Source: Prevotella sp. (GTDB taxonomy: Bacteria; Bacteroidota; Bacteroidia; Bacteroidales; Bacteroidaceae). From it: a stretch of DNA of 57,181 nt. Shown here piece by piece: positions 1 through 57,181 of this stretch (within the stretch, counting starts at the first letter, position 1; each line of letters starts with the position of its first letter). The notes under the pieces were generated by a model. The model was not told the origin of the DNA. It worked only from the letters and a program-made list of their open reading frames with translations, and did not search any database. Location of the stretch: positions 1 to 57,181 of the forward strand of contig JAFULM010000004.1 in assembly GCA_017483185.1 (NCBI GenBank), in the 5' to 3' direction. A program made the translations under genes and the position numbers.

Positions 1-35
1 CCTTTCCAACTGCGATTGAATCGCAGTTGGAAAGG
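1..35. repeat. Perfect 17-bp inverted repeat at the window edge
   Basis: Bases 1-17 (CCTTTCCAACTGCGATT) are the exact reverse complement of 19-35, with one base between them. The two arms would form a near loop-free hairpin. It lies just beyond the end of the HIT gene and may continue past the left edge. It has no T-run on the minus strand, so it is closer to an intergenic palindrome than to a classical terminator. Confidence 0.8.
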
Positions 36-77
36 CGCCAGCCCATTCTTCACTCTTCACTCTTCACTTTCCATTCT

Positions 78-479
78 TCACTCTTCGTTCTTCATTTCCT
101 CTCGGATGCTTTCTGCTATTACCTTAAACTCCTCGTCGCTCAGTTTCAGCTTGGGGTTTGAGAAGAGCATGTCCTTTTCCGAGTTCATCGGAACCAGGTG
201 TATGTGTGCGTGGGGCACCTCCAATCCGAGCACGGCCATACCGACCTTGATACAAGGGAAGGCCCGCTTGATGGCGGCGGCCACCTTTTTGGCAAAAACA
301 GTCATTTCGGCCAGTTCCTCGTCTGACAGGTCGAAGATATAGTCGACCTCACGGCGCGGTATGACCAGCGTGTGACCTTTCACCAGCGGATTGATGTCGA
401 GGAAAGCATAAAACTTATCCGACTCCGCACATTTGTAGCTCGGTATTTCCCCGGCGGCTATCTTTGCAAATATTCCCAT
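78..479 (-). CDS. HIT family protein (histidine triad hydrolase)
   Basis: This 133-residue protein has the histidine triad HAHIHLVP with H90, H92 and H94, and a normal N-terminal HIT fold start (residues 1-45, ending GHTLVIPRR). HIT proteins hydrolyse nucleoside phosphoramidates or dinucleotides; the exact substrate cannot be read from sequence. Length is normal for bacterial HIT proteins of the HinT type. It lies 110 bp downstream of greA on the same strand with no clear terminator between them, so co-transcription is likely (inference). The ATG at 479 is the only sensible start, since the conserved motif FAKIAAGEIP follows at once. Confidence 0.95.
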   Translation of the reverse strand: MGIFAKIAAGEIPSYKCAESDKFYAFLDINPLVKGHTLVIPRREVDYIFDLSDEELAEMTVFAKKVAAAIKRAFPCIKVGMAVLGLEVPHAHIHLVPMNSEKDMLFSNPKLKLSDEEFKVIAESIREEMKNEE

Positions 480-589
480 CGTCTTTGTCTTTCAATTAAA
501 ATGGTTACAGATTTTCTATCAGTCGGTTTCAGTGACGCCTGCCGGCCTTTGTATGACAACCGCCGCACAACGTCCTTTCCTCCGCAGGA

Positions 590-1057
590 TCACGAGATGG
601 ATATGTTGTCGATGCGGAGTTTTATCTTTCCGCGGGGGATTGTGATTTCGACTTCGTCTCCAACCTTTTTCCCGAGCAATCCCTGAGCGATCGGGGTCTT
701 GATTGATATTTTTCCTGCGCGCAGGTCTGCCTCATTCTCACTGACGATGGTATAAGCCATTTTAGCCTTTGTCGTGAGATTGGTCATCTCCACCTTACAC
801 AAAATCTGCACCGAGTCAGTGCTCAGACGAGAGGTGTCGATGATTTTTGCGTCCTGGATTGCCAGTTTCATTTGGTTGATCTTATCCTCGAGATGCGCCT
901 GTGCCTCTTTGGCGGCATCATATTCAGAATTTTCACTCAGGTCACCCTTATCACGAGCCTCAGCAATAGCGGCTGATGCCTTCGGGCGCTCGACGCTTTC
1001 GAGGCGTCTCAACTCGGCTACCATCTTGTCGTAGCCTTCTTGTGACATGTAAGCCAT
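590..1057 (-). CDS. greA: Transcription elongation factor GreA
   Basis: 155 residues, full length for GreA. The N-terminal coiled coil (about 1-75) carries the loop GDLSENSEYDAAK (residues 38-50) with the acidic tip residues D39 and E42, which in GreA are inserted in the RNA polymerase secondary channel to stimulate cleavage of backtracked RNA. The C-terminal half is the globular FKBP-like domain. An alternative start at M4 exists; the first ATG keeps a few extra residues and is the simplest choice. The gene has a leader of about 115 nt with its own promoter and a terminator-like hairpin (separate entries), which suggests control by attenuation. Confidence 0.97.
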   Translation of the reverse strand: MAYMSQEGYDKMVAELRRLESVERPKASAAIAEARDKGDLSENSEYDAAKEAQAHLEDKINQMKLAIQDAKIIDTSRLSTDSVQILCKVEMTNLTTKAKMAYTIVSENEADLRAGKISIKTPIAQGLLGKKVGDEVEITIPRGKIKLRIDNISIS

Positions 1058-1115
1058 AATCTTTTTTCTTTAGTTGTTTATAGATCGTTTTCCGTCAAGG
1101 TATCAAAAAAAGAAA

Positions 1116-1146
1116 GAATCCCGACACCAATATCATGTCGGAATCC
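1116..1146 (-). terminator. Terminator-like hairpin inside the greA leader
   Basis: On the minus strand the arms GGATTCCGACA and TGTCGGGATTC (11 bp with two G-U pairs) enclose a short loop and are followed by a T-rich run ending in seven T (complement of A at 1105-1111). It lies between the greA promoter and the greA start codon, so it would end transcripts about 60-70 nt long before greA is reached. Confidence 0.65.
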
Positions 1147-1177
1147 TCATCCTTTTATGTATTCTTGATTTCTTTTG

Positions 1178-1209
1178 CAAAGATAGGAATTATTTCCGAA
1201 CGGGCCAAA
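1178..1209 (-). promoter_or_regulatory. greA promoter, Bacteroidetes type
   Basis: On the minus strand a TATCTTTG -7 box (1185-1178) is preceded by TTTG (1209-1206) with a 20-nt spacer, matching the Bacteroidetes consensus. The predicted start of transcription near 1171 gives a 5' leader of about 114 nt. Confidence 0.75.
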
Positions 1210-1351
1210 TCGGGGTGCATTAATTTTTAATTTTTCAGAGGTTTAGACCACTTTTCATTGCTTTTTCACCTCTTTTTGACATCTTTTCACGCTTATTGCA
1301 TTGATTTATGTCAAGAAAGTGTTGCAGTTACACTATAAATATTTCTTTTTT

Positions 1352-1382
1352 ATTGCAGTATTAAATTATTGTCGTATCTTTG
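1352..1382 (+). promoter_or_regulatory. Promoter of a candidate small RNA
   Basis: ATTG (1352-1355), a 19-nt spacer and TATCTTTG (1375-1382) fit the Bacteroidetes promoter. It faces away from greA and towards the terminator at 1426-1450, and no coding region lies between them. Confidence 0.7.
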
Positions 1383-1388
1383 CAATGT

Positions 1389-1450
1389 GTTTTTCATAGT
1401 ATTAGATTTAAGGTTAACAAAGGTTGGGACTCAGCGGAGTCCCTTTTTTT
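1389..1450 (+). ncRNA. Candidate small RNA of about 62 nt
   Basis: The segment runs from the predicted start of transcription to an intrinsic terminator with stem GGGACTC (1426-1432), loop AGCG, GAGTCCC (1437-1443) and seven T. It contains no ORF of note. The unstructured part includes the word AGATTTAAGGTTAACAAAGG (1404-1423). From memory, similar blocks recur in intergenic regions of other Bacteroidales, which would fit a conserved small-RNA family; I could not verify this. The flanking genes greA and eno are both on the other strand, so it is not a leader of either. Confidence 0.55.
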
Positions 1451-1514
1451 ATGCAACAAATCCTGACTGACCGCGCCACGACATCTGTCTCGCGGCAAAC
1501 CTGAAAAGCCCGTA

Positions 1515-3247
<1,733 letters not shown>

Positions 3248-3871
3248 TCACCTGATGAAGTTCGTCTTCACCTTCGGTTCAACGACCGGCAGCTCCACAC
3301 CGGCCTTCCTCCCGGCCTCAATCGACTTGAGCAGCCACGCCATGTTGCGTCCCAGCTGGCGCATGGTCTGCATGCCCTCGGCGTCCTGACGCACCTCGTC
3401 GGGCGTGTTGCCATGCACCTCATTCCAGTAGTTGGACGAGACGACGGGCATCCCCGCGATGGTGAAGTAGCGGTTGAGGTCCTCGAAACCTCCCTGTGCC
3501 CCACCCCTGCGGCAGCTGACAATGGCCGCGGCGGGCTTGTTCGTATAGAGCCCCATCTTCGAGCAGAAGGCCCGGTCCATGAACGGCTTGATTGTGCCGG
3601 ATGTGCCGGCGAAATGGATCGGCGTGCCGAAGACAAAACCGTCGCACTCCGCGACCTTGTCGAGAAACTCGTTGACCGTGTCGTCGCTGTTCCAGCAGCG
3701 TTTCGTCACGCCGCATTTTCCACAGCCCGTGCATCCCATCACCGGCCTGACGCCACACCAGAACATTTCTGTTTCCACACCTGCCTCGCGGAGACAGCCG
3801 GCCACCTCCTCGAGGGCCGTATGCGTGCAGCCGTGTTTGTGGGGGCTGCCGTTGACCAAAAGTACTTTCAT
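3248..3871 (-). CDS. Flavodoxin-like NAD(P)H-dependent oxidoreductase (FMN reductase family)
   Basis: 207 residues. The N-terminus VLLVNGSPHKHGCTHTAL is the phosphate-binding loop of the NADPH-dependent FMN reductase / iron-sulfur flavoprotein family. A cysteine-rich segment GCTGCGKC followed by KRC (about residues 46-57) resembles that of iron-sulfur flavoproteins; whether it binds a cluster is unknown. GTPIHFAGTSG and the CRRGGAQGG stretch are also typical. Likely a redox enzyme of the cytoplasm; its substrate cannot be assigned. A TATATTTG promoter box (minus strand, 3919-3912) lies 40 nt upstream of the ATG. It has no operon partner. Confidence 0.88.
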   Translation of the reverse strand: MKVLLVNGSPHKHGCTHTALEEVAGCLREAGVETEMFWCGVRPVMGCTGCGKCGVTKRCWNSDDTVNEFLDKVAECDGFVFGTPIHFAGTSGTIKPFMDRAFCSKMGLYTNKPAAAIVSCRRGGAQGGFEDLNRYFTIAGMPVVSSNYWNEVHGNTPDEVRQDAEGMQTMRQLGRNMAWLLKSIEAGRKAGVELPVVEPKVKTNFIR

Positions 3872-4265
3872 AGATTTTTATGTTTATTCCGATATACTTA
3901 TATATAAGCCGCAAATATACATATTTATCAGGATTAAAACGAACGCAAACCGTACTTTTACAATCTTTCCGACAAAAGGTTTACACATTTCGGCGGCGAA
4001 AAGACAGCCGAACGTCACGCCATAGCAATGATGGCGAAACGACAGTTATGTCGACACAAAAAACGTCAAGACAACCGAACATACAACAAAACCGATGACG
4101 CATCAAACACGCACAAATGTCAGTAGAACCGATTGATTGTCAAACGATTATGCCGCAAATATCAAACACCAAAAATTGCGGATTTTCTCCGACTCATGAA
4201 AAATCCGCGGGAAAAAGACCGCTGCGAAGACGTTGTTCGCTGCTGACGGACGGAAAACGGTGAGC

Positions 4266-4556
4266 TTTCATGGCCGCGAGGGCCTTACGGCTCTCCCGCG
4301 AGGCCCTTACGGGATGACACGAGATGACGATTTTGTCATGGAAATTCTGATTTTCGCATGTTTCAAAAAAGAAAGTTCACGTCCGCCATTTTGCAATTTC
4401 ACCGCCGTTTTTCGACCGAAAAAATGCCGCGGTCTTGCCGTAAGGGCCTCCCGGGGTCGCAATGAGGCCGCCGTTGCACTCCAACAAGCACGCCGTTGCA
4501 TGACGGCGGCGGCCCCGTCAGGACCCCGTAAGGCCCTTACGGCAGAACTTTTCCGG
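4266..4556. repeat. GC-rich palindromic block, copy A
   Basis: This block contains several copies of GTAAGGGCC and its complement, including GAGGGCCTTACGGC, CCGTAAGGGCCTCCCGGGG and CCCCGTAAGGCCCTTACGGC, with central words such as GCACGCCGTTGCA. Related blocks lie at 20979-21092, 39709-39812 and 49309-49582. The AT-rich flank of this copy shares the word TTAGACTTGCACGCG with the copy at 49.6 kb. Confidence 0.75.
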
Positions 4557-4833
4557 CAAAAACAAGGCGAAAAAGTTGCACACTTGGCCACAAACACACG
4601 TCAACCAGCTATCCGTCAACACGTTAGACTTGCACGCGCAAAACTCGCAAATTTGAAAATAAAAATCCCGCGGCCCGAAATTCTCGAGTTTTGCAAACCT
4701 TTTGTCCATATATTTCCTAATTTCACCGTCACGTCCCATTTTTTCGGAACAATAGGCCATCGCCGGATAAGACAGGATGCGGCTCAGCAATGGCAAACCT
4801 CAGCAATGCAAAATTCAAAATTTACGTTTTTCA

Positions 4834-4865
4834 TTTGGCATTGAACCCGCCTTTCACTATCTTTG
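4834..4865 (+). promoter_or_regulatory. Promoter upstream of the truncated four-helix gene
   Basis: TTTG (4834-4837), a 20-nt spacer and TATCTTTG (4858-4865) match the Bacteroidetes consensus. The predicted start near 4872 leaves a leader of about 100 nt before the ATG at 4974. Confidence 0.7.
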
Positions 4866-4973
4866 CAACTAATACGGCAATAACGTCCGATGACGGCAAA
4901 CAGAGCTGATAAATTGTCTGAAACGCCATAACCATATTACCATAGAATATCTATAAGCTGCGAAACCGCAAAT

Positions 4974-5144
4974 ATGGAAGGTATAATAAAAGACACCGGT
5001 GACTACAAGAGATTGCTGTCATATCGAAAGACCGACGTGATTTATCAAATCACCTACTACTTCTGTCACAGCTATCTGGCGAAAGGTGACCGGACCGTCG
5101 ACCAAATGGTTCAGGCGGCACGCAGACAGAAGCGGGGATACTGA
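4974..5144 (+). pseudogene. Truncated four-helix-bundle protein (S23-like family), 56 residues
   Basis: The frame from ATG 4974 reads MEGIIKDTGDYKRLLSYRKT and continues through TYYFCHSYLAKGDRTVDQMV to the end QAARRQKRGY. From memory this matches the N-terminal third of Bacteroidetes four-helix-bundle suffix-domain proteins, where the sequence normally continues after QAARSGKQN into two more helices (total around 200 residues). Here the reading frame ends right after that point, so only about one helical hairpin remains. It has a good promoter, so it may be expressed. It could be a decayed gene or a deliberate short form; I favour decay because the break falls inside a conserved motif and the downstream DNA is repeat-like. 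Confidence 0.6.
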
Positions 5145-5154
5145 AGGGAAAAAG

Positions 5155-5262
5155 GTCGATAAAGTCTTTAATCCTTAAAGTCCTTAAGGTCACTGAGGCG
5201 TCCACAATCCGTGAGGCGTCCTTAAAGACCCTAATGATCTTAAAGACCTTAAAGACCTCAGA
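5155..5262. repeat. Degenerate CTTAAAGACCTTAAAG repeat
   Basis: Words such as CTTTAATCCTTAAAGTCCTT, GAGGCGTCC (twice) and CTTAAAGACCTTAAAGACCT recur in direct and inverted order between the truncated gene and the GH95 gene. No gene is seen here. Confidence 0.6.
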
Positions 5263-5298
5263 AAAAAGAAGAAAACCCAAAAAGACAACAATACAACC

Positions 5299-7737
5299 AT
5301 GAGACAATCCACAACCCTGACCATCGCAGCCACACTGTGGCTCACGGCAGCCGCCGCACAACCCTCCGGCGACAGCAACACCGACAGACTCACCCTCCGA
5401 TACGACCGGCCGGCCGAACACTTTGAGGAAGCACTCGTCATCGGCAACGGAACGATGGGCGCCACCATCTACGGCGGCACGCGCACGGACAACATATCGC
5501 TCAACGACCTGACCCTCTGGACTGGCGAACCGGACATCGCCGTTACCACGCCGGGCGCACACAAGGCTCTGCCGGAGATACGCTCGCTGCTGGACAAGGA
5601 GGACTATCGTGCCGCCAACCGCGCCAACCAGAAGTTGCAGGGCCACTACAGCGAGAGCTATCAGCCGATGGGGCGGCTGACCATAGAATATACGGACCAT
5701 GCGTCCCGCAACATCACCGGCTACAACCGCAGTCTCGACCTCAACGAGGCTGTCGCCACTACTGAATATCTCGATCGCGGACGGGCCTTTCGGAGCAGCT
5801 ATTTCGCCTCTGCACCCGACTCGGTCATCGTCATCCGGCTGAGTTCAATGAGCGAACGTGGCATCCATGCCACACTGCGCTTTGCATCCCAGCTGCCCTG
5901 CGCGGTAACGTCGGCCGACGGAGAGATCACGGCCGACGGATATGCCGCCTACCGGTCGTACCCGGGATATTATAAAGGTGTGGGTGACGATGAGCGCCAT
6001 CTCTACGACCCCGAGCGCGGCATCCGCTTCCGCACGCTCATACGCGCCGTCGCCGCACCGGGTGACGGTACGGTCAGGAGTCACCCGACGGGCGACGTCA
6101 CCATCGACGGATGTCATGAGGTGACGGTCATCGTGGCCTGCGTGACGAGCTTCAACGGCAGCGACCGCAATCCGGCCACCGACGGACGCGACTACCGACG
6201 TGACGTCAAACGGCGCATGGCGCGAGCCGCACGCAAGACGTACGACGAACTGCTGCACACCCATCTGTATGACTATCAGCGTTTCTTCGGGCGCGTCAGC
6301 ATCGACCTCGGACGGACCGACCCGGCCATTGCGGCCATGCCGACCGATCGTCAGTTGCGCCTCTACACGGACAGTATGCAACACAATCCGGACCTCGAAG
6401 CGCTCTATTTTCAGTATGGCCGCTATCTTCTTATCTCATCATCACGCACCGAGGGTGTGCCGGCCAATCTGCAGGGACTCTGGAACGAAAGGCTGACACC
6501 GCCGTGGAGCTGTAATTATACGACGAACATCAATCTCGAGGAGAACTACTGGGCGGCCGAAACGGCCAATCTGAGCGAGATGCACCGCCCGCTGCTCTCG
6601 TTCATACGGCAGCTGACGCGCACGGGACGGGAGACGGCACGCGAATACTACGGTGTCGACCGGGGCTGGTGCCTGGGACACAACACGGACATCTGGGCCA
6701 TGACCTGCCCCGTCGGCTACGGCACGGGAAGTCCGTCGTGGGCCTGCTGGAACATGGGTGGCGCGTGGGTGAGCACCCACATCTGGGAGCACTATCTCTT
6801 CACGCAGGACCGCCGCTGGCTCGAAGACAACTACGAACTGCTCAAAGGGGCGGCCGAGTTCTGTCTCGGATGGCTCATCGAGAAGGACGGACGGCTGATG
6901 ACCTCGCCGTCGACCTCGCCCGAAAATCTCTATCTGACGCCCAACGGGTATAGCGGCGCGACGCTCTACGGCGGCACGGCCGACCTGGCCATGACGCGCG
7001 AATGTCTCATCGACGCCCGCGAGGCAGCACGCACGCTGGGACGCGACAAGGATTTCGTCAAGGAGATTGACCGCACGCTGGCCCGCCTTGCGCCCTATCG
7101 CGTCGGCAGCGACGGCAATCTGCAGGAGTGGTATCACGACTGGAAGGACAAGGACCCGCAGCACCGCCATCAGTCCCACCTCTTCGGACTCTATCCGGGC
7201 CACCATCTCTCCGTCGACAAGACGCCCGAACTGGCACGCGCCTGCGCACGGACATTGGAAATCAAGGGCGACAACACCACGGGATGGAGCACGGGATGGC
7301 GCGTCAATCTCTACGCCCGGCTGGGCGACAGCGAAGGTGCATACCACATCTACCGACGGCTGCTGAACTACGTCAGTCCCGACGGATACAAAGGCAATGA
7401 CGCACGTCGCGGCGGCGGAACCTACCCCAACCTGCTCGACGCCCATTCGCCGTTCCAGATAGACGGCAACTTCGGCGGCTGTGCCGGTGTCATCGAGATG
7501 CTCATGCAGTCGTCCCCGACGTCCATCACGCTACTCCCCGCCCTGCCGAAAGAATGGAAAGACGGTAGCGTGAGCGGCATCTGCGCCCGCGGCGGATTTG
7601 TTGTCAGCATGACGTGGCGGGACGGTCGCGTCACGGCGCTCAGCGTGACGGCACGCACAACAGGACGGACGACGCTCAAGTTTAACGGTCGCAACCGCAA
7701 GATCAGCCTCAAGGCGGGTGAGACGTGGACGATGTGA
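5299..7737 (+). CDS. Secreted glycoside hydrolase family 95 (alpha-L-fucosidase or alpha-L-galactosidase type)
   Basis: 812 residues, normal for GH95. A signal peptide (MRQSTTLTIAATLWLTAAAAQ) is followed by an N-terminal beta-sandwich starting LRYDRPAEHFEEALVIGNG, then the (alpha/alpha)6 barrel. The active-site motifs are visible: YTTNINLEENYW near residue 404 (the two Asn that activate water), SPEN near 542 (the catalytic acid Glu), and HSPFQIDGNFGG near 714-727 (Asp). GH95 enzymes release terminal alpha-1,2-fucose from host or milk glycans, or alpha-L-galactose from plant glycans; sequence alone does not decide. No SusC/SusD pair or other glycosidase lies next to it, so it is an orphan rather than part of a full polysaccharide locus. 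A terminator follows at 7749-7784. Confidence 0.95.
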   Translation: MRQSTTLTIAATLWLTAAAAQPSGDSNTDRLTLRYDRPAEHFEEALVIGNGTMGATIYGGTRTDNISLNDLTLWTGEPDIAVTTPGAHKALPEIRSLLDKEDYRAANRANQKLQGHYSESYQPMGRLTIEYTDHASRNITGYNRSLDLNEAVATTEYLDRGRAFRSSYFASAPDSVIVIRLSSMSERGIHATLRFASQLPCAVTSADGEITADGYAAYRSYPGYYKGVGDDERHLYDPERGIRFRTLIRAVAAPGDGTVRSHPTGDVTIDGCHEVTVIVACVTSFNGSDRNPATDGRDYRRDVKRRMARAARKTYDELLHTHLYDYQRFFGRVSIDLGRTDPAIAAMPTDRQLRLYTDSMQHNPDLEALYFQYGRYLLISSSRTEGVPANLQGLWNERLTPPWSCNYTTNINLEENYWAAETANLSEMHRPLLSFIRQLTRTGRETAREYYGVDRGWCLGHNTDIWAMTCPVGYGTGSPSWACWNMGGAWVSTHIWEHYLFTQDRRWLEDNYELLKGAAEFCLGWLIEKDGRLMTSPSTSPENLYLTPNGYSGATLYGGTADLAMTRECLIDAREAARTLGRDKDFVKEIDRTLARLAPYRVGSDGNLQEWYHDWKDKDPQHRHQSHLFGLYPGHHLSVDKTPELARACARTLEIKGDNTTGWSTGWRVNLYARLGDSEGAYHIYRRLLNYVSPDGYKGNDARRGGGTYPNLLDAHSPFQIDGNFGGCAGVIEMLMQSSPTSITLLPALPKEWKDGSVSGICARGGFVVSMTWRDGRVTALSVTARTTGRTTLKFNGRNRKISLKAGETWTM

Positions 7738-7748
7738 TAGTAGTCAAG

Positions 7749-7784
7749 AAAAATGCACATTGCATGTAGCAAATGTGCATTTTT
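7749..7784 (+). terminator. Terminator after the GH95 gene
   Basis: Arms AAAAATGCACAT (7749-7760) and ATGTGCATTTTT (7773-7784) are exact reverse complements with a 12-nt loop and a T-rich right arm, 12 nt after the stop codon. Confidence 0.8.
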
Positions 7785-7796
7785 CGCCTCATTTTC

Positions 7797-7827
7797 TTTG
7801 CATTACAACAAAAAAAGACTACTTTTG
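7797..7827 (+). promoter_or_regulatory. Promoter of the etfB-etfA-acd operon
   Basis: TTTG (7797-7800), a 19-nt spacer and TACTTTTG (7820-7827) fit the Bacteroidetes consensus. The start near 7834 gives a leader of about 100 nt. Confidence 0.75.
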
Positions 7828-7936
7828 CATGGTTTATGCCGTATAATATATTATAAGGTGTCGGTATCGCGTGCGACAGTCTGTCGCGACGGCCGGCATA
7901 TTCGTTACGGATCTTTACAATAACTAAAATAATTTT

Positions 7937-8806
7937 ATGAGTTTGAAAATCGTTGTACTTGCCAAGCAAGTACCTGACACAAGAAATGTGGGCAAAGACG
8001 CCATGACGGCTGAAGGCACGGTCAACCGCGCCGCGCTGCCCGCAATTTTCAATCCCGAGGACCTCAACGCCTTGGAACAGGCTCTGAGACTGAAGGAACA
8101 GAACCCCGGTTCAACCGTGGGCATACTGACGATGGGCCCGCCCCGCGCGGCCGAAATCATACGTCAGGGTCTCTATCGCGGTGCAGACACGGGATGGCTA
8201 CTGACCGACCGGCTTTTTGCCGGAGCCGACACTTTGGCCACTTCCTACGCTCTGGCCACCGCAATCCAGAAAATCGGTGACGTTGACGTCGTCATCGGAG
8301 GACGTCAGGCCATCGACGGCGACACGGCACAGGTAGGACCGCAGGTCGCACAGAAACTGGGACTGTCGCAGGTGACATACGCCGAGGAAATCACAAAGTG
8401 TGAAAACGGCAAGCTGACCATACGCCGCCATATCGACGGCGGTGTCGAGACGGTCGAGGCTCCGATGCCTATCGTCATCACCGTAAACGGAAGCGCAGCG
8501 CCCTGCCGTCCGTGCAACGCCAAGCTGGTCATGAAATACAAGCGCGCAAAGGCTCCGCTGGAGTGCACTCCCGACATGCCGTACAAGGAACTGTATGAGG
8601 AGCGTCCCTATCTGACACTGAACCAGTGGTCGGTTGCCGACGTCGACGGTGACCCGCAGCAGTGCGGTCTCTCCGGCTCGCCCACAAAGGTGAAGGCCGT
8701 CCAGAACATCGTCTTCCAAACCAAGGAGAGCAAGACGCTGACCGGCAGCGACACTGACGTGGAGAGCATGATAAAGGAGTTACTCGAAGAGAAAATCATT
8801 GGATAA
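7937..8806 (+). CDS. etfB: Electron transfer flavoprotein subunit beta
   Basis: 289 residues, slightly longer than classical EtfB (about 250-260) but with the family features: the start LKIVVLAKQVPDT, the AMP-binding half, and GGRQAIDGDTAQVGPQ near residues 120-136. With EtfA it forms the FAD-containing ETF heterodimer that carries electrons to or from acyl-CoA dehydrogenases. It is the first gene of a three-gene operon; etfA starts 9 nt after its stop codon, and the acyl-CoA dehydrogenase 3 nt after etfA. The physiological electron partner (ferredoxin bifurcation or quinone) cannot be told from this window. Confidence 0.95.
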   Translation: MSLKIVVLAKQVPDTRNVGKDAMTAEGTVNRAALPAIFNPEDLNALEQALRLKEQNPGSTVGILTMGPPRAAEIIRQGLYRGADTGWLLTDRLFAGADTLATSYALATAIQKIGDVDVVIGGRQAIDGDTAQVGPQVAQKLGLSQVTYAEEITKCENGKLTIRRHIDGGVETVEAPMPIVITVNGSAAPCRPCNAKLVMKYKRAKAPLECTPDMPYKELYEERPYLTLNQWSVADVDGDPQQCGLSGSPTKVKAVQNIVFQTKESKTLTGSDTDVESMIKELLEEKIIG

Positions 8807-8815
8807 GTTTGAAAT

Positions 8816-9841
8816 ATGGCTAACAACGTTTTTGTATATTGCGAAATAGAGGGCACTCAGGTACAGGAAGTATCACAGGAGTTGCTCACAAAGGGCCGCA
8901 AGCTGGCCAATGAACTCGGCGTGGAGCTGCACGCCATCGTTGCCGGAACGGGCATCAAGGGCGCCGTGGAAGAGCAGATTTTGCCTTACGGCGTTGACAA
9001 GCTGTTCGTCTTCGACGGCGAAGGCCTGTTCCCATACACGTCGGCTCCCCACACGGAGATTCTCGTCAACCTCTTCAAGGAGGAGCAGCCGCAGATCTGT
9101 CTGATGGGTGCCACGGTAATCGGACGCGACCTCGGACCGCGCGTGTCGTCCTCGCTGACCAGCGGACTGACTGCCGACTGTACACAGCTGGAAATCGGCG
9201 ACTACGACGACAAGAAGTCCGGCAAGCACTATGAGGGTCTGCTCTATCAGATCCGTCCGGCTTTCGGCGGCAACATCGTCGCAACGATTGTCAATCCCGA
9301 CCACCGTCCGCAGATGGCGACGGTACGCTCCGGCGTGATGCAGAAGGCCGTCTACGAGGGCGAAAGCCGCAAGGAAGTGGTCTATCCCGAGGTGTCTAAG
9401 TACGTAAGCGCAGAAGCATATATCGTCAAGGTGCTCGACCGTCAGGTGGAGGAAGCCAAGCACAACCTGAAAGGTGCCCCCATCGTCGTTGCCGGTGGCT
9501 ACGGCGTGGGCTCTAAGGAAGGCTTCGACCTGCTCTTCAAGCTGGCCAAGGAACTTCACGGAGAGGTCGGCGCAAGCCGCGCCGCCGTGGATGCAGGCTG
9601 GGTTGACCACGACCGACAGATCGGTCAGACGGGCGTCACGGTCCATCCGAAGGTATATATCGCCTGCGGCATCAGCGGACAGATACAGCACATCGCCGGT
9701 ATGCAGGACTCCGGTATCATCATCTCCGTGAACAGCGACCCGGAAGCTCCTATCAACAAGATTGCCGACTACGTCATCGTGGGCACGGTTGAGGAGGTTG
9801 TGCCGAAATTGATTAAGTATTACAAGCAGAACAGTAAGTAA
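8816..9841 (+). CDS. etfA: Electron transfer flavoprotein subunit alpha
   Basis: 341 residues, normal length. The N-terminal half is the adenine-nucleotide alpha-hydrolase-like domain. The C-terminal FAD domain (about residues 200-341) carries VVAGGYGVGSKEGF, GQTGVTVHPKVYIACGISG near 270-288 and ISVNSDPEAPI, all diagnostic of EtfA. There is no N-terminal ferredoxin domain, unlike some bifurcating forms. It lies 9 nt after etfB and 3 nt before the dehydrogenase, so the three products are surely made together. Confidence 0.96.
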   Translation: MANNVFVYCEIEGTQVQEVSQELLTKGRKLANELGVELHAIVAGTGIKGAVEEQILPYGVDKLFVFDGEGLFPYTSAPHTEILVNLFKEEQPQICLMGATVIGRDLGPRVSSSLTSGLTADCTQLEIGDYDDKKSGKHYEGLLYQIRPAFGGNIVATIVNPDHRPQMATVRSGVMQKAVYEGESRKEVVYPEVSKYVSAEAYIVKVLDRQVEEAKHNLKGAPIVVAGGYGVGSKEGFDLLFKLAKELHGEVGASRAAVDAGWVDHDRQIGQTGVTVHPKVYIACGISGQIQHIAGMQDSGIIISVNSDPEAPINKIADYVIVGTVEEVVPKLIKYYKQNSK

Positions 9842-9844
9842 GCT

Positions 9845-11575
9845 ATGGCAAATTATTATAGCGACCATCCCGAACTCGAATTTCACCTTCATCATCCGTT
9901 GATGAAGAGAGTCGTGGATTTAAGAGAGAAGAACTATGTAGATGCTGCTGAACATCCCGATGCCCCCGTTGACTACGAGGACGCCATCGAGAACTACAAG
10001 CAGATATTGGAAATAACCGGCGACGTCTGCGCCAATGTCATCGCACCCAACTCTGAGGATGTCGACCTCGAAGGACCGCACCTCGAAAACGGACGCATGA
10101 TATACGCTTCAAAGACTTACGAGAACCTCGACGTCACGCGCAAGGCCGGTCTGTGGGGAATCTCGATGCCCCGTCGTTACGGCGGACTCAACCTGCCGAA
10201 CACGACATTCTCAATGCTCAGCGAGCTGATAGCAGCTGCCGACGCCGGTTTCCAGAACGTATGGAGCCTGCAGAGCTGCATCGACACTCTCTATGAGTTC
10301 GGCAGCGAGGAGCAGCGTCAGAAGTACATCCCGCGCGTTTGTGCCGGAGAAGGCATGTCGATGGACCTCACCGAGCCCGACGCCGGCAGCGACCTGCAGC
10401 GCGTGATGCTCAAGGCGACATACGACAAGGAGAACGACTGCTGGCGACTGAACGGTGTGAAACGCTTCATCACCAACGGCGACTCCGACATCCATCTCGT
10501 GCTGGCACGCTCTGAGGAAGGCACTCACGACGGCCGCGGACTGTCGATGTTCATCTACGACAAGCGCGACGGCGGAGTGGACGTGCGTCACATCGAGCAC
10601 AAGCTCGGTATCCACGGTTCTCCGACATGTGAGCTGACATACAAGAACGCCAAGGCAGAGCTCTGCGGAAGCACCCGTCTGGGACTCATCAAGTATGTGA
10701 TGGCACTGATGAACGGTGCGCGTCTCGGCATCGCAGCACAGTCTGTAGGCGTTGAGCAGGAGGCTTACAACGAGGCATTGGCCTACGCCAAGGAGCGCGC
10801 GCAGTTCGGTGAGAAGATCATCAACTTCCCCGCCGTCTACGACATGCTCTCACGCATGAAGGCAAAGCTCGACGCCGGCCGTTCGCTGCTCTATCAGACA
10901 GCACGCTATGTCGACATATACAAGTGTCTCGAAGACATCGCACGCGACCGCAAGCTCACTCCAGAGGAGCGCGCAGAGCTGAAGAAGTACACCCGTCTGG
11001 CCGACGCCTTCACGCCGCTGGCCAAGGGTATGAACTCGGAATATGCCAACCAGAACGCCTACGACGCCATCTCGGTTCACGGCGGTTCGGGCTTCATCAT
11101 GGAGTATAAGTGCCAGCGTCTCTACCGCGACGCACGCATCTTCTCCATCTACGAGGGTACGACGCAGTTGCAGGTGGTTGCCGCCATCCGCTACATCACC
11201 AACGGAACCTATCTCTCAATCATCAAGGAGATGCTCGAACAGCCCGTCGCTCCCGAGCTTCAGGCTCTGAAAGACCGCACCGTGGCTCTCGTTGAGAAAC
11301 TGGAGGACGCCGTCAACACCGTCAAGGAGGCCAACAACCAGTGCGTTCAGGACTTCCTCGCACGCCGCCTCTACGAGATGACCGCCGACATAATCATGTC
11401 GCTGCTCATCCTCGACGACGCCACACGTGCTCCGGAACTCTTCACCAAGAGCGCCAACGTCTATGTCCGCCACGCCGAAGCAGAGGTGAACGCCCACTAC
11501 GGCTTCATCAAGAACTTCCGCGAAGAGGACATCGAGTTCTACAAGGCTCAGGAGAAAGAGGCCGAGGAAGCATAA
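9845..11575 (+). CDS. Acyl-CoA dehydrogenase with C-terminal extension
   Basis: 576 residues, longer than the usual 380, with the extra C-terminal helical domain found in the long acyl-CoA dehydrogenase class. The FAD-binding motif MDLTEPDAGSDLQ, the middle beta-domain and the catalytic base in IYEGTTQLQ (E437) are intact. It oxidises an acyl-CoA to the enoyl-CoA, or acts in reverse under anaerobic conditions, exchanging electrons with the ETF encoded just upstream. Chain-length preference cannot be read here. No thiolase, crotonase or 3-hydroxyacyl-CoA dehydrogenase lies nearby, so the three genes form a stand-alone electron-transfer module. Confidence 0.95.
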   Translation: MANYYSDHPELEFHLHHPLMKRVVDLREKNYVDAAEHPDAPVDYEDAIENYKQILEITGDVCANVIAPNSEDVDLEGPHLENGRMIYASKTYENLDVTRKAGLWGISMPRRYGGLNLPNTTFSMLSELIAAADAGFQNVWSLQSCIDTLYEFGSEEQRQKYIPRVCAGEGMSMDLTEPDAGSDLQRVMLKATYDKENDCWRLNGVKRFITNGDSDIHLVLARSEEGTHDGRGLSMFIYDKRDGGVDVRHIEHKLGIHGSPTCELTYKNAKAELCGSTRLGLIKYVMALMNGARLGIAAQSVGVEQEAYNEALAYAKERAQFGEKIINFPAVYDMLSRMKAKLDAGRSLLYQTARYVDIYKCLEDIARDRKLTPEERAELKKYTRLADAFTPLAKGMNSEYANQNAYDAISVHGGSGFIMEYKCQRLYRDARIFSIYEGTTQLQVVAAIRYITNGTYLSIIKEMLEQPVAPELQALKDRTVALVEKLEDAVNTVKEANNQCVQDFLARRLYEMTADIIMSLLILDDATRAPELFTKSANVYVRHAEAEVNAHYGFIKNFREEDIEFYKAQEKEAEEA

Positions 11576-11595
11576 AACGAAACAGCATATCAAGA

Positions 11596-11634
11596 AAGAA
11601 CGCGCGCCAATCAACAAGGCGCGCGTTCTTTTTT
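11596..11634 (+). terminator. Terminator of the etf operon
   Basis: Arms AAGAACGCGCGCC (11596-11608) and GGCGCGCGTTCTT (11618-11630) are perfect complements with a 9-nt loop, followed by TTTT. Confidence 0.9.
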
Positions 11635-12095
11635 GTATTCTTTCAATCTCTTCATTCCGTCTCCCCAACATTATCGAACCGTCATTCTTTCATCCTCACA
11701 TAATCTCCGCCGGCTGCCACAAGTCCATCATCACGCCATCACTATGGCCTCATCTTTTGTTAAATCCGGCCATTCCTTCGTTATTTTCCAATAAACATAC
11801 TACCTTTGTATATCCTCTTCAGCGGAGAGGATACAGACATAAGAGTAAGACTATACGTTTTACATTCTTGTTTCTCAACTCATAAAACGACCAAATGATA
11901 TGATATAACAGAGAAACAGGGTATGGATGCGCCTGCATACAGCAGGTGTATACTTTACTTTGTTTTTATCTGTTGCGGGTTCTTGGTCGTTCCCTTGAGT
12001 TGGTAAAGCAAATGTGAAGGATATGCCTGCTCTTTTTATGTCCTCACTTTTTCGATGCTTGCAGAAGCGATAAACTCTAAATAACGACCAAACAA
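11635..12095. other. Intergenic region upstream of the PAP2 gene
   Basis: About 460 bp, fairly AT-rich. I find a possible TACCTTTG -7 box near 11810-11817 on the plus strand, and no gene or repeat that I can support. An open frame on the minus strand (11875-12375) overlaps the PAP2 gene and has no recognisable domain. Confidence 0.4.
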
Positions 12096-13055
12096 ATGAA
12101 AGTTTACTATTTCTGCGCGTGCATCCCTGTTCTGCGTATCCGCGGGGCATGGGGTAAGGGGAGATTGTGCCATTGCGGCACTGAGCGCATCTTCCACCAC
12201 CGGGTATGGCTTGCGGCCGTACTCCTGTTTTTCTGTATAACGACGACAGCCGGTATGACGACGGCAACTGGTATGACGACAGTATCCGGCAACACGTCTT
12301 CCAACGGTCTTGCTTCCGGTGACAGCCTACAGGACTACATGCCAAAGGATTGTACGCCAAAAGATTGCACGCCACGAGATTTCAGCCACATGTCGGACAG
12401 TGTGCCGGCAGACCGTTTTCGTATACGACAGCTCATACTCCCGACCACACTCATTGCCGTAGGTACCTTCGGCGTATATAACGGATGGTTCGGTTCTGTG
12501 AGAACAGACCTGCGTGATGATATCGGCCACATGCGCGGCAACTGCTATTTCCACGCTGACGACTATCTCCAATACCTACCGGTAGCGGCCAACGTCACAA
12601 TGGGCATGCTCGGCGTGAAATCCCGTCATAGCCTCAAAGAAAGGCTTGCTGTCACAGCCACGGCTTATATCGCAATGGGCATTATTGTCAATGTCGGCAA
12701 ATACACGGTGAAAGAACGCCGCCCGGACAGCAGCGCCCGCAACTCCTTTCCATCGGGTCACACGGCCACGGCATTCATGGGTGCCGAACTTGTCCGTGAA
12801 GAATATGGCGGAATCTGCGGTTGGAGCGCATACGCCGTCGCCACGGGCATTGCCGCATTGCGCCTGTACAACGAGCGTCATTGGCTGAACGACGTGATCA
12901 CCGGTGCCGGCGTCGGCATACTGTCCGCCCGTATCGGCTATTGGCTGTTACCGGCGGAACGCAATCTTTTCGGATGGCATGACAGCAATGTGGCAATACT
13001 CCCGATAGTAAACACGTCGGGATACTACGGCCTTGCGATGAACATTGAGTTTTAA
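12096..13055 (+). CDS. Membrane PAP2-family phosphatase
   Basis: 319 residues. The three PAP2 phosphatase motifs are present: KYTVKERRP (motif 1), PSGH near residue 220 (motif 2), and LRLYNERHWLNDV (motif 3, R-x5-H-x3-D), so it should be catalytically active on lipid or sugar phosphates such as undecaprenyl pyrophosphate or phosphatidylglycerol phosphate (inference). Residues 1-100 are unusual: a Cys-containing start, a hydrophobic stretch (VWLAAVLLFFCI), then short repeats of GMTTA/GMTTV and PKDCTPKDCTPRD. The true start may be later; ATG 12096 gives the longest form and puts the hydrophobic stretch in place as a signal or anchor. Confidence 0.88.
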   Translation: MKVYYFCACIPVLRIRGAWGKGRLCHCGTERIFHHRVWLAAVLLFFCITTTAGMTTATGMTTVSGNTSSNGLASGDSLQDYMPKDCTPKDCTPRDFSHMSDSVPADRFRIRQLILPTTLIAVGTFGVYNGWFGSVRTDLRDDIGHMRGNCYFHADDYLQYLPVAANVTMGMLGVKSRHSLKERLAVTATAYIAMGIIVNVGKYTVKERRPDSSARNSFPSGHTATAFMGAELVREEYGGICGWSAYAVATGIAALRLYNERHWLNDVITGAGVGILSARIGYWLLPAERNLFGWHDSNVAILPIVNTSGYYGLAMNIEF

Positions 13056-13125
13056 TAGAGATGAACATTGCTCGTTCATTTAACGTGCAATCTTCCGAAT
13101 AGCCATGAGCTTGCAATTCTTGCGA

Positions 13126-13215
13126 GCTGTTACACGGCTCACGTAACATTGTTACGCAGCCCGCGTCACACTGTTACACGGCCCATGTAACAACGTTACG
13201 CGGGCCGTGTAACAA
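13126..13215. repeat. Inverted and direct repeats of GTTACacGGCC words
   Basis: TGTTACACGGC, GTAACATTGTTACGC, TGTTACACGGCCCATGTAAC and ACGTTACGCGGGCCGTGTAAC follow one another. The whole stretch can fold into alternative hairpins. It lies between converging genes and has no coding content. Confidence 0.7.
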
Positions 13216-13266
13216 ATATAGATTATATTAATTTGTCGGGACAATCATGCGGAGATATTATAAAAA

Positions 13267-13321
13267 GGTGTTGCAGAACCGCACTGTAGGAACAAACTCT
13301 TCACTACGGTTCTGCAACACC
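13267..13321. terminator. Bidirectional hairpin between converging genes
   Basis: Arms GGTGTTGCAGAACCG (13267-13281) and CGGTTCTGCAACACC (13307-13321) are perfect complements with a 25-nt loop. It separates the plus-strand PAP2 gene from the minus-strand MscS gene, so it can serve as a terminator for either. No long T-run follows. Confidence 0.65.
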
Positions 13322-13345
13322 CTTACTTCCCGACGGCCGGCATTT

Positions 13346-14527
13346 TCAGACCGTCACCGTTGAGGCGTCGGTCAGCTGTTGATAAATGGTCAGTCCGAAA
13401 TGGGGAGTGACGGCATAGATATGCTCCATTATGCCGGCAAGATTGTGTTCGTATGCCACCCACTCCTTGTCATGGACAAAGAAATAGAACTCTACGGGCA
13501 GACCCGTGGACGTGGGTTCGAGCTGGCGGACCATAAGCGTCATATTCGCGTTGACCATCGGGTTGGCCGCGAGATAACGCTCCACATAAATGCGGAACAA
13601 AGTAAGATTGACCACGCCCGGCTTTATGTCCTTTTCAGCAAAATACTTCTTCTCTACCAACTGTGCCTTCAACACGTCATCTATGGGTCGTATACTGCGG
13701 AAGTCGTAGAACACACGGCGCTTCACGCGGCGTCCTGGGCTGTTCTGCATACCTATCCAGTTTTGGAACGAGTCGTCCACGAGTGTCTGCGGAGTGACCG
13801 TGACGATGGTGTTGTCGAAGTTCCGGACCTTCACAGTCGTCAGCGTGATATCCTCCACGTTGCCGTCGACACCGGACTTCGGCACCGTTATCCAGTCGCC
13901 CTTGTGCAACATATCGTTGCTCGTGAGACGAATCCCGGCCACCAAGCCCGAGATGGTGTCTTTAAAGACGAGCATCATTATGGCTGACGTCGCTCCGAGT
14001 CCGGCAAACAGCGTGGCCGGATTCTTGTTGATGACAATAGCCACGACCACTATGACTGCAATGAAGATAATCAATATCTTCAACACGCCGCAGAAAGAAT
14101 GGAAATACTGGTGCATGGCCGAGCGCTTGCCGTCACCCAACTGCTGGAGCGAGTCAATCAGGACGATGGCCAGCCGGACAGACATGACAGTGATATAAAT
14201 AGCTGTAATGCGGGCAAGGATCTCTCTGACAACGATATACTGGCTGAACACCATCGGCAACAAGACCCAGATGACAATGGCCGGCGCTATCTGGCTGGCC
14301 GATGTCAGCACACGGTCGCTCAGCAGGATGTCATCCCACGTATTCTTTGTCCTGGCCGTAATCTTGAGCACCAGCGGTTTGAGGATTTTGCGGAACAGGA
14401 TGCCGGCAAGTGCGGAAAGCACTACGGCAACGATGACAAGCAAGATATGGCGCACCACCGGAACGGTGTTGCCGGTGAGGCCGGACGCCTCAATGAGACT
14501 GTCAACGTAGATGGAAATTGTCTTCAT
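13346..14527 (-). CDS. MscS-family mechanosensitive ion channel
   Basis: 393 residues from ATG 14527. An in-frame start at 14614 exists but overlaps the upstream dacB stop and adds residues with no family character, so MKTISIYVDSL is preferred. Several N-terminal membrane segments (about residues 20-150) precede the pore-forming helix GLGATSAIMMLVFKDTISGL and the beta-domain GDWITVPKSGVDGNVEDITL typical of MscS. It opens under membrane tension to release solutes. It is the last gene of a minus-strand run with dacB, PAP2 and an epimerase, 86 nt after dacB. Confidence 0.93.
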   Translation of the reverse strand: MKTISIYVDSLIEASGLTGNTVPVVRHILLVIVAVVLSALAGILFRKILKPLVLKITARTKNTWDDILLSDRVLTSASQIAPAIVIWVLLPMVFSQYIVVREILARITAIYITVMSVRLAIVLIDSLQQLGDGKRSAMHQYFHSFCGVLKILIIFIAVIVVVAIVINKNPATLFAGLGATSAIMMLVFKDTISGLVAGIRLTSNDMLHKGDWITVPKSGVDGNVEDITLTTVKVRNFDNTIVTVTPQTLVDDSFQNWIGMQNSPGRRVKRRVFYDFRSIRPIDDVLKAQLVEKKYFAEKDIKPGVVNLTLFRIYVERYLAANPMVNANMTLMVRQLEPTSTGLPVEFYFFVHDKEWVAYEHNLAGIMEHIYAVTPHFGLTIYQQLTDASTVTV

Positions 14528-14613
14528 TATCTTTTCGTGATTTATTGGATTTGTCGGGTTAATGGTCAAACCGCACACTCTCAGAACAAGTACTGCTGCA
14601 ACAAACGACGACA

Positions 14614-15894
14614 CTACGGTTCACACAGTGCCGTACAAACGCGGTCTTGAAAGGCGCGGCCGTTGCGACCGTGCATAACGCCCTGATTGATGATTGCGAA
14701 GCACAATGTGTGACCGTTGGCAGCGGTACAATATCCTGCCAGCGAACTGATACCCGTCAGTGTGCCGGTCTTCGCTCTGACATTGCCGTCGGTGAAACTG
14801 CCGTGCATGCGCTTGCTCAGCGTTCCGTCCAGAGCGGCTATCGGCAACGAAGGAAGCAGGTGGTTATAAATCTCCGCATTAAGATAAGCATAACGCAGAA
14901 GGCGCACTTCAAGTTCCGCCGACACATAATTATATAATGACAAGCCGCTGCCGTCGGCAATCTTATAGTCATCTCCCCTCAGTCCCGTCCGGCCGATCAG
15001 CCGCCGTATGACGGAGCGGGCGTATGACGCACGAGCCGGTCTCCGCCCGTCGGCTGCGGCAATCTGATAAAACATGGCCTCTGCCAAGAGGTTATTGCTG
15101 TCTTTCATCATCCCCATGAGAACCTGGTCGATGGTATGAAACCGCGTGCAGACGATGTAAGCGCCATTTGGAAGAACATCCTCCGTCTGATAGGCATCCA
15201 CGGTTATGCCCGCCTCCATCAACTCTTCGACCAGTCGTTCCGTAAATTTGTCCTTGCGGGAGATGAGCAACGGCGAGAGCACGGGATTGTCGTCATCCCA
15301 GCACCATCCTTCGCCCAGTCTGTCGGCGTCTTTCATCGACTTGTCCGCCACGATGCGGCCGCGGATTGTGTCCACGCCCATTTGGTGTATGGATTCAACA
15401 AAGGCCTTCATGTCGTCGCTGTTGAACAGCGGGTCAAAGCCACCCACACACCAAATGTCGCCCGTCAGCGTGCCGTTGTCGATCGTGCCGGTATAGTATA
15501 ACGACGTACGAAACTGATATGAACTGCCCAAACGGTCGATGCCCGCAATGGCCGTAACGAGTTTCATAGTCGACGCCGGACGCATCATCTGCCGCTCATT
15601 GTGACGGAAGATTGTGCTGTCGGCCGTCAGATCATAGACCATCATCCCCACCTGCGACGTCTCAAACATGCTGTTCTCCAGCAGCCGGCCGATACGTGCC
15701 TGAACGTTCTGAGGCCACGGTAGCGACATGTCGATGATGGCAGTGTCGGCAGCCAGCGTGTCACAAATCAGCGAATCAGTCTCTTCTCCCGTCTCACCGG
15801 TTTCGTCCGGCAACGGACGCTGCGCCATGAGCGCGGTTGAGACCAACAGTGCCGGAAGCAGAAAGATATATCGAAGTAAATTTGTTCTCTTCAT
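14614..15894 (-). CDS. dacB: D-alanyl-D-alanine carboxypeptidase/endopeptidase (PBP4 type, peptidase S13)
   Basis: 426 residues with a signal peptide (MKRTNLLRYI...STALMAQ). The three penicillin-binding motifs are visible: STMK at residues 108-111 (nucleophile S108), SNN in MMKDSNNLLAE, and KTGTLTG near the C-terminus. The enzyme trims peptidoglycan side chains or cross-links in the periplasm. It is a little shorter than the Escherichia coli homologue (477). It lies between the PAP2 gene and mscS, consistent with an envelope cluster. The symbol follows the family; paralogues elsewhere in the genome cannot be excluded. Confidence 0.92.
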   Translation of the reverse strand: MKRTNLLRYIFLLPALLVSTALMAQRPLPDETGETGEETDSLICDTLAADTAIIDMSLPWPQNVQARIGRLLENSMFETSQVGMMVYDLTADSTIFRHNERQMMRPASTMKLVTAIAGIDRLGSSYQFRTSLYYTGTIDNGTLTGDIWCVGGFDPLFNSDDMKAFVESIHQMGVDTIRGRIVADKSMKDADRLGEGWCWDDDNPVLSPLLISRKDKFTERLVEELMEAGITVDAYQTEDVLPNGAYIVCTRFHTIDQVLMGMMKDSNNLLAEAMFYQIAAADGRRPARASYARSVIRRLIGRTGLRGDDYKIADGSGLSLYNYVSAELEVRLLRYAYLNAEIYNHLLPSLPIAALDGTLSKRMHGSFTDGNVRAKTGTLTGISSLAGYCTAANGHTLCFAIINQGVMHGRNGRAFQDRVCTALCEP

Positions 15895-15969
15895 CTGATA
15901 TATATAACAATGTATGAAACCATCAATAATATATGAATATCACAACGAATACTTATGTAACAATCCGCC

Positions 15970-16938
15970 TCATTCCTTACCCACCCACCGCGTATAGAAC
16001 ACGTGGAGTGCGGCATATATCATCACGGCGGAGATCCATCCGGCCACGACGTCGATGGCATAGTGAGCGTAGATATAGACCGTCGAGAGACAGAGGAGGA
16101 CATATAGCGGCGTGAGCCAGTAGAGCAGACGGCGGTTGCGCGTCGACCACGCAAGGATCATGAGAATCGTGCTCACACCCACGTGACTGCTGGGGAACGC
16201 CGCCGTCGGTCGTTCGCCGGCGTCATGGGCCTCGCGCACCATGTCATAGAAGAAGCCGCCGTTCCATCCCGGTGTCGCCAAAGCGGCGGTGTGGTCGGCG
16301 AAATAGTGGCCAAGGTCGGGGAAATGGCCGAGAGCAATCCCGTCGAGACCGACCGCCTCATAATAGTATTGCGGGCCGGCGACAGGCACGAAGATATATA
16401 TCACGTAATATATGAAGAACGACGTGAGGACGATGAACGACGCGCGACCAAACTGTTCGTATCTCCAGACGAAATAGAACAATGTCACGAGGGCGATCAT
16501 GGGATAGTAGGCCGTATATCCGAGACACATCAACTCGCTGAACACGGCGTTCCCGCATTTCTCCGCGAAGAGCAGCGAGGGCTGACACCCGAACAGCGTC
16601 TGCTCATAACCGGCAAAGATATGGTCGAGATTGGAGAACATACGGTTGAACTCATACGTGTCCGGATACCACCACGAGAGCAGCGCCATCTGCGCCACGA
16701 TGCGGCACAGGCGTGTGAAACGACAGGGCAACATCCGGTAGACGGCCCACAGCGCGACCGTCATCGCCACGATCTGCACGCGCCCCCACAACATCGCCGT
16801 CGGATCGGCGAGTTTGGTGTAGGTGAATAGCATGAGCAGCAGGGTCAGTACGAGATAGCCCATCACGGCCCACTCCACGGCAAGAAGCCCTTTCACGGGC
16901 TTCTTTTCTATCCTAAAAAGGGTCTTTATAAAGTTCAC
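15970..16938 (-). CDS. PAP2-superfamily integral membrane protein
   Basis: 322 residues, mostly membrane helices. It carries AFPSSHVGVS and HYAIDVVAGW, which are motif 2 and the H/D part of motif 3 in the PAP2_3 (inositolphosphotransferase-like) group. The classical KxxxxxxRP motif 1 is not obvious, as is usual in this group. It may act on lipid-linked phosphates in envelope synthesis (inference). It lies 75 nt upstream of dacB and 125 nt downstream of the epimerase gene on the same strand. Confidence 0.88.
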   Translation of the reverse strand: MNFIKTLFRIEKKPVKGLLAVEWAVMGYLVLTLLLMLFTYTKLADPTAMLWGRVQIVAMTVALWAVYRMLPCRFTRLCRIVAQMALLSWWYPDTYEFNRMFSNLDHIFAGYEQTLFGCQPSLLFAEKCGNAVFSELMCLGYTAYYPMIALVTLFYFVWRYEQFGRASFIVLTSFFIYYVIYIFVPVAGPQYYYEAVGLDGIALGHFPDLGHYFADHTAALATPGWNGGFFYDMVREAHDAGERPTAAFPSSHVGVSTILMILAWSTRNRRLLYWLTPLYVLLCLSTVYIYAHYAIDVVAGWISAVMIYAALHVFYTRWVGKE

Positions 16939-16959
16939 GTTTATATTTCTAAATTATTA

Positions 16960-17063
16960 TTTCTGCGAAATCAATTCCAAATTCTAAATTATCAATTATT
17001 ATTTCGTTCCGAACAGCCATCGGACTTAAATCATAATTCACAATTTATAATTAATAATTAAAC
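16960..17063. repeat. AT-rich repeats between epimerase and PAP2 genes
   Basis: The words AATTCTAAATTATCAATTATT and TCACAATTTATAATTAATAATT are partly complementary, giving a weak AT-rich inverted repeat about 100 bp long. It separates two genes that otherwise look co-directional and operonic. Confidence 0.5.
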
Positions 17064-18056
17064 TCACAACCAGCCGTTCTCCACATACCACTTCACCGTC
17101 AGCTTCACTCCCCGCTTGAGGTCATACTGCGGCCGATAACCCAGCTCTTCGACGGCCGGACGGATGTCGCAGCGCCAGTTGCGCTGTCGCATGATGTTGT
17201 ATTTGTCGTTGTTGAGGGCCGAAATCTTGCCCGTCATGCGGCCTATATACTCGCCGAAGAACGTCACCACGCGCAGCACCCATATCGGCGCCTTGATGCG
17301 CAGGAGCCACGGACGGCCCAGTTCGCTATGAATCAGGTCGCTGAACGTGCGGGAGGAGTAGACCAGCCCGTCGCTGAGGAAATATTTCCGGCCGTTCTGT
17401 CCGCGTTCGATAGCGAGGAATACCGCCTGCACGACATCCTCTACATAGACGAACGTGAGGTCCTGCGGCTTGTATCCGACCGAGAAGTCGGTGTGTCCCT
17501 TGATGCTCTTGGCCATCAGGAAGTAGTCGCGCTCACGCGGGCCGTAGACTCCCGTGGGGCGCAGCGTCACACAGGGGAAGTCCGTCAGCGAGTCGAGGAA
17601 GCGCTCGCTCTCCAGCTTGCTGCGTCCGTAAGCGGTGTTGGGCTGCGGCGTGTCGCTCTCGCGGATCTCTTCGTATGGCTGCGACTCGCGCACAGGACCA
17701 TATATGCTGAGACTGCTCACATAGACAAAGCGGCTCAGGGGCATCTCCATGTCCCGCAGGGCGTTCACCAGATTGCGCGTGCCCTCGGTGTTGATGCGGA
17801 AGAAGTCGTCCGCATGGAGACATTTGGTCGCTCCTGCGGCATGAACGACAGCGTCGAAACGGAGTCCCGCCATCTGGCGGACCATCTCCTCGCGGCTGTC
17901 GAGATTGAGCTCGACGAAGTTTATCCGCGGATCCGTGAGATACTTGCGGCTGCTCGTCCGCCGAACCGCGGCCCACACGTTCATGCCCCGCCGCAAGGCC
18001 TCGCTGACGATGAAACTGCCGATAAAACCGCTCGCTCCTGTGATAAGAATGTTCAT
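17064..18056 (-). CDS. NAD(P)-dependent epimerase/dehydratase (extended SDR)
   Basis: 330 residues. The N-terminus carries the nucleotide-binding GASGFIG motif (residues 7-13) and the active-site Y143-x3-K147 in YGRSKLESE, with the serines of VSSLSIYG before it. The family includes nucleotide-sugar epimerases, dehydratases and 3-beta-hydroxysteroid-dehydrogenase-like proteins; the substrate is not resolved. A TACCTTTG box (minus strand, 18083-18076) sits only about 20 nt from the ATG, so the mRNA leader is very short. It may head the minus-strand run ending with mscS. Confidence 0.93.
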   Translation of the reverse strand: MNILITGASGFIGSFIVSEALRRGMNVWAAVRRTSSRKYLTDPRINFVELNLDSREEMVRQMAGLRFDAVVHAAGATKCLHADDFFRINTEGTRNLVNALRDMEMPLSRFVYVSSLSIYGPVRESQPYEEIRESDTPQPNTAYGRSKLESERFLDSLTDFPCVTLRPTGVYGPRERDYFLMAKSIKGHTDFSVGYKPQDLTFVYVEDVVQAVFLAIERGQNGRKYFLSDGLVYSSRTFSDLIHSELGRPWLLRIKAPIWVLRVVTFFGEYIGRMTGKISALNNDKYNIMRQRNWRCDIRPAVEELGYRPQYDLKRGVKLTVKWYVENGWL

Positions 18057-18267
18057 AAGTGTTACATTTTGGCTACAAAGGTACGATTTTAAAATAAATT
18101 ATTACTCCCCAACGGCCAAAATACGGATTTATTTCGTTACTTTGCAAGAGGATGCTCCCGCCGCCATAACGCGGCAGAGGCCTGCCTGTCCGGCAACGGG
18201 GTCCTTACGGGCGGCCGACGGACGATTATTAACCAAAGTTTCGGATATGGAGTCCATGAAAAACAGA

Positions 18268-18422
18268 AAGGCGATACATACACAATGTAGGGACATATTC
18301 TTGTATTTGTCCGCTTGTAGGGACATATTCTTGTATCTGTCCGCAAACAATGCAATGAGATACGGCATTTGTGTTGCGGACAAATACAAGAATATGTCCC
18401 TACATTGTGTATGTATCGCCCT
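18268..18422. repeat. REP-like GTAG-headed hairpins, tandem plus inverted copy
   Basis: Three copies of a 28-base unit that begins GTAGGGACATATTC and ends TTGTCCGC or CTGTCCGC lie at 18287-18314 and 18317-18344 (direct) and 18376-18403 (inverted). The outer arms extend the inverted repeat by about 20 bases on each side (18268-18286 with 18404-18422, GGCGATACATACACAAT). Each unit can fold on itself through GGACA/TGTCC. It lies 55 bp upstream of rnr. Confidence 0.85.
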
Positions 18423-18476
18423 TTTCGTTGGGTTTCACATCCGGAATTTCAATTATTAACTAAACAATTATATATC

Positions 18477-20678
18477 ATGGGAAAGAAAAAAGGAGGCAAA
18501 CTGCTGTCTAAAAATCAGGTCGGCGAAGCGTTGCTGAAGTTCTTTCAGTCACGTCCGAACGAGACTTTCAGTTTCAAACAGATATTCAAGGCTCTCAAAT
18601 TCACCACTCATCCGCTCAAGATGCTGGCCATCGACACGATGGAGGAGATGGCGTGGGACGACTTCCTGACGCGCGTGAGCGACAACAGCTATCGTCTGAA
18701 CACGGCCACACAGATACAGGAGGGCATCTTCCGCCGCAAGGCGAACGGCAAAAACAGCTTCATCCCTGCCGACGGCACGCTGCCGGTCTTTGTCGCCGAA
18801 CGCAACTCGATGTGGGCGCTCGACGGCGACCGCGTGCAGGTGACGTTCATGGCACGCCGCCAGAAGCACATCCGTGAGGCGATGGTGACAGCCATCATCA
18901 AGCGCGCCCACGACACGATGGTCGGCAAACTGCGCGTGGAGGACGACATGGCCTTCCTCGTGACACAGTCCAACATCTTCGCCAACGACATCATCATACC
19001 GCAAAACAAGCTCAAGGGCGGCAAGACCGGCCAGAAGGCCGTCGTCCGCGTCATCCGCTGGCCGGACGAAAACCATCGCAACATCATCGGCGAGGTCATC
19101 GACGTCTTGGGCGAACAGGGAGACAACGACGTCGAGATGCACGCCATCCTGGCCCAATACGGACTGCCGTATCGCTATCCGAAGGAGGTCGAAGAGGCCG
19201 CGGAGAAGATTTCGGCCGACATCACGCCGGAGGACATCGCCGAGCGCGAGGACTTCCGCGACGTCTTCACGTGCACCATCGACCCGCATGACGCCAAAGA
19301 CTTCGACGACGCGCTGTCGATAAGGAAGACGGAGACTGACGGTCTCTGGGAGGTCGGCGTCCATATCGCCGACGTGTCCCACTATGTCACCGAGGGTTCC
19401 GTCATCGACAAGGAGGCCGTCAAGCGCGCCACGAGTGTCTATCTCGTCGACCGCACCATACCGATGTTGCCCGAACGGCTCTGCAATTTCATCTGCTCGT
19501 TGCGCCCCGACGAGGAGAAACTGGCATACAGCGTGATATTCGAGATGGACGAAGAGGGCGAGATCAAAAACTGGCATCTGGCCCACACTGTCATCAAGAG
19601 CAACCGACGCTACGCCTACGAGGAGGTACAGACCATTCTCGAGCAGAACGGAGTGAAGGACGGAACGGGCCAACCCGCACCCGCTCCTGGACCGGACGGA
19701 TATGTCGGCGACAACGCTGCGGAGCTGATTCAGCTGGACCGATTGGCCAAGAAGCTGCGCGCGGCGAGGTTCCGGAACGGCGCGGTCAAGTTCGACCGCG
19801 AGGAACTGCGCTTCGACATCGACGAGAAGGGCAAACCCACGCGCTGCTACTTCAAGAAGTCGAAGGACGCCAACAAGCTCATCGAGGAGTTCATGCTTCT
19901 GGCCAACCGCACCGTCGCCGAAAGCATAGGCCGCGTCAAGAAGGGACAGAAGGCGAAGACCCTGCCCTACCGCATCCACGACCAGCCGGACCCGACGAAG
20001 CTCGAGACACTGCGCTCGTTTGTCGTCAAGTTCGGATATAAGATGAAGACGGCGGGCACGCGCGGTGCCATATCGAAGAGTCTCAACACTCTGCTTGACG
20101 AGTGCGCCGGACGAAACGAGCAGAAGCTCATCGAGACAGTGGCCCTCCGGGCGATGATGAAGGCGAAATACAGCATCCACAACATCGGCCACTACGGTCT
20201 GGCGTTCGACTATTACACCCACTTCACCTCGCCCATCCGCCGCTATCCCGACACGATGGTCCACCGTCTGCTCACCCGCTATCAGCAAGGCGGACGCTCG
20301 GCCAACAAGGACCACTACGAGGAGCTTTGCGAACACAGCAGCGAGATGGAGCAGATTGCTCAGAACGCCGAACGCGACTCCATCAAGTATAAGATGGTGG
20401 AGTTCATGTCCGACAAGCTGGGCGAGGTCTTCGACGCCCACATCAGCGGCATCCAGAGCTACGGCATCTACTGCGAGATCGACGAAAACCACTGCGAGGG
20501 CATGGTGTCACTCCACGATCTGGACGACGACTACTACGACTTTGACGAAAAGAACTACTGCCTCGTCGGACGCCGTCACCACAACAAATATCAGTTGGGC
20601 GACCCCGTGCGCATCCAGGTGGCCAAAGCCAACATCGAGAAGAAGCAGCTCGACTTCGTCATCGCCAAAACATGTTAG
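18477..20678 (+). CDS. rnr: Ribonuclease R (RNB family 3'-5' exoribonuclease)
   Basis: 733 residues from ATG 18477 (MGKKKGGKLLSK). An earlier in-frame start at 18369 lies inside the REP-like repeat and is rejected. Order of parts: a winged-helix-like region (about 10-75), cold-shock domains (about 85-240), the RNB catalytic domain with DPHDAKDFDDALS at about 266-278 holding the metal-binding aspartates, and a C-terminal S1 domain (about 640-725, KLGEVFDAHISGIQSYG). It degrades structured RNA. The stop codon merges with a heptanucleotide repeat that follows directly. Confidence 0.95.
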   Translation: MGKKKGGKLLSKNQVGEALLKFFQSRPNETFSFKQIFKALKFTTHPLKMLAIDTMEEMAWDDFLTRVSDNSYRLNTATQIQEGIFRRKANGKNSFIPADGTLPVFVAERNSMWALDGDRVQVTFMARRQKHIREAMVTAIIKRAHDTMVGKLRVEDDMAFLVTQSNIFANDIIIPQNKLKGGKTGQKAVVRVIRWPDENHRNIIGEVIDVLGEQGDNDVEMHAILAQYGLPYRYPKEVEEAAEKISADITPEDIAEREDFRDVFTCTIDPHDAKDFDDALSIRKTETDGLWEVGVHIADVSHYVTEGSVIDKEAVKRATSVYLVDRTIPMLPERLCNFICSLRPDEEKLAYSVIFEMDEEGEIKNWHLAHTVIKSNRRYAYEEVQTILEQNGVKDGTGQPAPAPGPDGYVGDNAAELIQLDRLAKKLRAARFRNGAVKFDREELRFDIDEKGKPTRCYFKKSKDANKLIEEFMLLANRTVAESIGRVKKGQKAKTLPYRIHDQPDPTKLETLRSFVVKFGYKMKTAGTRGAISKSLNTLLDECAGRNEQKLIETVALRAMMKAKYSIHNIGHYGLAFDYYTHFTSPIRRYPDTMVHRLLTRYQQGGRSANKDHYEELCEHSSEMEQIAQNAERDSIKYKMVEFMSDKLGEVFDAHISGIQSYGIYCEIDENHCEGMVSLHDLDDDYYDFDEKNYCLVGRRHHNKYQLGDPVRIQVAKANIEKKQLDFVIAKTC

Positions 20679-20855
20679 ATGGTAGATGTCAGATGGTAAA
20701 TGTTAGATGTCAGATGTTAAATGGTAGATGTCAGATGGAAATGTTAGATATTACCGGCCCTTTGCTGCCTAACATCTGACATCTGACATCTGACATCTAA
20801 CATCTAACATCTAACATTTAACATCTACCATTTACCATCTAACATTTACCATCTC
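20676..20855. repeat. Heptanucleotide repeat forming a long palindrome
   Basis: From the rnr stop codon on, about ten 7-nt units of the type ATGTYAG/ATGGTAR follow (to about 20748). After a 20-nt spacer, about twelve complementary units of the type CATCTRA/CATYTAC run from 20769 to 20855. The arms can pair in many registers. It is non-coding and forms one large hairpin downstream of rnr. Confidence 0.85.
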
Positions 20856-20920
20856 CCGTGTCATTATAATATCAAATATTTAACATTTCAAAAATCGCGA
20901 AAAAAGCGAAAAAACAACCT

Positions 20921-20947
20921 CGGCGGACGTTTTGTCCGCCGTTTTTT
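20921..20947 (+). terminator. Terminator distal to rnr
   Basis: CGGCGGAC (20921-20928) and GTCCGCCG (20934-20941) pair exactly around a GTTTT loop and are followed by six T. Confidence 0.8.
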
Positions 20948-20978
20948 GTGCTCCGGGATGACATTTTGACGACCGTCG

Positions 20979-21092
20979 CCGACCAACGGGGCCCTCCCGG
21001 GGTCGCAACGGGCACGCCGTCACACTCCAACGAGCACGCCGTTGTAATGCAACGGGGGCCCCGTTGCAACCCCGTAAGGGCCTTACGGCAAG
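20979..21092. repeat. GC-rich palindromic block, copy B
   Basis: ACGGGGCCCTCCCGGGGTCG, CAACGGGCACGCCGT, GAGCACGCCGTTG, CAACGGGGGCCCCGTTGCA and CCCCGTAAGGGCCTTACGGC follow one another. The flank after it (about 21238-21270) contains TAATTCTGAATTTTTAACAA, nearly repeated after copy D at about 49737-49760. No gene lies between it and the promoter at 21332. Confidence 0.75.
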
Positions 21093-21331
21093 ACCCGAAA
21101 CCGGCCGCGATTTTTCCAAGAAAGCCAAATCGTTGACTATCAACAACTTGCATGAAATCACGAAAAACACCAATTTTTTCGCAAAAATCCGTCCATCGCA
21201 GTGTCTTCACAATTTTTCGACAGTGTTTTGTCAATATAATTCTGAATTTTTAACAATTCGAGGAGCAACAAACAGACCGATTTCTCAAATGGCAATTCAT
21301 ATATAAAACAAATCGTTTTTATGGCCATTTT

Positions 21332-21362
21332 TTTGTTTTTACAAAATAAATGTGTAATTTTG
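21332..21362 (+). promoter_or_regulatory. Promoter of the STAS/HATPase-DUF4325-PIN cassette
   Basis: TTTG (21332-21335), a 19-nt spacer and TAATTTTG (21355-21362) match the Bacteroidetes consensus well. The predicted transcription start near 21369 leaves only about seven nucleotides before ATG 21376, so the first gene is almost leaderless. Confidence 0.75.
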
Positions 21363-21375
21363 CGTATATAATATT

Positions 21376-22272
21376 ATGTCCGAAGAAGTATTCATCTCAC
21401 AATATGTCACTGCCAACAAGACGGGCTACGAGTTCTTATCAGAATTCTACGAGTCAACAATGCAGACCGACTCCGAAAAAATCTATGTAGATTTCACATG
21501 GTGCAAGGAATTTGATGCAAATCTTTCCGCCGTCATGGGAGCTTTTTTGGACAAGCTGGCATACGACGGACACAACATATTCCTCAGGAGCCCCAAGTCT
21601 CCGGGAGTGAGACGGGCACTGTCAAGAAACAAATTTTTCAAGGCTTTCGACCTTGAGACAAAATATGAAGACCGTGAGAACTATATCGAATACCGGCGGT
21701 TTGGTGTGTCCGACACTTCGGCCTTCAAAGAGTATATCGGCACGGAACTCATACAGAAAAAGCGGTTTCCAAAGTGTTCGGAAAAGGCGAAATCGAAGAT
21801 TATCGAAAGTATATATGAGATCTTTGCCAATGCCGTCAGCCACGGCGGATGCAACAACGTCTACTGTTGTGGAGAAGTGCACACACGGGACGGCCGGACA
21901 ATGCTTGACCTGACTTTCGTAAACCTTGGTAGGTCTATCGTGGAAAACGTCAACAAATTCCTGATGGGCAAAGGAGCTGCTCCAATGAGCTCTTGTGAGA
22001 CACTGGAATGGGCTTTTGTCGAAGGAAACACGACCAAATCGATACCGGGAGGACTGGGACTGGCCATACTGAAAGAGTTTGTCGAAATGAATGACGGGAC
22101 AATACAGATGATATCAGGAGACGCCATGTTGGAGATAAAAGGCAAAGTCCCTACCGACACCGTCTTGAGCAAATGGTTTCCCGGCACGATAGTCACCGTA
22201 GAGTTCAACTGCGATGATGAGAAAGAATATATGCTGACGGACGAAGTTCCCGACAAAGACAACCTGTTTTAA
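21376..22272 (+). CDS. STAS-like/HATPase protein (GHKL ATP-binding)
   Basis: 298 residues, first gene of a three-gene cassette. Residues about 1-115 look like a STAS-type fold (DFTWCKEFDANLSAVMGAFL, then RSPKSPGVRRAL). Residues about 135-280 form an HATPase domain: the N box EIFANAVSHGG (E148, N152) and the lid motif PGGLGLAILKEFVEMNDG (224-241). The G1 box reads FVNLGRSI (182-189), so the usual ATP-contacting aspartate of DxGxG appears replaced by asparagine. No dimerisation/phosphorylation histidine domain is present, so this is not a sensor kinase; it is closest in layout to anti-sigma-factor kinases of the SpoIIAB/RsbW kind (inference). The next gene begins 21 nt downstream. Function unknown. 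Confidence 0.8.
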   Translation: MSEEVFISQYVTANKTGYEFLSEFYESTMQTDSEKIYVDFTWCKEFDANLSAVMGAFLDKLAYDGHNIFLRSPKSPGVRRALSRNKFFKAFDLETKYEDRENYIEYRRFGVSDTSAFKEYIGTELIQKKRFPKCSEKAKSKIIESIYEIFANAVSHGGCNNVYCCGEVHTRDGRTMLDLTFVNLGRSIVENVNKFLMGKGAAPMSSCETLEWAFVEGNTTKSIPGGLGLAILKEFVEMNDGTIQMISGDAMLEIKGKVPTDTVLSKWFPGTIVTVEFNCDDEKEYMLTDEVPDKDNLF

Positions 22273-22293
22273 GAACAACCTATACTTACGCTT

Positions 22294-22641
22294 ATGACCA
22301 AGATTGAAATAAACAAATTCATATCCCTCAACCAGGGAATAACCTCTGAGGAGGGACAACCCATCTACGAGAAAATCATGGACTGCCTTTCCAGGCAGGA
22401 GGATGTGACACTCGATTTCGATGGTGTGATGTTTCTGACCACAGCATTTCTCAATGTGGCCATCGGCACCCTATACAAAGACTACACCGGAGAACAGTTG
22501 CAGGCAAAGCTCCACATCGTCAACGCCAACGACGAAACAAAAGCCCGCATCAAGAAAGTGACGGACAACGCCAAAGCGTTCTACAATAACGAGGCGGAAT
22601 TTAATCAAACGGTTGAGGAGGTTCTCAATGGCAACATGTAA
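22294..22641 (+). CDS. STAS-like domain protein (DUF4325 type)
   Basis: 115 residues, one domain. VTLDFDGVMFLTTAFLNVAI (38-57) corresponds to the STAS/DUF4325 core strand and helix start, where anti-anti-sigma factors carry the Ser or Thr that is phosphorylated by their partner kinase; T49 and T50 are the candidates here. The C-terminal half (LHIVNANDETKARIKKV) continues the fold. It lies between an HATPase and a PIN nuclease gene, 21 nt after the first and overlapping the second by 14 nt, so translation is likely coupled. I infer that it is the switch partner of the upstream HATPase. Family assignment is from pattern memory. Confidence 0.78.
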   Translation: MTKIEINKFISLNQGITSEEGQPIYEKIMDCLSRQEDVTLDFDGVMFLTTAFLNVAIGTLYKDYTGEQLQAKLHIVNANDETKARIKKVTDNAKAFYNNEAEFNQTVEEVLNGNM

Positions 22642-23167
22642 AATTGCGAAGCACGAGGTATCACCCACTTACAGCTACATCTTCGACACAAACGTCTGGA
22701 TTTACATCTTTGCCCCCATCGCCGGAGTAAAACCACATAAGCAAAAAGAATACAGCCAACTGCTGAAAGACATCCGTTCAAGAGAAGCAACCATCTGGAT
22801 CAGTTCGCTCATCGTGTCCGAATATGTCAATGCAGTGCTCAGAATAGCCTTCAAACAATGGATGCACAGCAACAAACTATACACCGCGGACTTCAAGCAT
22901 GACTTTCGACCGACAGCAGAATACAAGGCAGCTCTCTCCGATGCCAAACTTCAAGTAAACGCGATACTTGGTATATGCGAACGCCGACCGGACGATTTCA
23001 ATCACATAGACGTCGGCAACATCATCGCTTCGATGAATACAACATCTTATGATTTTGGTGACGCAATGATTGCAAATGTATGCGAACGCAACAAAGAGAT
23101 ACATCTCGTCACCGATGACACTGACATCACTATGGCGGAAGTGCCTTTCAACGTCATCACGGCTTGA
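22628..23167 (+). CDS. PIN-domain protein (putative ribonuclease)
   Basis: 179 residues from ATG 22628, which follows a GAGGAGG Shine-Dalgarno-like sequence (22615-22621) by 6 nt; a TTG at 22613 would extend it by five residues and is less likely. The PIN acidic set is visible: D20 in YIFDTNVW, E65 in IVSEYVNA, D145 in FGDAMIAN, and D163/D164/D166 in VTDDTD. These coordinate the metal in VapC-type and rRNA-processing PIN nucleases, so activity is expected. No VapB-like antitoxin precedes it; instead the overlap with the STAS-like gene suggests control by that protein or by the HATPase (inference). It ends the cassette; no strong terminator is visible after it. Confidence 0.85.
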   Translation: MATCKIAKHEVSPTYSYIFDTNVWIYIFAPIAGVKPHKQKEYSQLLKDIRSREATIWISSLIVSEYVNAVLRIAFKQWMHSNKLYTADFKHDFRPTAEYKAALSDAKLQVNAILGICERRPDDFNHIDVGNIIASMNTTSYDFGDAMIANVCERNKEIHLVTDDTDITMAEVPFNVITA

Positions 23168-23311
23168 CCGTCATCACGGTGACAATCTCCGGTTTTTCTC
23201 CGCTATTCCCCGACATTTTGCGCAACGGATAGCGGTCCGGCGGATTTATCCGCCATTATTGCAATCCGAGGTTACAGCCATTCAATCATAAAGCAACAAG
23301 TAAAAGATTAT

Positions 23312-24760
23312 ATGACAAAACAATTACACCACATCGCTCTCTCCGCAGTGGCGCTACTCATGACTTTCGTCAGCAGCGCATGGGCGGCACCCGGCGTGGT
23401 CATCACACCGGAACAACTGACCGAAGACAACCTCGTGGCCATCGACCGGACGACGGCCGTATTCAAATTTACCGTCGAGGCGACCGAGCTACCGGCCGAC
23501 GCCCCCATCTATCTCACGGGCGGCGACGCGGCGTTCAGCCTCAACAGCACAGTCATACCGGCCGGAACATCGACGACGGAAATCATCGTGAGCGTCATGC
23601 CGACCTCGATGGGGACCCACAAGGGCGGTATCACGTTCGATTTTGACGCCATCAATCCGGAGTTGAACCAGAGTTATACGTTCTCCGTCAAAGCCTACGA
23701 CCCGGACCATCTGCCCGTCCTCACGCTCAGTCAGACCGAGGTGACGCTTGAGGCTAAGGTCGGCGAACGCACGGAGGCGACGGTAAAGCTGATGCCGGAC
23801 CACTGTTTCGACTACATCAACGTCAAGTCTGGCGAAGCCGTGGGCACGGGCATCATCATCGGAAGCACGCTCTATCTGCCCAACGTGGCCGAACAGAACG
23901 TCCGGCTGACATTCCAACCGAAGACGGCGGGCACGGTGACACAGACATTCACGTTCACCACCCTGCTCGGTTCGCCGGTCGTGCTCACCGTGATGGGCAA
24001 GGCAACAGGCGAAGAGGAACCTGAAGAGAAGGAGGGGGACGAGTTCAGACTGGATGCGTCCGCGCCGCTGACGACATACGTGCAGGACTTCGAGACCGTC
24101 GGCCGCAACCAGCCGTTGTCTCTCGACGGCTGGACCAACGTTGCCGAAAAGGGCACACGCGCATGGTGGGGCTACGTGACCGAAGGCGACGACGCTTTCA
24201 TGGCGGCCAAAGCGACACTCTATGACTCGAAAGTGGCAGAAGCGGACGGCACCGACGCGAGCATGCTGCTCGTCAGTCCGGCCCTTGACTATAAGAACGC
24301 GAAGAACCGTGTGCTGGACTTCCGTCTCATGGGCCAGTTCCTCCACGAAGGTCAGGCCGAGACGCTCGACATCTGTCTGATAGAGATGGTGGACGGCCAA
24401 CCGGCCGTATATCCTATGGGCGGTTTTGACATACCGGCCAAAGAGGACGAGAGCGGCACGTGGATACCATACACGGTGGACATGAGTCTGATTCCGGACA
24501 TGCCCGACGTGTTCTTCATCGGTTTCCGCCTGTCAGCCAAACGCAGTTCCGGTTCGACGGCGACATATTACATCGACGACTTCCGTTGGGGCTTGTCGGA
24601 AGGCTCCGGCATCACCACTGCCGTAACGGCCGACACAACTGACACGGCAGTATATAGCCTGCAAGGTGTCCGCGTGGCCGGCAACGCATCGCAGGAGACA
24701 CTCGGCCGACTTGCTCCGGGCATATATGTATCGGGTGGAAAGAAATTTGTTTTGAGATGA
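23312..24760 (+). CDS. Secreted protein with choice-of-anchor J-like domain and C-terminal sorting-like tail
   Basis: 482 residues. A signal peptide (to about residue 27, SSAWA) is followed by two beta-sandwich repeats of BACON/Ig-like character (about 28-235), an acidic linker (EEEPEEKEGDE), and a jelly-roll region (about 250-430) with VQDFETVG, LDGWTNVAEKG, LVSPALDYKNAKNRVLDF and YYIDDFRWG, typical of choice-of-anchor J/MAM-like domains. The tail YSLQGVRV and LAPGIYVSGGKKFVLR resembles the type A C-terminal signal used by the type IX secretion system of Bacteroidetes. Probably a surface or released adhesion or binding protein; no catalytic motif is seen. An intrinsic terminator follows. Confidence 0.8.
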   Translation: MTKQLHHIALSAVALLMTFVSSAWAAPGVVITPEQLTEDNLVAIDRTTAVFKFTVEATELPADAPIYLTGGDAAFSLNSTVIPAGTSTTEIIVSVMPTSMGTHKGGITFDFDAINPELNQSYTFSVKAYDPDHLPVLTLSQTEVTLEAKVGERTEATVKLMPDHCFDYINVKSGEAVGTGIIIGSTLYLPNVAEQNVRLTFQPKTAGTVTQTFTFTTLLGSPVVLTVMGKATGEEEPEEKEGDEFRLDASAPLTTYVQDFETVGRNQPLSLDGWTNVAEKGTRAWWGYVTEGDDAFMAAKATLYDSKVAEADGTDASMLLVSPALDYKNAKNRVLDFRLMGQFLHEGQAETLDICLIEMVDGQPAVYPMGGFDIPAKEDESGTWIPYTVDMSLIPDMPDVFFIGFRLSAKRSSGSTATYYIDDFRWGLSEGSGITTAVTADTTDTAVYSLQGVRVAGNASQETLGRLAPGIYVSGGKKFVLR

Positions 24761-24769
24761 AAAAGATGA

Positions 24770-24796
24770 AAAAAGCTCCCTGCGGGGAGCTTTTTT
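24770..24796 (+). terminator. Terminator after the secreted-protein gene
   Basis: AAAAAGCTCCC (24770-24780) and GGGAGCTTTTT (24785-24795) are perfect complements with a 4-nt loop and a U-rich end, 10 nt after the stop codon. Confidence 0.92.
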
Positions 24797-24827
24797 CATC
24801 TGACGACAGATTGCAGAACTCCCACAA

Positions 24828-24957
24828 GTAGGGTCGCGACCCGTCGCGACCGCCTCCTTGGCAACTGATTCAACGCGATCCGTTGGCTTATATGCACGTT
24901 CCATCAGGCGGTTGGTCTATGTGGCAAGGTGGCGGTCGCGACGGGTCGCGACCCTAC
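24828..24957. mobile_element. REP-bounded element, copy 1
   Basis: The ends are inverted copies of a unit starting GTAGGGTCGCGACCCG and finishing TCGCGACCGCC; each unit holds a GTAG head and a GGTCGCGAC/GTCGCGACC hairpin. The inverted ends even extend outward by CCCACAA/TTGTGGG (24821-24964). The interior (CAACTGATTCAACGCG, TTATATGCACGTTCC) is shared with copy 2 at 39401-39529 and loosely with copy 3 at 49775-49893. It has no coding capacity, so it resembles a MITE or a BIME-type REP pair. Confidence 0.8.
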
Positions 24958-24979
24958 TTGTGGGAATTCCGCAACGCCC

Positions 24980-26680
24980 TCATAAAAAAGGCCTCTCAAA
25001 CACCACCCTTTCCCCCGTCACCGGATGATCAAACTCCAGCCTTGCGGCATGGAGACAGAGGCGTTCGGCGGGCTGTCCGTAGAGCGGGTCGCCGACAATG
25101 GGACGCCCGAGACCGGCGGGATGGGCGCAATGGACGCGAAGCTGGTGAGTGCGGCCCGTGAGCGGATGGAGCTCCACGAGACTACGGCCAAGGACGTCGG
25201 TGGACAGCAGACGACACTCGGTCACGGCAGAACGGCCATGAACGGGGTCGACAACCTGACGCGGACGGTCTTGCGGGTCAGGACGGAGAGGAAGACTGAT
25301 GCGAATGGGAGCGTCGGACGGAATGGCAGGGGAAGACGGAACTACCGGCGAGAGCAGAGCCAAGTATGTCTTGCTGACGGTACGGGCGGCAAACTGGGCC
25401 TGCAGATTGTGGTATGCCGCCAGCGTCTTGGCCACAACGAGCAGTCCCGACGTGTCCATGTCAAGCCGGTGGACCATCATCGGGCCGTCGGCATCGGGAC
25501 AGTGCATACGCATGAGCGACAGCACAGAACGGCGGCGGCTACGCCCCGGAACGGAAAGCATGCCGGCAGGTTTGTTCACCACGACAATAGCAGTGTCTTC
25601 ATATACTATCTCCAACTGGCCACTATCGTCGGCAGTGAGCGGGTCCGGATCGACATCAAGACCACCGAGCATGTGGGTCAGAATCGGGAGACACTTGCCG
25701 CGACAGGCGGGATAGTAATGAAGATGGCGGCGTATCTCGGTGCGTAGAGACTCTCCCCACCAGAATTCGGCCATGCACAGCGGCCGCAAACCGCTACGGT
25801 AGGCCTGCTGAAGGAGTTTCGGAGCACAGCAGTCGCCTGCTCCGGAGGGCGGTATGGTGCCCGTGGCGGCAGCAAAAATATCCACGAGTGTGCGACTATG
25901 GCCGTCAGCATCCGACACTTCATATTGGGTGAAGAGCCAGCGTTGCAGCTCGTCGGACATACGGTGACGACGCTCGCGCAGTGCCGTGATCTGCCCGTCA
26001 TAGACAGCGAGGCGCTCTTCGGCTTCCGACGTGAGCCCGGCCCAATGTCGACGCAGCCGTTTCAACTCGGCTTTCTGATGCTGACTCTCGCGGACGAGTT
26101 GCGACTCGTCCGCACCGCTACGACGCTGCCGGTCACGCTCGAGTTTCGATTGGGCCATCATCTGCCGGTAGTCGTCGACAGCTTCGGCGGCCCGACGGCG
26201 CACGTCGGTCAGCGCCGAGACGGCCGCCATGCGCTCCGCAGACTGCTCGATGGCCGCGATACGGCGGTTGATGGCGGATATTTCGGCCTCACGGGTCTTG
26301 AAATAACCGTCCGGTTGCTGAGAGTCGAAGACCGGGGGAACGAACCACGGCCAGTCGTTGCGGCCGCCGATGAGACCGGAGTAGGCGGCAAGAAAGGCTG
26401 TCTGTCCGTCGGGACATTCGACGACCAGGACACCGAACATTTTTCCTCGCCCCACTTCCTCGTTCCAGACATTAGCCGTAGATTCGTCAACAGGCGACAC
26501 ACCGCTACGGCCGACGGTCTCGATGTGACGGCGGACTTCGGCAGCGGCGGCCACACAAAGCGGATGGGGCGTATAGCAGAAGGGATACGTGAAACGCTTC
26601 GGCGGCGCAACGGACGATTCCAAAGTATGGAGCCACGACGGACGGACGGCACCGGACAAGTGCTGATTGTTATCATTCAT
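24980..26680 (-). CDS. RluA-family pseudouridine synthase with long N-terminal region
   Basis: 566 residues from ATG 26680 (MNDNNQHLSG). A longer frame from 26752 is rejected because a TAACTTTG promoter box lies at 26695-26688 inside the extra part, which also makes the mRNA nearly leaderless. The C-terminal third (about 350-560) is the catalytic domain: IVVVNKPAGMLSVPG, then HRLDMDTSGLLVVAKT near 400-415 with the catalytic aspartate, and LHPLTGRTHQLRVH. Residues 100-300 include a helical, charged segment (VRRRAAEAVDDYR, QHQKAELKRLRR) of coiled-coil type. It modifies uridines in rRNA or tRNA; the target cannot be assigned. Confidence 0.9.
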   Translation of the reverse strand: MNDNNQHLSGAVRPSWLHTLESSVAPPKRFTYPFCYTPHPLCVAAAAEVRRHIETVGRSGVSPVDESTANVWNEEVGRGKMFGVLVVECPDGQTAFLAAYSGLIGGRNDWPWFVPPVFDSQQPDGYFKTREAEISAINRRIAAIEQSAERMAAVSALTDVRRRAAEAVDDYRQMMAQSKLERDRQRRSGADESQLVRESQHQKAELKRLRRHWAGLTSEAEERLAVYDGQITALRERRHRMSDELQRWLFTQYEVSDADGHSRTLVDIFAAATGTIPPSGAGDCCAPKLLQQAYRSGLRPLCMAEFWWGESLRTEIRRHLHYYPACRGKCLPILTHMLGGLDVDPDPLTADDSGQLEIVYEDTAIVVVNKPAGMLSVPGRSRRRSVLSLMRMHCPDADGPMMVHRLDMDTSGLLVVAKTLAAYHNLQAQFAARTVSKTYLALLSPVVPSSPAIPSDAPIRISLPLRPDPQDRPRQVVDPVHGRSAVTECRLLSTDVLGRSLVELHPLTGRTHQLRVHCAHPAGLGRPIVGDPLYGQPAERLCLHAARLEFDHPVTGERVVFERPFL

Positions 26681-26887
26681 GGCTGCAAAGTTACGCTTTT
26701 TTCCTGACTTTAAAAGCCGGGCCGGATGTAAGAGCACTGCCGGAACGAACAAAACAGGATTTATCCATAGTCATAGTCCGCTCATTTGAAAAGGGCAAGA
26801 ATAAGATACGTTTATTTTAAAATTGTTCTTTTTTTCCGTAATAATCTTAAATTTAAAAAGCAAAAAGACTTTCGTCGTGTCATTTCC

Positions 26888-26918
26888 TTTGTTGTCTCAT
26901 CGGAATATTCTATCTTTG
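26888..26918 (+). promoter_or_regulatory. Promoter of the export operon
   Basis: TTTG (26888-26891), a 19-nt spacer and TATCTTTG (26911-26918) fit the Bacteroidetes consensus. The start near 26925 lies about 30 nt before ATG 26954. Confidence 0.8.
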
Positions 26919-26953
26919 CAAGCAGTTTATAATTGACTACACATATTTATATT

Positions 26954-27826
26954 ATGAATAAAAAGATCGTTCTGCCACTCGCCGTGGTAATACTGTTGCT
27001 GATAGCAGGCATCGGTTATCTCGCTTTAAACCTCGCCCAACAGAAGGAAGCCAACAAGGAAATGCAGGAATTGGCCGACCTCGACAAGAAGGAAATGGAA
27101 AACGAGTATGAGCAGTTTGCCCGCCAGTACAGCGAGATGATGACTCAGATCAACAACGACTCCATCGTGGAGCAGCTCACCCAAGAGCAGCTTCGTACCC
27201 AACAACTGCTGGAAGAGTTGAAAAACGTCAAGAGCACCAACGCCCGCGAGATTGCACGACTGAAGAAAGAGCTGGCCACCGTACGCGCCGTGCTGCGCAA
27301 CTACGTGCTGGAGATAGACTCGCTCAACCGCGTGAACCAGTCTCTGACCGACGAGAACGAACGCATGAAGAACCGATACAGCGAGGCAACTCGCCAAATA
27401 GAGGGTCTGAGCAGCGAGAAGGCATCGCTCTCGGAAAAAGTAGCCATCGCCGCACAGCTTGACGCCACCAACATCAGAATGTTCATCAAGAAGAAGAGCA
27501 ACAAGGTGGCAAAGAAGATAAAGGATTGCCGAAATATAGAAGTAGCGTTCACCATAGCACGCAATGTGACCGCGCCAAATGGCATGAAGACTTTCTATGT
27601 ACGCATCACCACACCTACGGGAGCGGTACTCGGCAACGGTGCCACATTCCCATACGAAGACCGCAACATCGAGTATTCGATGAGGAAGAACATGGAATAC
27701 ACCGGCGAAGAACTGCAGGTGACAACCTACTGGAACGTTGCCGAATTCCTCAGTTCCGGCAATTATACGGTCAGCATCTTTGCAGACGGCAACATGATTG
27801 GCTCGCGGACATTCGCGTTCAAATAA
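26954..27826 (+). CDS. Membrane-anchored coiled-coil protein of unknown function
   Basis: 290 residues from ATG 26954; a TTG at 26933 in the same frame lies just after the promoter and is unlikely. One N-terminal membrane segment (KIVLPLAVVILLLIAGIGYL) is followed by a long helical region (about 30-175, rich in E, Q, K, L, such as QLLEELKNVKSTNAREIARL) that should form a coiled coil in the periplasm, and a C-terminal beta-rich domain (about 195-290, FYVRITTPTGAVLGNG). I do not recognise the family beyond this. It lies 45 nt before a TolC gene and shares its promoter, so a role in or regulation of the export system is possible. Confidence 0.75.
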   Translation: MNKKIVLPLAVVILLLIAGIGYLALNLAQQKEANKEMQELADLDKKEMENEYEQFARQYSEMMTQINNDSIVEQLTQEQLRTQQLLEELKNVKSTNAREIARLKKELATVRAVLRNYVLEIDSLNRVNQSLTDENERMKNRYSEATRQIEGLSSEKASLSEKVAIAAQLDATNIRMFIKKKSNKVAKKIKDCRNIEVAFTIARNVTAPNGMKTFYVRITTPTGAVLGNGATFPYEDRNIEYSMRKNMEYTGEELQVTTYWNVAEFLSSGNYTVSIFADGNMIGSRTFAFK

Positions 27827-27871
27827 AACAGAGATCTCGTTCAAATAAGAAAAAACTTAAATAACCGTCTT

Positions 27872-29386
27872 ATGAAGCATCTGATAGGAATAGTCCTCGT
27901 CTCGGGCTTTGTCCTGCCGGCTGCGGCACAGCGTGTACTCTGTTTGGACAGTTGCCGGGCGATGGCCCTACGCAACAACAAGCAGGTCGCCGCCGCTCAA
28001 GTGAAGCAGGACATGGCGCGAAACATAAGGAAGTCGGCACGGACAAAATATCTGCCGCATGTCAACGCGATGGGCGGATATGTCTATTCCAGCCGTGAGG
28101 TGTCAATCCTCAACGGGGAACAAAAAGACGCATTAGGAAACATCGGAACAAGCACAAGTCAGGGCATCGGACAGGCTTTCGAGGGTTTCGGAAGCAGTCT
28201 CACTGACGCTCAAAAAGCGGCACTCGGACAGCAATTGGCCGGCTTCGGCATATCTCCTTCAGATCTCATGTCAGGCATCAACGGCCATCTGACAGCCCTC
28301 GCATCGGGTCTCAACGCCCGCGGTCAGGCCATAGCAGATGCGTTCCGTACAGACACGCGCAACATGTTTGCCGGTTCGGTGATGGTCACGCAGCCATTGT
28401 TCATGGGCGGTGCCATCGTCGCGATGAACAGAATGGCAGACATCGGAGAGAAAATGGCGGCCAACAGCGGTGACGCCACACGACAGGCTACGATCTATGA
28501 CACAGACCGAGCCTACTGGATGGTGGTCTCCTTGAAACATAAGAAGCGCTTGGCCGAGAGCTATCTCGGACTCGTCAAGCAATTGGCAGCAGACGTCGAC
28601 AAGATGATAGCCGAGGGCGTGGCGACCCGCGCCGACGGGCTGAAAGTGGCAGTGAAAGTCAATGAAGCCGAAATGACACTCTCGCAGGTTGACGACGGAC
28701 TGACTCTGGCACGCATGCTGCTCTGCCAGACGTGTGGAATGTCGCTCGACGAGCAGTTCACACTGGCGGACGAGAACAACGACGACCTGTCCGTCGGACT
28801 GTCGACAACCGACGACCGCCACATTTCGGATGTCCTCGAGCATCGTCCTGAATTGCGAATGTTGCAGAACACGGTGGACCTCAGCCGGCAAGCGACCAAC
28901 ATGCTGAAGGCCGGCAATCTCCCGAAAGTGGGGCTGTTCGGAGGCTATACGGTAACCAACCCTAACGTATATGACGGTTTCCACAAGAAGTTCGGCGGCG
29001 TATGGAACATCGGAGTTATGCTCACCGTACCGGTGTGGAACTGGGGTGACGTTGCCTATAAGGTGCGGGCTTCGAAGAATGCGACCGCCATCGCAGAATT
29101 GGAACTTAACGAAAATCGGGAGAAAGTGGAGCTGCAAGTTAACCAAAGCCGCTTCAAAGTGACCGAAGCAGACAAGCGTCTGAAGATGGCACAGTCCAAC
29201 ATACGCCACGCGGAGGAAAATCTGAGATGCGCCAACGTCGGTTTCAGCGAGGGAGTGATACAGAGCACCACCGTAATGGAGGCGCAAACAGCCTGGTTGC
29301 AAGCGCAATCGCAGAAGATTGACGCCGAAATAGACATCCGACTCAGCCGCGTCAATCTCGCCAAAGCACTCGGAACGTTAGAATAA
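27872..29386 (+). CDS. TolC-family outer-membrane efflux protein
   Basis: 504 residues. A signal peptide (MKHLIGIVLVSGFVLPAAAQ) precedes two long helical repeats typical of TolC: RVLCLDSCRAMALRNNKQVA at the start of repeat 1 and, in repeat 2, HRPELRMLQNTVDLSRQATN and PVWNWGDVAYKVRASK. The insert at about residues 70-160 is rich in Gly, Ala and Gln and longer than usual. TolC proteins form the trimeric outer-membrane exit duct. It is followed at 58 nt by a membrane-fusion protein gene and then two ABC-2 permeases, so the operon encodes a tripartite exporter. Confidence 0.93.
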   Translation: MKHLIGIVLVSGFVLPAAAQRVLCLDSCRAMALRNNKQVAAAQVKQDMARNIRKSARTKYLPHVNAMGGYVYSSREVSILNGEQKDALGNIGTSTSQGIGQAFEGFGSSLTDAQKAALGQQLAGFGISPSDLMSGINGHLTALASGLNARGQAIADAFRTDTRNMFAGSVMVTQPLFMGGAIVAMNRMADIGEKMAANSGDATRQATIYDTDRAYWMVVSLKHKKRLAESYLGLVKQLAADVDKMIAEGVATRADGLKVAVKVNEAEMTLSQVDDGLTLARMLLCQTCGMSLDEQFTLADENNDDLSVGLSTTDDRHISDVLEHRPELRMLQNTVDLSRQATNMLKAGNLPKVGLFGGYTVTNPNVYDGFHKKFGGVWNIGVMLTVPVWNWGDVAYKVRASKNATAIAELELNENREKVELQVNQSRFKVTEADKRLKMAQSNIRHAEENLRCANVGFSEGVIQSTTVMEAQTAWLQAQSQKIDAEIDIRLSRVNLAKALGTLE

Positions 29387-29444
29387 GAAAGCCCGAAAGA
29401 AAGCAATGAAAGCACAACAACAATAATATAGAGGAGCAACGAAT

Positions 29445-30437
29445 ATGTCAGTCAAATCACAACGCAACAATATACTGCAGGCAATAGCAGGCTTCACACT
29501 GGTGGTCATCATCGTCGCCGCCATCGGCTATTTCACCATCGGCAATGAACCGGACATCATTCAGGGACAGGTCGAGGTCACGGAATACAGAGTTTCGAGC
29601 AAGGTTCCGGGCCGCATACTTGAACTTCGTGTGAAGGAAGGCGACTACGTGAAAGTCGGCGACACGCTCGCCATACTGGATGCACCGGATGTAAGGGCCA
29701 AGATGACCCAGGCACAGAGTGCCGAAGAAGCTGCGGCAGCAATGGATGAGATGGCCCGGGCGGGTGCAAGGGCGGAACAGATAAGAGGCGCTTATCAGCT
29801 TCTCCAGCAGGCAAAGGCCGGTGCGGAGATTGCCGAAAAGTCCTACAAACGTGTCCAGCGGCTCTACGAAGAGGGCGTCATGACAGCCCAAAAGCGTGAC
29901 GAGGCGCTGGCCAACTATAAGGCTATGGAAGCTCAGATGAAGGCCGCGCAGAGCCAGTATGACATGGCACGCAACGGAGCACGCCGTGAAGAAAAGATGG
30001 CGGCCGCCGCACAGGTGGGCCGCGCACGCGGTGCCGTGGCGGAAATAGGCTCTTATATCAACGAGACCGTGCAGACGGCGCAGATGGAAGGCGAAGTCAG
30101 CGACGTATATCCGAAGGTCGGCGAACTTGTCGGAACAGGGTCGCCAATCATGACGATAGCCGTAATGAAGGACCTTTGGGGCACATTCAATGTCCGGGAA
30201 GACCACATTCAAGGCATGAAGGTCGGCGACGAGCTGACAGCATTTGTTCCGGCGTTCGGCAAAGACATCCGCATGAAGGTCTACCACATCAAGGACGAGG
30301 GCAGTTATGCCGTATGGAAGGCGACCAAAGCCAACGGTCAGTATGACCTGAAGACCTTCGAAATCAAAGCCAGACCGGTGGAGCCGGTGGACGGTTTGCG
30401 CCCCGGAATGTCACTGATCGTCAACTGCGATAAATAA
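29445..30437 (+). CDS. HlyD-like periplasmic adaptor (membrane fusion protein)
   Basis: 330 residues. One membrane anchor (about 12-31) is followed by the biotinyl-lipoyl half VTEYRVSSKVPGRILELRVK, a helical hairpin (about 90-200, with repeated AAQ/EE motifs), and the second lipoyl half and beta-barrel (VGELVGTGSPIMTIAVMKDL). It should link the inner-membrane permeases to the TolC partner. It sits between tolC and the permease genes; the first permease starts 10 nt after its stop. Confidence 0.94.
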   Translation: MSVKSQRNNILQAIAGFTLVVIIVAAIGYFTIGNEPDIIQGQVEVTEYRVSSKVPGRILELRVKEGDYVKVGDTLAILDAPDVRAKMTQAQSAEEAAAAMDEMARAGARAEQIRGAYQLLQQAKAGAEIAEKSYKRVQRLYEEGVMTAQKRDEALANYKAMEAQMKAAQSQYDMARNGARREEKMAAAAQVGRARGAVAEIGSYINETVQTAQMEGEVSDVYPKVGELVGTGSPIMTIAVMKDLWGTFNVREDHIQGMKVGDELTAFVPAFGKDIRMKVYHIKDEGSYAVWKATKANGQYDLKTFEIKARPVEPVDGLRPGMSLIVNCDK

Positions 30438-30447
30438 AAATCTAACC

Positions 30448-31626
30448 GTGGCGTCAACCGGATTTATAAGAAACGTGATGAGAGTGGCCCGCCGAGAGCT
30501 GTCATTCATCATCAGTCAGCCCATCTATTGGTTCTGTATGGTGGTCTTTCCGTTGTTGGTCACGGTGTTCTTCACGTCCCTCATGAACGAAGGGCAGCCG
30601 CAGGACATGCCCGTGGGAGTGGTCGACTGCGACAACACGTCAACCTCACGGCGTCTCATACGCAATCTGGACGCTTTCCAAAGCACCCACGTGGTGGCAC
30701 GATACCCGAGTGTCAGCGATGCCCGCAAGGCCATACAACGCAACGAAATCTACGCCTTCCTGTATATTCCGGAAGGCACGGCAGAACGGTTGACAGCCGG
30801 TCGTCAACCGAAAGTTTCCTATTATTACAGCCTTACCTCTCTCACGGCCGGCGCACTGCTGTTCAAAGACCTCAAGACAATCACGACTTTAGGTTCTGCC
30901 GCCGTCGGTCAGACGACGATGTCAGCACGCGGTTATACGCTGCGACAGATACAGACGTTCCTCCAACCCATCGTCATCGATCTCCATCCGATATCCAATC
31001 CGTGGACAAACTATAACATCTATCTCAGCACAATGCTTGTCCCGGGACTTATCATGCTCTTCATTTTCCTCATCACCGCCTATTCCGTCGGCACCGAACT
31101 GAAGTTCGGGCGTTCCCGCGGATGGCTTGCGACAGCCGACGGAGACATCGTCGCGGCAGTGGCAGGCAAGCTGTTGCCTCAGACTGCAGTCTATCTGACC
31201 ATCATGTACGCCCATCTTTATTATATCTTCGGAGTGTTGTCGTTCCCCCACCCCGGCGGAGTCATCCCGATCCTGTTGCTCGGATTGCTCGCCGTCTTAG
31301 CCTCCCAAGGCTTCGGCGTGTTCATGTTCGGCCTCATCCCGTCGCTGCGTCTGTCGATGAGCACATGCTCTCTGTGGGCCGTTCTGAGTTTCTCCATTGC
31401 CGGTTCGGCCTACCCGCTGGCAGACATGGACGCCCCACTGCAGTCGTTAGCATGGCTGTTTCCGCTCAGACACTACTTCATGACATATCAGATAACTATA
31501 TTCAACGGTTTTCCTCTCGCCGACGCATGGCCGCACATCACGGCTCTGGCACTCTTCGCCCTACTCCCGCTCACGATACTCAGACGTCTCCGCTACGCCA
31601 TGCTCAACTATGTCTACATGGCATGA
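30448..31626 (+). CDS. ABC-2 type transporter permease, first of two
   Basis: 392 residues from a GTG at 30448; an ATG at 30478 (MRVARRELSF) is a plausible alternative that would drop ten residues. One N-terminal helix (about 20-40, YWFCMVVFPLLVTVFFTSL), a large periplasmic domain (about 45-190) containing VGVVDCDNTSTSRRLIRNLD, and a cluster of five C-terminal helices give the YbhS/YbhR-type ABC-2 layout. It should form the membrane part of the exporter with the next gene. No ATP-binding subunit gene is found in this operon. Confidence 0.9.
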   Translation: MASTGFIRNVMRVARRELSFIISQPIYWFCMVVFPLLVTVFFTSLMNEGQPQDMPVGVVDCDNTSTSRRLIRNLDAFQSTHVVARYPSVSDARKAIQRNEIYAFLYIPEGTAERLTAGRQPKVSYYYSLTSLTAGALLFKDLKTITTLGSAAVGQTTMSARGYTLRQIQTFLQPIVIDLHPISNPWTNYNIYLSTMLVPGLIMLFIFLITAYSVGTELKFGRSRGWLATADGDIVAAVAGKLLPQTAVYLTIMYAHLYYIFGVLSFPHPGGVIPILLLGLLAVLASQGFGVFMFGLIPSLRLSMSTCSLWAVLSFSIAGSAYPLADMDAPLQSLAWLFPLRHYFMTYQITIFNGFPLADAWPHITALALFALLPLTILRRLRYAMLNYVYMA

Positions 31627-31711
31627 CGTGACAACAGAATAAAAGTGACGGTATTGCGGAAGCGGCGCAACAATATCGCAAACCAACAACAAGGTATCCG
31701 AAACACGATAT

Positions 31712-32998
31712 ATGAATAATACAGGATTTTGGAATAGGACCCGGGAAGGACTGCTCGACGCCTGCTACATCTGGTGGCAGGAGATGAAGGGCGTGGTCAA
31801 AGACGAGGGAGTGCTCATCTTCTTCATCCTCGTGCCCTTGGCCTACCCGCTACTGTACTCATGGATCTACAACAATGAGATAGTCCACGAAGTGCCCGTC
31901 GTGGTCGTGGACGACTCCCGCAGTGCGCTGAGCAGAGAGTTCGTGAGACATTGCGACGCCTCTCCGGATGTTATGGTCAAATGCCACGCGGCCGATATGG
32001 AAGAGGCACGGACACTCATCGGACGTCAGGAGGTGAAAGGCATCTACTACATCCCCTCCGACTTCTCCACCCGTCTGGCCCGCATGGAGCAGACCGCTGT
32101 CAGCGTCTACTGCGACATGAGCCTCATGCTGACCTACAAAGCCATCTTCCAAACGGCCACCGCTGTGTCACAGGACATGAATGGCAAGATACAGATAAAG
32201 CTCTCCGGCAACTATACCGACCGTGAAGACGAGATAACCACAATGCCACTGAAGAGCGACGATGTGCCGATATTCAATTCCACAAGCGGCTATGGCAACT
32301 TCATCCTGCCCGGTGTGCTCATGCTCATCATCCAGCAGACCCTTGTCCTCGGCATCGGCCTTGCGGCAGGAACGGCACGCGAGACCAACCGCTTCCGCGA
32401 GCTCATCCCCATCAGCCGCCACTATCGCGGTGTCCTGCGCATCGTCACGGGCAAGGCGATGTGTTATCTGATGATATACGCTGTGCTTTCTGCCTATCTG
32501 ACTCTCGTCATTCCACGTCTGTTCGGCTTTGTCAATATGGTTCAGGGAGCCACGTTGGCGACCATCATGCTGCCCTATCTGCTGGCCTGCATCTTCTTCG
32601 GCATGACCGTGTCGTGTCTCATCCGCTATCGCGAAAACGTCATGCTGATAGTCATCTTCTGTTCCGTCCCGTTGCTGTTCCTCTCCGGTGTGTCATGGCC
32701 GCAGAGCAACATACCCGGTTTATGGCAGGGCGTCTCATGGCTCTTCCCGTCGACATTTGGCGTCAGAGCTTTCGTCCGGACCTCCATGATGGGTGCGACG
32801 ATAGATGATGTCACCACCGAATACGCGATGATGTGGGTTCAGACGCTTGCATACTTCTTCATAGCCTGCGCCGTCTACCGTTATCAAATCAGCCTTTCGC
32901 GCCGCAAAGTACTTGACCAGCTCAACCATATCCGCCACAAACGGGAAGTCAGACGGCGGCTGAAAGCTGTCAGACAAGTAAGCGGCGGAAGCAAATAA
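31712..32998 (+). CDS. ABC-2 type transporter permease, second of two
   Basis: 428 residues with the same architecture as its neighbour: helix near 35-55 (GVLIFFILVPLAYPLLYSWI), a periplasmic domain with VPVVVVDDSRSALSREFVRH, and C-terminal helices (MLIIQQTLVLGIGLAAGTAR and following). It begins 85 nt after the first permease. With TolC and the HlyD-like protein it completes an export set for an unknown substrate. A structured region follows at 33037-33090. Confidence 0.9.
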   Translation: MNNTGFWNRTREGLLDACYIWWQEMKGVVKDEGVLIFFILVPLAYPLLYSWIYNNEIVHEVPVVVVDDSRSALSREFVRHCDASPDVMVKCHAADMEEARTLIGRQEVKGIYYIPSDFSTRLARMEQTAVSVYCDMSLMLTYKAIFQTATAVSQDMNGKIQIKLSGNYTDREDEITTMPLKSDDVPIFNSTSGYGNFILPGVLMLIIQQTLVLGIGLAAGTARETNRFRELIPISRHYRGVLRIVTGKAMCYLMIYAVLSAYLTLVIPRLFGFVNMVQGATLATIMLPYLLACIFFGMTVSCLIRYRENVMLIVIFCSVPLLFLSGVSWPQSNIPGLWQGVSWLFPSTFGVRAFVRTSMMGATIDDVTTEYAMMWVQTLAYFFIACAVYRYQISLSRRKVLDQLNHIRHKREVRRRLKAVRQVSGGSK

Positions 32999-33036
32999 CA
33001 CGACCGGGAAAAACGGATGAGCATGCGAGAAGATCC

Positions 33037-33090
33037 CAAATGGACAATAATAAAAGCTCAAATGAACTTTTGTCATTGTCCATTTGAGCT
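33037..33090. terminator. Alternative hairpins after the export operon
   Basis: CAAATGGACAAT (33037-33048) pairs with ATTGTCCATTTG (33075-33086), while AGCTCAAATG (33055-33064) pairs with CATTTGAGCT (33081-33090). The two stems share their right arm and exclude each other. There is no clean T-run, so it is a weak or bidirectional terminator between converging genes. Confidence 0.6.
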
Positions 33091-33132
33091 CTAAAGTCTT
33101 TCAATTGTGAGCGGGAAAAAGCCGCAGATGCC

Positions 33133-33582
33133 TTAATTTCCCTTTTCTCCTGCAGTTTTCTTCTGCAGTTCTATCACGGCCTTACCGTCCGCATTGTTCA
33201 GCATCAGCGTAGAACCCTTCTTCAGACTGAACGACTTGACTTCGCCGAAAGCGCCAAGCAAGCGGTCTTCCAGAGCCATGTCAGGACACATCATGCGCGT
33301 ACTTCCCATCTTGCTGAGGTCTATCGTTTTCTTGACGGGGTCTGCGTCAAACACTCCCGTGAGACGGTTGCAGCTCGTACTGCCATAGACACGCTTCTTG
33401 TCTGCATCAATTCCGATGAACGGAGCGTTCTGCCCGTCGGCCGCCGCAACGTCGCTGCCATTGATTTTCACTACGCTCCATTCGCCATTGAGGCCGCTGA
33501 GCGATACTGCTTTCTGTGCTGTGCCGCACGATACCATCGCCGCCACGGCACAGACAAATACCATAATCTTCTTCATATTCAT
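33133..33582 (-). CDS. META-domain lipoprotein
   Basis: 149 residues from ATG 33582 (MNMKKIM); longer starts to 33684 overlap the upstream gene and add no signal. The lipobox CAVAAMVSCGT places a lipidated Cys near residue 18. The rest is a META (HslJ-like) domain: LNGEWSVVKINGSD, FIGIDADKKRVYGSTSCNRL and VFDADPVKKTIDLSKMGSTR, then the typical DMALEDRLLGAFGEVKSF. META proteins are linked to envelope stress and heat-shock response; the precise role here is unknown. It lies 91 nt after a PepSY-like gene on the same strand. Confidence 0.85.
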   Translation of the reverse strand: MNMKKIMVFVCAVAAMVSCGTAQKAVSLSGLNGEWSVVKINGSDVAAADGQNAPFIGIDADKKRVYGSTSCNRLTGVFDADPVKKTIDLSKMGSTRMMCPDMALEDRLLGAFGEVKSFSLKKGSTLMLNNADGKAVIELQKKTAGEKGN

Positions 33583-33673
33583 ATTATTAAAATGTTCATC
33601 CGGTTCCATCTCATGACGGCCGGCTGTCCTCATTGGCACAGACAATATGCAGTCCACGTGTTCCTGCCAGCCG

Positions 33674-34126
33674 TCAATCGTCAATATCGGTCACACGGAA
33701 GTCCTTGTCGAACTTTATCTCCAGTCCGTTGTCCAGTTTCACCTCATACTTTCCCTTGCTGCTGCGCTCTATCTCCAGCATCTTCGCTTTAGGATAATAG
33801 CTCTTCAGATAGCTGCGTATGGGTTTGGGAACAACCGATGAAGGCACTTCCGACCAGCGGCACGTGATCTCCTTCCACTGGCCGTGACTGTCAAACTCAA
33901 CCTTGTCGCCGTTGGTGAAGACGACATTATAGCCGTTGTAGAACAGGCCGTCGTCTATCTTCGCCATTGCGACACGGCGTCCGGAGAAGTCTTTCTTTAC
34001 CAACTGCTGTGCATTGCCCGGCAATTGGGTTACCTCTATCGGCCGGTCCATTCCTGCGAGTGCAGCCGAACTGGTCATCATTGCAGCTGCTACGGTCATC
34101 ATGACCTTCTTTGTCAAATTTTTCAT
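33674..34126 (-). CDS. PepSY-like periplasmic protein
   Basis: 150 residues with a signal peptide (MKNLTKKVMMTVAAAMMTSS AALA). The repeats LVKKDFSGRRVAMAKIDDGL with VVFTNGDKVEFDSHGQWKEI, and YLKSYYPKAKMLEIERSS with YEVKLDNGLEIKFDKDFRV, match the paired PepSY-like (BLIP-like) fold common in Bacteroidetes periplasmic proteins. Function is unknown; such proteins often accompany envelope regulators. A TATATTTG promoter box lies on the minus strand at 34173-34166, about 40 nt upstream. Confidence 0.82.
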   Translation of the reverse strand: MKNLTKKVMMTVAAAMMTSSAALAGMDRPIEVTQLPGNAQQLVKKDFSGRRVAMAKIDDGLFYNGYNVVFTNGDKVEFDSHGQWKEITCRWSEVPSSVVPKPIRSYLKSYYPKAKMLEIERSSKGKYEVKLDNGLEIKFDKDFRVTDIDD

Positions 34127-34399
34127 AAGCGGTTAAATTTAAAGTGAGTAATCCTGTTGACAGTGCAAATATACGCACAATAAGTCACACTTCATCATCC
34201 TCAAACACAACTTAACCAACTTTTCGATTACTTCGCGGATGCTAAACGGGGTTAAAGAGACAAAAGGAGTTAAGGAGTAAAAGGGAGTCATCACTCCGCT
34301 ACGCTCCGTTCTGGGAGTTAAGCCAATGCTCCTACTGCTTCCGGAAAGTTCTCATAGAGAGTTGCCAAAGGGTAGCAGTAGACCTGCTTCCTTGATTTG
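34127..34399. other. Intergenic region with small repeats
   Basis: Contains the PepSY gene promoter (CAAATATA, 34166-34173), a purine-rich stretch with GGAGTTAAGGAG-like repeats (about 34246-34290) and an inverted repeat CTACTGCT / AGCAGTAG (34334-34381). No gene is evident. Confidence 0.5.
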
Positions 34400-35242
34400 T
34401 CAGCCCTCCGTCAGCGTGATACCGTCATCGGCGATGGTTATCAGCCGGCGTCGATAGAGGTCTCCGACAGCTTTCTTGTATGCCTTCTTGCTGACCTTGA
34501 AGCGGTCGACAATCAACTCGGCGGGGCTCTTGTCACCCAAGTCACAGTGACCGTTGTTGTTGCGCAGATATTCGAGCAGCGTCTCGGAAAATTCCTCCGT
34601 CTGACGGCGGCCTGTCGGCTGGAGCGTCACGTCGATTTTGCCGTCCTGCCTGATGTGGTCAATATATCCCTTGAGGCGGTCGCCCGTCGTGAGATAACGG
34701 AATATCTGGTCCTGATAGACCAGCCCGCTGAACTTGTTGTCCACAATCACCTTGAAGCCCAATTCGGTCTTCTGCCACACCAGCAGGTCGACCTCGTCAC
34801 CGTGACGATAGCGTGGCTGCTCCTGCGAGAGATAGCGCTCGACCTTCGCCGAGGCCATCATGCGGTAGCTGTCCTCGTCCACCGTCACATAGACTATGTA
34901 TGACGAGCCGCGTTCCATGCGCTTCTTCTGCTCCCGGAAGGGACAAAACAGGTCTTTCATCAAGCCCCAGTCGAGGAACGCACCGTATTCGTTAACCCAG
35001 GCGACCTCCAGACATGCGAACTCGCCGACACGCGCTTTGGGCTGCTGGGTGGTAGCCACGGGGCGCTCGTCCTGGTCAAGATAGACGAAGACGTCAATCT
35101 CGTCGCCAGGCCGCAAGTCCTCGGGCACATAGCGTGCGGGCAACAATATCTCGCCCTCGTCGCCACCGTCGAGGTACATTCCGAAGTCTACCTTCTTGAC
35201 AACCGTCATCCGGTTGTAGTCTCCTAACTTTATTCTATTCAT
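34400..35242 (-). CDS. CvfB-type S1 RNA-binding protein
   Basis: 280 residues. The start [20 protein letters not shown] and the repeated S1-like motifs ([20 protein letters not shown], then [19 protein letters not shown] and [20 protein letters not shown]), with a C-terminal winged-helix ([13 protein letters not shown]), are the order found in CvfB/YitL proteins, which bind RNA and affect virulence-gene expression in Gram-positive species. The start codon overlaps the end of the upstream lolD-like gene by 8 nt, so the two are translationally coupled. Confidence 0.9.
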
Positions 35243-35933
35243 CTGTTTCTTTCTTTTGTGGTTCTGTGGCAGCCTCCGTCTCCACCTCCAACAGTCCGTC
35301 GCGCATCTTTATCGTGCGGTCGGTGATGGCCGCCAGTTGCTCGTCGTGGGTCACGATGACAAATGTCTGACCGAAGCGGTCGCGCAAGTCGAAGAACAGT
35401 TGGTGCAGCTCGGCCTTGTTTTTTGAGTCCAGACTGCCCGAGGGCTCGTCCGCGAGGATGACGGCGGGGTTGTTGACGAGCGCACGTGCCACAGCCACAC
35501 GCTGCTTTTCGCCGCCCGACAGCTCGTTGGGCTTGTGGTTGGCACGGTCGGTGAGCCCCATGAAGTCGAGCAGTTCCTCCGCCCTGCGACGCGCATCCTT
35601 GGTGGACGTGCCGGCGATGTAGGCCGGAATCATGATGTTCTCGATGGCCGTAAACTCGGGCAGGAGTTGGTGAAACTGAAACACGAAACCGATATGTCGG
35701 TTGCGGAACTCAGCCAGCCGCTTGGCGTTCATGCTTCCCGTGTCCACACCGTCCACCACGACGGTGCCGCTGTCGGCGCGATCGAGAGTGCCGACGATTT
35801 GCAGCAGCGTCGTCTTGCCGGCGCCACTGGGGCCGACGATGCTCACGACCTCGCCCTTTCCGATCTCAAGGTTGATGCCCTTGAGCACTTGCAGCGAGCC
35901 GAAACTCTTCTTTATATCTTTTATCTCAATCAT
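35235..35933 (-). CDS. LolD-type ABC transporter ATPase
   Basis: 232 residues. Walker [10 protein letters not shown] (34-42, K40), Q-loop [11 protein letters not shown], signature [15 protein letters not shown], Walker [10 protein letters not shown] and the switch His in VTHD are all present. The sequence is of the LolD/MacB-ATPase subgroup, which energises lipoprotein release or outer-membrane export. No LolC/LolE permease is adjacent; it lies 55 nt downstream of an antiporter gene and overlaps cvfB. It could serve the ATPase-less exporter at 27-33 kb, but this subgroup normally pairs with FtsX-like and not ABC-2 permeases, so I doubt it. Confidence 0.92.
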
Positions 35934-35988
35934 TCTTACTTATTCTATGAGTCAAAAAACCAAATCGTCATTCGTTCTCCCGACATCC

Positions 35989-38112
35989 TCAATGGCGACG
36001 CCACATCTTCAACAGCGAGGCGTAGGCACTCTCCTGCTCCTGCCGTTGCGGTGCGGTGAAGGTCATAACGTCTTGCGGCTGACCGTTCTGGTCGGGATAT
36101 ATGAGCATCAGACTGCAGTCCGGAAAGGCCGCGGTAAGCTCCTCCGGCAGACGTTCGAAGGCCGGCTTATATGACACCGTCCCCTGACGGGCGGTCACGA
36201 CGACAAACAGGTGGTCAGCATTGACCTCGCGGGAGAGTTGCGTCAGGTCCTTCCAATGAGCCATGACGACATATTCGGCGCGCACCTCGGGGTGACGGTT
36301 CTGTATGTATTCGCTGATGAGAGCCATCGTGTCCTGCCGTCCGTGGAAGACGATGCGGCAACCGAGGTTGCCGGCCAAACGGGACAGACGCTCCGTCCAG
36401 CGATAGAATCCCGGTTCAAACTCGACGCGCGACGGCACCGCCACATGTATGCGGCGGATGGTGTTGAGCGGCCGGACGATGCGACAGATCATTATCTGGC
36501 GGTTTATCTCCGTGATGAGTCCCTGCGTATAGGCTCCCCAGAAGCTGTCCGTGGGAGTCGTGCGGCGGTGCATGCCCATGATGATTTCCGAAGCGGCGTT
36601 CTCCTTGAAGGCGTGTTTGATGCCGTTGGCGATATTGATGGCCAGCCGGCTCTGTGTCTGCATCCGCACATCGGCCGATCCGGCGACGGCCTCGGCGTGC
36701 TCGAGCAGCTTGCGTCCGGCCGTCTGGTTGCGCCCGCTGTAGATATCGTCGTAGACTACGTTGAGTCCGATCAGTCCGCGGTTGAGCTTCTTGTTCCGCA
36801 TCAATATGGCCAGATGGATCAGCGAGTCGGCCGTCTCGGCGTGCTGGAGAGGCAGGAGCATCTTCTCGTCGTCGCCCGCCTTGGCCGGCTCCTCGGGCTG
36901 CATCTTCTCGCGGAGGAGTATCGAGCGGGCCGAATTTTCCACGACAAACGAACTGATGATGCACGTGAAGAGTATCATCATGACCACTCCGTTGAGCATG
37001 TTGGCGTCGACCAGATAGCTGCCGTCGTCCATCTTAAGCCCCATTCCGACAATGGTCATGGCGATGCCGCCGGCGGCGTGTGCCTCGGTGAGGCCGAACA
37101 TCATGTGACCGGCAAGCAAAGGACGATGGAAGAAGAAGCAGGAGACGTAGGCGGCGACGGCCTTGCTGAGCGTTCCGATGACGACCATGCAGAACACGAC
37201 CCACAGTGTGTCCCAACCGTGGAAGAGGACGCTGATGTCGATGAGCATGCCGACACCGATAAGGAAGTAGGGGATGAAGAGCGCGTTGCCGACGAACTCG
37301 ATGCGGTTCATCAGCGGCGAGACGCTCGGGATGAAGCGGTTGAGGGTCAGTCCGGCGGTGAAAGCGCCGAAGATGCCCTCCAATCCGCACATTTCGGCGG
37401 TGGCGGCGCTCAGGAAAAGTATCGACAACACATATATATACAGCATCACCGAATCAGAATAATGTCTGAAAAACCACCGCGTCATCCGTGGCAGCAGTAG
37501 CGACGAACCGGCACAAAAGAGGACCACCTTGCCCACAAAGAGCGCCCAGAAGCCGAAGTCCATATCGCCGTCATGCGCTCCGACGATGGCTGCCAGCACG
37601 AGCAGTGACAGCGTCAGGGCTATCATGGAGGAACCGACACTGAGCGTGACGCTCGAATGTTTCTGCAATCCGTAGCGGCAGACTATCGGATAGGCTATCA
37701 GCGTGTTTGCCGCGAGGATACAGGACAGCAGGAGTGACGCTTCCGTCGAGTAGCCCAAGAGCCACACGCCGGCACCATAGGCCATGACGAAGGGCACGGC
37801 AAACGTGAGCAGACCGAAGATCATAAACTGCAGCTTGCGCCTCATGATGTCCGTCAGGTTCATCTCCAGTCCTGCGAGGAACATGATGTAGAGCACGCCC
37901 ACCTTGCCGAACAGTTCGAAGGAGGAGTCACGTTCGAGGATGTTGAACCCGTAACGGCCCACGGCAATGCCTGCCAGAACCATGCCGATGATATGCGGAA
38001 TACGCAGACGCCCCATGATGATTGGGGCGAAAAGGATGATACAGAGCACGACAAAGAATATCAGTGTCGGGTCGGTGATCGGGAAATAATGTGACATATC
38101 GGATATGCTCAT
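35989..38112 (-). CDS. Cation:proton antiporter (CPA2 family) with C-terminal regulatory region
   Basis: 707 residues from ATG 38112. The N-terminal part (about 1-400) is a 12-13 helix CPA2/KefB-like exchanger (PIIMGRLRIPHIIGMVLAGI, then LEGIFGAFTAGLTLNRF and FGLTEAHAAGGIAMTIVGM). The C-terminal part (about 430-700) is soluble and carries universal-stress-protein-like segments (HAFKENAASEIIMGMHRR, FHGRQDTMALISEYI) rather than a RCK domain. It exchanges Na+ or K+ for protons, maintaining pH and ion balance. First gene of the antiporter-lolD-cvfB run. Confidence 0.92.
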   Translation of the reverse strand: MSISDMSHYFPITDPTLIFFVVLCIILFAPIIMGRLRIPHIIGMVLAGIAVGRYGFNILERDSSFELFGKVGVLYIMFLAGLEMNLTDIMRRKLQFMIFGLLTFAVPFVMAYGAGVWLLGYSTEASLLLSCILAANTLIAYPIVCRYGLQKHSSVTLSVGSSMIALTLSLLVLAAIVGAHDGDMDFGFWALFVGKVVLFCAGSSLLLPRMTRWFFRHYSDSVMLYIYVLSILFLSAATAEMCGLEGIFGAFTAGLTLNRFIPSVSPLMNRIEFVGNALFIPYFLIGVGMLIDISVLFHGWDTLWVVFCMVVIGTLSKAVAAYVSCFFFHRPLLAGHMMFGLTEAHAAGGIAMTIVGMGLKMDDGSYLVDANMLNGVVMMILFTCIISSFVVENSARSILLREKMQPEEPAKAGDDEKMLLPLQHAETADSLIHLAILMRNKKLNRGLIGLNVVYDDIYSGRNQTAGRKLLEHAEAVAGSADVRMQTQSRLAINIANGIKHAFKENAASEIIMGMHRRTTPTDSFWGAYTQGLITEINRQIMICRIVRPLNTIRRIHVAVPSRVEFEPGFYRWTERLSRLAGNLGCRIVFHGRQDTMALISEYIQNRHPEVRAEYVVMAHWKDLTQLSREVNADHLFVVVTARQGTVSYKPAFERLPEELTAAFPDCSLMLIYPDQNGQPQDVMTFTAPQRQEQESAYASLLKMWRRH

Positions 38113-38190
38113 CAATCGGAATCATTGCATTTCACAGTGCAAAGGTGCAAAAAAAATATCAGACGAGAGCGGTTATTACCCTAAAAGTTG

Positions 38191-38198
38191 TAATTTTG
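38191..38198 (+). promoter_or_regulatory. asd promoter -7 box
   Basis: TAATTTTG matches the Bacteroidetes -7 element and would start transcription near 38205, 60 nt before ATG 38266. The upstream box is weak. It lies between divergent genes. Confidence 0.55.
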
Positions 38199-38265
38199 CA
38201 GCAAAATAGGCTTGGCAAGTAACAATCAGACAAGAATAATCAAACAACAAAAAGACATAAGAGAC

Positions 38266-39276
38266 ATGAAAGTAGCTATTGTAGGAGCGAGCGGAGCCGT
38301 GGGACAGGAGTTCCTCCGCGTGCTCGCAGAGAGAAACTTCCCTATGGACGATCTCGTCCTGTTCGGTTCGGAGCGCAGCGCCGGGACACGCTATGAGTTC
38401 CGCGGACGCGAGTATGAGGTCCAACAGCTCCGTCACGGAGACCAGTTCCGCGATGTCGACATCGCCTTCACCTCTGCCGGAGCAGGGACATCCAAGGAAT
38501 TTGCCGAGGACATCACGCGCTACGGCGCCGTCATGATCGACAACTCCAGTGCCTTCCGCATGGACGACGACGTGCCATTGGTCGTACCGGAGTGCAACGC
38601 CGAGGACGCCCTCAACCGTCCGCGCGGCATCATCGCCAACCCCAACTGCACGACCATCATGATGGTCGTCGTGCTCCAGCCGTTGGAAGAGCTGAGCCAC
38701 ATCCGCCGCATCCACGTGGCGAGCTATCAGAGCGCAAGCGGCGCCGGCGCGGCTGCTATGGCCGAACTGCAGCAGCAGTACAGCGAGATCATCGCCGACC
38801 GGCCCGTGACGGTCAAGAAGTTTCCGCATCAGTTGGCCTACAACGTCATCCCGCAGATTGACGTCTTCCAGCCCAACGGATATACGAAGGAGGAGATGAA
38901 GATGTTCAACGAGACCCGCAAGATCATGCACAGCGACGTCAAGTGCTCGGCGATGTGCGTCCGCGTGTCTTCGCTGCGCGCCCACTCGGAGTCCGTATGG
39001 ATCGAGACCGAGCGTCCCATCAGCGTCGAAGAGGCCCGCCAGGCTATCGCCGCTGCTCCGGGCGTGACGCTTCAGGACGACCCGGACAATCTCGTCTATC
39101 CCATGCCGTTGGAGACTGCGGGCAAGGACGACATCTATGTGGGCCGTGTGCGCAAGGATCTCGCCGACGACTGCGGCCTGACCTTCTGGCTCAGCGGCGA
39201 CCAGATACGCAAGGGCGCGGCGCTCAATGCCGTCCAGATTGCGGAATATCTGATCAAGGTCGGCAACGTGAAGTAG
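38266..39276 (+). CDS. asd: Aspartate-semialdehyde dehydrogenase
   Basis: 336 residues from ATG 38266 ([13 protein letters not shown]); an upstream in-frame start at 38212 adds residues without conservation. The NADP-binding GASGAVG (7-13), the active-site Cys128 in [10 protein letters not shown], and [14 protein letters not shown] are diagnostic. It reduces aspartyl phosphate to the semialdehyde for lysine, diaminopimelate, methionine and threonine synthesis. Full length and probably monocistronic; a palindrome that can act as terminator follows. Confidence 0.96.
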
Positions 39277-39299
39277 ATTTTCTATAACGGCAGCTAACA

Positions 39300-39366
39300 A
39301 CGCAAAGGCCGCAAAGGCGCAAAGTTCATCACGGGACTTCGCGTCTTTGCGGCCTTTGCGTTTTTT
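39300..39366. repeat. Long palindrome of aaaggccgcaaaggcg type, possible terminator of asd
   Basis: Arms beginning AACGCAAAGGCCGCAAAGGC (39300 onward) and ending GCGGCCTTTGCGTT (to 39361) pair over about 26 bases with few mismatches, followed by a run of T. It belongs to the same word family as the palindrome at 3146-3214. Confidence 0.8.
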
Positions 39367-39400
39367 TGTTTGAACTTCTATAACATGTTATCACCCACAA

Positions 39401-39529
39401 GTAGGGTCGCGACCCGTCGCGACCGCCTCCTTGCCAACTGATACAACACGTTCGGTCGGCTTATATGCACATTCCTTCAAGCGATTGATTATGTGCCCAC
39501 GAGGCGGTCGCGACGAGTCGCGACCCTAC
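39401..39529. mobile_element. REP-bounded element, copy 2
   Basis: Left end GTAGGGTCGCGACCCG from 39401 and an inverted right end finishing CGCGACCCTAC at 39529. The inner part shares CCTCCTTG, CAACTGAT and GGCTTATATGCAC with copy 1. The right end has one substitution (CGACGAGTCGCGACC). The flank CCCACAA precedes it as in copy 1, but the right flank lacks the matching TTGTGGG, so this copy has decayed slightly. Confidence 0.8.
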
Positions 39530-39708
39530 TTTTTCGCACCAAAATCATTCGGAATAAATCTGACTTTAACCAATGTTAATGCGCAATAGAAGTCAAAAAC
39601 ACGCATTACGGCCGAAAATTACGCATTTTTCGCAAAATAACAGAAGCATCTGATCATCAGCCGATTACGCAACACGGCAAAATCCCGACATTTTTTTCGT
39701 CGAGCAAT

Positions 39709-39812
39709 AAGGCCCTCCCGGCTCTGCAACGGGGCGCTCGTTGCATCACAACAAGCATGCCGTTGCACGATGACGGCGTGCTCGTTGTGACCCCGGGAGG
39801 GCCTTACGGCAC
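39709..39812. repeat. GC-rich palindromic block, copy C
   Basis: AAGGCCCTCCCGG (39709 on) and its near complement CCGGGAGGGCCTTACGGC (to 39812) enclose GCTCGTTGCATC, CAAGCATGCCGTTGCA and ACGGCGTGCTCGTTG. The whole block is a strong imperfect palindrome of about 100 bp. It starts 180 bp after REP element copy 2, within an 825-bp gene-free stretch between asd and the KilA-N gene. Confidence 0.75.
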
Positions 39813-40066
39813 GCGACGACATGGCGACGGCGACACAAAACGGCCGAAATTAACAGGCGTTAACCATTTAATCGCGAACGTAAAAGTACGTAAATTTGTG
39901 AATTATGCGGACATTTTAAGGTTTCGTAACAGTAAATCGAGAGGACTTTCCGTCTACGCCGGTATGAAACGGTAAGGACGAGAGACATGATAATCAACAT
40001 CGAGCGTTACTTCACTATTATGACACATATTTATCCGTAAAAGGAAACTTTTTCATAAATTTTAGT

Positions 40067-40074
40067 TACCTTTG
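40067..40074 (+). promoter_or_regulatory. Promoter box of the KilA-N gene
   Basis: TACCTTTG matches the Bacteroidetes -7 element. The predicted start near 40081 excludes the in-frame TTG at 40072 as a translation start and supports ATG 40102. Confidence 0.65.
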
Positions 40075-40101
40075 TTCAAGGAAGGACTAAAACAGAAAAT
40101 A

Positions 40102-40911
40102 ATGGCAAAAATAAAAGTACAAGATACAGAAATAACTATCGTAACATACAACGAAAAAGACTATATATCTCTTACTGACATGGTAAGAAATATAGAAAAT
40201 GGGCTTGCACTCATTGAAAAATGGTTACGCAACAAAAACACTATCGAATTTCTAGGGATATGGGAAGAGATGTACAATCCCGATTTTAATTCCCCCGAAT
40301 TCGAGGGAATTAAAAATGAAGCAGGATTGAATCGATTCGTGCTTTCCGTAAAGCAATGGGTAGAAAAGACCAACTCACGGGGAATTATTGCCAAAGCCGG
40401 CCGCTATGGAGGCACATACGCGCATAAAGACATTGCATTCGAGTTTGCCAGTTGGGTATCCCCACAATTCAAACTTTACCTACTAAAAGAGTTTCAACGT
40501 CTAAAAGAAGAAGAACAAACACAAATCGGCTGGTCTGCCAAGCGCGAACTTTCGAAAATAAATTACCATATACACACCAACGCAATCAAGCAAAATCTTA
40601 TTCCCTCAAAAGTCACCCCCGCACAGATTTGTATCATCTATGCCAACGAAGCCGATGTTCTGAACGTGGCTCTGTTTGGAATGACAGCAAAACAATGGCG
40701 CGAAAACAATTCCGATTACAAAGGAAATATTCGCGACTATGCCACCATCAACGAACTTATTTGCCTGTCGAACATGGAAAGCCTCAATGCAGTGTTCATC
40801 GAACAAGGCATGCCGCAGAGCGAACGACTCATCAAACTTAACCAGATTGCCATACAACAAATGAGCATATTAGAAAGCCCCGACAACGGAGAAAGGAAAC
40901 TTTTAAAATAA
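40102..40911 (+). CDS. KilA-N domain protein
   Basis: 269 residues from ATG 40102. The N-terminal KilA-N domain is clear: YNEKDYISLTDMVRN, LIEKWLRNKNTIEFLGIWE, then KAGRYGGTYAHKDIAFEFAS and FKLYLLKEFQRLKEEE. KilA-N is a DNA-binding fold spread by phages and large DNA viruses. The C-terminal half (about 155-269, KINYHIHTNAIKQNLIP) is a conserved helical part of chromosomal relatives, of unknown function. The gene is visibly more AT-rich than its neighbours and stands alone between a repeat-rich gap and a sulfatase gene, suggesting acquisition by transfer. No other phage gene is near. Confidence 0.9.
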   Translation: MAKIKVQDTEITIVTYNEKDYISLTDMVRNIENGLALIEKWLRNKNTIEFLGIWEEMYNPDFNSPEFEGIKNEAGLNRFVLSVKQWVEKTNSRGIIAKAGRYGGTYAHKDIAFEFASWVSPQFKLYLLKEFQRLKEEEQTQIGWSAKRELSKINYHIHTNAIKQNLIPSKVTPAQICIIYANEADVLNVALFGMTAKQWRENNSDYKGNIRDYATINELICLSNMESLNAVFIEQGMPQSERLIKLNQIAIQQMSILESPDNGERKLLK

Positions 40912-40978
40912 TCATGCGAATATCTAAAAACTCAATTCGTTGAATTTAATGAATATCTTAACAATATACTGACCTCTC

Positions 40979-42409
40979 ATGAACAACCGACTACCCCACT
41001 ACGCCCCGCTGGCGGCCGCACTCGGACTCGCCTCGGCTGCCACGGCACAGACGGCAGCCTCAACGGCAGGCCATCAGAAGGCGACACCCGAACGCCCCAA
41101 CATCATCTTCATCCTCGCCGACGACATGGGCTACGGCGACCTGTCGTGCTTCGGCAGCAAACACGTGAAGACGCCCAACATCGACCGGCTCTCCGAGACG
41201 GGCACGACATTCACACAGTGTTACGCCGGCAGCGGCATATCGTCGCCGTCGCGCTGTTCACTAATGACAGGAAAGAACACGGGCAACACGACCATTCGCG
41301 ACAACACGTGCACCGCAGGAGGCATACGCGGCATGAAAATATCGCCGCAGGGCGACACGACATACATCCGGCGGGCCAATCTGCTGCCGACGGATACGAC
41401 CATAGCCACAGTCCTCTCGGCGGCAGGCTACAGAACCTGTCTGGTCAACAAATGGCATCTGGACGGCTACGACCCCAAAGCGGCACCCAACCACCGCGGC
41501 TTCCACGAGTTCTACGGATGGACAATCAGCACCGTCCACTCCAACTCGCCATACTATTACCCCTACTATCGCTTCAGGGGCGACACGCTGACGACAATAG
41601 AGGAAAATGCTCACGACGCCCACGTCAAGCACAACACGGATCTGTCGACCGAGGACGCCATCAAGTTCATCGACCGCAACCACGACAATCCGTTCTTCCT
41701 CTATCTGGCATACGACGCGCCACACGAACCCTATATCATCGACAACACGACATGGTATGACGACCGCGAGGACTGGTCGATGAACACACGGCGTTACGCC
41801 TCGCTCATCACACACATGGACGCCGCCATCGGCCGGCTGCTGAAACATCTCGAAGAGACGGGGCTCCGCGACAACACTCTGGTCATCTTTGCCTCTGACA
41901 ACGGGGCGGCGGTACAGGCCCCGCTGGCCGAACTAAACTGCAATGCGGGATTCAACGGCCGCAAGGGACTGCTCTACGAGGGCGGAATACGTGTGCCGAT
42001 GATTGTCAACCAACCCGGCCGCGTGCCGGCCCGACGTTTAGAGAACATCGTCTACTTCCCTGACATCATGCCGACCTTCGCCGCACTGGCCGGAGCAGAG
42101 GCGCATCTGCCGCAGAACATCAACGGTATCAACATCCTCCCGCTGTTCTTCGGAGGCAAGGTCGACACGGACAACCGATTGCTCTACTGGGAGTTCACGG
42201 GCAAGCAGCGGGCCGCACGACGCGGCGACTGGAAGTGCGTGACGGTCAAACCCAACCGCCCGCTGGAACTGTATAACCTCCGCGAAGACCCGGGCGAGCG
42301 CAACAATCTGGCCGACCGCTATCCCGAGATGGTCCGCCAGTTTGACGAAGACATGAAGAAGATGCACCACCCGACGCCCAACTGGCCGCTCAAGGGCGAA
42401 ACATTCTGA
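40979..42409 (+). CDS. Secreted sulfatase, serine-type formylglycine family (S1)
   Basis: 476 residues with a signal peptide (to about residue 24, ASAATAQ). The metal-binding ADDMGYGD (47-54) and the sulfatase signature SSPSRCSLMTGK (S88-x-P90-S91-R92) are present; a serine rather than a cysteine at position 88 means that it needs the radical SAM maturase anSME, which is not in this window. The later motifs NKWHLDGY and FASDNGAAV are as expected. It removes sulfate from host mucin, glycosaminoglycan or plant glycans; the substrate is not resolved. No susCD genes are near; a possible terminator follows at 42446-42485. Confidence 0.93.
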   Translation: MNNRLPHYAPLAAALGLASAATAQTAASTAGHQKATPERPNIIFILADDMGYGDLSCFGSKHVKTPNIDRLSETGTTFTQCYAGSGISSPSRCSLMTGKNTGNTTIRDNTCTAGGIRGMKISPQGDTTYIRRANLLPTDTTIATVLSAAGYRTCLVNKWHLDGYDPKAAPNHRGFHEFYGWTISTVHSNSPYYYPYYRFRGDTLTTIEENAHDAHVKHNTDLSTEDAIKFIDRNHDNPFFLYLAYDAPHEPYIIDNTTWYDDREDWSMNTRRYASLITHMDAAIGRLLKHLEETGLRDNTLVIFASDNGAAVQAPLAELNCNAGFNGRKGLLYEGGIRVPMIVNQPGRVPARRLENIVYFPDIMPTFAALAGAEAHLPQNINGINILPLFFGGKVDTDNRLLYWEFTGKQRAARRGDWKCVTVKPNRPLELYNLREDPGERNNLADRYPEMVRQFDEDMKKMHHPTPNWPLKGETF

Positions 42410-42445
42410 CGAGACGGAACAGGATGGTGTGACAAAACATAGATA

Positions 42446-42485
42446 AGGCATGCCGTAGGGACTTGTTTCTCGCTACGGCATGCCT
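42446..42485. terminator. Hairpin after the sulfatase gene
   Basis: AGGCATGCCGTAG (42446-42458) and CTACGGCATGCCT (42473-42485) pair perfectly with a 14-nt loop. There is no T-run. Confidence 0.65.
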
Positions 42486-42644
42486 CATCTGTGTTTTGAC
42501 ACAAGCATCACCCCATTTGTGCTTTTTCCACGCCGCAGAGACAGCCGAGTCCCATCAGCCTCTGCCGAATGACACCATCCGAAGAGCGTATTTTACTGCA
42601 GATAAACCGTTTAAGCGCTATTTACGACCAAGTATTCAAAACCC

Positions 42645-42675
42645 TTTGGAGTTCTGTCGATTTTACGTATCTTTG
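42645..42675 (+). promoter_or_regulatory. Promoter of the LytS/LytTR operon
   Basis: TTTG (42645-42648), a 19-nt spacer and TATCTTTG (42668-42675) match the consensus. The start near 42682 lies about 16 nt before ATG 42698. Confidence 0.8.
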
Positions 42676-42697
42676 CATAAGCTAATTAACTCGTTCA

Positions 42698-44713
42698 ATG
42701 AGAAAACTCGTATATGTATCTGTCGCTTTGTTAACCCTGACCGGTTGTCTTTCCAAGAACAGCCCGGCACAGCGCAGCGAAGAACATACACAACGCCTGA
42801 TTGCCATCGACGACTCGCTGACAAGCCACTCGCCACACACTCTCGACATGATCCGGTGCTATCTGGCAGAGGCAAAGGACAGCATGACATGGCACGAACT
42901 GTACAGCAAAATGGCCAAATATTGGTTGCTGACAAAGACCCCCGACTCGCTCCTGCCGTATGCTGACAAGGTCATCGATTTCACCGAAAGACAAAAACCG
43001 ACACCACGGGTCAACGCACTGAAAGCCGCGGCATACGAATACAAGGCCACCCTTCATCAGAAATTCCGCTCCGAAATCGACGAAGCCATACGGCTGAGAA
43101 CAAAGGCTTACGACGCAATGATGGCGAGCGACAACACCGGCCAGCTGCCGGACCTGTGTGCCAACATGGGCGACACCTACGGTATGAACAACAACATGGT
43201 CATGGCGGCATCGTGGTATCGCCGCGCGCTCTATCTGGCGGACTCCCTCGGACTACCGAAGACAAAGAACGTGACCATCTATCTCGGCCTGGCGCAAATC
43301 TACCGGAACCTCGAGGACTACACGCGTTCGCTACAATACTACAAGATGGTCACACAATCGTACGACGAGATGGGGCCAAACATGCAGGGGTACTATCTCA
43401 ACAACTTCGGCAGCTACTACTATTATCTCGGCGAATACGACAAAGCGCTGAAGCTGTTTCAGAAACTCGAGAAGATGCTCACAAGCTATGGAGACGAAGG
43501 CATCGACATGGCTGTCTGCCGGATAAACCTGGCCGACACATATCTGAACCTCGGAGAACTCGACAAGGCACACTCTTATGTCGACAGCGCCGAACGTTTC
43601 TTCAAACAACATGGCGTCGACGTGGGCGTCTACTACGCCAACACAATACGCATCGGCATCGCACTGAAGGAAGGCCGGACTGGCGACGTGAAGAAAATCC
43701 TGCGCAACGAACGGGTGGCGGCACCAATGGAATACAGTCTCGTGGGCATACGGAACAAGTACATGCAGGAGTATTATAAAGCGACGGACAACTGGCATGC
43801 GGCATACGACAACATGGTGGAAGACATACATGCACGTGACTCCATCGCCGAAGACCGCCAGCACATGCGTGCCTCGGAAATAATGCAACGTCTGAAGGAA
43901 GACACGCTGTCACTGCATCACGCCATCGAAATCGAGCGCAAGGACGCAATCCTGCGCAATACCCACTTGACGACGGCAATGCTGGTGATACTCGCCGCAA
44001 TGGTTCTGCTCTGGTGGGTGGCACTCGCACGCAAACGGAAACTGCAAATGGAGATGGACATGATGCAATTGAGGCTGGACAACGCCCGAAACAGAATCTC
44101 ACCCCACTTCATCTTCAACGTCCTCAACAACCGCATCAGCACGACCGACAGAAAAGAGACAGACGAACTGATGATGCTGGCATGCCTGATAAGGGCCAAT
44201 CTGGACATATCGCGCAACACGTTCGTAAGCCTGGCCGACGAGATGGAGTTCGTCCGCTACTATGTCGACATCGAAAGGACCTTCCTTGGCGACGACTTCA
44301 CGTTCGATGTAGAGGCTCCGGAGGACGATGTGATGAAGCAGATCAGCATACCGACGATGTTCGTCCAGATTCTCGTCGAGAACGCCATCAAGCACGGGCT
44401 GCGCGGACTGGACGGCGAGAAGCGGCTCAACGTCACCATCAGCCATCATGACAACGGTACCGACATCATCGTGGCGGACAACGGCAGAGGCTTCGACATT
44501 CGCTCGGCGGCAACCAACGGAACGCGCACGGGGCTGGACATCATACGCCACACGATACGCATAATCAACCAGCGGATGAAGAGTGACGCCATGACCTTCG
44601 CCATACGCAACGGCAAAGATGCCGAAGGCCGGGTGACGGGATGTATCTCCGAACTCCACATCCCCGTTTTACCCCCCCCGAAAATCATAAGGAAACAAAC
44701 TGATAATCAGTAA
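42698..44713 (+). CDS. TPR-containing LytS-type histidine kinase
   Basis: 671 residues. A signal with lipobox-like VALLTLTGCLSK (Cys near residue 17) is followed by TPR repeats (about 80-400, such as ANMGDTYGMNNNMVMAASWY and NFGSYYYYLGEYDKALKLFQ), a membrane helix (about 425-447), the His_kinase box ISPHFIFNVLNNR (H near 469), and an HATPase with VENAIKHGLRG and VADNGRGFD. The periplasmic TPR part would sense a signal. It ends 11 nt before its response regulator gene. Confidence 0.93.
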   Translation: MRKLVYVSVALLTLTGCLSKNSPAQRSEEHTQRLIAIDDSLTSHSPHTLDMIRCYLAEAKDSMTWHELYSKMAKYWLLTKTPDSLLPYADKVIDFTERQKPTPRVNALKAAAYEYKATLHQKFRSEIDEAIRLRTKAYDAMMASDNTGQLPDLCANMGDTYGMNNNMVMAASWYRRALYLADSLGLPKTKNVTIYLGLAQIYRNLEDYTRSLQYYKMVTQSYDEMGPNMQGYYLNNFGSYYYYLGEYDKALKLFQKLEKMLTSYGDEGIDMAVCRINLADTYLNLGELDKAHSYVDSAERFFKQHGVDVGVYYANTIRIGIALKEGRTGDVKKILRNERVAAPMEYSLVGIRNKYMQEYYKATDNWHAAYDNMVEDIHARDSIAEDRQHMRASEIMQRLKEDTLSLHHAIEIERKDAILRNTHLTTAMLVILAAMVLLWWVALARKRKLQMEMDMMQLRLDNARNRISPHFIFNVLNNRISTTDRKETDELMMLACLIRANLDISRNTFVSLADEMEFVRYYVDIERTFLGDDFTFDVEAPEDDVMKQISIPTMFVQILVENAIKHGLRGLDGEKRLNVTISHHDNGTDIIVADNGRGFDIRSAATNGTRTGLDIIRHTIRIINQRMKSDAMTFAIRNGKDAEGRVTGCISELHIPVLPPPKIIRKQTDNQ

Positions 44714-44724
44714 CATATACGACA

Positions 44725-45474
44725 ATGAAAGCGATAATAATAGATGATGAAAAAGCGGCAATAAGCGCCTTGACAGACAGGCTCAAGGCCTTCTCGGACA
44801 TAGAGATTGTCGGTACAACCCAAAAAGCGCAGGCCGGACTGAAGATGGTCAATGAACTCAAGCCCGACGTGCTGTTCCTCGACGTGGAGATGCCGGAGAT
44901 GTCGGGCCTCGACTTCCTTGAACATTTGGACACCTCGTCCAACGATTGCGACGTGGTGATGTGCACGGCCTATGACGACTACATGCTGCCGTCATTCCGC
45001 AGCAACGCTTTCGACTTTCTCCTGAAGCCTGTCGAGCACAAGGAACTGGAGATTGTCATACAGCGTCTCTTGGTCAACAAGGAGAAAAAGCGGAACACGG
45101 CGCCGTCAGGTGACAGCGTCAAAAAGCAGGACGAAGAGAACTTCCTGTTCTACACCAACGCCATCGACTTCCGATTAGTGCGCATCAAGGACATCGGCAT
45201 CTTCCAATATAACCACCAGTTGCGTTCCTGGGAGGTCATCGTGGCCGGACGTAAGGACCCGATAAAGCTCAAGCGGAGCATCACCAACGACCAAATATTG
45301 GAGTTGGACCGCAACTTCGGGCAGGTAAATCAGAAGTATATCATCAATATCAGATATCTGTTGGAGGTCAAGGACAACTTCTGCAAATTCTATCCGCCGT
45401 TTGACGAGATAGACTATGTAAAGGTCGGGCGCTTCTTCCGCAAAAGATTCATCGAGCGGTTCAACAGACTCTGA
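44725..45474 (+). CDS. LytTR-type response regulator
   Basis: 249 residues. The receiver domain has the acidic pair in IIDDE (6-10), the phosphoacceptor D53 in LFLDVEMPEMSG, and the conserved K in FLLKPVEHKELE. The C-terminal LytTR DNA-binding domain (about 145-249) ends with FCKFYPPFDEIDYVKVGRFF and KRFIERFNRL. It is the cognate partner of the TPR kinase 11 nt upstream. Its targets are unknown; the neighbouring small RNA and lipoprotein genes are plausible candidates (inference). Confidence 0.95.
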   Translation: MKAIIIDDEKAAISALTDRLKAFSDIEIVGTTQKAQAGLKMVNELKPDVLFLDVEMPEMSGLDFLEHLDTSSNDCDVVMCTAYDDYMLPSFRSNAFDFLLKPVEHKELEIVIQRLLVNKEKKRNTAPSGDSVKKQDEENFLFYTNAIDFRLVRIKDIGIFQYNHQLRSWEVIVAGRKDPIKLKRSITNDQILELDRNFGQVNQKYIINIRYLLEVKDNFCKFYPPFDEIDYVKVGRFFRKRFIERFNRL

Positions 45475-45489
45475 CGCCATCCGAAAGGA

Positions 45490-45555
45490 CGGCTGGAGGC
45501 TGACGGCTGGATTCCGGAAGGCTGACGGCATAATTCAGACAGGCTGACGACAAAT
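45490..45555. repeat. Short direct repeats of AGGCTGACGG
   Basis: GGAGGCTGACGGCTGG, GAAGGCTGACGGCATA and ACAGGCTGACGACAAA recur at about 21-24 nt spacing immediately after the LytTR gene. No gene is seen here. Confidence 0.5.
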
Positions 45556-45654
45556 CCGGGTGACCGTTTCAATATTTTTTCGGCCGTACATTCACTTTTT
45601 TAAACCAAATATGCCGACGAGCCGACCGAACGTCATTGATACACAAAAAGGGCT

Positions 45655-45686
45655 CTTGCGGCTTTAATTCTTTTTCCCTAAATTTG
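45655..45686 (+). promoter_or_regulatory. Promoter of a candidate small RNA
   Basis: CTTG (45655-45658), a 20-nt spacer and TAAATTTG (45679-45686) fit the Bacteroidetes consensus. No ORF begins soon after, and an intrinsic terminator follows at 45781. Confidence 0.65.
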
Positions 45687-45692
45687 CAGACA

Positions 45693-45815
45693 GAAGCGTA
45701 ACATCAACGCAAAAGAAACGCTAACGTCTTGCACTGGAACGTGCATTGGGAAATGATAACAAATTACATATATTTCTGACAAAGTGCTACCGACACACCA
45801 CGGTAGCACTTTTTG
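45693..45815 (+). ncRNA. Candidate small RNA or leader of about 120 nt with terminator
   Basis: From the predicted start to the terminator AAAGTGCTACCG (45781-45792) / CGGTAGCACTTT (45801-45812) plus T-run there is no coding frame. Inner words include AACGC/AAACGCTAACG and a TGCAC-TGGAAC-GTGCA hairpin (about 45730-45746). It ends 26 nt before the upstream box of the promoter for the next gene, so it is an independent transcript rather than a leader. Family not recognised. Confidence 0.55.
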
Positions 45816-45859
45816 TTAAAAAGCAAAGTGCAAAAACGGCCTTTTCGGAATAAAAAGTG

Positions 45860-45867
45860 TATCTTTG
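45860..45867 (+). promoter_or_regulatory. Promoter -7 box of the 1049-residue lipoprotein gene
   Basis: TATCTTTG matches the Bacteroidetes -7 element and lies 38 nt before ATG 45905. Only a degenerate T-rich upstream box is visible at about 45841-45845. Confidence 0.6.
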
Positions 45868-45904
45868 CAAAAGCATTTAACATGTCGTACAACACGAAAA
45901 GACC

Positions 45905-48900
45905 ATGAACAAACATCACTTACGCATCACACTGGCAGTCCTTCTGACCGTCATCATAACGGGATGCAACGAGCAAAGCAAACCTAAGACACTTGGAGAA
46001 AAAGAGATTTACTTCAACGAGAAGCTTTCCTCCGTCTCTCCCGACGGCGATTCGGCATGCTGGGTTGGTAGCGAGACCGGCGACATCTGGTACATCAGCG
46101 CCAACGAGCGCAGAACTTACAACATCGGAACCGACCGTATATATAAAGTAGTCCCGGACCGGACGGCGGACGGACAACAGATATTCTGGCTCGGAATACG
46201 CAACTCCGGACTGCAGAAGTGGTGCGTCAAGGACGGCCAGCCGATCATGATGGCATGCTATCCGATAGCAGCCAAGGGTGACCAATACTCCGTTTATGAC
46301 ATTCTTACCGACGGCGACATGATCTATGCGGCCACCAGTCAGGGTCTCTACGGAATGAGACGCGACGAGACAAGCCTGACCTTGCTCTATCCCGGTGCCA
46401 CCAGCGCGACAGCACTGCGCGGCCAACCGATGACGGTCAGCTGCATGTGTATCTACAACGGCAACCTCCTTGCCGGCTCACAGGACGGACTCATCCGCTA
46501 CAACCCGCACTCACGTAAGGTCGATGTCCTCCACCGCGGGACACCCATCCACTGCGTCAACAGCTCCGACGGACTCATCTACGCCCTGACCGACGGCCGG
46601 TTGTTCATTGACAGCATCGCCACACCGTCACTGCGGGAGGTTCCGCTCACTTTTCCCGCCCGACATCATCGCAAGATTGGCGATACCCACTACTTCATCG
46701 AGAGCAGCCACGTCGTGCTGAGCGAGGACCTTCAGGACTTCATCTCCGTCCCGTTGCGCCACAAGGTGCCCCTCTTCAGCTGCAACATCCTCTGCACCGG
46801 ACGGCGGGACGGCCACAGTCTGCTCGTCACGGAAAACGCCCTGTGGCACATTCCGCACCACATCGGCGTCTTCAACGTCAACGGTGAGATTGTCGCCTCA
46901 TGCGCCGACGGCGACCGCATGTACTTCCTCAACTCATCCAACGAACTCTTCTGCAAGCAAAATGGAGACGCCACGGCCGACAAAATCTATGATTTGCCGG
47001 AGACGGAGACCATCAACCGCATCATGGCATGCGACGGACGGCTCTACTGCATCAGCAACGGAGACCGTCTCCTGAGCCTCGACGTCCACGACAGCTACCT
47101 CCGCAACGGACTGTTCAGCACCACCGAGACAGTCTTTCAGGCTCCGACAAAAATCACATCCGCCTGTATCTGTCGCACCGATGGCGGCCACCGGGTCTAT
47201 CTCGGCATACAGGACGAGCTGATCTCCATTGCCGACGACGGGCGCACGGACACCGTCCCGGCACTCAGCGGAACGTATATCACGGCGTTCCATATCCCCT
47301 CCACACATGCTCCGGTCTATCTGGCGACACTCAACGACGGCGTCTTCTGCGGCAGCGACGGAGAGTTCACCCCGATGGACCATACCGACAACATCCCGTT
47401 CATACGCGACATCGCCGTCACCGGCGAGCATATCCCCTTGCTGATGATGCTGACCAACCACAGCCTCATCCTGCCCGAAAGCCGCGACACCATCGAGGTC
47501 AAAGGCTTCAACAAGCTCCTTTACGTCAACGACAGCCTGTTCTATGCACTCCCGGAGACGGGATTGTGCGAATATGCCGTACACGACGGCCACGCCGAAC
47601 TGCTCGGTGAATATTACGGCGACATCCACTTCAATCCTCAAGCCTCATTCGTCCACGGAGACCGCATCTATCTCGGTTCCGACATCGGCGTGCTGACCAT
47701 CGCGGCCGGCAACGTCAGTGACGCCCGTTGGGTAGAGTTCTGTCCCGACGCGCCCAATATCCGCATGCTCGGCGTGAGTCTCATCTTCATCATCCTGCTG
47801 ATTGGCGTGACCGCCATAGCCGTGAAAAAGCGCGACGACAGCCGCCGCCGAATGATCGGGATACACATCAGCGACCTGCGCAACCGCTTGGACAGCCTTA
47901 CGGCCATTGCCGCTGCGACAGGCCGCGACGAAGACGCCGCTTCCGTCAAGAGACTGCGGGACGAGACAGAAACGATAAATATCAAAAGCCGCGACGCCGC
48001 ACAGCGCATCGCAGGACTGTCAAAGACCATCATGCTCAAAAACCGCGACATGGCTCTCGCACTGTCCAAGCACCTCCACAGCCAGACGGCGGCTATCGAG
48101 GCATACGACGCCTACGACCGTGCCCGGCTGCTCGATGAGTCTCACACGGCACAAGCCGTTGGCGACACCGAGCGCATCATAGAGCAGGTCAGCCGCAATG
48201 CCGAATGGCTGACATACATGGCCACGGCCACCGATGTCGTCAACAACTGCCGTCGGGATATGGCCGGCGCTCAGGAGATAGACGGCGTCAACGACGGACT
48301 GGCAGCAGAGACGGAGCGTGTGGCCGAAGCATTGCTCAACAAGCCGCTTGACAGTCTGGAGGCGGACATACGCCAACTTGACATGCGCTACCGCTTTGTC
48401 TTCACGGACGAAGCCGCCGACCGCATCGACACGTTCGTCCGCACACGCACGGAACTCATCACCGGCATCACGCCCGGGTCCTACGACGACGTCGCGGCGG
48501 CTCTCGTGGTCCGGCTCCACGAACTCCGTTCGGCCATCAGACGCCGCGAGCGTATCGAGTTCCTGCGCGAATTGCGTCACGTCAACAGCCGCGTATGTCA
48601 GATACTGACGCGCCATCGGCTGGCCGAGACGATGGACGAATACTGCCGCATGCACATGGCCGTCATCGACGAACACGGCAGCCACACTCCGCCGACAGCC
48701 GAGTCGTCGCTCGAGATCGAGATTGCCGACCGCACGCAACCCATCGCCGAACGCATCGAAGTGCTGACAAAAGAGTTATACGCTCTCATCGCCGAGACCG
48801 ACCCCACCGTGCTCACGAACATGCTGCGGCTGACAGACCTGACCAAACAGTCGGCACGCATCATGGCGCTGCTCATCGCCCGTCCGTCGACAGAGCGCGG

Positions 48901-49054
48901 TATGCTCGCCGGTATGCTCGGCATGTTCGGCAACATGGCGCCCGTCATAAGCCGCCTGAAAAAGAACAAGATCAAGCCGGCACGCGAGCAACTCGCAGCC
49001 TACGCCAAAGCCCACCCGGACAGCATGGTCCCCTACATACTCGCCCTCGTCTGA
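45905..49054 (+). CDS. Large lipoprotein with sensor-like region, membrane helix and helical C-terminal region
   Basis: 1049 residues, family not recognised. The signal has a lipobox (TVIITGCNE, Cys near residue 21). Residues about 30-610 are beta-rich with repeated short motifs such as GDMIYAATSQGLYGM, NGNLLAGSQDGLIRYNP and SDGLIYALTDGRLFI, which look like the blades of a beta-propeller. One membrane helix (about 622-642, GVSLIFIILLIGVTAIAV) is followed by a basic stop-transfer KKRDDSRRR and a highly charged, all-helical region of about 400 residues (such as DLRNRLDSLTAIAAATGRDE). No kinase, HTH or enzyme motif is seen in this last part. It resembles a two-component hybrid sensor whose output domain has been replaced. 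It lies after the LytS/LytTR pair, on the same strand. Confidence 0.75.
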   Translation: MNKHHLRITLAVLLTVIITGCNEQSKPKTLGEKEIYFNEKLSSVSPDGDSACWVGSETGDIWYISANERRTYNIGTDRIYKVVPDRTADGQQIFWLGIRNSGLQKWCVKDGQPIMMACYPIAAKGDQYSVYDILTDGDMIYAATSQGLYGMRRDETSLTLLYPGATSATALRGQPMTVSCMCIYNGNLLAGSQDGLIRYNPHSRKVDVLHRGTPIHCVNSSDGLIYALTDGRLFIDSIATPSLREVPLTFPARHHRKIGDTHYFIESSHVVLSEDLQDFISVPLRHKVPLFSCNILCTGRRDGHSLLVTENALWHIPHHIGVFNVNGEIVASCADGDRMYFLNSSNELFCKQNGDATADKIYDLPETETINRIMACDGRLYCISNGDRLLSLDVHDSYLRNGLFSTTETVFQAPTKITSACICRTDGGHRVYLGIQDELISIADDGRTDTVPALSGTYITAFHIPSTHAPVYLATLNDGVFCGSDGEFTPMDHTDNIPFIRDIAVTGEHIPLLMMLTNHSLILPESRDTIEVKGFNKLLYVNDSLFYALPETGLCEYAVHDGHAELLGEYYGDIHFNPQASFVHGDRIYLGSDIGVLTIAAGNVSDARWVEFCPDAPNIRMLGVSLIFIILLIGVTAIAVKKRDDSRRRMIGIHISDLRNRLDSLTAIAAATGRDEDAASVKRLRDETETINIKSRDAAQRIAGLSKTIMLKNRDMALALSKHLHSQTAAIEAYDAYDRARLLDESHTAQAVGDTERIIEQVSRNAEWLTYMATATDVVNNCRRDMAGAQEIDGVNDGLAAETERVAEALLNKPLDSLEADIRQLDMRYRFVFTDEAADRIDTFVRTRTELITGITPGSYDDVAAALVVRLHELRSAIRRRERIEFLRELRHVNSRVCQILTRHRLAETMDEYCRMHMAVIDEHGSHTPPTAESSLEIEIADRTQPIAERIEVLTKELYALIAETDPTVLTNMLRLTDLTKQSARIMALLIARPSTERGMLAGMLGMFGNMAPVISRLKKNKIKPAREQLAAYAKAHPDSMVPYILALV

Positions 49055-49175
49055 CACAAGCGCAAGACCGGGCAAGCCGATGGGCAAAAACGCTCACACA
49101 TCGGCACAAACCTCACACGACACACGACTTTCGGGGTTTACGGACATTTGCCGTAAGCGACTGACAGTCAACAGT

Positions 49176-49204
49176 AAAGCGGCAATCTTTTTTGCCGCTT
49201 TTTT
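49176..49204 (+). terminator. Terminator after the lipoprotein gene
   Basis: AAAGCGGCAA (49176-49185) and TTGCCGCTTT (49192-49201) pair exactly, followed by T. Confidence 0.85.
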
Positions 49205-49308
49205 CGTGTCCGTCGAAAGAGCCGGCTAAACATCCCGTAAAACATCGATACCACGCAACCGGACACGGTCAGAAATCTTACATAATGTTAAAAAGAGTCG
49301 GTCGCCGA

Positions 49309-49582
49309 AGCTCCGCGAGGCCTTGCGGTATGCTGCGGGAGCGGTTGTACGGGGCAATATGTCCGAATAATATCACGGATTTTAACACTTGAAAATCCTC
49401 CGTAATTTCGACCGGAATATCCCGATTCTGACTTTTGCATGCCATTTCCGAACAAAAAAGATTCCGCGGCCGAGCCGTAAGGGCCCCGTTGGTCTGCAAC
49501 GGGCACGCCGTCAGCTCGCAACGGCGTGCCCGTCGTGATGCCGTAAGGGCCTTATTGCAGAGCCGTAAGGCCCTTACGGCTC
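49309..49582. repeat. GC-rich palindromic block, copy D
   Basis: CCGAGCCGTAAGGGCCCC, CAACGGGCACGCCGTC, CAACGGCGTGCCCGTC, GCCGTAAGGGCCTTATTGC and GAGCCGTAAGGCCCTTACGG follow one another (main core 49471-49582). The flank after it shares TTAGACTTGCACGCG with copy A and TAATTC.GAATTTTAACAATTC with copy B. It directly precedes REP element copy 3. Confidence 0.75.
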
Positions 49583-49774
49583 GGAAAAATCCGTGAAATC
49601 ATTGCACAGTTTTTCACAAATCGTCATAACACGCAATATATCAAACCATTAGACTTGCACGCGAAATTTTGAAGAATTTGCGGCCGCGAGCTTTTCATTT
49701 TCAAATTCTTCAAAAATGGAGAGGCATTTGTCAGAATAATTCGGAATTTTAACAATTCTAACGAGAATAAACCA

Positions 49775-49893
49775 GTAGGGTCGCGACCCGTCGCGACCGC
49801 CTCCATGCCAAATGGTCCAACTTGTCCGGTAGTTATGTACAGAGGTGGTCACATTCAAACCACGGAGGCGGTCGCGACGGGTCGCGACCCTAC
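49775..49893. mobile_element. REP-bounded element, copy 3
   Basis: The inverted ends are the same as in copies 1 and 2 (GTAGGGTCGCGACCCG from 49775, and its complement ending at 49893). The interior is only loosely similar (GCCAAATGGTCCAACTTG), so the ends are the conserved part. It lies 190 bp after GC-rich block D and 190 bp before the CDF transporter gene. Confidence 0.8.
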
Positions 49894-49993
49894 TATGGGG
49901 TATTTTGAATATCATCACTCCAAAATGTCGGATGAACCTTAATTATCCTCAAAAAAAAACGACATTTGCAACCGGGTTGCAAGCCTTTTGACA

Positions 49994-50001
49994 TATCTTT
50001 G
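49994..50001 (+). promoter_or_regulatory. Promoter -7 box of the CDF transporter gene
   Basis: TATCTTTG matches the Bacteroidetes -7 element and leaves a leader of about 78 nt to ATG 50086. The upstream box is not well placed. Confidence 0.55.
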
Positions 50002-50085
50002 TATTCGAATCAGCCGGCAACCGCATGCACGGAATAAGACATCGCGGACGACTGCATCCGGACAAACAATAAAAAAACGAAAGAT

Positions 50086-51000
50086 ATGGAACATCATCAT
50101 CACCATCATCACGCTCCGGCGGGAGAGATGAAGTCACTCAACGGCATCTTCATCTTCGCCATCCTGCTCAACCTCATTTTCGTCGGCATCGAGGCCGTCG
50201 TGGGCTTCCTCCACAACTCGCTGTCACTGCTGTCGGACGCAGGCCACAATCTGAGCGACGTCTTCTCGCTCGTGCTCGTGATCTTCTCGTTCTATCTGTC
50301 ACGCATACACAGCACCAAACGCTACTCCTACGGTCTGAAGAAGAGCACGGTGCTCATCTCCCTGCTCAACGCCATCATCCTCCTCGTCGCCGTGGGAGCC
50401 ATCATCATCGAGAGCATCCACAAGTTTGCCGAACCCGCCGAAGTGAATGGTGCGGCCGTATCGTGGACCGCACTGGCCGGCATCGTCATCAACGGTCTGA
50501 CCGTGGTGCTGCTCATGCGCGGCCAGAAGAACGACATCAACGTGCGCGGAGCGTTTCTTCACATGGTCGCCGACACGCTGGTCAGCGTCGGAGTGGTCAT
50601 CTCCGGTGTGGCCATCACGCTGACGGGATGGAACGTCATCGACCCCATCGTCTCGCTCGTCATCGCCGGCGTAATCATCGTGTCGACATGGAGTCTGCTC
50701 TCCGAGAGCCTGAAACTGTCGCTCGACGGCACACCTGAGTCGATTGACCCCGACCACGTGGTCGACATCATGGCCTCCACACCTGGCGTCAGAGACGTAC
50801 ACCACGTGCACATCTGGGCTATCAGCACGACTCAAAATGCGCTGACGGCCCACCTCGTGGTGGACGACATCAGCGCAATGGAAGGGGTGAAAAATGATGT
50901 CAGAACGCGACTCCGCGAAGCGGGCATCAGCCACGCTACCTTGGAGACGGAGGCGGTCGGAGCCCACTGTCATGAGCATGACTGCCACTGCGGGGAATAA
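50086..51000 (+). CDS. Cation diffusion facilitator (zinc exporter type)
   Basis: 304 residues. The N-terminus starts with MEHHHHHHHAPAGE, a histidine tail that may bind metal. Six membrane helices follow; TM2 has D51, H54 and D58 in SDAGHNLSD, and TM5 has the matching H and D in HMVADTL (about 157-162), which form the Zn2+ site of CDF exporters. The C-terminal cytoplasmic domain (about 215-304) ends with HCHEHDCHCGE, again metal-binding. It should export Zn2+ (or Co2+/Cd2+) in exchange for protons. It is flanked by repeats and appears monocistronic. Confidence 0.95.
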   Translation: MEHHHHHHHAPAGEMKSLNGIFIFAILLNLIFVGIEAVVGFLHNSLSLLSDAGHNLSDVFSLVLVIFSFYLSRIHSTKRYSYGLKKSTVLISLLNAIILLVAVGAIIIESIHKFAEPAEVNGAAVSWTALAGIVINGLTVVLLMRGQKNDINVRGAFLHMVADTLVSVGVVISGVAITLTGWNVIDPIVSLVIAGVIIVSTWSLLSESLKLSLDGTPESIDPDHVVDIMASTPGVRDVHHVHIWAISTTQNALTAHLVVDDISAMEGVKNDVRTRLREAGISHATLETEAVGAHCHEHDCHCGE

Positions 51001-51104
51001 ATCTCGTCCTTTCCGATATTTGGGGTGAACCTCCTCCTTCGGTAGGGACTCCCATAATTTATCAGTTGATAAACTGTCTTTCCAAATTACGGATGAACCA
51101 AAAA

Positions 51105-51144
51105 ATGGGCGGAGAAACGGCAACGCTGCCATTTCTCCGCCCAT
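51105..51144. terminator. Bidirectional terminator between converging genes
   Basis: ATGGGCGGAGAAA (51105-51117) and TTTCTCCGCCCAT (51132-51144) pair perfectly with a 14-nt loop; the left side has an A-run that reads as T on the minus strand. Confidence 0.75.
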
Positions 51145-51186
51145 AATGTGCATATTGTCTTAAAGAAAATTTAAGTCTACATTGCT

Positions 51187-51999
51187 TTAGAGGATGCGTC
51201 CGCGCAAGCTGAACTTGATGACGGGATAGACCGTGAGGTAATCCATGATTTTGGAAATGTCGTTCTTAACCTCTTCGTCAAGCGTCTTGTCCAAATCTAC
51301 GCCGTCGGCATAGATTTTCGGCTTGCCCTGGAACTGTGCGCCAAGCTCAAAGCGGAAACCAAGACGGTTCTTCGGAATCAGACGGCCGAAGCCGAGACCG
51401 AGGTAAGGACGGAAACCGCTGACCTTCATACCGCCGGTGACATCACCATTGCTGTTGATCGGGATGCGGTATTCGTCGATGTCGACACCAAACTTTTCGT
51501 CATCCGGCAATTGCTGATACCAGTCACTGCTTTCCACTGTCTGTATCCTGTCGATGATTTCCTTTGCCTCGTCACTGTGGCCCTTGATTTTGATCAGTTT
51601 GTTGCCACCGAAAGAGAAACCGGCGCAGATGAAGAACGAACTGTGACTGGGGAAGGGATAGAGGTCAAACTTCACGTCGACGTATGTACGGCTGAACGAT
51701 GCCTCGGCCTCAATAGGCTTCTTGAGGTTTATCGTCTGACCGTTATATTCGAGCGTCCCCAAGTCTTCAGCTTCAAAATCTTCGTTTATCTTCAAGACTT
51801 TCGGCATGATATTGAGTCCCACACGTGCCGAACACCACTTCGTCAGACTGACCGCAGCGTCGATGCCGATACCTTCTGTTCCCACGCCGACACCTACGCC
51901 GATACGCTTTCCTACTCCATAAAAATCTTCATTCGTCTGCGCGCTAACGCTCGTGAGCCCGAGCAGCAGCAGTCCACATGACAATAATAACTTCCTCAT
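51187..51999 (-). CDS. Outer-membrane beta-barrel protein, function unknown
   Basis: 270 residues with a signal peptide (MRKLLLSCGLLLLGLTSVSA). Alternating strands with aromatic residues (GVGVGTEGIGIDAAVSLTK, TYVDVKFDLYPF, FRPYLGLGFGRLI, LGFRFELGAQFQG) and an end FSLRGRIL suggest an OmpA/porin-like barrel of about eight to ten strands. No substrate can be suggested. A TATATTTG box (minus strand, 52051-52044) lies 45 nt upstream. Confidence 0.82.
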   Translation of the reverse strand: MRKLLLSCGLLLLGLTSVSAQTNEDFYGVGKRIGVGVGVGTEGIGIDAAVSLTKWCSARVGLNIMPKVLKINEDFEAEDLGTLEYNGQTINLKKPIEAEASFSRTYVDVKFDLYPFPSHSSFFICAGFSFGGNKLIKIKGHSDEAKEIIDRIQTVESSDWYQQLPDDEKFGVDIDEYRIPINSNGDVTGGMKVSGFRPYLGLGFGRLIPKNRLGFRFELGAQFQGKPKIYADGVDLDKTLDEEVKNDISKIMDYLTVYPVIKFSLRGRIL

Positions 52000-52153
52000 A
52001 GTTGCTATTTGTTAATGAAACGATTGTTTATAACTTTTGTTTGCAAATATAATGATTTTTTATTTAACGCGAAAAAATACAAACAACAAAAACATCCGGA
52101 CATACAAATAATGTGGTCAAACAGTCCGTAACGGGCTCAAACGTTCAAACAAA

Positions 52154-52206
52154 AAAGGCACGGAGACACAAAGGTTAAGGTATTGCCTCTGTGTCTCCGT
52201 GCCTTT
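52154..52206. repeat. Palindrome of ggcacggagacaca type
   Basis: AAAGGCACGGAGACACA (52154-52170) and TGTGTCTCCGTGCCTTT (52190-52206) are perfect complements with a 19-nt loop. It lies between the asnS gene and the outer-membrane protein gene, both on minus, and can act as a terminator of asnS. Confidence 0.85.
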
Positions 52207-52265
52207 ATGGTCGACAGACGAAAGTGGTGCGGACATGACCGCTCCACTTTCGCCAAATATTCTGA

Positions 52266-53669
52266 TTAAAACTCTGCCGTCTTCGGGGTACGCGGGAACG
52301 GAATGACGTCGCGGATGTTCTGCATGCCGGTGACGAAGAGAATGAGACGCTCGAATCCGAGACCGAAACCACCGTGCGGGCATGTTCCGTACTTACGGGT
52401 ATCGAGATACCACCACATATCCTTCATCGGTATCTGACGCTCATCAATCTCAGCCATGAGCTTCTCGTAGTTCTCCTCACGGACGCTACCGCCGATGATC
52501 TCACCAATCTGCGGGAACAGCACGTCAGTGCCTTGAACAGTGCGGCCGTCCTCATTGATCTTCATGTAGAACGCCTTGATGGCCTTGGGATAGTCAATCA
52601 TGATGACGGGCTTCTTGAAATATTCCTCGACGAGATAGCGTTCGTGCTCGCTGGCGAGGTCCATACCCCAGCTGACGGGGAACTCAAACTTCTTGCCGTT
52701 CTTGACTGCTTCCTCCAAAATCCGGATTCCTTCGGTGTAGGGCAGGCGCTCGAACGAGCCGGCGACAACGGAACGAAGACGCTCCAAGAGGGTTTTGTCG
52801 ACCATCTTGTTGAGGAACTCGAGGTCATCCTGGCAGTTGTCCAACGCCCACTGAACACAATACTTGATGAAGTCTTCCTCTAAGTCCATCAGATCGTTGA
52901 TGTCGATGAAAGCGACTTCGGGCTCAATCATCCAGAACTCGGCCAAGTGGCGCGGCGTGTTGCTGTTTTCAGCGCGGAATGTGGGACCGAAGGTGTAGAT
53001 GGCTCCAAGAGCCGTAGCTCCAAGCTCGCCCTCGAGTTGTCCGCTCACGGTAAGCGATGTCTGCTTGCCGAAGAAGTCGTCATCATAGATGATCTTGCCG
53101 TCTTCGCCCTTCTTGAGGTCATAGAGGTTTTTGGTCGTGACCTGAAACATCTGACCGGCGCCTTCACAGTCGCTGGCCGTGATGAGCGGCGTGTGGAAGT
53201 AGAAGAAGCCGTGGTCATGGAAATATTTGTGGATAGCAATGGCCATATTGTGACGTATGCGCATCACGGCACCGAATGTGTTGGTACGCAGACGCATGTG
53301 GGCATGCTGGCGCATATATTCAAAACTCTGACCTTTCTTCTGCATCGGATAATCGCTGCCGCAAAGACCGTAAATCTCTATCTCGCGACACTGTATCTCA
53401 ACCGTCTGGCCGGCACCCTGACTCTCCACCAGTTCGCCATTGACGCTGATACAAGAACCGGTAGTGATCTGCTTGAGCTGGGTCTCATCAAACTTTGTCG
53501 GGTCTACTACGACCTGAACATTCTTTATCGTAGAACCGTCGTTGATGGCAATGAAATCGACTGCCTTGCTGCTGCGATGGGTACGAACCCATCCTTTTAC
53601 ATTAACGACAGTGCCATAGTCTGTCCGCTTAAGGACATCGGCCACTTTAGTTCTGATAATCTTCTCCAT
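52266..53669 (-). CDS. asnS: Asparagine-tRNA ligase
   Basis: 467 residues from ATG 53669 ([13 protein letters not shown]); an earlier start at 53723 lies in an inverted repeat and is rejected. The N-terminal OB-fold binds the anticodon ([20 protein letters not shown]). Class II motifs follow: motif 2 [20 protein letters not shown] and motif 3 [10 protein letters not shown], near the C-terminus. The Asn specificity is inferred from overall similarity and length; an archaeal-type AspS would look different in the [11 protein letters not shown] region. Confidence 0.95.
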
Positions 53670-53699
53670 TTCTTTATTAGATTTATATATAAAGAAAAA

Positions 53700-53812
53700 A
53701 TGAAGAGTCTGATACCACCGCAACGCTCAGATGTCTGTCAGCACAAGCACAACCGAAAGATATTGTGTCATACTCGTGTACCGACAAGCTGCTGCGGTAT
53801 CAAACTCTTCAT
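53700..53812. repeat. Inverted repeat between asnS and the pseudouridine synthase gene
   Basis: ATGAAGAGTCTGATACCACCGC (22 bases, 53700-53721) is nearly the complement of GCTGCGGTATCAAACTCTTCAT (53791-53812), with a loop of about 70 nt. It separates two minus-strand genes. Confidence 0.65.
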
Positions 53813-53840
53813 TCTCCATTCTCTTTAAAACAGATTTTAT

Positions 53841-55376
53841 TTATTCATAAGCCCCCATGCGCAGACGGTCGACCTCCTCTTCTGTCAGATAACGCCAATC
53901 GCCACGACGAAGGTTCTTCTTTGTCAAACCGGCAAAGAGGACACGGTCCAGCTTCGTAACCTTATATCCGAGACTCTCGAAGATACGACGCACAATGCGG
54001 TTTTTGCCACTGTGTATCTCGATACCCACCTGCTTCTTGTCCACCGGGTCGGCATATTCGACGGCATCGGCTTTTATCTCTCCGTCATCGAGCATGATAC
54101 CGTCGCGGATTTGCTGGAGGTCATGGGCAGTGACGTTCTTGTCCAAATATACGTGATATACCTTCTTCTTGAGGAACTTGGGATGCGTCAACTTGCTGGC
54201 CAGATCACCATCGTTGGTAAGCAAAAGCACACCGGTGGTATTTCGGTCCAGACGGCCCACAGGATAAATGCGCTCCGTGCAAGCGTTCTTGACAAGGTCC
54301 ATGACCGTCTTACGCTGCTGCGGGTCATCACTTGTCGTCACGTGGTCCTTCGGCTTGTTGAGAAGGACGTAAACCTTCTTTTCCAAATTCACAAGCTGAT
54401 CGTGAAACTTAATCTCATCTGTACGCAGTACCTTTGTTCCAAGTTCGGTTACGACATTGCCATTGACCGTAACCACACCGGCCTGAATGAACTCGTCGGC
54501 CTCACGGCGGCTGCACACTCCGGCATTGGCAAGGAACTTATTAAGGCGCACCGGTTCCATTGGATCATAATGCTCTTCCTTATATTCGATGCGCTTCTTC
54601 ATGCTGTACTTGGCATTGGGGTCATAGTCGGCTGTGCGGGGACGATAACCGCCACGCTGCTGGTTGCCGTAACCTCCACGATTATTATATCCGCCACGAG
54701 GCTGGCCGTAGCCACCACGTTGCTGACCATAGCTGCCACGATTGTTATATCCGCCACGGTTGGCACCGTATCCACCACGCGACTGCTGACCGTAACCGCC
54801 TTCTACTGCGCCGTCACCGCCATTGTTATACCGCGGACGATAACCGCCACGAGGCTGGCCATAGTTGTCACGAGGCTGCTGATTGTAATTGTCGCGAGGT
54901 TGCTGTGCGTATGTATTGCGCGGCTGCGGTGTATATCCGTTCTCTGCACCATCTTCCCCTCCATTATTATAACGGGGACGATAGCCGCCACCATACTGCT
55001 GGTGTCCACCGAAGCCTCCGCCACGCGTCTGACCATAACCATTACGGTTATTGTTATAACCGCCACGGCTTGCATTATATCCGCCCTCATTATTGTTATA
55101 ACGTGGACGATACTGTGGCCGCGATTGTATATTGCTCTGCAGTCCGGCACCGAAACCTTCGGGACGGAAGCTGCTCTCTTCGCTGCTGTTTCTGTTAAAT
55201 CCGGTACGCTCTGCGTTGTAAGGACGTGCCTGATTGATGCGCGGACGCGGCGAACGGCCTACGCTGCGATAATTCTGATAGTTCCCGGTTTGTCCAGACG
55301 CTTGATAACCTTCGCGGCTACCGGTCTTCTGTCCGTCTGAAACATCTTCTGTTCTCTTTTCGTTTTCAATATCCAT
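53841..55376 (-). CDS. RsuA/RluB-family pseudouridine synthase with long Gly/Tyr/Asn/Arg-rich N-terminal region
   Basis: 511 residues. The C-terminal half (about 260-511) is a normal S4 domain (PVRLNKFLANAGVCSRREAD) plus a pseudouridine synthase of the RsuA/RluB/E/F group, with the catalytic D in GRLDRNTTGVLLL near 370. Residues about 35-250 are low-complexity: repeated RGGYNNRG, GQQRGGYGQ, RPRYNNGG and QQPRDNYGQ units, resembling the RGG/prion-like tails of RNA-binding proteins. The family needs only about 240 residues. The tail probably binds RNA or drives condensation (inference). The gene follows purB by 61 nt, so it is likely in its operon. Confidence 0.93.
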   Translation of the reverse strand: MDIENEKRTEDVSDGQKTGSREGYQASGQTGNYQNYRSVGRSPRPRINQARPYNAERTGFNRNSSEESSFRPEGFGAGLQSNIQSRPQYRPRYNNNEGGYNASRGGYNNNRNGYGQTRGGGFGGHQQYGGGYRPRYNNGGEDGAENGYTPQPRNTYAQQPRDNYNQQPRDNYGQPRGGYRPRYNNGGDGAVEGGYGQQSRGGYGANRGGYNNRGSYGQQRGGYGQPRGGYNNRGGYGNQQRGGYRPRTADYDPNAKYSMKKRIEYKEEHYDPMEPVRLNKFLANAGVCSRREADEFIQAGVVTVNGNVVTELGTKVLRTDEIKFHDQLVNLEKKVYVLLNKPKDHVTTSDDPQQRKTVMDLVKNACTERIYPVGRLDRNTTGVLLLTNDGDLASKLTHPKFLKKKVYHVYLDKNVTAHDLQQIRDGIMLDDGEIKADAVEYADPVDKKQVGIEIHSGKNRIVRRIFESLGYKVTKLDRVLFAGLTKKNLRRGDWRYLTEEEVDRLRMGAYE

Positions 55377-55437
55377 AATTCTATTTGTTTAAATAAGCCT
55401 CACGGCCAAAAGTTGATAATCGTTTACAACATTTCTC

Positions 55438-56784
55438 TCAGATTCCCGTATATGTATGTGGAGTGATCGCCATGAGTTCAGCCTTAACGCTGTCACTCAC
55501 GTTCAGCTCGGCTATAAACTGATGTATGGTCTGCTCCGTCATCTTCTGATTTGTACGTGTCAGTGCTTTCAGTGCCTCATACGGATGCGGGTATGCCTCC
55601 CGGCGCAATATGGTCTGTATTGCTTCGGCTACCACGGCCCATGTATTATCCAAGTCCTCACTAATCTTCTGCTCGTTGAGAATCAACTTGCGCAGTCCCT
55701 TCAACGTGCTCTGCACGGCAATAAGGGCATGCCCCATCGGCACGCCGACATTACGCAGCACGGTGGAATCCGTCAAATCACGTTGCAAGCGGCTGACCGG
55801 CAACTTTGCGGCAAGAAACTGCAACACGGCGTTGGCGATACCGAGGTTTCCCTCGCTGTTTTCAAAATCAATCGGATTGACCTTATGAGGCATCGCGCTT
55901 GACCCCACCTCGCCGGCCTTTATCTTCTGCTTGAAATACTCCATTGAGATATACATCCAGAAGTCGCGGTCAAGGTCTATTATTATAGTATTAATGCGGC
56001 GCATTGCGTCAAAGATTGCACCCATGTAGTCATAATTGCTTATCTGTGTGGTGTACTGTTCGCGCTTCAAGCCCAACTTATCCGAGACAAAGCCATTGCC
56101 GAACTCGCGCCAATCATACTGCGGATAAGCCACACGGTGCGCATTATAGTTACCCGTAGCACCACCAAACTTAGCCGTGACTGGCACAGCCTTCAACGAA
56201 GCCAACTGTTCTTCAAGTCTGTAGACGAAGACCATCACCTCCTTGCCGAGACGTGTCGGCGAAGCCGGTTGACCATGAGTCTTTGCCAGCATCGGGACGT
56301 CGCGCCACTCTTCGGCATACTCACGCAACTGAGCTATCAGCTCCTCGACTGCAGGATAGTAGACATCAGCCAAGGCTTCCTTTATAGAAAGAGGTACGCT
56401 CGTATTATTAATATCCTGCGATGTCAGACCGAAATGCACAAATTCCTTGTAAGCATCCAGTCCACCGATCTTATCAAACTCCTCCTTAATGAAATATTCC
56501 ACAGCCTTGACATCGTGGTTTGTCACTTTCTCAATGTCCTTCACACGCTGTGCCTCTACCACCGTAAAGTCACGATAGATGCTACGCAAACGCTCAAACA
56601 GACTATGGTCAAAATTCTGAAGTTGCGGCAAAGGCAATTCGCACAATGTTATGAAGTACTCAATCTCGACACGAACACGATAGCGGATGAGCGCATATTC
56701 CGAGAAATAATCGGCCAGCGGCTCCGCCTTACTTCTGTAGCGGCCATCAATAGGGGAGATGGCTGTCAACAAAGTTAAATCCAT
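55438..56784 (-). CDS. purB: Adenylosuccinate lyase
   Basis: 448 residues. The fumarase-superfamily signature GSSAMPHKVNP (about 291-301) and the conserved TSQDINNTSV and KTHGQPASPT (His) regions are present. It acts twice in purine synthesis, on SAICAR and on adenylosuccinate. A TAACTTTG box (minus strand, 56826-56819) lies 35 nt upstream, and a perfect 16-bp palindrome AAGTTTGTACAAACTT sits at 56864-56879 upstream of it. The next gene, the pseudouridine synthase, is 61 nt downstream. Confidence 0.97.
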   Translation of the reverse strand: MDLTLLTAISPIDGRYRSKAEPLADYFSEYALIRYRVRVEIEYFITLCELPLPQLQNFDHSLFERLRSIYRDFTVVEAQRVKDIEKVTNHDVKAVEYFIKEEFDKIGGLDAYKEFVHFGLTSQDINNTSVPLSIKEALADVYYPAVEELIAQLREYAEEWRDVPMLAKTHGQPASPTRLGKEVMVFVYRLEEQLASLKAVPVTAKFGGATGNYNAHRVAYPQYDWREFGNGFVSDKLGLKREQYTTQISNYDYMGAIFDAMRRINTIIIDLDRDFWMYISMEYFKQKIKAGEVGSSAMPHKVNPIDFENSEGNLGIANAVLQFLAAKLPVSRLQRDLTDSTVLRNVGVPMGHALIAVQSTLKGLRKLILNEQKISEDLDNTWAVVAEAIQTILRREAYPHPYEALKALTRTNQKMTEQTIHQFIAELNVSDSVKAELMAITPHTYTGI

Positions 56785-56818
56785 ATCTTTTACCTTAAAT
56801 ATAAATCGATTTAGGCCG

Positions 56819-56826
56819 CAAAGTTA
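56819..56826 (-). promoter_or_regulatory. purB promoter -7 box
   Basis: TAACTTTG on the minus strand; the start of transcription near 56812 gives a leader of about 28 nt. The upstream box is not clear. Confidence 0.55.
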
Positions 56827-56863
56827 ATCATTAAATTCGACTTAACAGAAAAACTAATCATTA

Positions 56864-56879
56864 AAGTTTGTACAAACTT
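56864..56879. promoter_or_regulatory. Perfect 16-bp palindrome upstream of purB, possible operator
   Basis: AAGTTTGTACAAACTT is a perfect palindrome 38 bp upstream of the purB -7 box. Its size and symmetry suit a dimeric regulator, but no regulator is known for it here. Confidence 0.4.
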
Positions 56880-56989
56880 CAAAATCGCTCTCCGAACCAC
56901 ACATTCCGCAGGTTTCCTCCCCATCCATCCCTCCCATCATTCTCATCCATCCCATAATCTCCCCTCTCATCATTCCCCCGCGTCCTCCC

Positions 56990-57035
56990 GCAGGCACCCT
57001 CCCCTTGGGGAGGGCCGGGGTGGGGCCACGCCCCA
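56990..57035. repeat. GC-rich palindrome CCCTCCCC-TT-GGGGAGGG type
   Basis: The stretch CACCCTCCCC TT GGGGAGGGCCGGGGTGGG and GTGGGGCCACGCCCCAC form overlapping palindromes. From memory, similar words recur in intergenic regions of many Bacteroidetes genomes. Confidence 0.6.
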
Positions 57036-57044
57036 CACAAAAAA

Positions 57045-57084
57045 AGAGTTTCCGGAGTGTCATTGCTGACTCTCCGGAAACTCT
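57045..57084 (-). terminator. Terminator of the rRNA operon
   Basis: AGAGTTTCCGGAG (57045-57057) and CTCCGGAAACTCT (57072-57084) pair perfectly; on the minus strand the stem is followed by a run of T (complement of A 57038-57044). It lies just downstream of the 5S gene. Confidence 0.9.
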
Positions 57085-57095
57085 ATCTGAAAAAA

Positions 57096-57181
<86 letters not shown>

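What the first reader, a model, noticed from the sequence alone, without database searches (positions are those of the whole stretch)
21332..23167. Three-gene cassette: STAS/HATPase protein, small STAS-like (DUF4325-type) protein and PIN nuclease
Seen: one good promoter almost abutting the first ATG, gaps of 21 nt and a 14-nt overlap, and no other gene between. The first protein has an HATPase N box (EIFANAVSHGG) and lid (GGLGLA) but an altered G1 box and no histidine-phosphorylation domain; the second has a STAS-like core with Thr49/Thr50; the third has the complete acidic set of a PIN nuclease. Known: SpoIIAB/RsbW kinases phosphorylate STAS partners on Ser/Thr to switch their binding. Inference: a partner-switching module that gates an RNA-cleaving toxin instead of a sigma factor, perhaps a stress or phage-defence device. 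I know of no named system of this composition.
Basis: partly seen in the sequence, partly recalled or inferred. Interest (0 to 1): 0.85.

Follow-up and report, generated by a model that had tools for sequence, protein, structure and literature searches.

The report
A vapKSC kinase-controlled toxin operon
Three adjacent genes form a recently published kind of bacterial toxin alarm, in which a kinase is thought to release an RNA-cutting toxin from its inhibitor; this copy is an ordinary new member, but in two related operons from other bacteria the same switch sits beside a different antiviral enzyme.

Summary
In detail: window 21376-23167 holds three intact, co-directional genes for a GHKL kinase, a DUF4325 STAS-like protein and a PIN nuclease behind a Bacteroidetes-type promoter. 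The inference is largely right too, but the system has a name: vapKSC (Chambers et al., EMBO J, June 2026, PMC13373217). Profiles that include the window proteins match the solved Escherichia VapS (1.1e-23) and VapC (2.4e-12) of PDB 9z7o. Thr50 aligns with the published phospho-switch VapS Ser48 and is Ser/Thr in 95 of 96 homologues; Thr49 is not conserved. Of 80 GTDB kinase loci kept, 69 are kinase-STAS-PIN, 5 are cut by a contig end, 4 are lone kinases, and 2 (Mesoflavibacter, Dokdonia) have kinase and STAS behind an anti-phage dCTP deaminase, without PIN. There VapS lacks the stretch that in VapKSC inhibits the toxin. The paper's main text does not hold the word deaminase. The window cassette is a new member of a known kind; the effector swap in relatives is the fresh lead.

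The parts
21332..21362 (+). Bacteroidetes-type promoter TTTG-N19-TAATTTTG, 13 nt before the first ATG
   Evidence: 6 sites in the window, 0.39 expected; consensus recalled
21376..22272 (+). vapK: STAS-like N-terminal part (about 1-110, weak evidence) and GHKL kinase (N box E148/N152/H156, lid GGLGL); Asn183 in place of the usual G1 Asp
22294..22641 (+). vapS: DUF4325 STAS-like antitoxin; Thr50 = Escherichia VapS Ser48; C-terminal tail residues 94-115
22628..23167 (+). vapC: PIN-domain ribonuclease toxin; D20 (= Escherichia VapC D28), E65, D142, D145, D164, D166; overlaps vapS by 14 nt

Best explanation
The cassette is a vapKSC operon. At rest the STAS protein VapS binds the PIN RNase VapC and its C-terminal tail blocks the active site. 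When DNA damage or phage infection produces single-stranded DNA, VapK is activated and phosphorylates VapS on Thr50; VapS lets go, and freed VapC cleaves RNA and stops growth before the phage can finish. Shown here: homology, gene order, co-divergence and conservation of the catalytic and switch residues. Shown in print for the Escherichia system: VapC toxicity, its suppression by VapS, failure of the phosphomimic and of tail-less VapS, and phage protection that is lost on mutating any one of the three proteins. Inferred by transfer: every functional step for the window's own proteins, including ssDNA sensing, which was not shown directly even for Escherichia VapK.
For: The 14 strong kinase homologues in 393 genomes of the order carry the DUF4325 and PIN genes downstream on the same strand. 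In the GTDB scan 69 of 80 loci kept (of 82 found) are K-S-C. All 101 complete triads counted, duplicates between scans not removed, are on one strand, median gaps 9 and -11 nt. The three proteins co-diverge: Mantel r 0.89, 0.88, 0.86 over 83 dereplicated loci, 0 of 1000 permutations as high. Profiles A2 and A3, which include the window proteins, match Escherichia VapS (1.1e-23) and VapC (2.4e-12) of PDB 9z7o; the window PIN alone matches VapC at 0.0018. Thr50 aligns with VapS Ser48 and is Ser/Thr in 95 of 96; E148, N152, H156, G185, G226, G228 are invariant in 106 of 106. Published function of vapKSC. Patchy distribution: 1 of 100 genomes of the genus, the window's own.
Against: The window's VapK has Asn for the G1 Asp (99 of 106 have Asp), which may weaken ATP binding. 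The N-terminal STAS assignment is weak by sequence: Pfam STAS in 3 and STAS_2 in 1 of 71 members, best solved STAS match E=0.054, hhalign with VapS probability 5%. The published ssDNA-contact residue F54 could not be mapped. The genes around the cassette in the window were listed but not scanned as a set for defence genes. No function was measured here.
Confidence: 0.93

Rival explanations
1. The kinase has lost ATP-dependent activity (G1 Asp to Asn) and the locus now works as a plain type II toxin-antitoxin pair, VapS-VapC, held on the chromosome by addiction.
For: Asn183 in the window protein; Asp in 99 of 106 homologues. The four lone Ancylomarina kinases also lack the Asp (3 Asn, 1 Ser). 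The cassette is a singleton among 100 genomes of its genus.
Against: The other motif residues (E148, N152, H156, glycines) are intact and the reading frame is open. Asn also occurs in two Clostridia loci that keep the whole triad (L054, L088).
Confidence: 0.1
2. A general DNA-damage or stress dormancy switch rather than a phage-defence system; phage protection is incidental.
For: The authors themselves call the line between immune and stress pathways fuzzy and name DNA damage as the signal. The window cassette sits among chromosomal genes (gene list).
Against: Published about 2-log protection against phage Bas42, lost on mutating any of the three proteins; patchy distribution; hand-picked triads beside restriction, Hma or Pgl genes (5 of 6 long neighbours scanned match PADLOC, that of L174 does not).
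Confidence: 0.25
3. A classical anti-sigma-factor partner switch (SpoIIAB/SpoIIAA type) with an unrelated PIN gene downstream.
For: GHKL plus STAS-like protein, Ser/Thr at the switch position.
Against: The PIN gene is conserved in place in 69 of 80 loci and co-diverges with both others; in the solved Escherichia complex the STAS protein binds the PIN protein.
Confidence: 0.02

Closest known systems
VapKSC of Escherichia sp. E4736 (Chambers et al., EMBO J 2026, PMC13373217; VapS-VapC structure PDB 9z7o)
   Same: Same three genes in the same order; VapS and VapC homologous to the solved chains; Ser48/Thr50 and Asp28/Asp20 correspond (positions by counting in the printed alignments)
   Different: Distant in sequence; the window VapK has Asn for the G1 Asp; the function of this copy is untested
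CapK + CapS (same paper)
   Same: GHKL kinase that phosphorylates a STAS partner after DNA damage
   Different: CapK has an N-terminal HTH and CapS a C-terminal winged HTH, acting on transcription; here Pfam finds no HTH and the third gene is a toxin
SpoIIAB/SpoIIAA and RsbW/RsbV (recalled, and as cited in the paper)
   Same: GHKL Ser/Thr kinase and STAS antagonist logic
   Different: Their target is a sigma factor; here it is a PIN nuclease
VapBC type II toxin-antitoxin
   Same: PIN RNase toxin
   Different: The antitoxin is a DUF4325/STAS protein controlled by phosphorylation, not VapB
AvcID / anti-phage dCTP deaminase (PMC10511110, abstract and passages seen)
   Same: The Mesoflavibacter and Dokdonia variant carries this deaminase kind (PADLOC dCTPase, 1.3e-114 and 9.3e-120)
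   Different: In AvcID the inhibitor is an RNA lost on transcription shut-off; here VapK-VapS is the candidate regulator; not part of the window locus

Membership tests
VapKSC | Operon order kinase - STAS protein - PIN protein on one strand | tested here: met
   conserved in 69 of 80 GTDB loci, 5 of the other 11 cut by a contig end
VapKSC | VapK has a GHKL kinase domain and no N-terminal HTH | tested here: met
   HATPase_c 0.0012 in the window protein (below the Pfam cut-off), HATPase_c in 44 of 71 members; no HTH match in the window protein
VapKSC | VapK has an N-terminal STAS domain | tested here: inconclusive
   STAS in 3 and STAS_2 in 1 of 71 members; TM1442 STAS at E=0.054; hhalign with VapS 5% probability
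VapKSC | Conserved aromatic ssDNA-contact residue of VapK (F54 in Escherichia) | tested here: inconclusive
   No Escherichia VapK sequence was at hand; F46 is a candidate (Phe in 71 and Tyr in 1 of 106 rows), equivalence not shown
VapKSC | VapS homologous to Escherichia VapS | tested here: met
   Profile A2, which includes the window protein, against 9z7o chain A, E=1.1e-23
VapKSC | Absolutely conserved Ser/Thr of VapS (Ser48) | tested here: met
   Thr50 aligns with it; Ser/Thr in 95 of 96
VapKSC | C-terminal VapS region after the STAS domain that inhibits VapC | tested here: met
   Residues 94-115 present in the window protein; median 21 residues after A93 in 90 triad VapS; presence only, function not tested
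VapKSC | VapC PIN domain with catalytic acids | tested here: met
   9z7o chain C matched at 2.4e-12 by the profile and 0.0018 by the window protein alone; acids invariant where aligned
VapKSC | VapC toxic, VapS antitoxin, phosphomimic inactive, phage protection, ssDNA activation | not testable with these tools
   Published for Escherichia except direct ssDNA activation of VapK
Anti-sigma-factor partner switch (SpoIIAB/RsbW) | The output is a sigma factor | tested here: not met
   The conserved third gene is a PIN protein; no sigma-factor match among the three proteins
VapBC | VapB antitoxin gene next to the PIN gene | tested here: not met
   The partner is DUF4325/STAS

The most novel reading that the evidence does not exclude
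VapK-VapS is an exchangeable phospho-switch that has been unplugged from the PIN toxin and re-plugged onto an anti-phage dCTP deaminase. In Mesoflavibacter and Dokdonia the operon is deaminase-vapK-vapS, the PIN gene is gone, and VapS has lost the tail that inhibits VapC while keeping its switch Thr. Phosphorylation of VapS would then release a nucleotide-depleting enzyme instead of an RNase: control by a protein and a kinase in place of the AvcI RNA known for this kind of deaminase.
Probability: 0.55. Interest if true: 0.6.

Novelty: new member of a known kind. Interest (0 to 1): 0.35.

Why it matters
The window cassette adds a member in Bacteroidales (order inferred from a kin locus identical to a named Bacteroidales contig) to a newly published immune toxin-antitoxin system, and ties Pfam DUF4325, still listed as a domain of unknown function, to a phospho-switched antitoxin. 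The survey suggests that the kinase-STAS pair is portable: besides PIN RNases it occurs with a dCTP deaminase and, in more distant relatives, beside HipA-like and PIN_8 proteins. One sensor-switch driving different effectors would let new effectors be predicted from the switch genes alone.

Tried and rejected
Rejected: an unnamed system (paper found); a sigma-factor switch; Thr49 as the phospho-site. DUF4325 alone is not diagnostic: 63 of 392 genomes of the phylum have it. I read 60 of the 71 places listed there (the window's own and the 10 weakest left out): 17 are K-S-C on one strand, 12 K-S, 21 K only (mostly one-chain fusions), 5 S only, 1 K-C, 4 none, at E<=0.01.

Led nowhere: an empty-site comparison in the genus. 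The next gene (RluA-like) lies on another contig than rnr or far from it in most of the congeners listed; in G1142 they are about 7 kb apart, not pursued. Plasmid searches with the window VapS (none) and Escherichia VapS (only the Deinococcus plasmid already found). More deaminase-linked copies: none in phage records or viral contigs (close relatives only), none at 5 other deaminase loci of Bacteroidota, whose flanks are short (loci of 4.2-4.8 kb), none annotated in the 3 of 7 plasmid records that I looked at.

Flank test for defence genes: 120 of 156 picked proteins next to triads (33 of 44 loci) match 163 PADLOC families in all; 120 of 149 picked control proteins match 34, at E<=1e-20. Only suggestive: the tool counts families, not proteins; I trimmed both lists by hand to fit the residue cap; and the cut left case and control loci from different sets of genomes.

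Literature searches. Of the 20 papers listed of 977, only PMC13373217 holds the word VapKSC. For a deaminase joined to a STAS/GHKL pair searches found no paper, and none of the 20 listed of 193 holds the deaminase term. Most subscription journals and bioRxiv preprints are outside the library, and the paper's datasets were not read, so absence from print is not shown.

Full report
What is there. Three intact co-directional genes lie at 21376-22272, 22294-22641 and 22628-23167, with a 21-nt gap and a 14-nt overlap. They encode a GHKL-type ATPase, a DUF4325 STAS-like protein and a PIN protein. No PADLOC model matches any of them. A Bacteroidetes-type promoter (consensus recalled) ends 13 nt before the first ATG; six such sites occur in the window against 0.39 expected. 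The cassette is AT-richer than most neighbouring genes (about 40-48% against 56-63% G+C), though some nearby stretches are as low. The kinase gene is found in 1 of 100 genomes of the genus, the window's own, and strong homologues in 14 of 393 genomes of the order, own included. This points to horizontal gain; no insertion boundary was found.

Conservation. In the order scan 20 of 393 genomes had a match at E<=0.001. The 14 strong ones all carry the two partners in order on the same strand; one kinase has an in-frame stop (L003). Of the six weak ones, read in loci of 3.1-3.6 kb, two have a DUF4325 neighbour and none the triad. A scan of GTDB genomes gave 82 loci, of which the best 80 were kept, from Bacteroidota, Planctomycetota, Spirochaetota, Bacillota, Campylobacterota, Pseudomonadota and other phyla, a cyanobacterium and one archaeal MAG (many are MAG contigs, so single placements are unsure). 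Of these 80, 69 are K-S-C; 5 end at a contig end; 4, all Ancylomarina, are a kinase alone with full flanks; 2 carry kinase and STAS without PIN. L092 has its PIN gene and L096 its kinase in two frames; L093 and L094 are two contigs of one MAG. The scans overlap: 6 of 7 pairs compared are the same DNA, besides L004 and L026 (L012/L046 and L003/L061 are not). The three proteins co-diverge (Mantel r 0.86-0.89, 83 loci).

Identity of the system. Chambers, Rani, Min, Villa and Corbett (EMBO J, 9 June 2026, PMC13373217; I read the abstract, sections 7, 13, 14, 17 and passages) named this operon vapKSC. They report 289 copies, 36% within 10 kb of another immune gene, the crystal structure of the Escherichia VapS-VapC complex, VapC toxicity, its suppression by VapS, loss of suppression on deleting the VapS C-terminus or with S48E, and about 2-log protection against phage Bas42 that is lost on mutating VapC D28, VapS S48 or VapK F54. 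They could not test ssDNA activation of VapK. The profile of the window VapS and its relatives matches the solved VapS at 1.1e-23, that of VapC the solved VapC at 2.4e-12, and the window VapC alone at 0.0018.

Residues. Counting along the printed alignments, window Thr50 falls on Escherichia VapS Ser48 (chain residue 66, offset 18 inferred from the tag) and window Asp20 on VapC Asp28. Thr50 is Ser or Thr in 95 of 96 homologues; the exception, L171, has Asp, like the phosphomimic, and no kinase or PIN gene in the region read. Thr49 is not conserved. The PIN acids are invariant where aligned. Kinase residues E148, N152 and H156 are invariant in 106 of 106, but the G1 Asp is Asn in the window; activity of this VapK is therefore the least certain step.

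The effector swap. In Mesoflavibacter zeaxanthinifaciens (L031) and Dokdonia pacifica (L034) the order is deaminase-vapK-vapS with gaps of 18 and 27 nt, then 20 and 19 nt, and no PIN gene. The first protein matches PADLOC dCTPase at 1.3e-114 and 9.3e-120 and has HAE and PCxxC motifs (their meaning recalled). The tree, rooted at its midpoint, puts the two kinases together (100/99) and next to a PIN-linked kinase, L174 (100/98), in a set of 22 rows whose others are PIN-linked, except L102, which is cut by its contig end; so the deaminase form looks derived. The two VapS proteins end 9 and 11 residues after the A93 position; 90 triad VapS have a median of 21 and at least 15. The stretch lost corresponds to much of the tail that inhibits VapC. 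dN/dS between the two operons is low for all three genes (0.231/1.336, 0.103/1.354, 0.174/1.616; dS is near saturation). In Dokdonia the three genes lie between two 101-nt direct repeats, 93% alike, that hold tRNA-His, which could be the ends of a mobile unit; but the place is rich in tRNA genes (24 in the locus), so plain tRNA duplication is possible. Against the swap: only two loci, no further copy found, and no test of interaction.

Wider family. DUF4325 occurs in 63 of 392 genomes of the phylum; 17 of 60 regions read are K-S-C. Other neighbours of HATPase-DUF4325 pairs, in these regions and in the order scan, include a PIN_8 protein (L162) and a HipA-like protein (L017); L145, L150 and L151 are single-chain HTH-GHKL-DUF4325 proteins. 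Some hand-picked triads sit in or beside other defence genes: L169 between HmaA and HmaB, L139 after a PglX-like gene, L183 and L187 (distant members) beside type IIG and type III restriction genes; the long neighbour of L174 had no PADLOC match.

Verdict. The finding is real and was well read, but is already explained: a new member of a published system. Interest 0.35, mostly for the swap seen in relatives.

Noticed in passing
L031:5910-9181 and L034:5895-9174: Deaminase-vapK-vapS operons without a PIN gene; VapS lacks much of the C-terminal tail.
   Followed up: yes
L034:5670-5770 and 9251-9351: Two 101-nt direct repeats (93%) holding tRNA-His flank the deaminase-vapK-vapS operon in Dokdonia, inside a locus with 24 tRNA genes.
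   Followed up: partly
L031:9703-10254: C-terminal part of a DprA-like gene beside the Mesoflavibacter operon (Pfam DNA_processg_A and DprA_WH); the operon may have landed in dprA.
   Followed up: no
L162:2996-5258: PIN_8 protein, HATPase and DUF4325 in a row: possibly another PIN-STAS-GHKL module, with the PIN gene first.
   Followed up: partly
L017:1072-3345: HATPase, DUF4325 and a HipA-like kinase in a row, next to an ORF that looks like Cas9 (recalled).
   Followed up: partly
L145:4181-5194, L150:4241-5254, L151:4191-5228: Single-chain proteins with weak HTH, GHKL and clear DUF4325 matches, a one-protein look-alike of CapK plus CapS; long fused frames recur in one genus of the phylum survey.
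   Followed up: partly
L169:1-9150: A vapKSC triad lies between HmaA and HmaB genes of an Hma defence operon.
   Followed up: partly
L016:334-3116: HATPase and a long DUF4325 fusion lie between a type I methyltransferase gene and a frame that looks like a specificity gene (recalled).
   Followed up: partly
L097-L100:7998-8804: Four Ancylomarina genomes carry a lone VapK-like kinase without STAS or PIN gene; L097 and L100, the two whose neighbours I read, share the genes on both sides.
   Followed up: partly
L171:4976-5443: A VapS homologue without kinase or PIN beside it has Asp at the phospho-site and a short tail.
   Followed up: no
window 20672-20861: Arrays of 7-nt repeats (ATGTTAG / CTAACAT) form a 66-nt inverted repeat at and after the end of the rnr gene.
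   Followed up: no
window 40105-40908: A KilA-N domain protein (Pfam 4.2e-24), a phage-type domain (recalled), elsewhere in the window.
   Followed up: no
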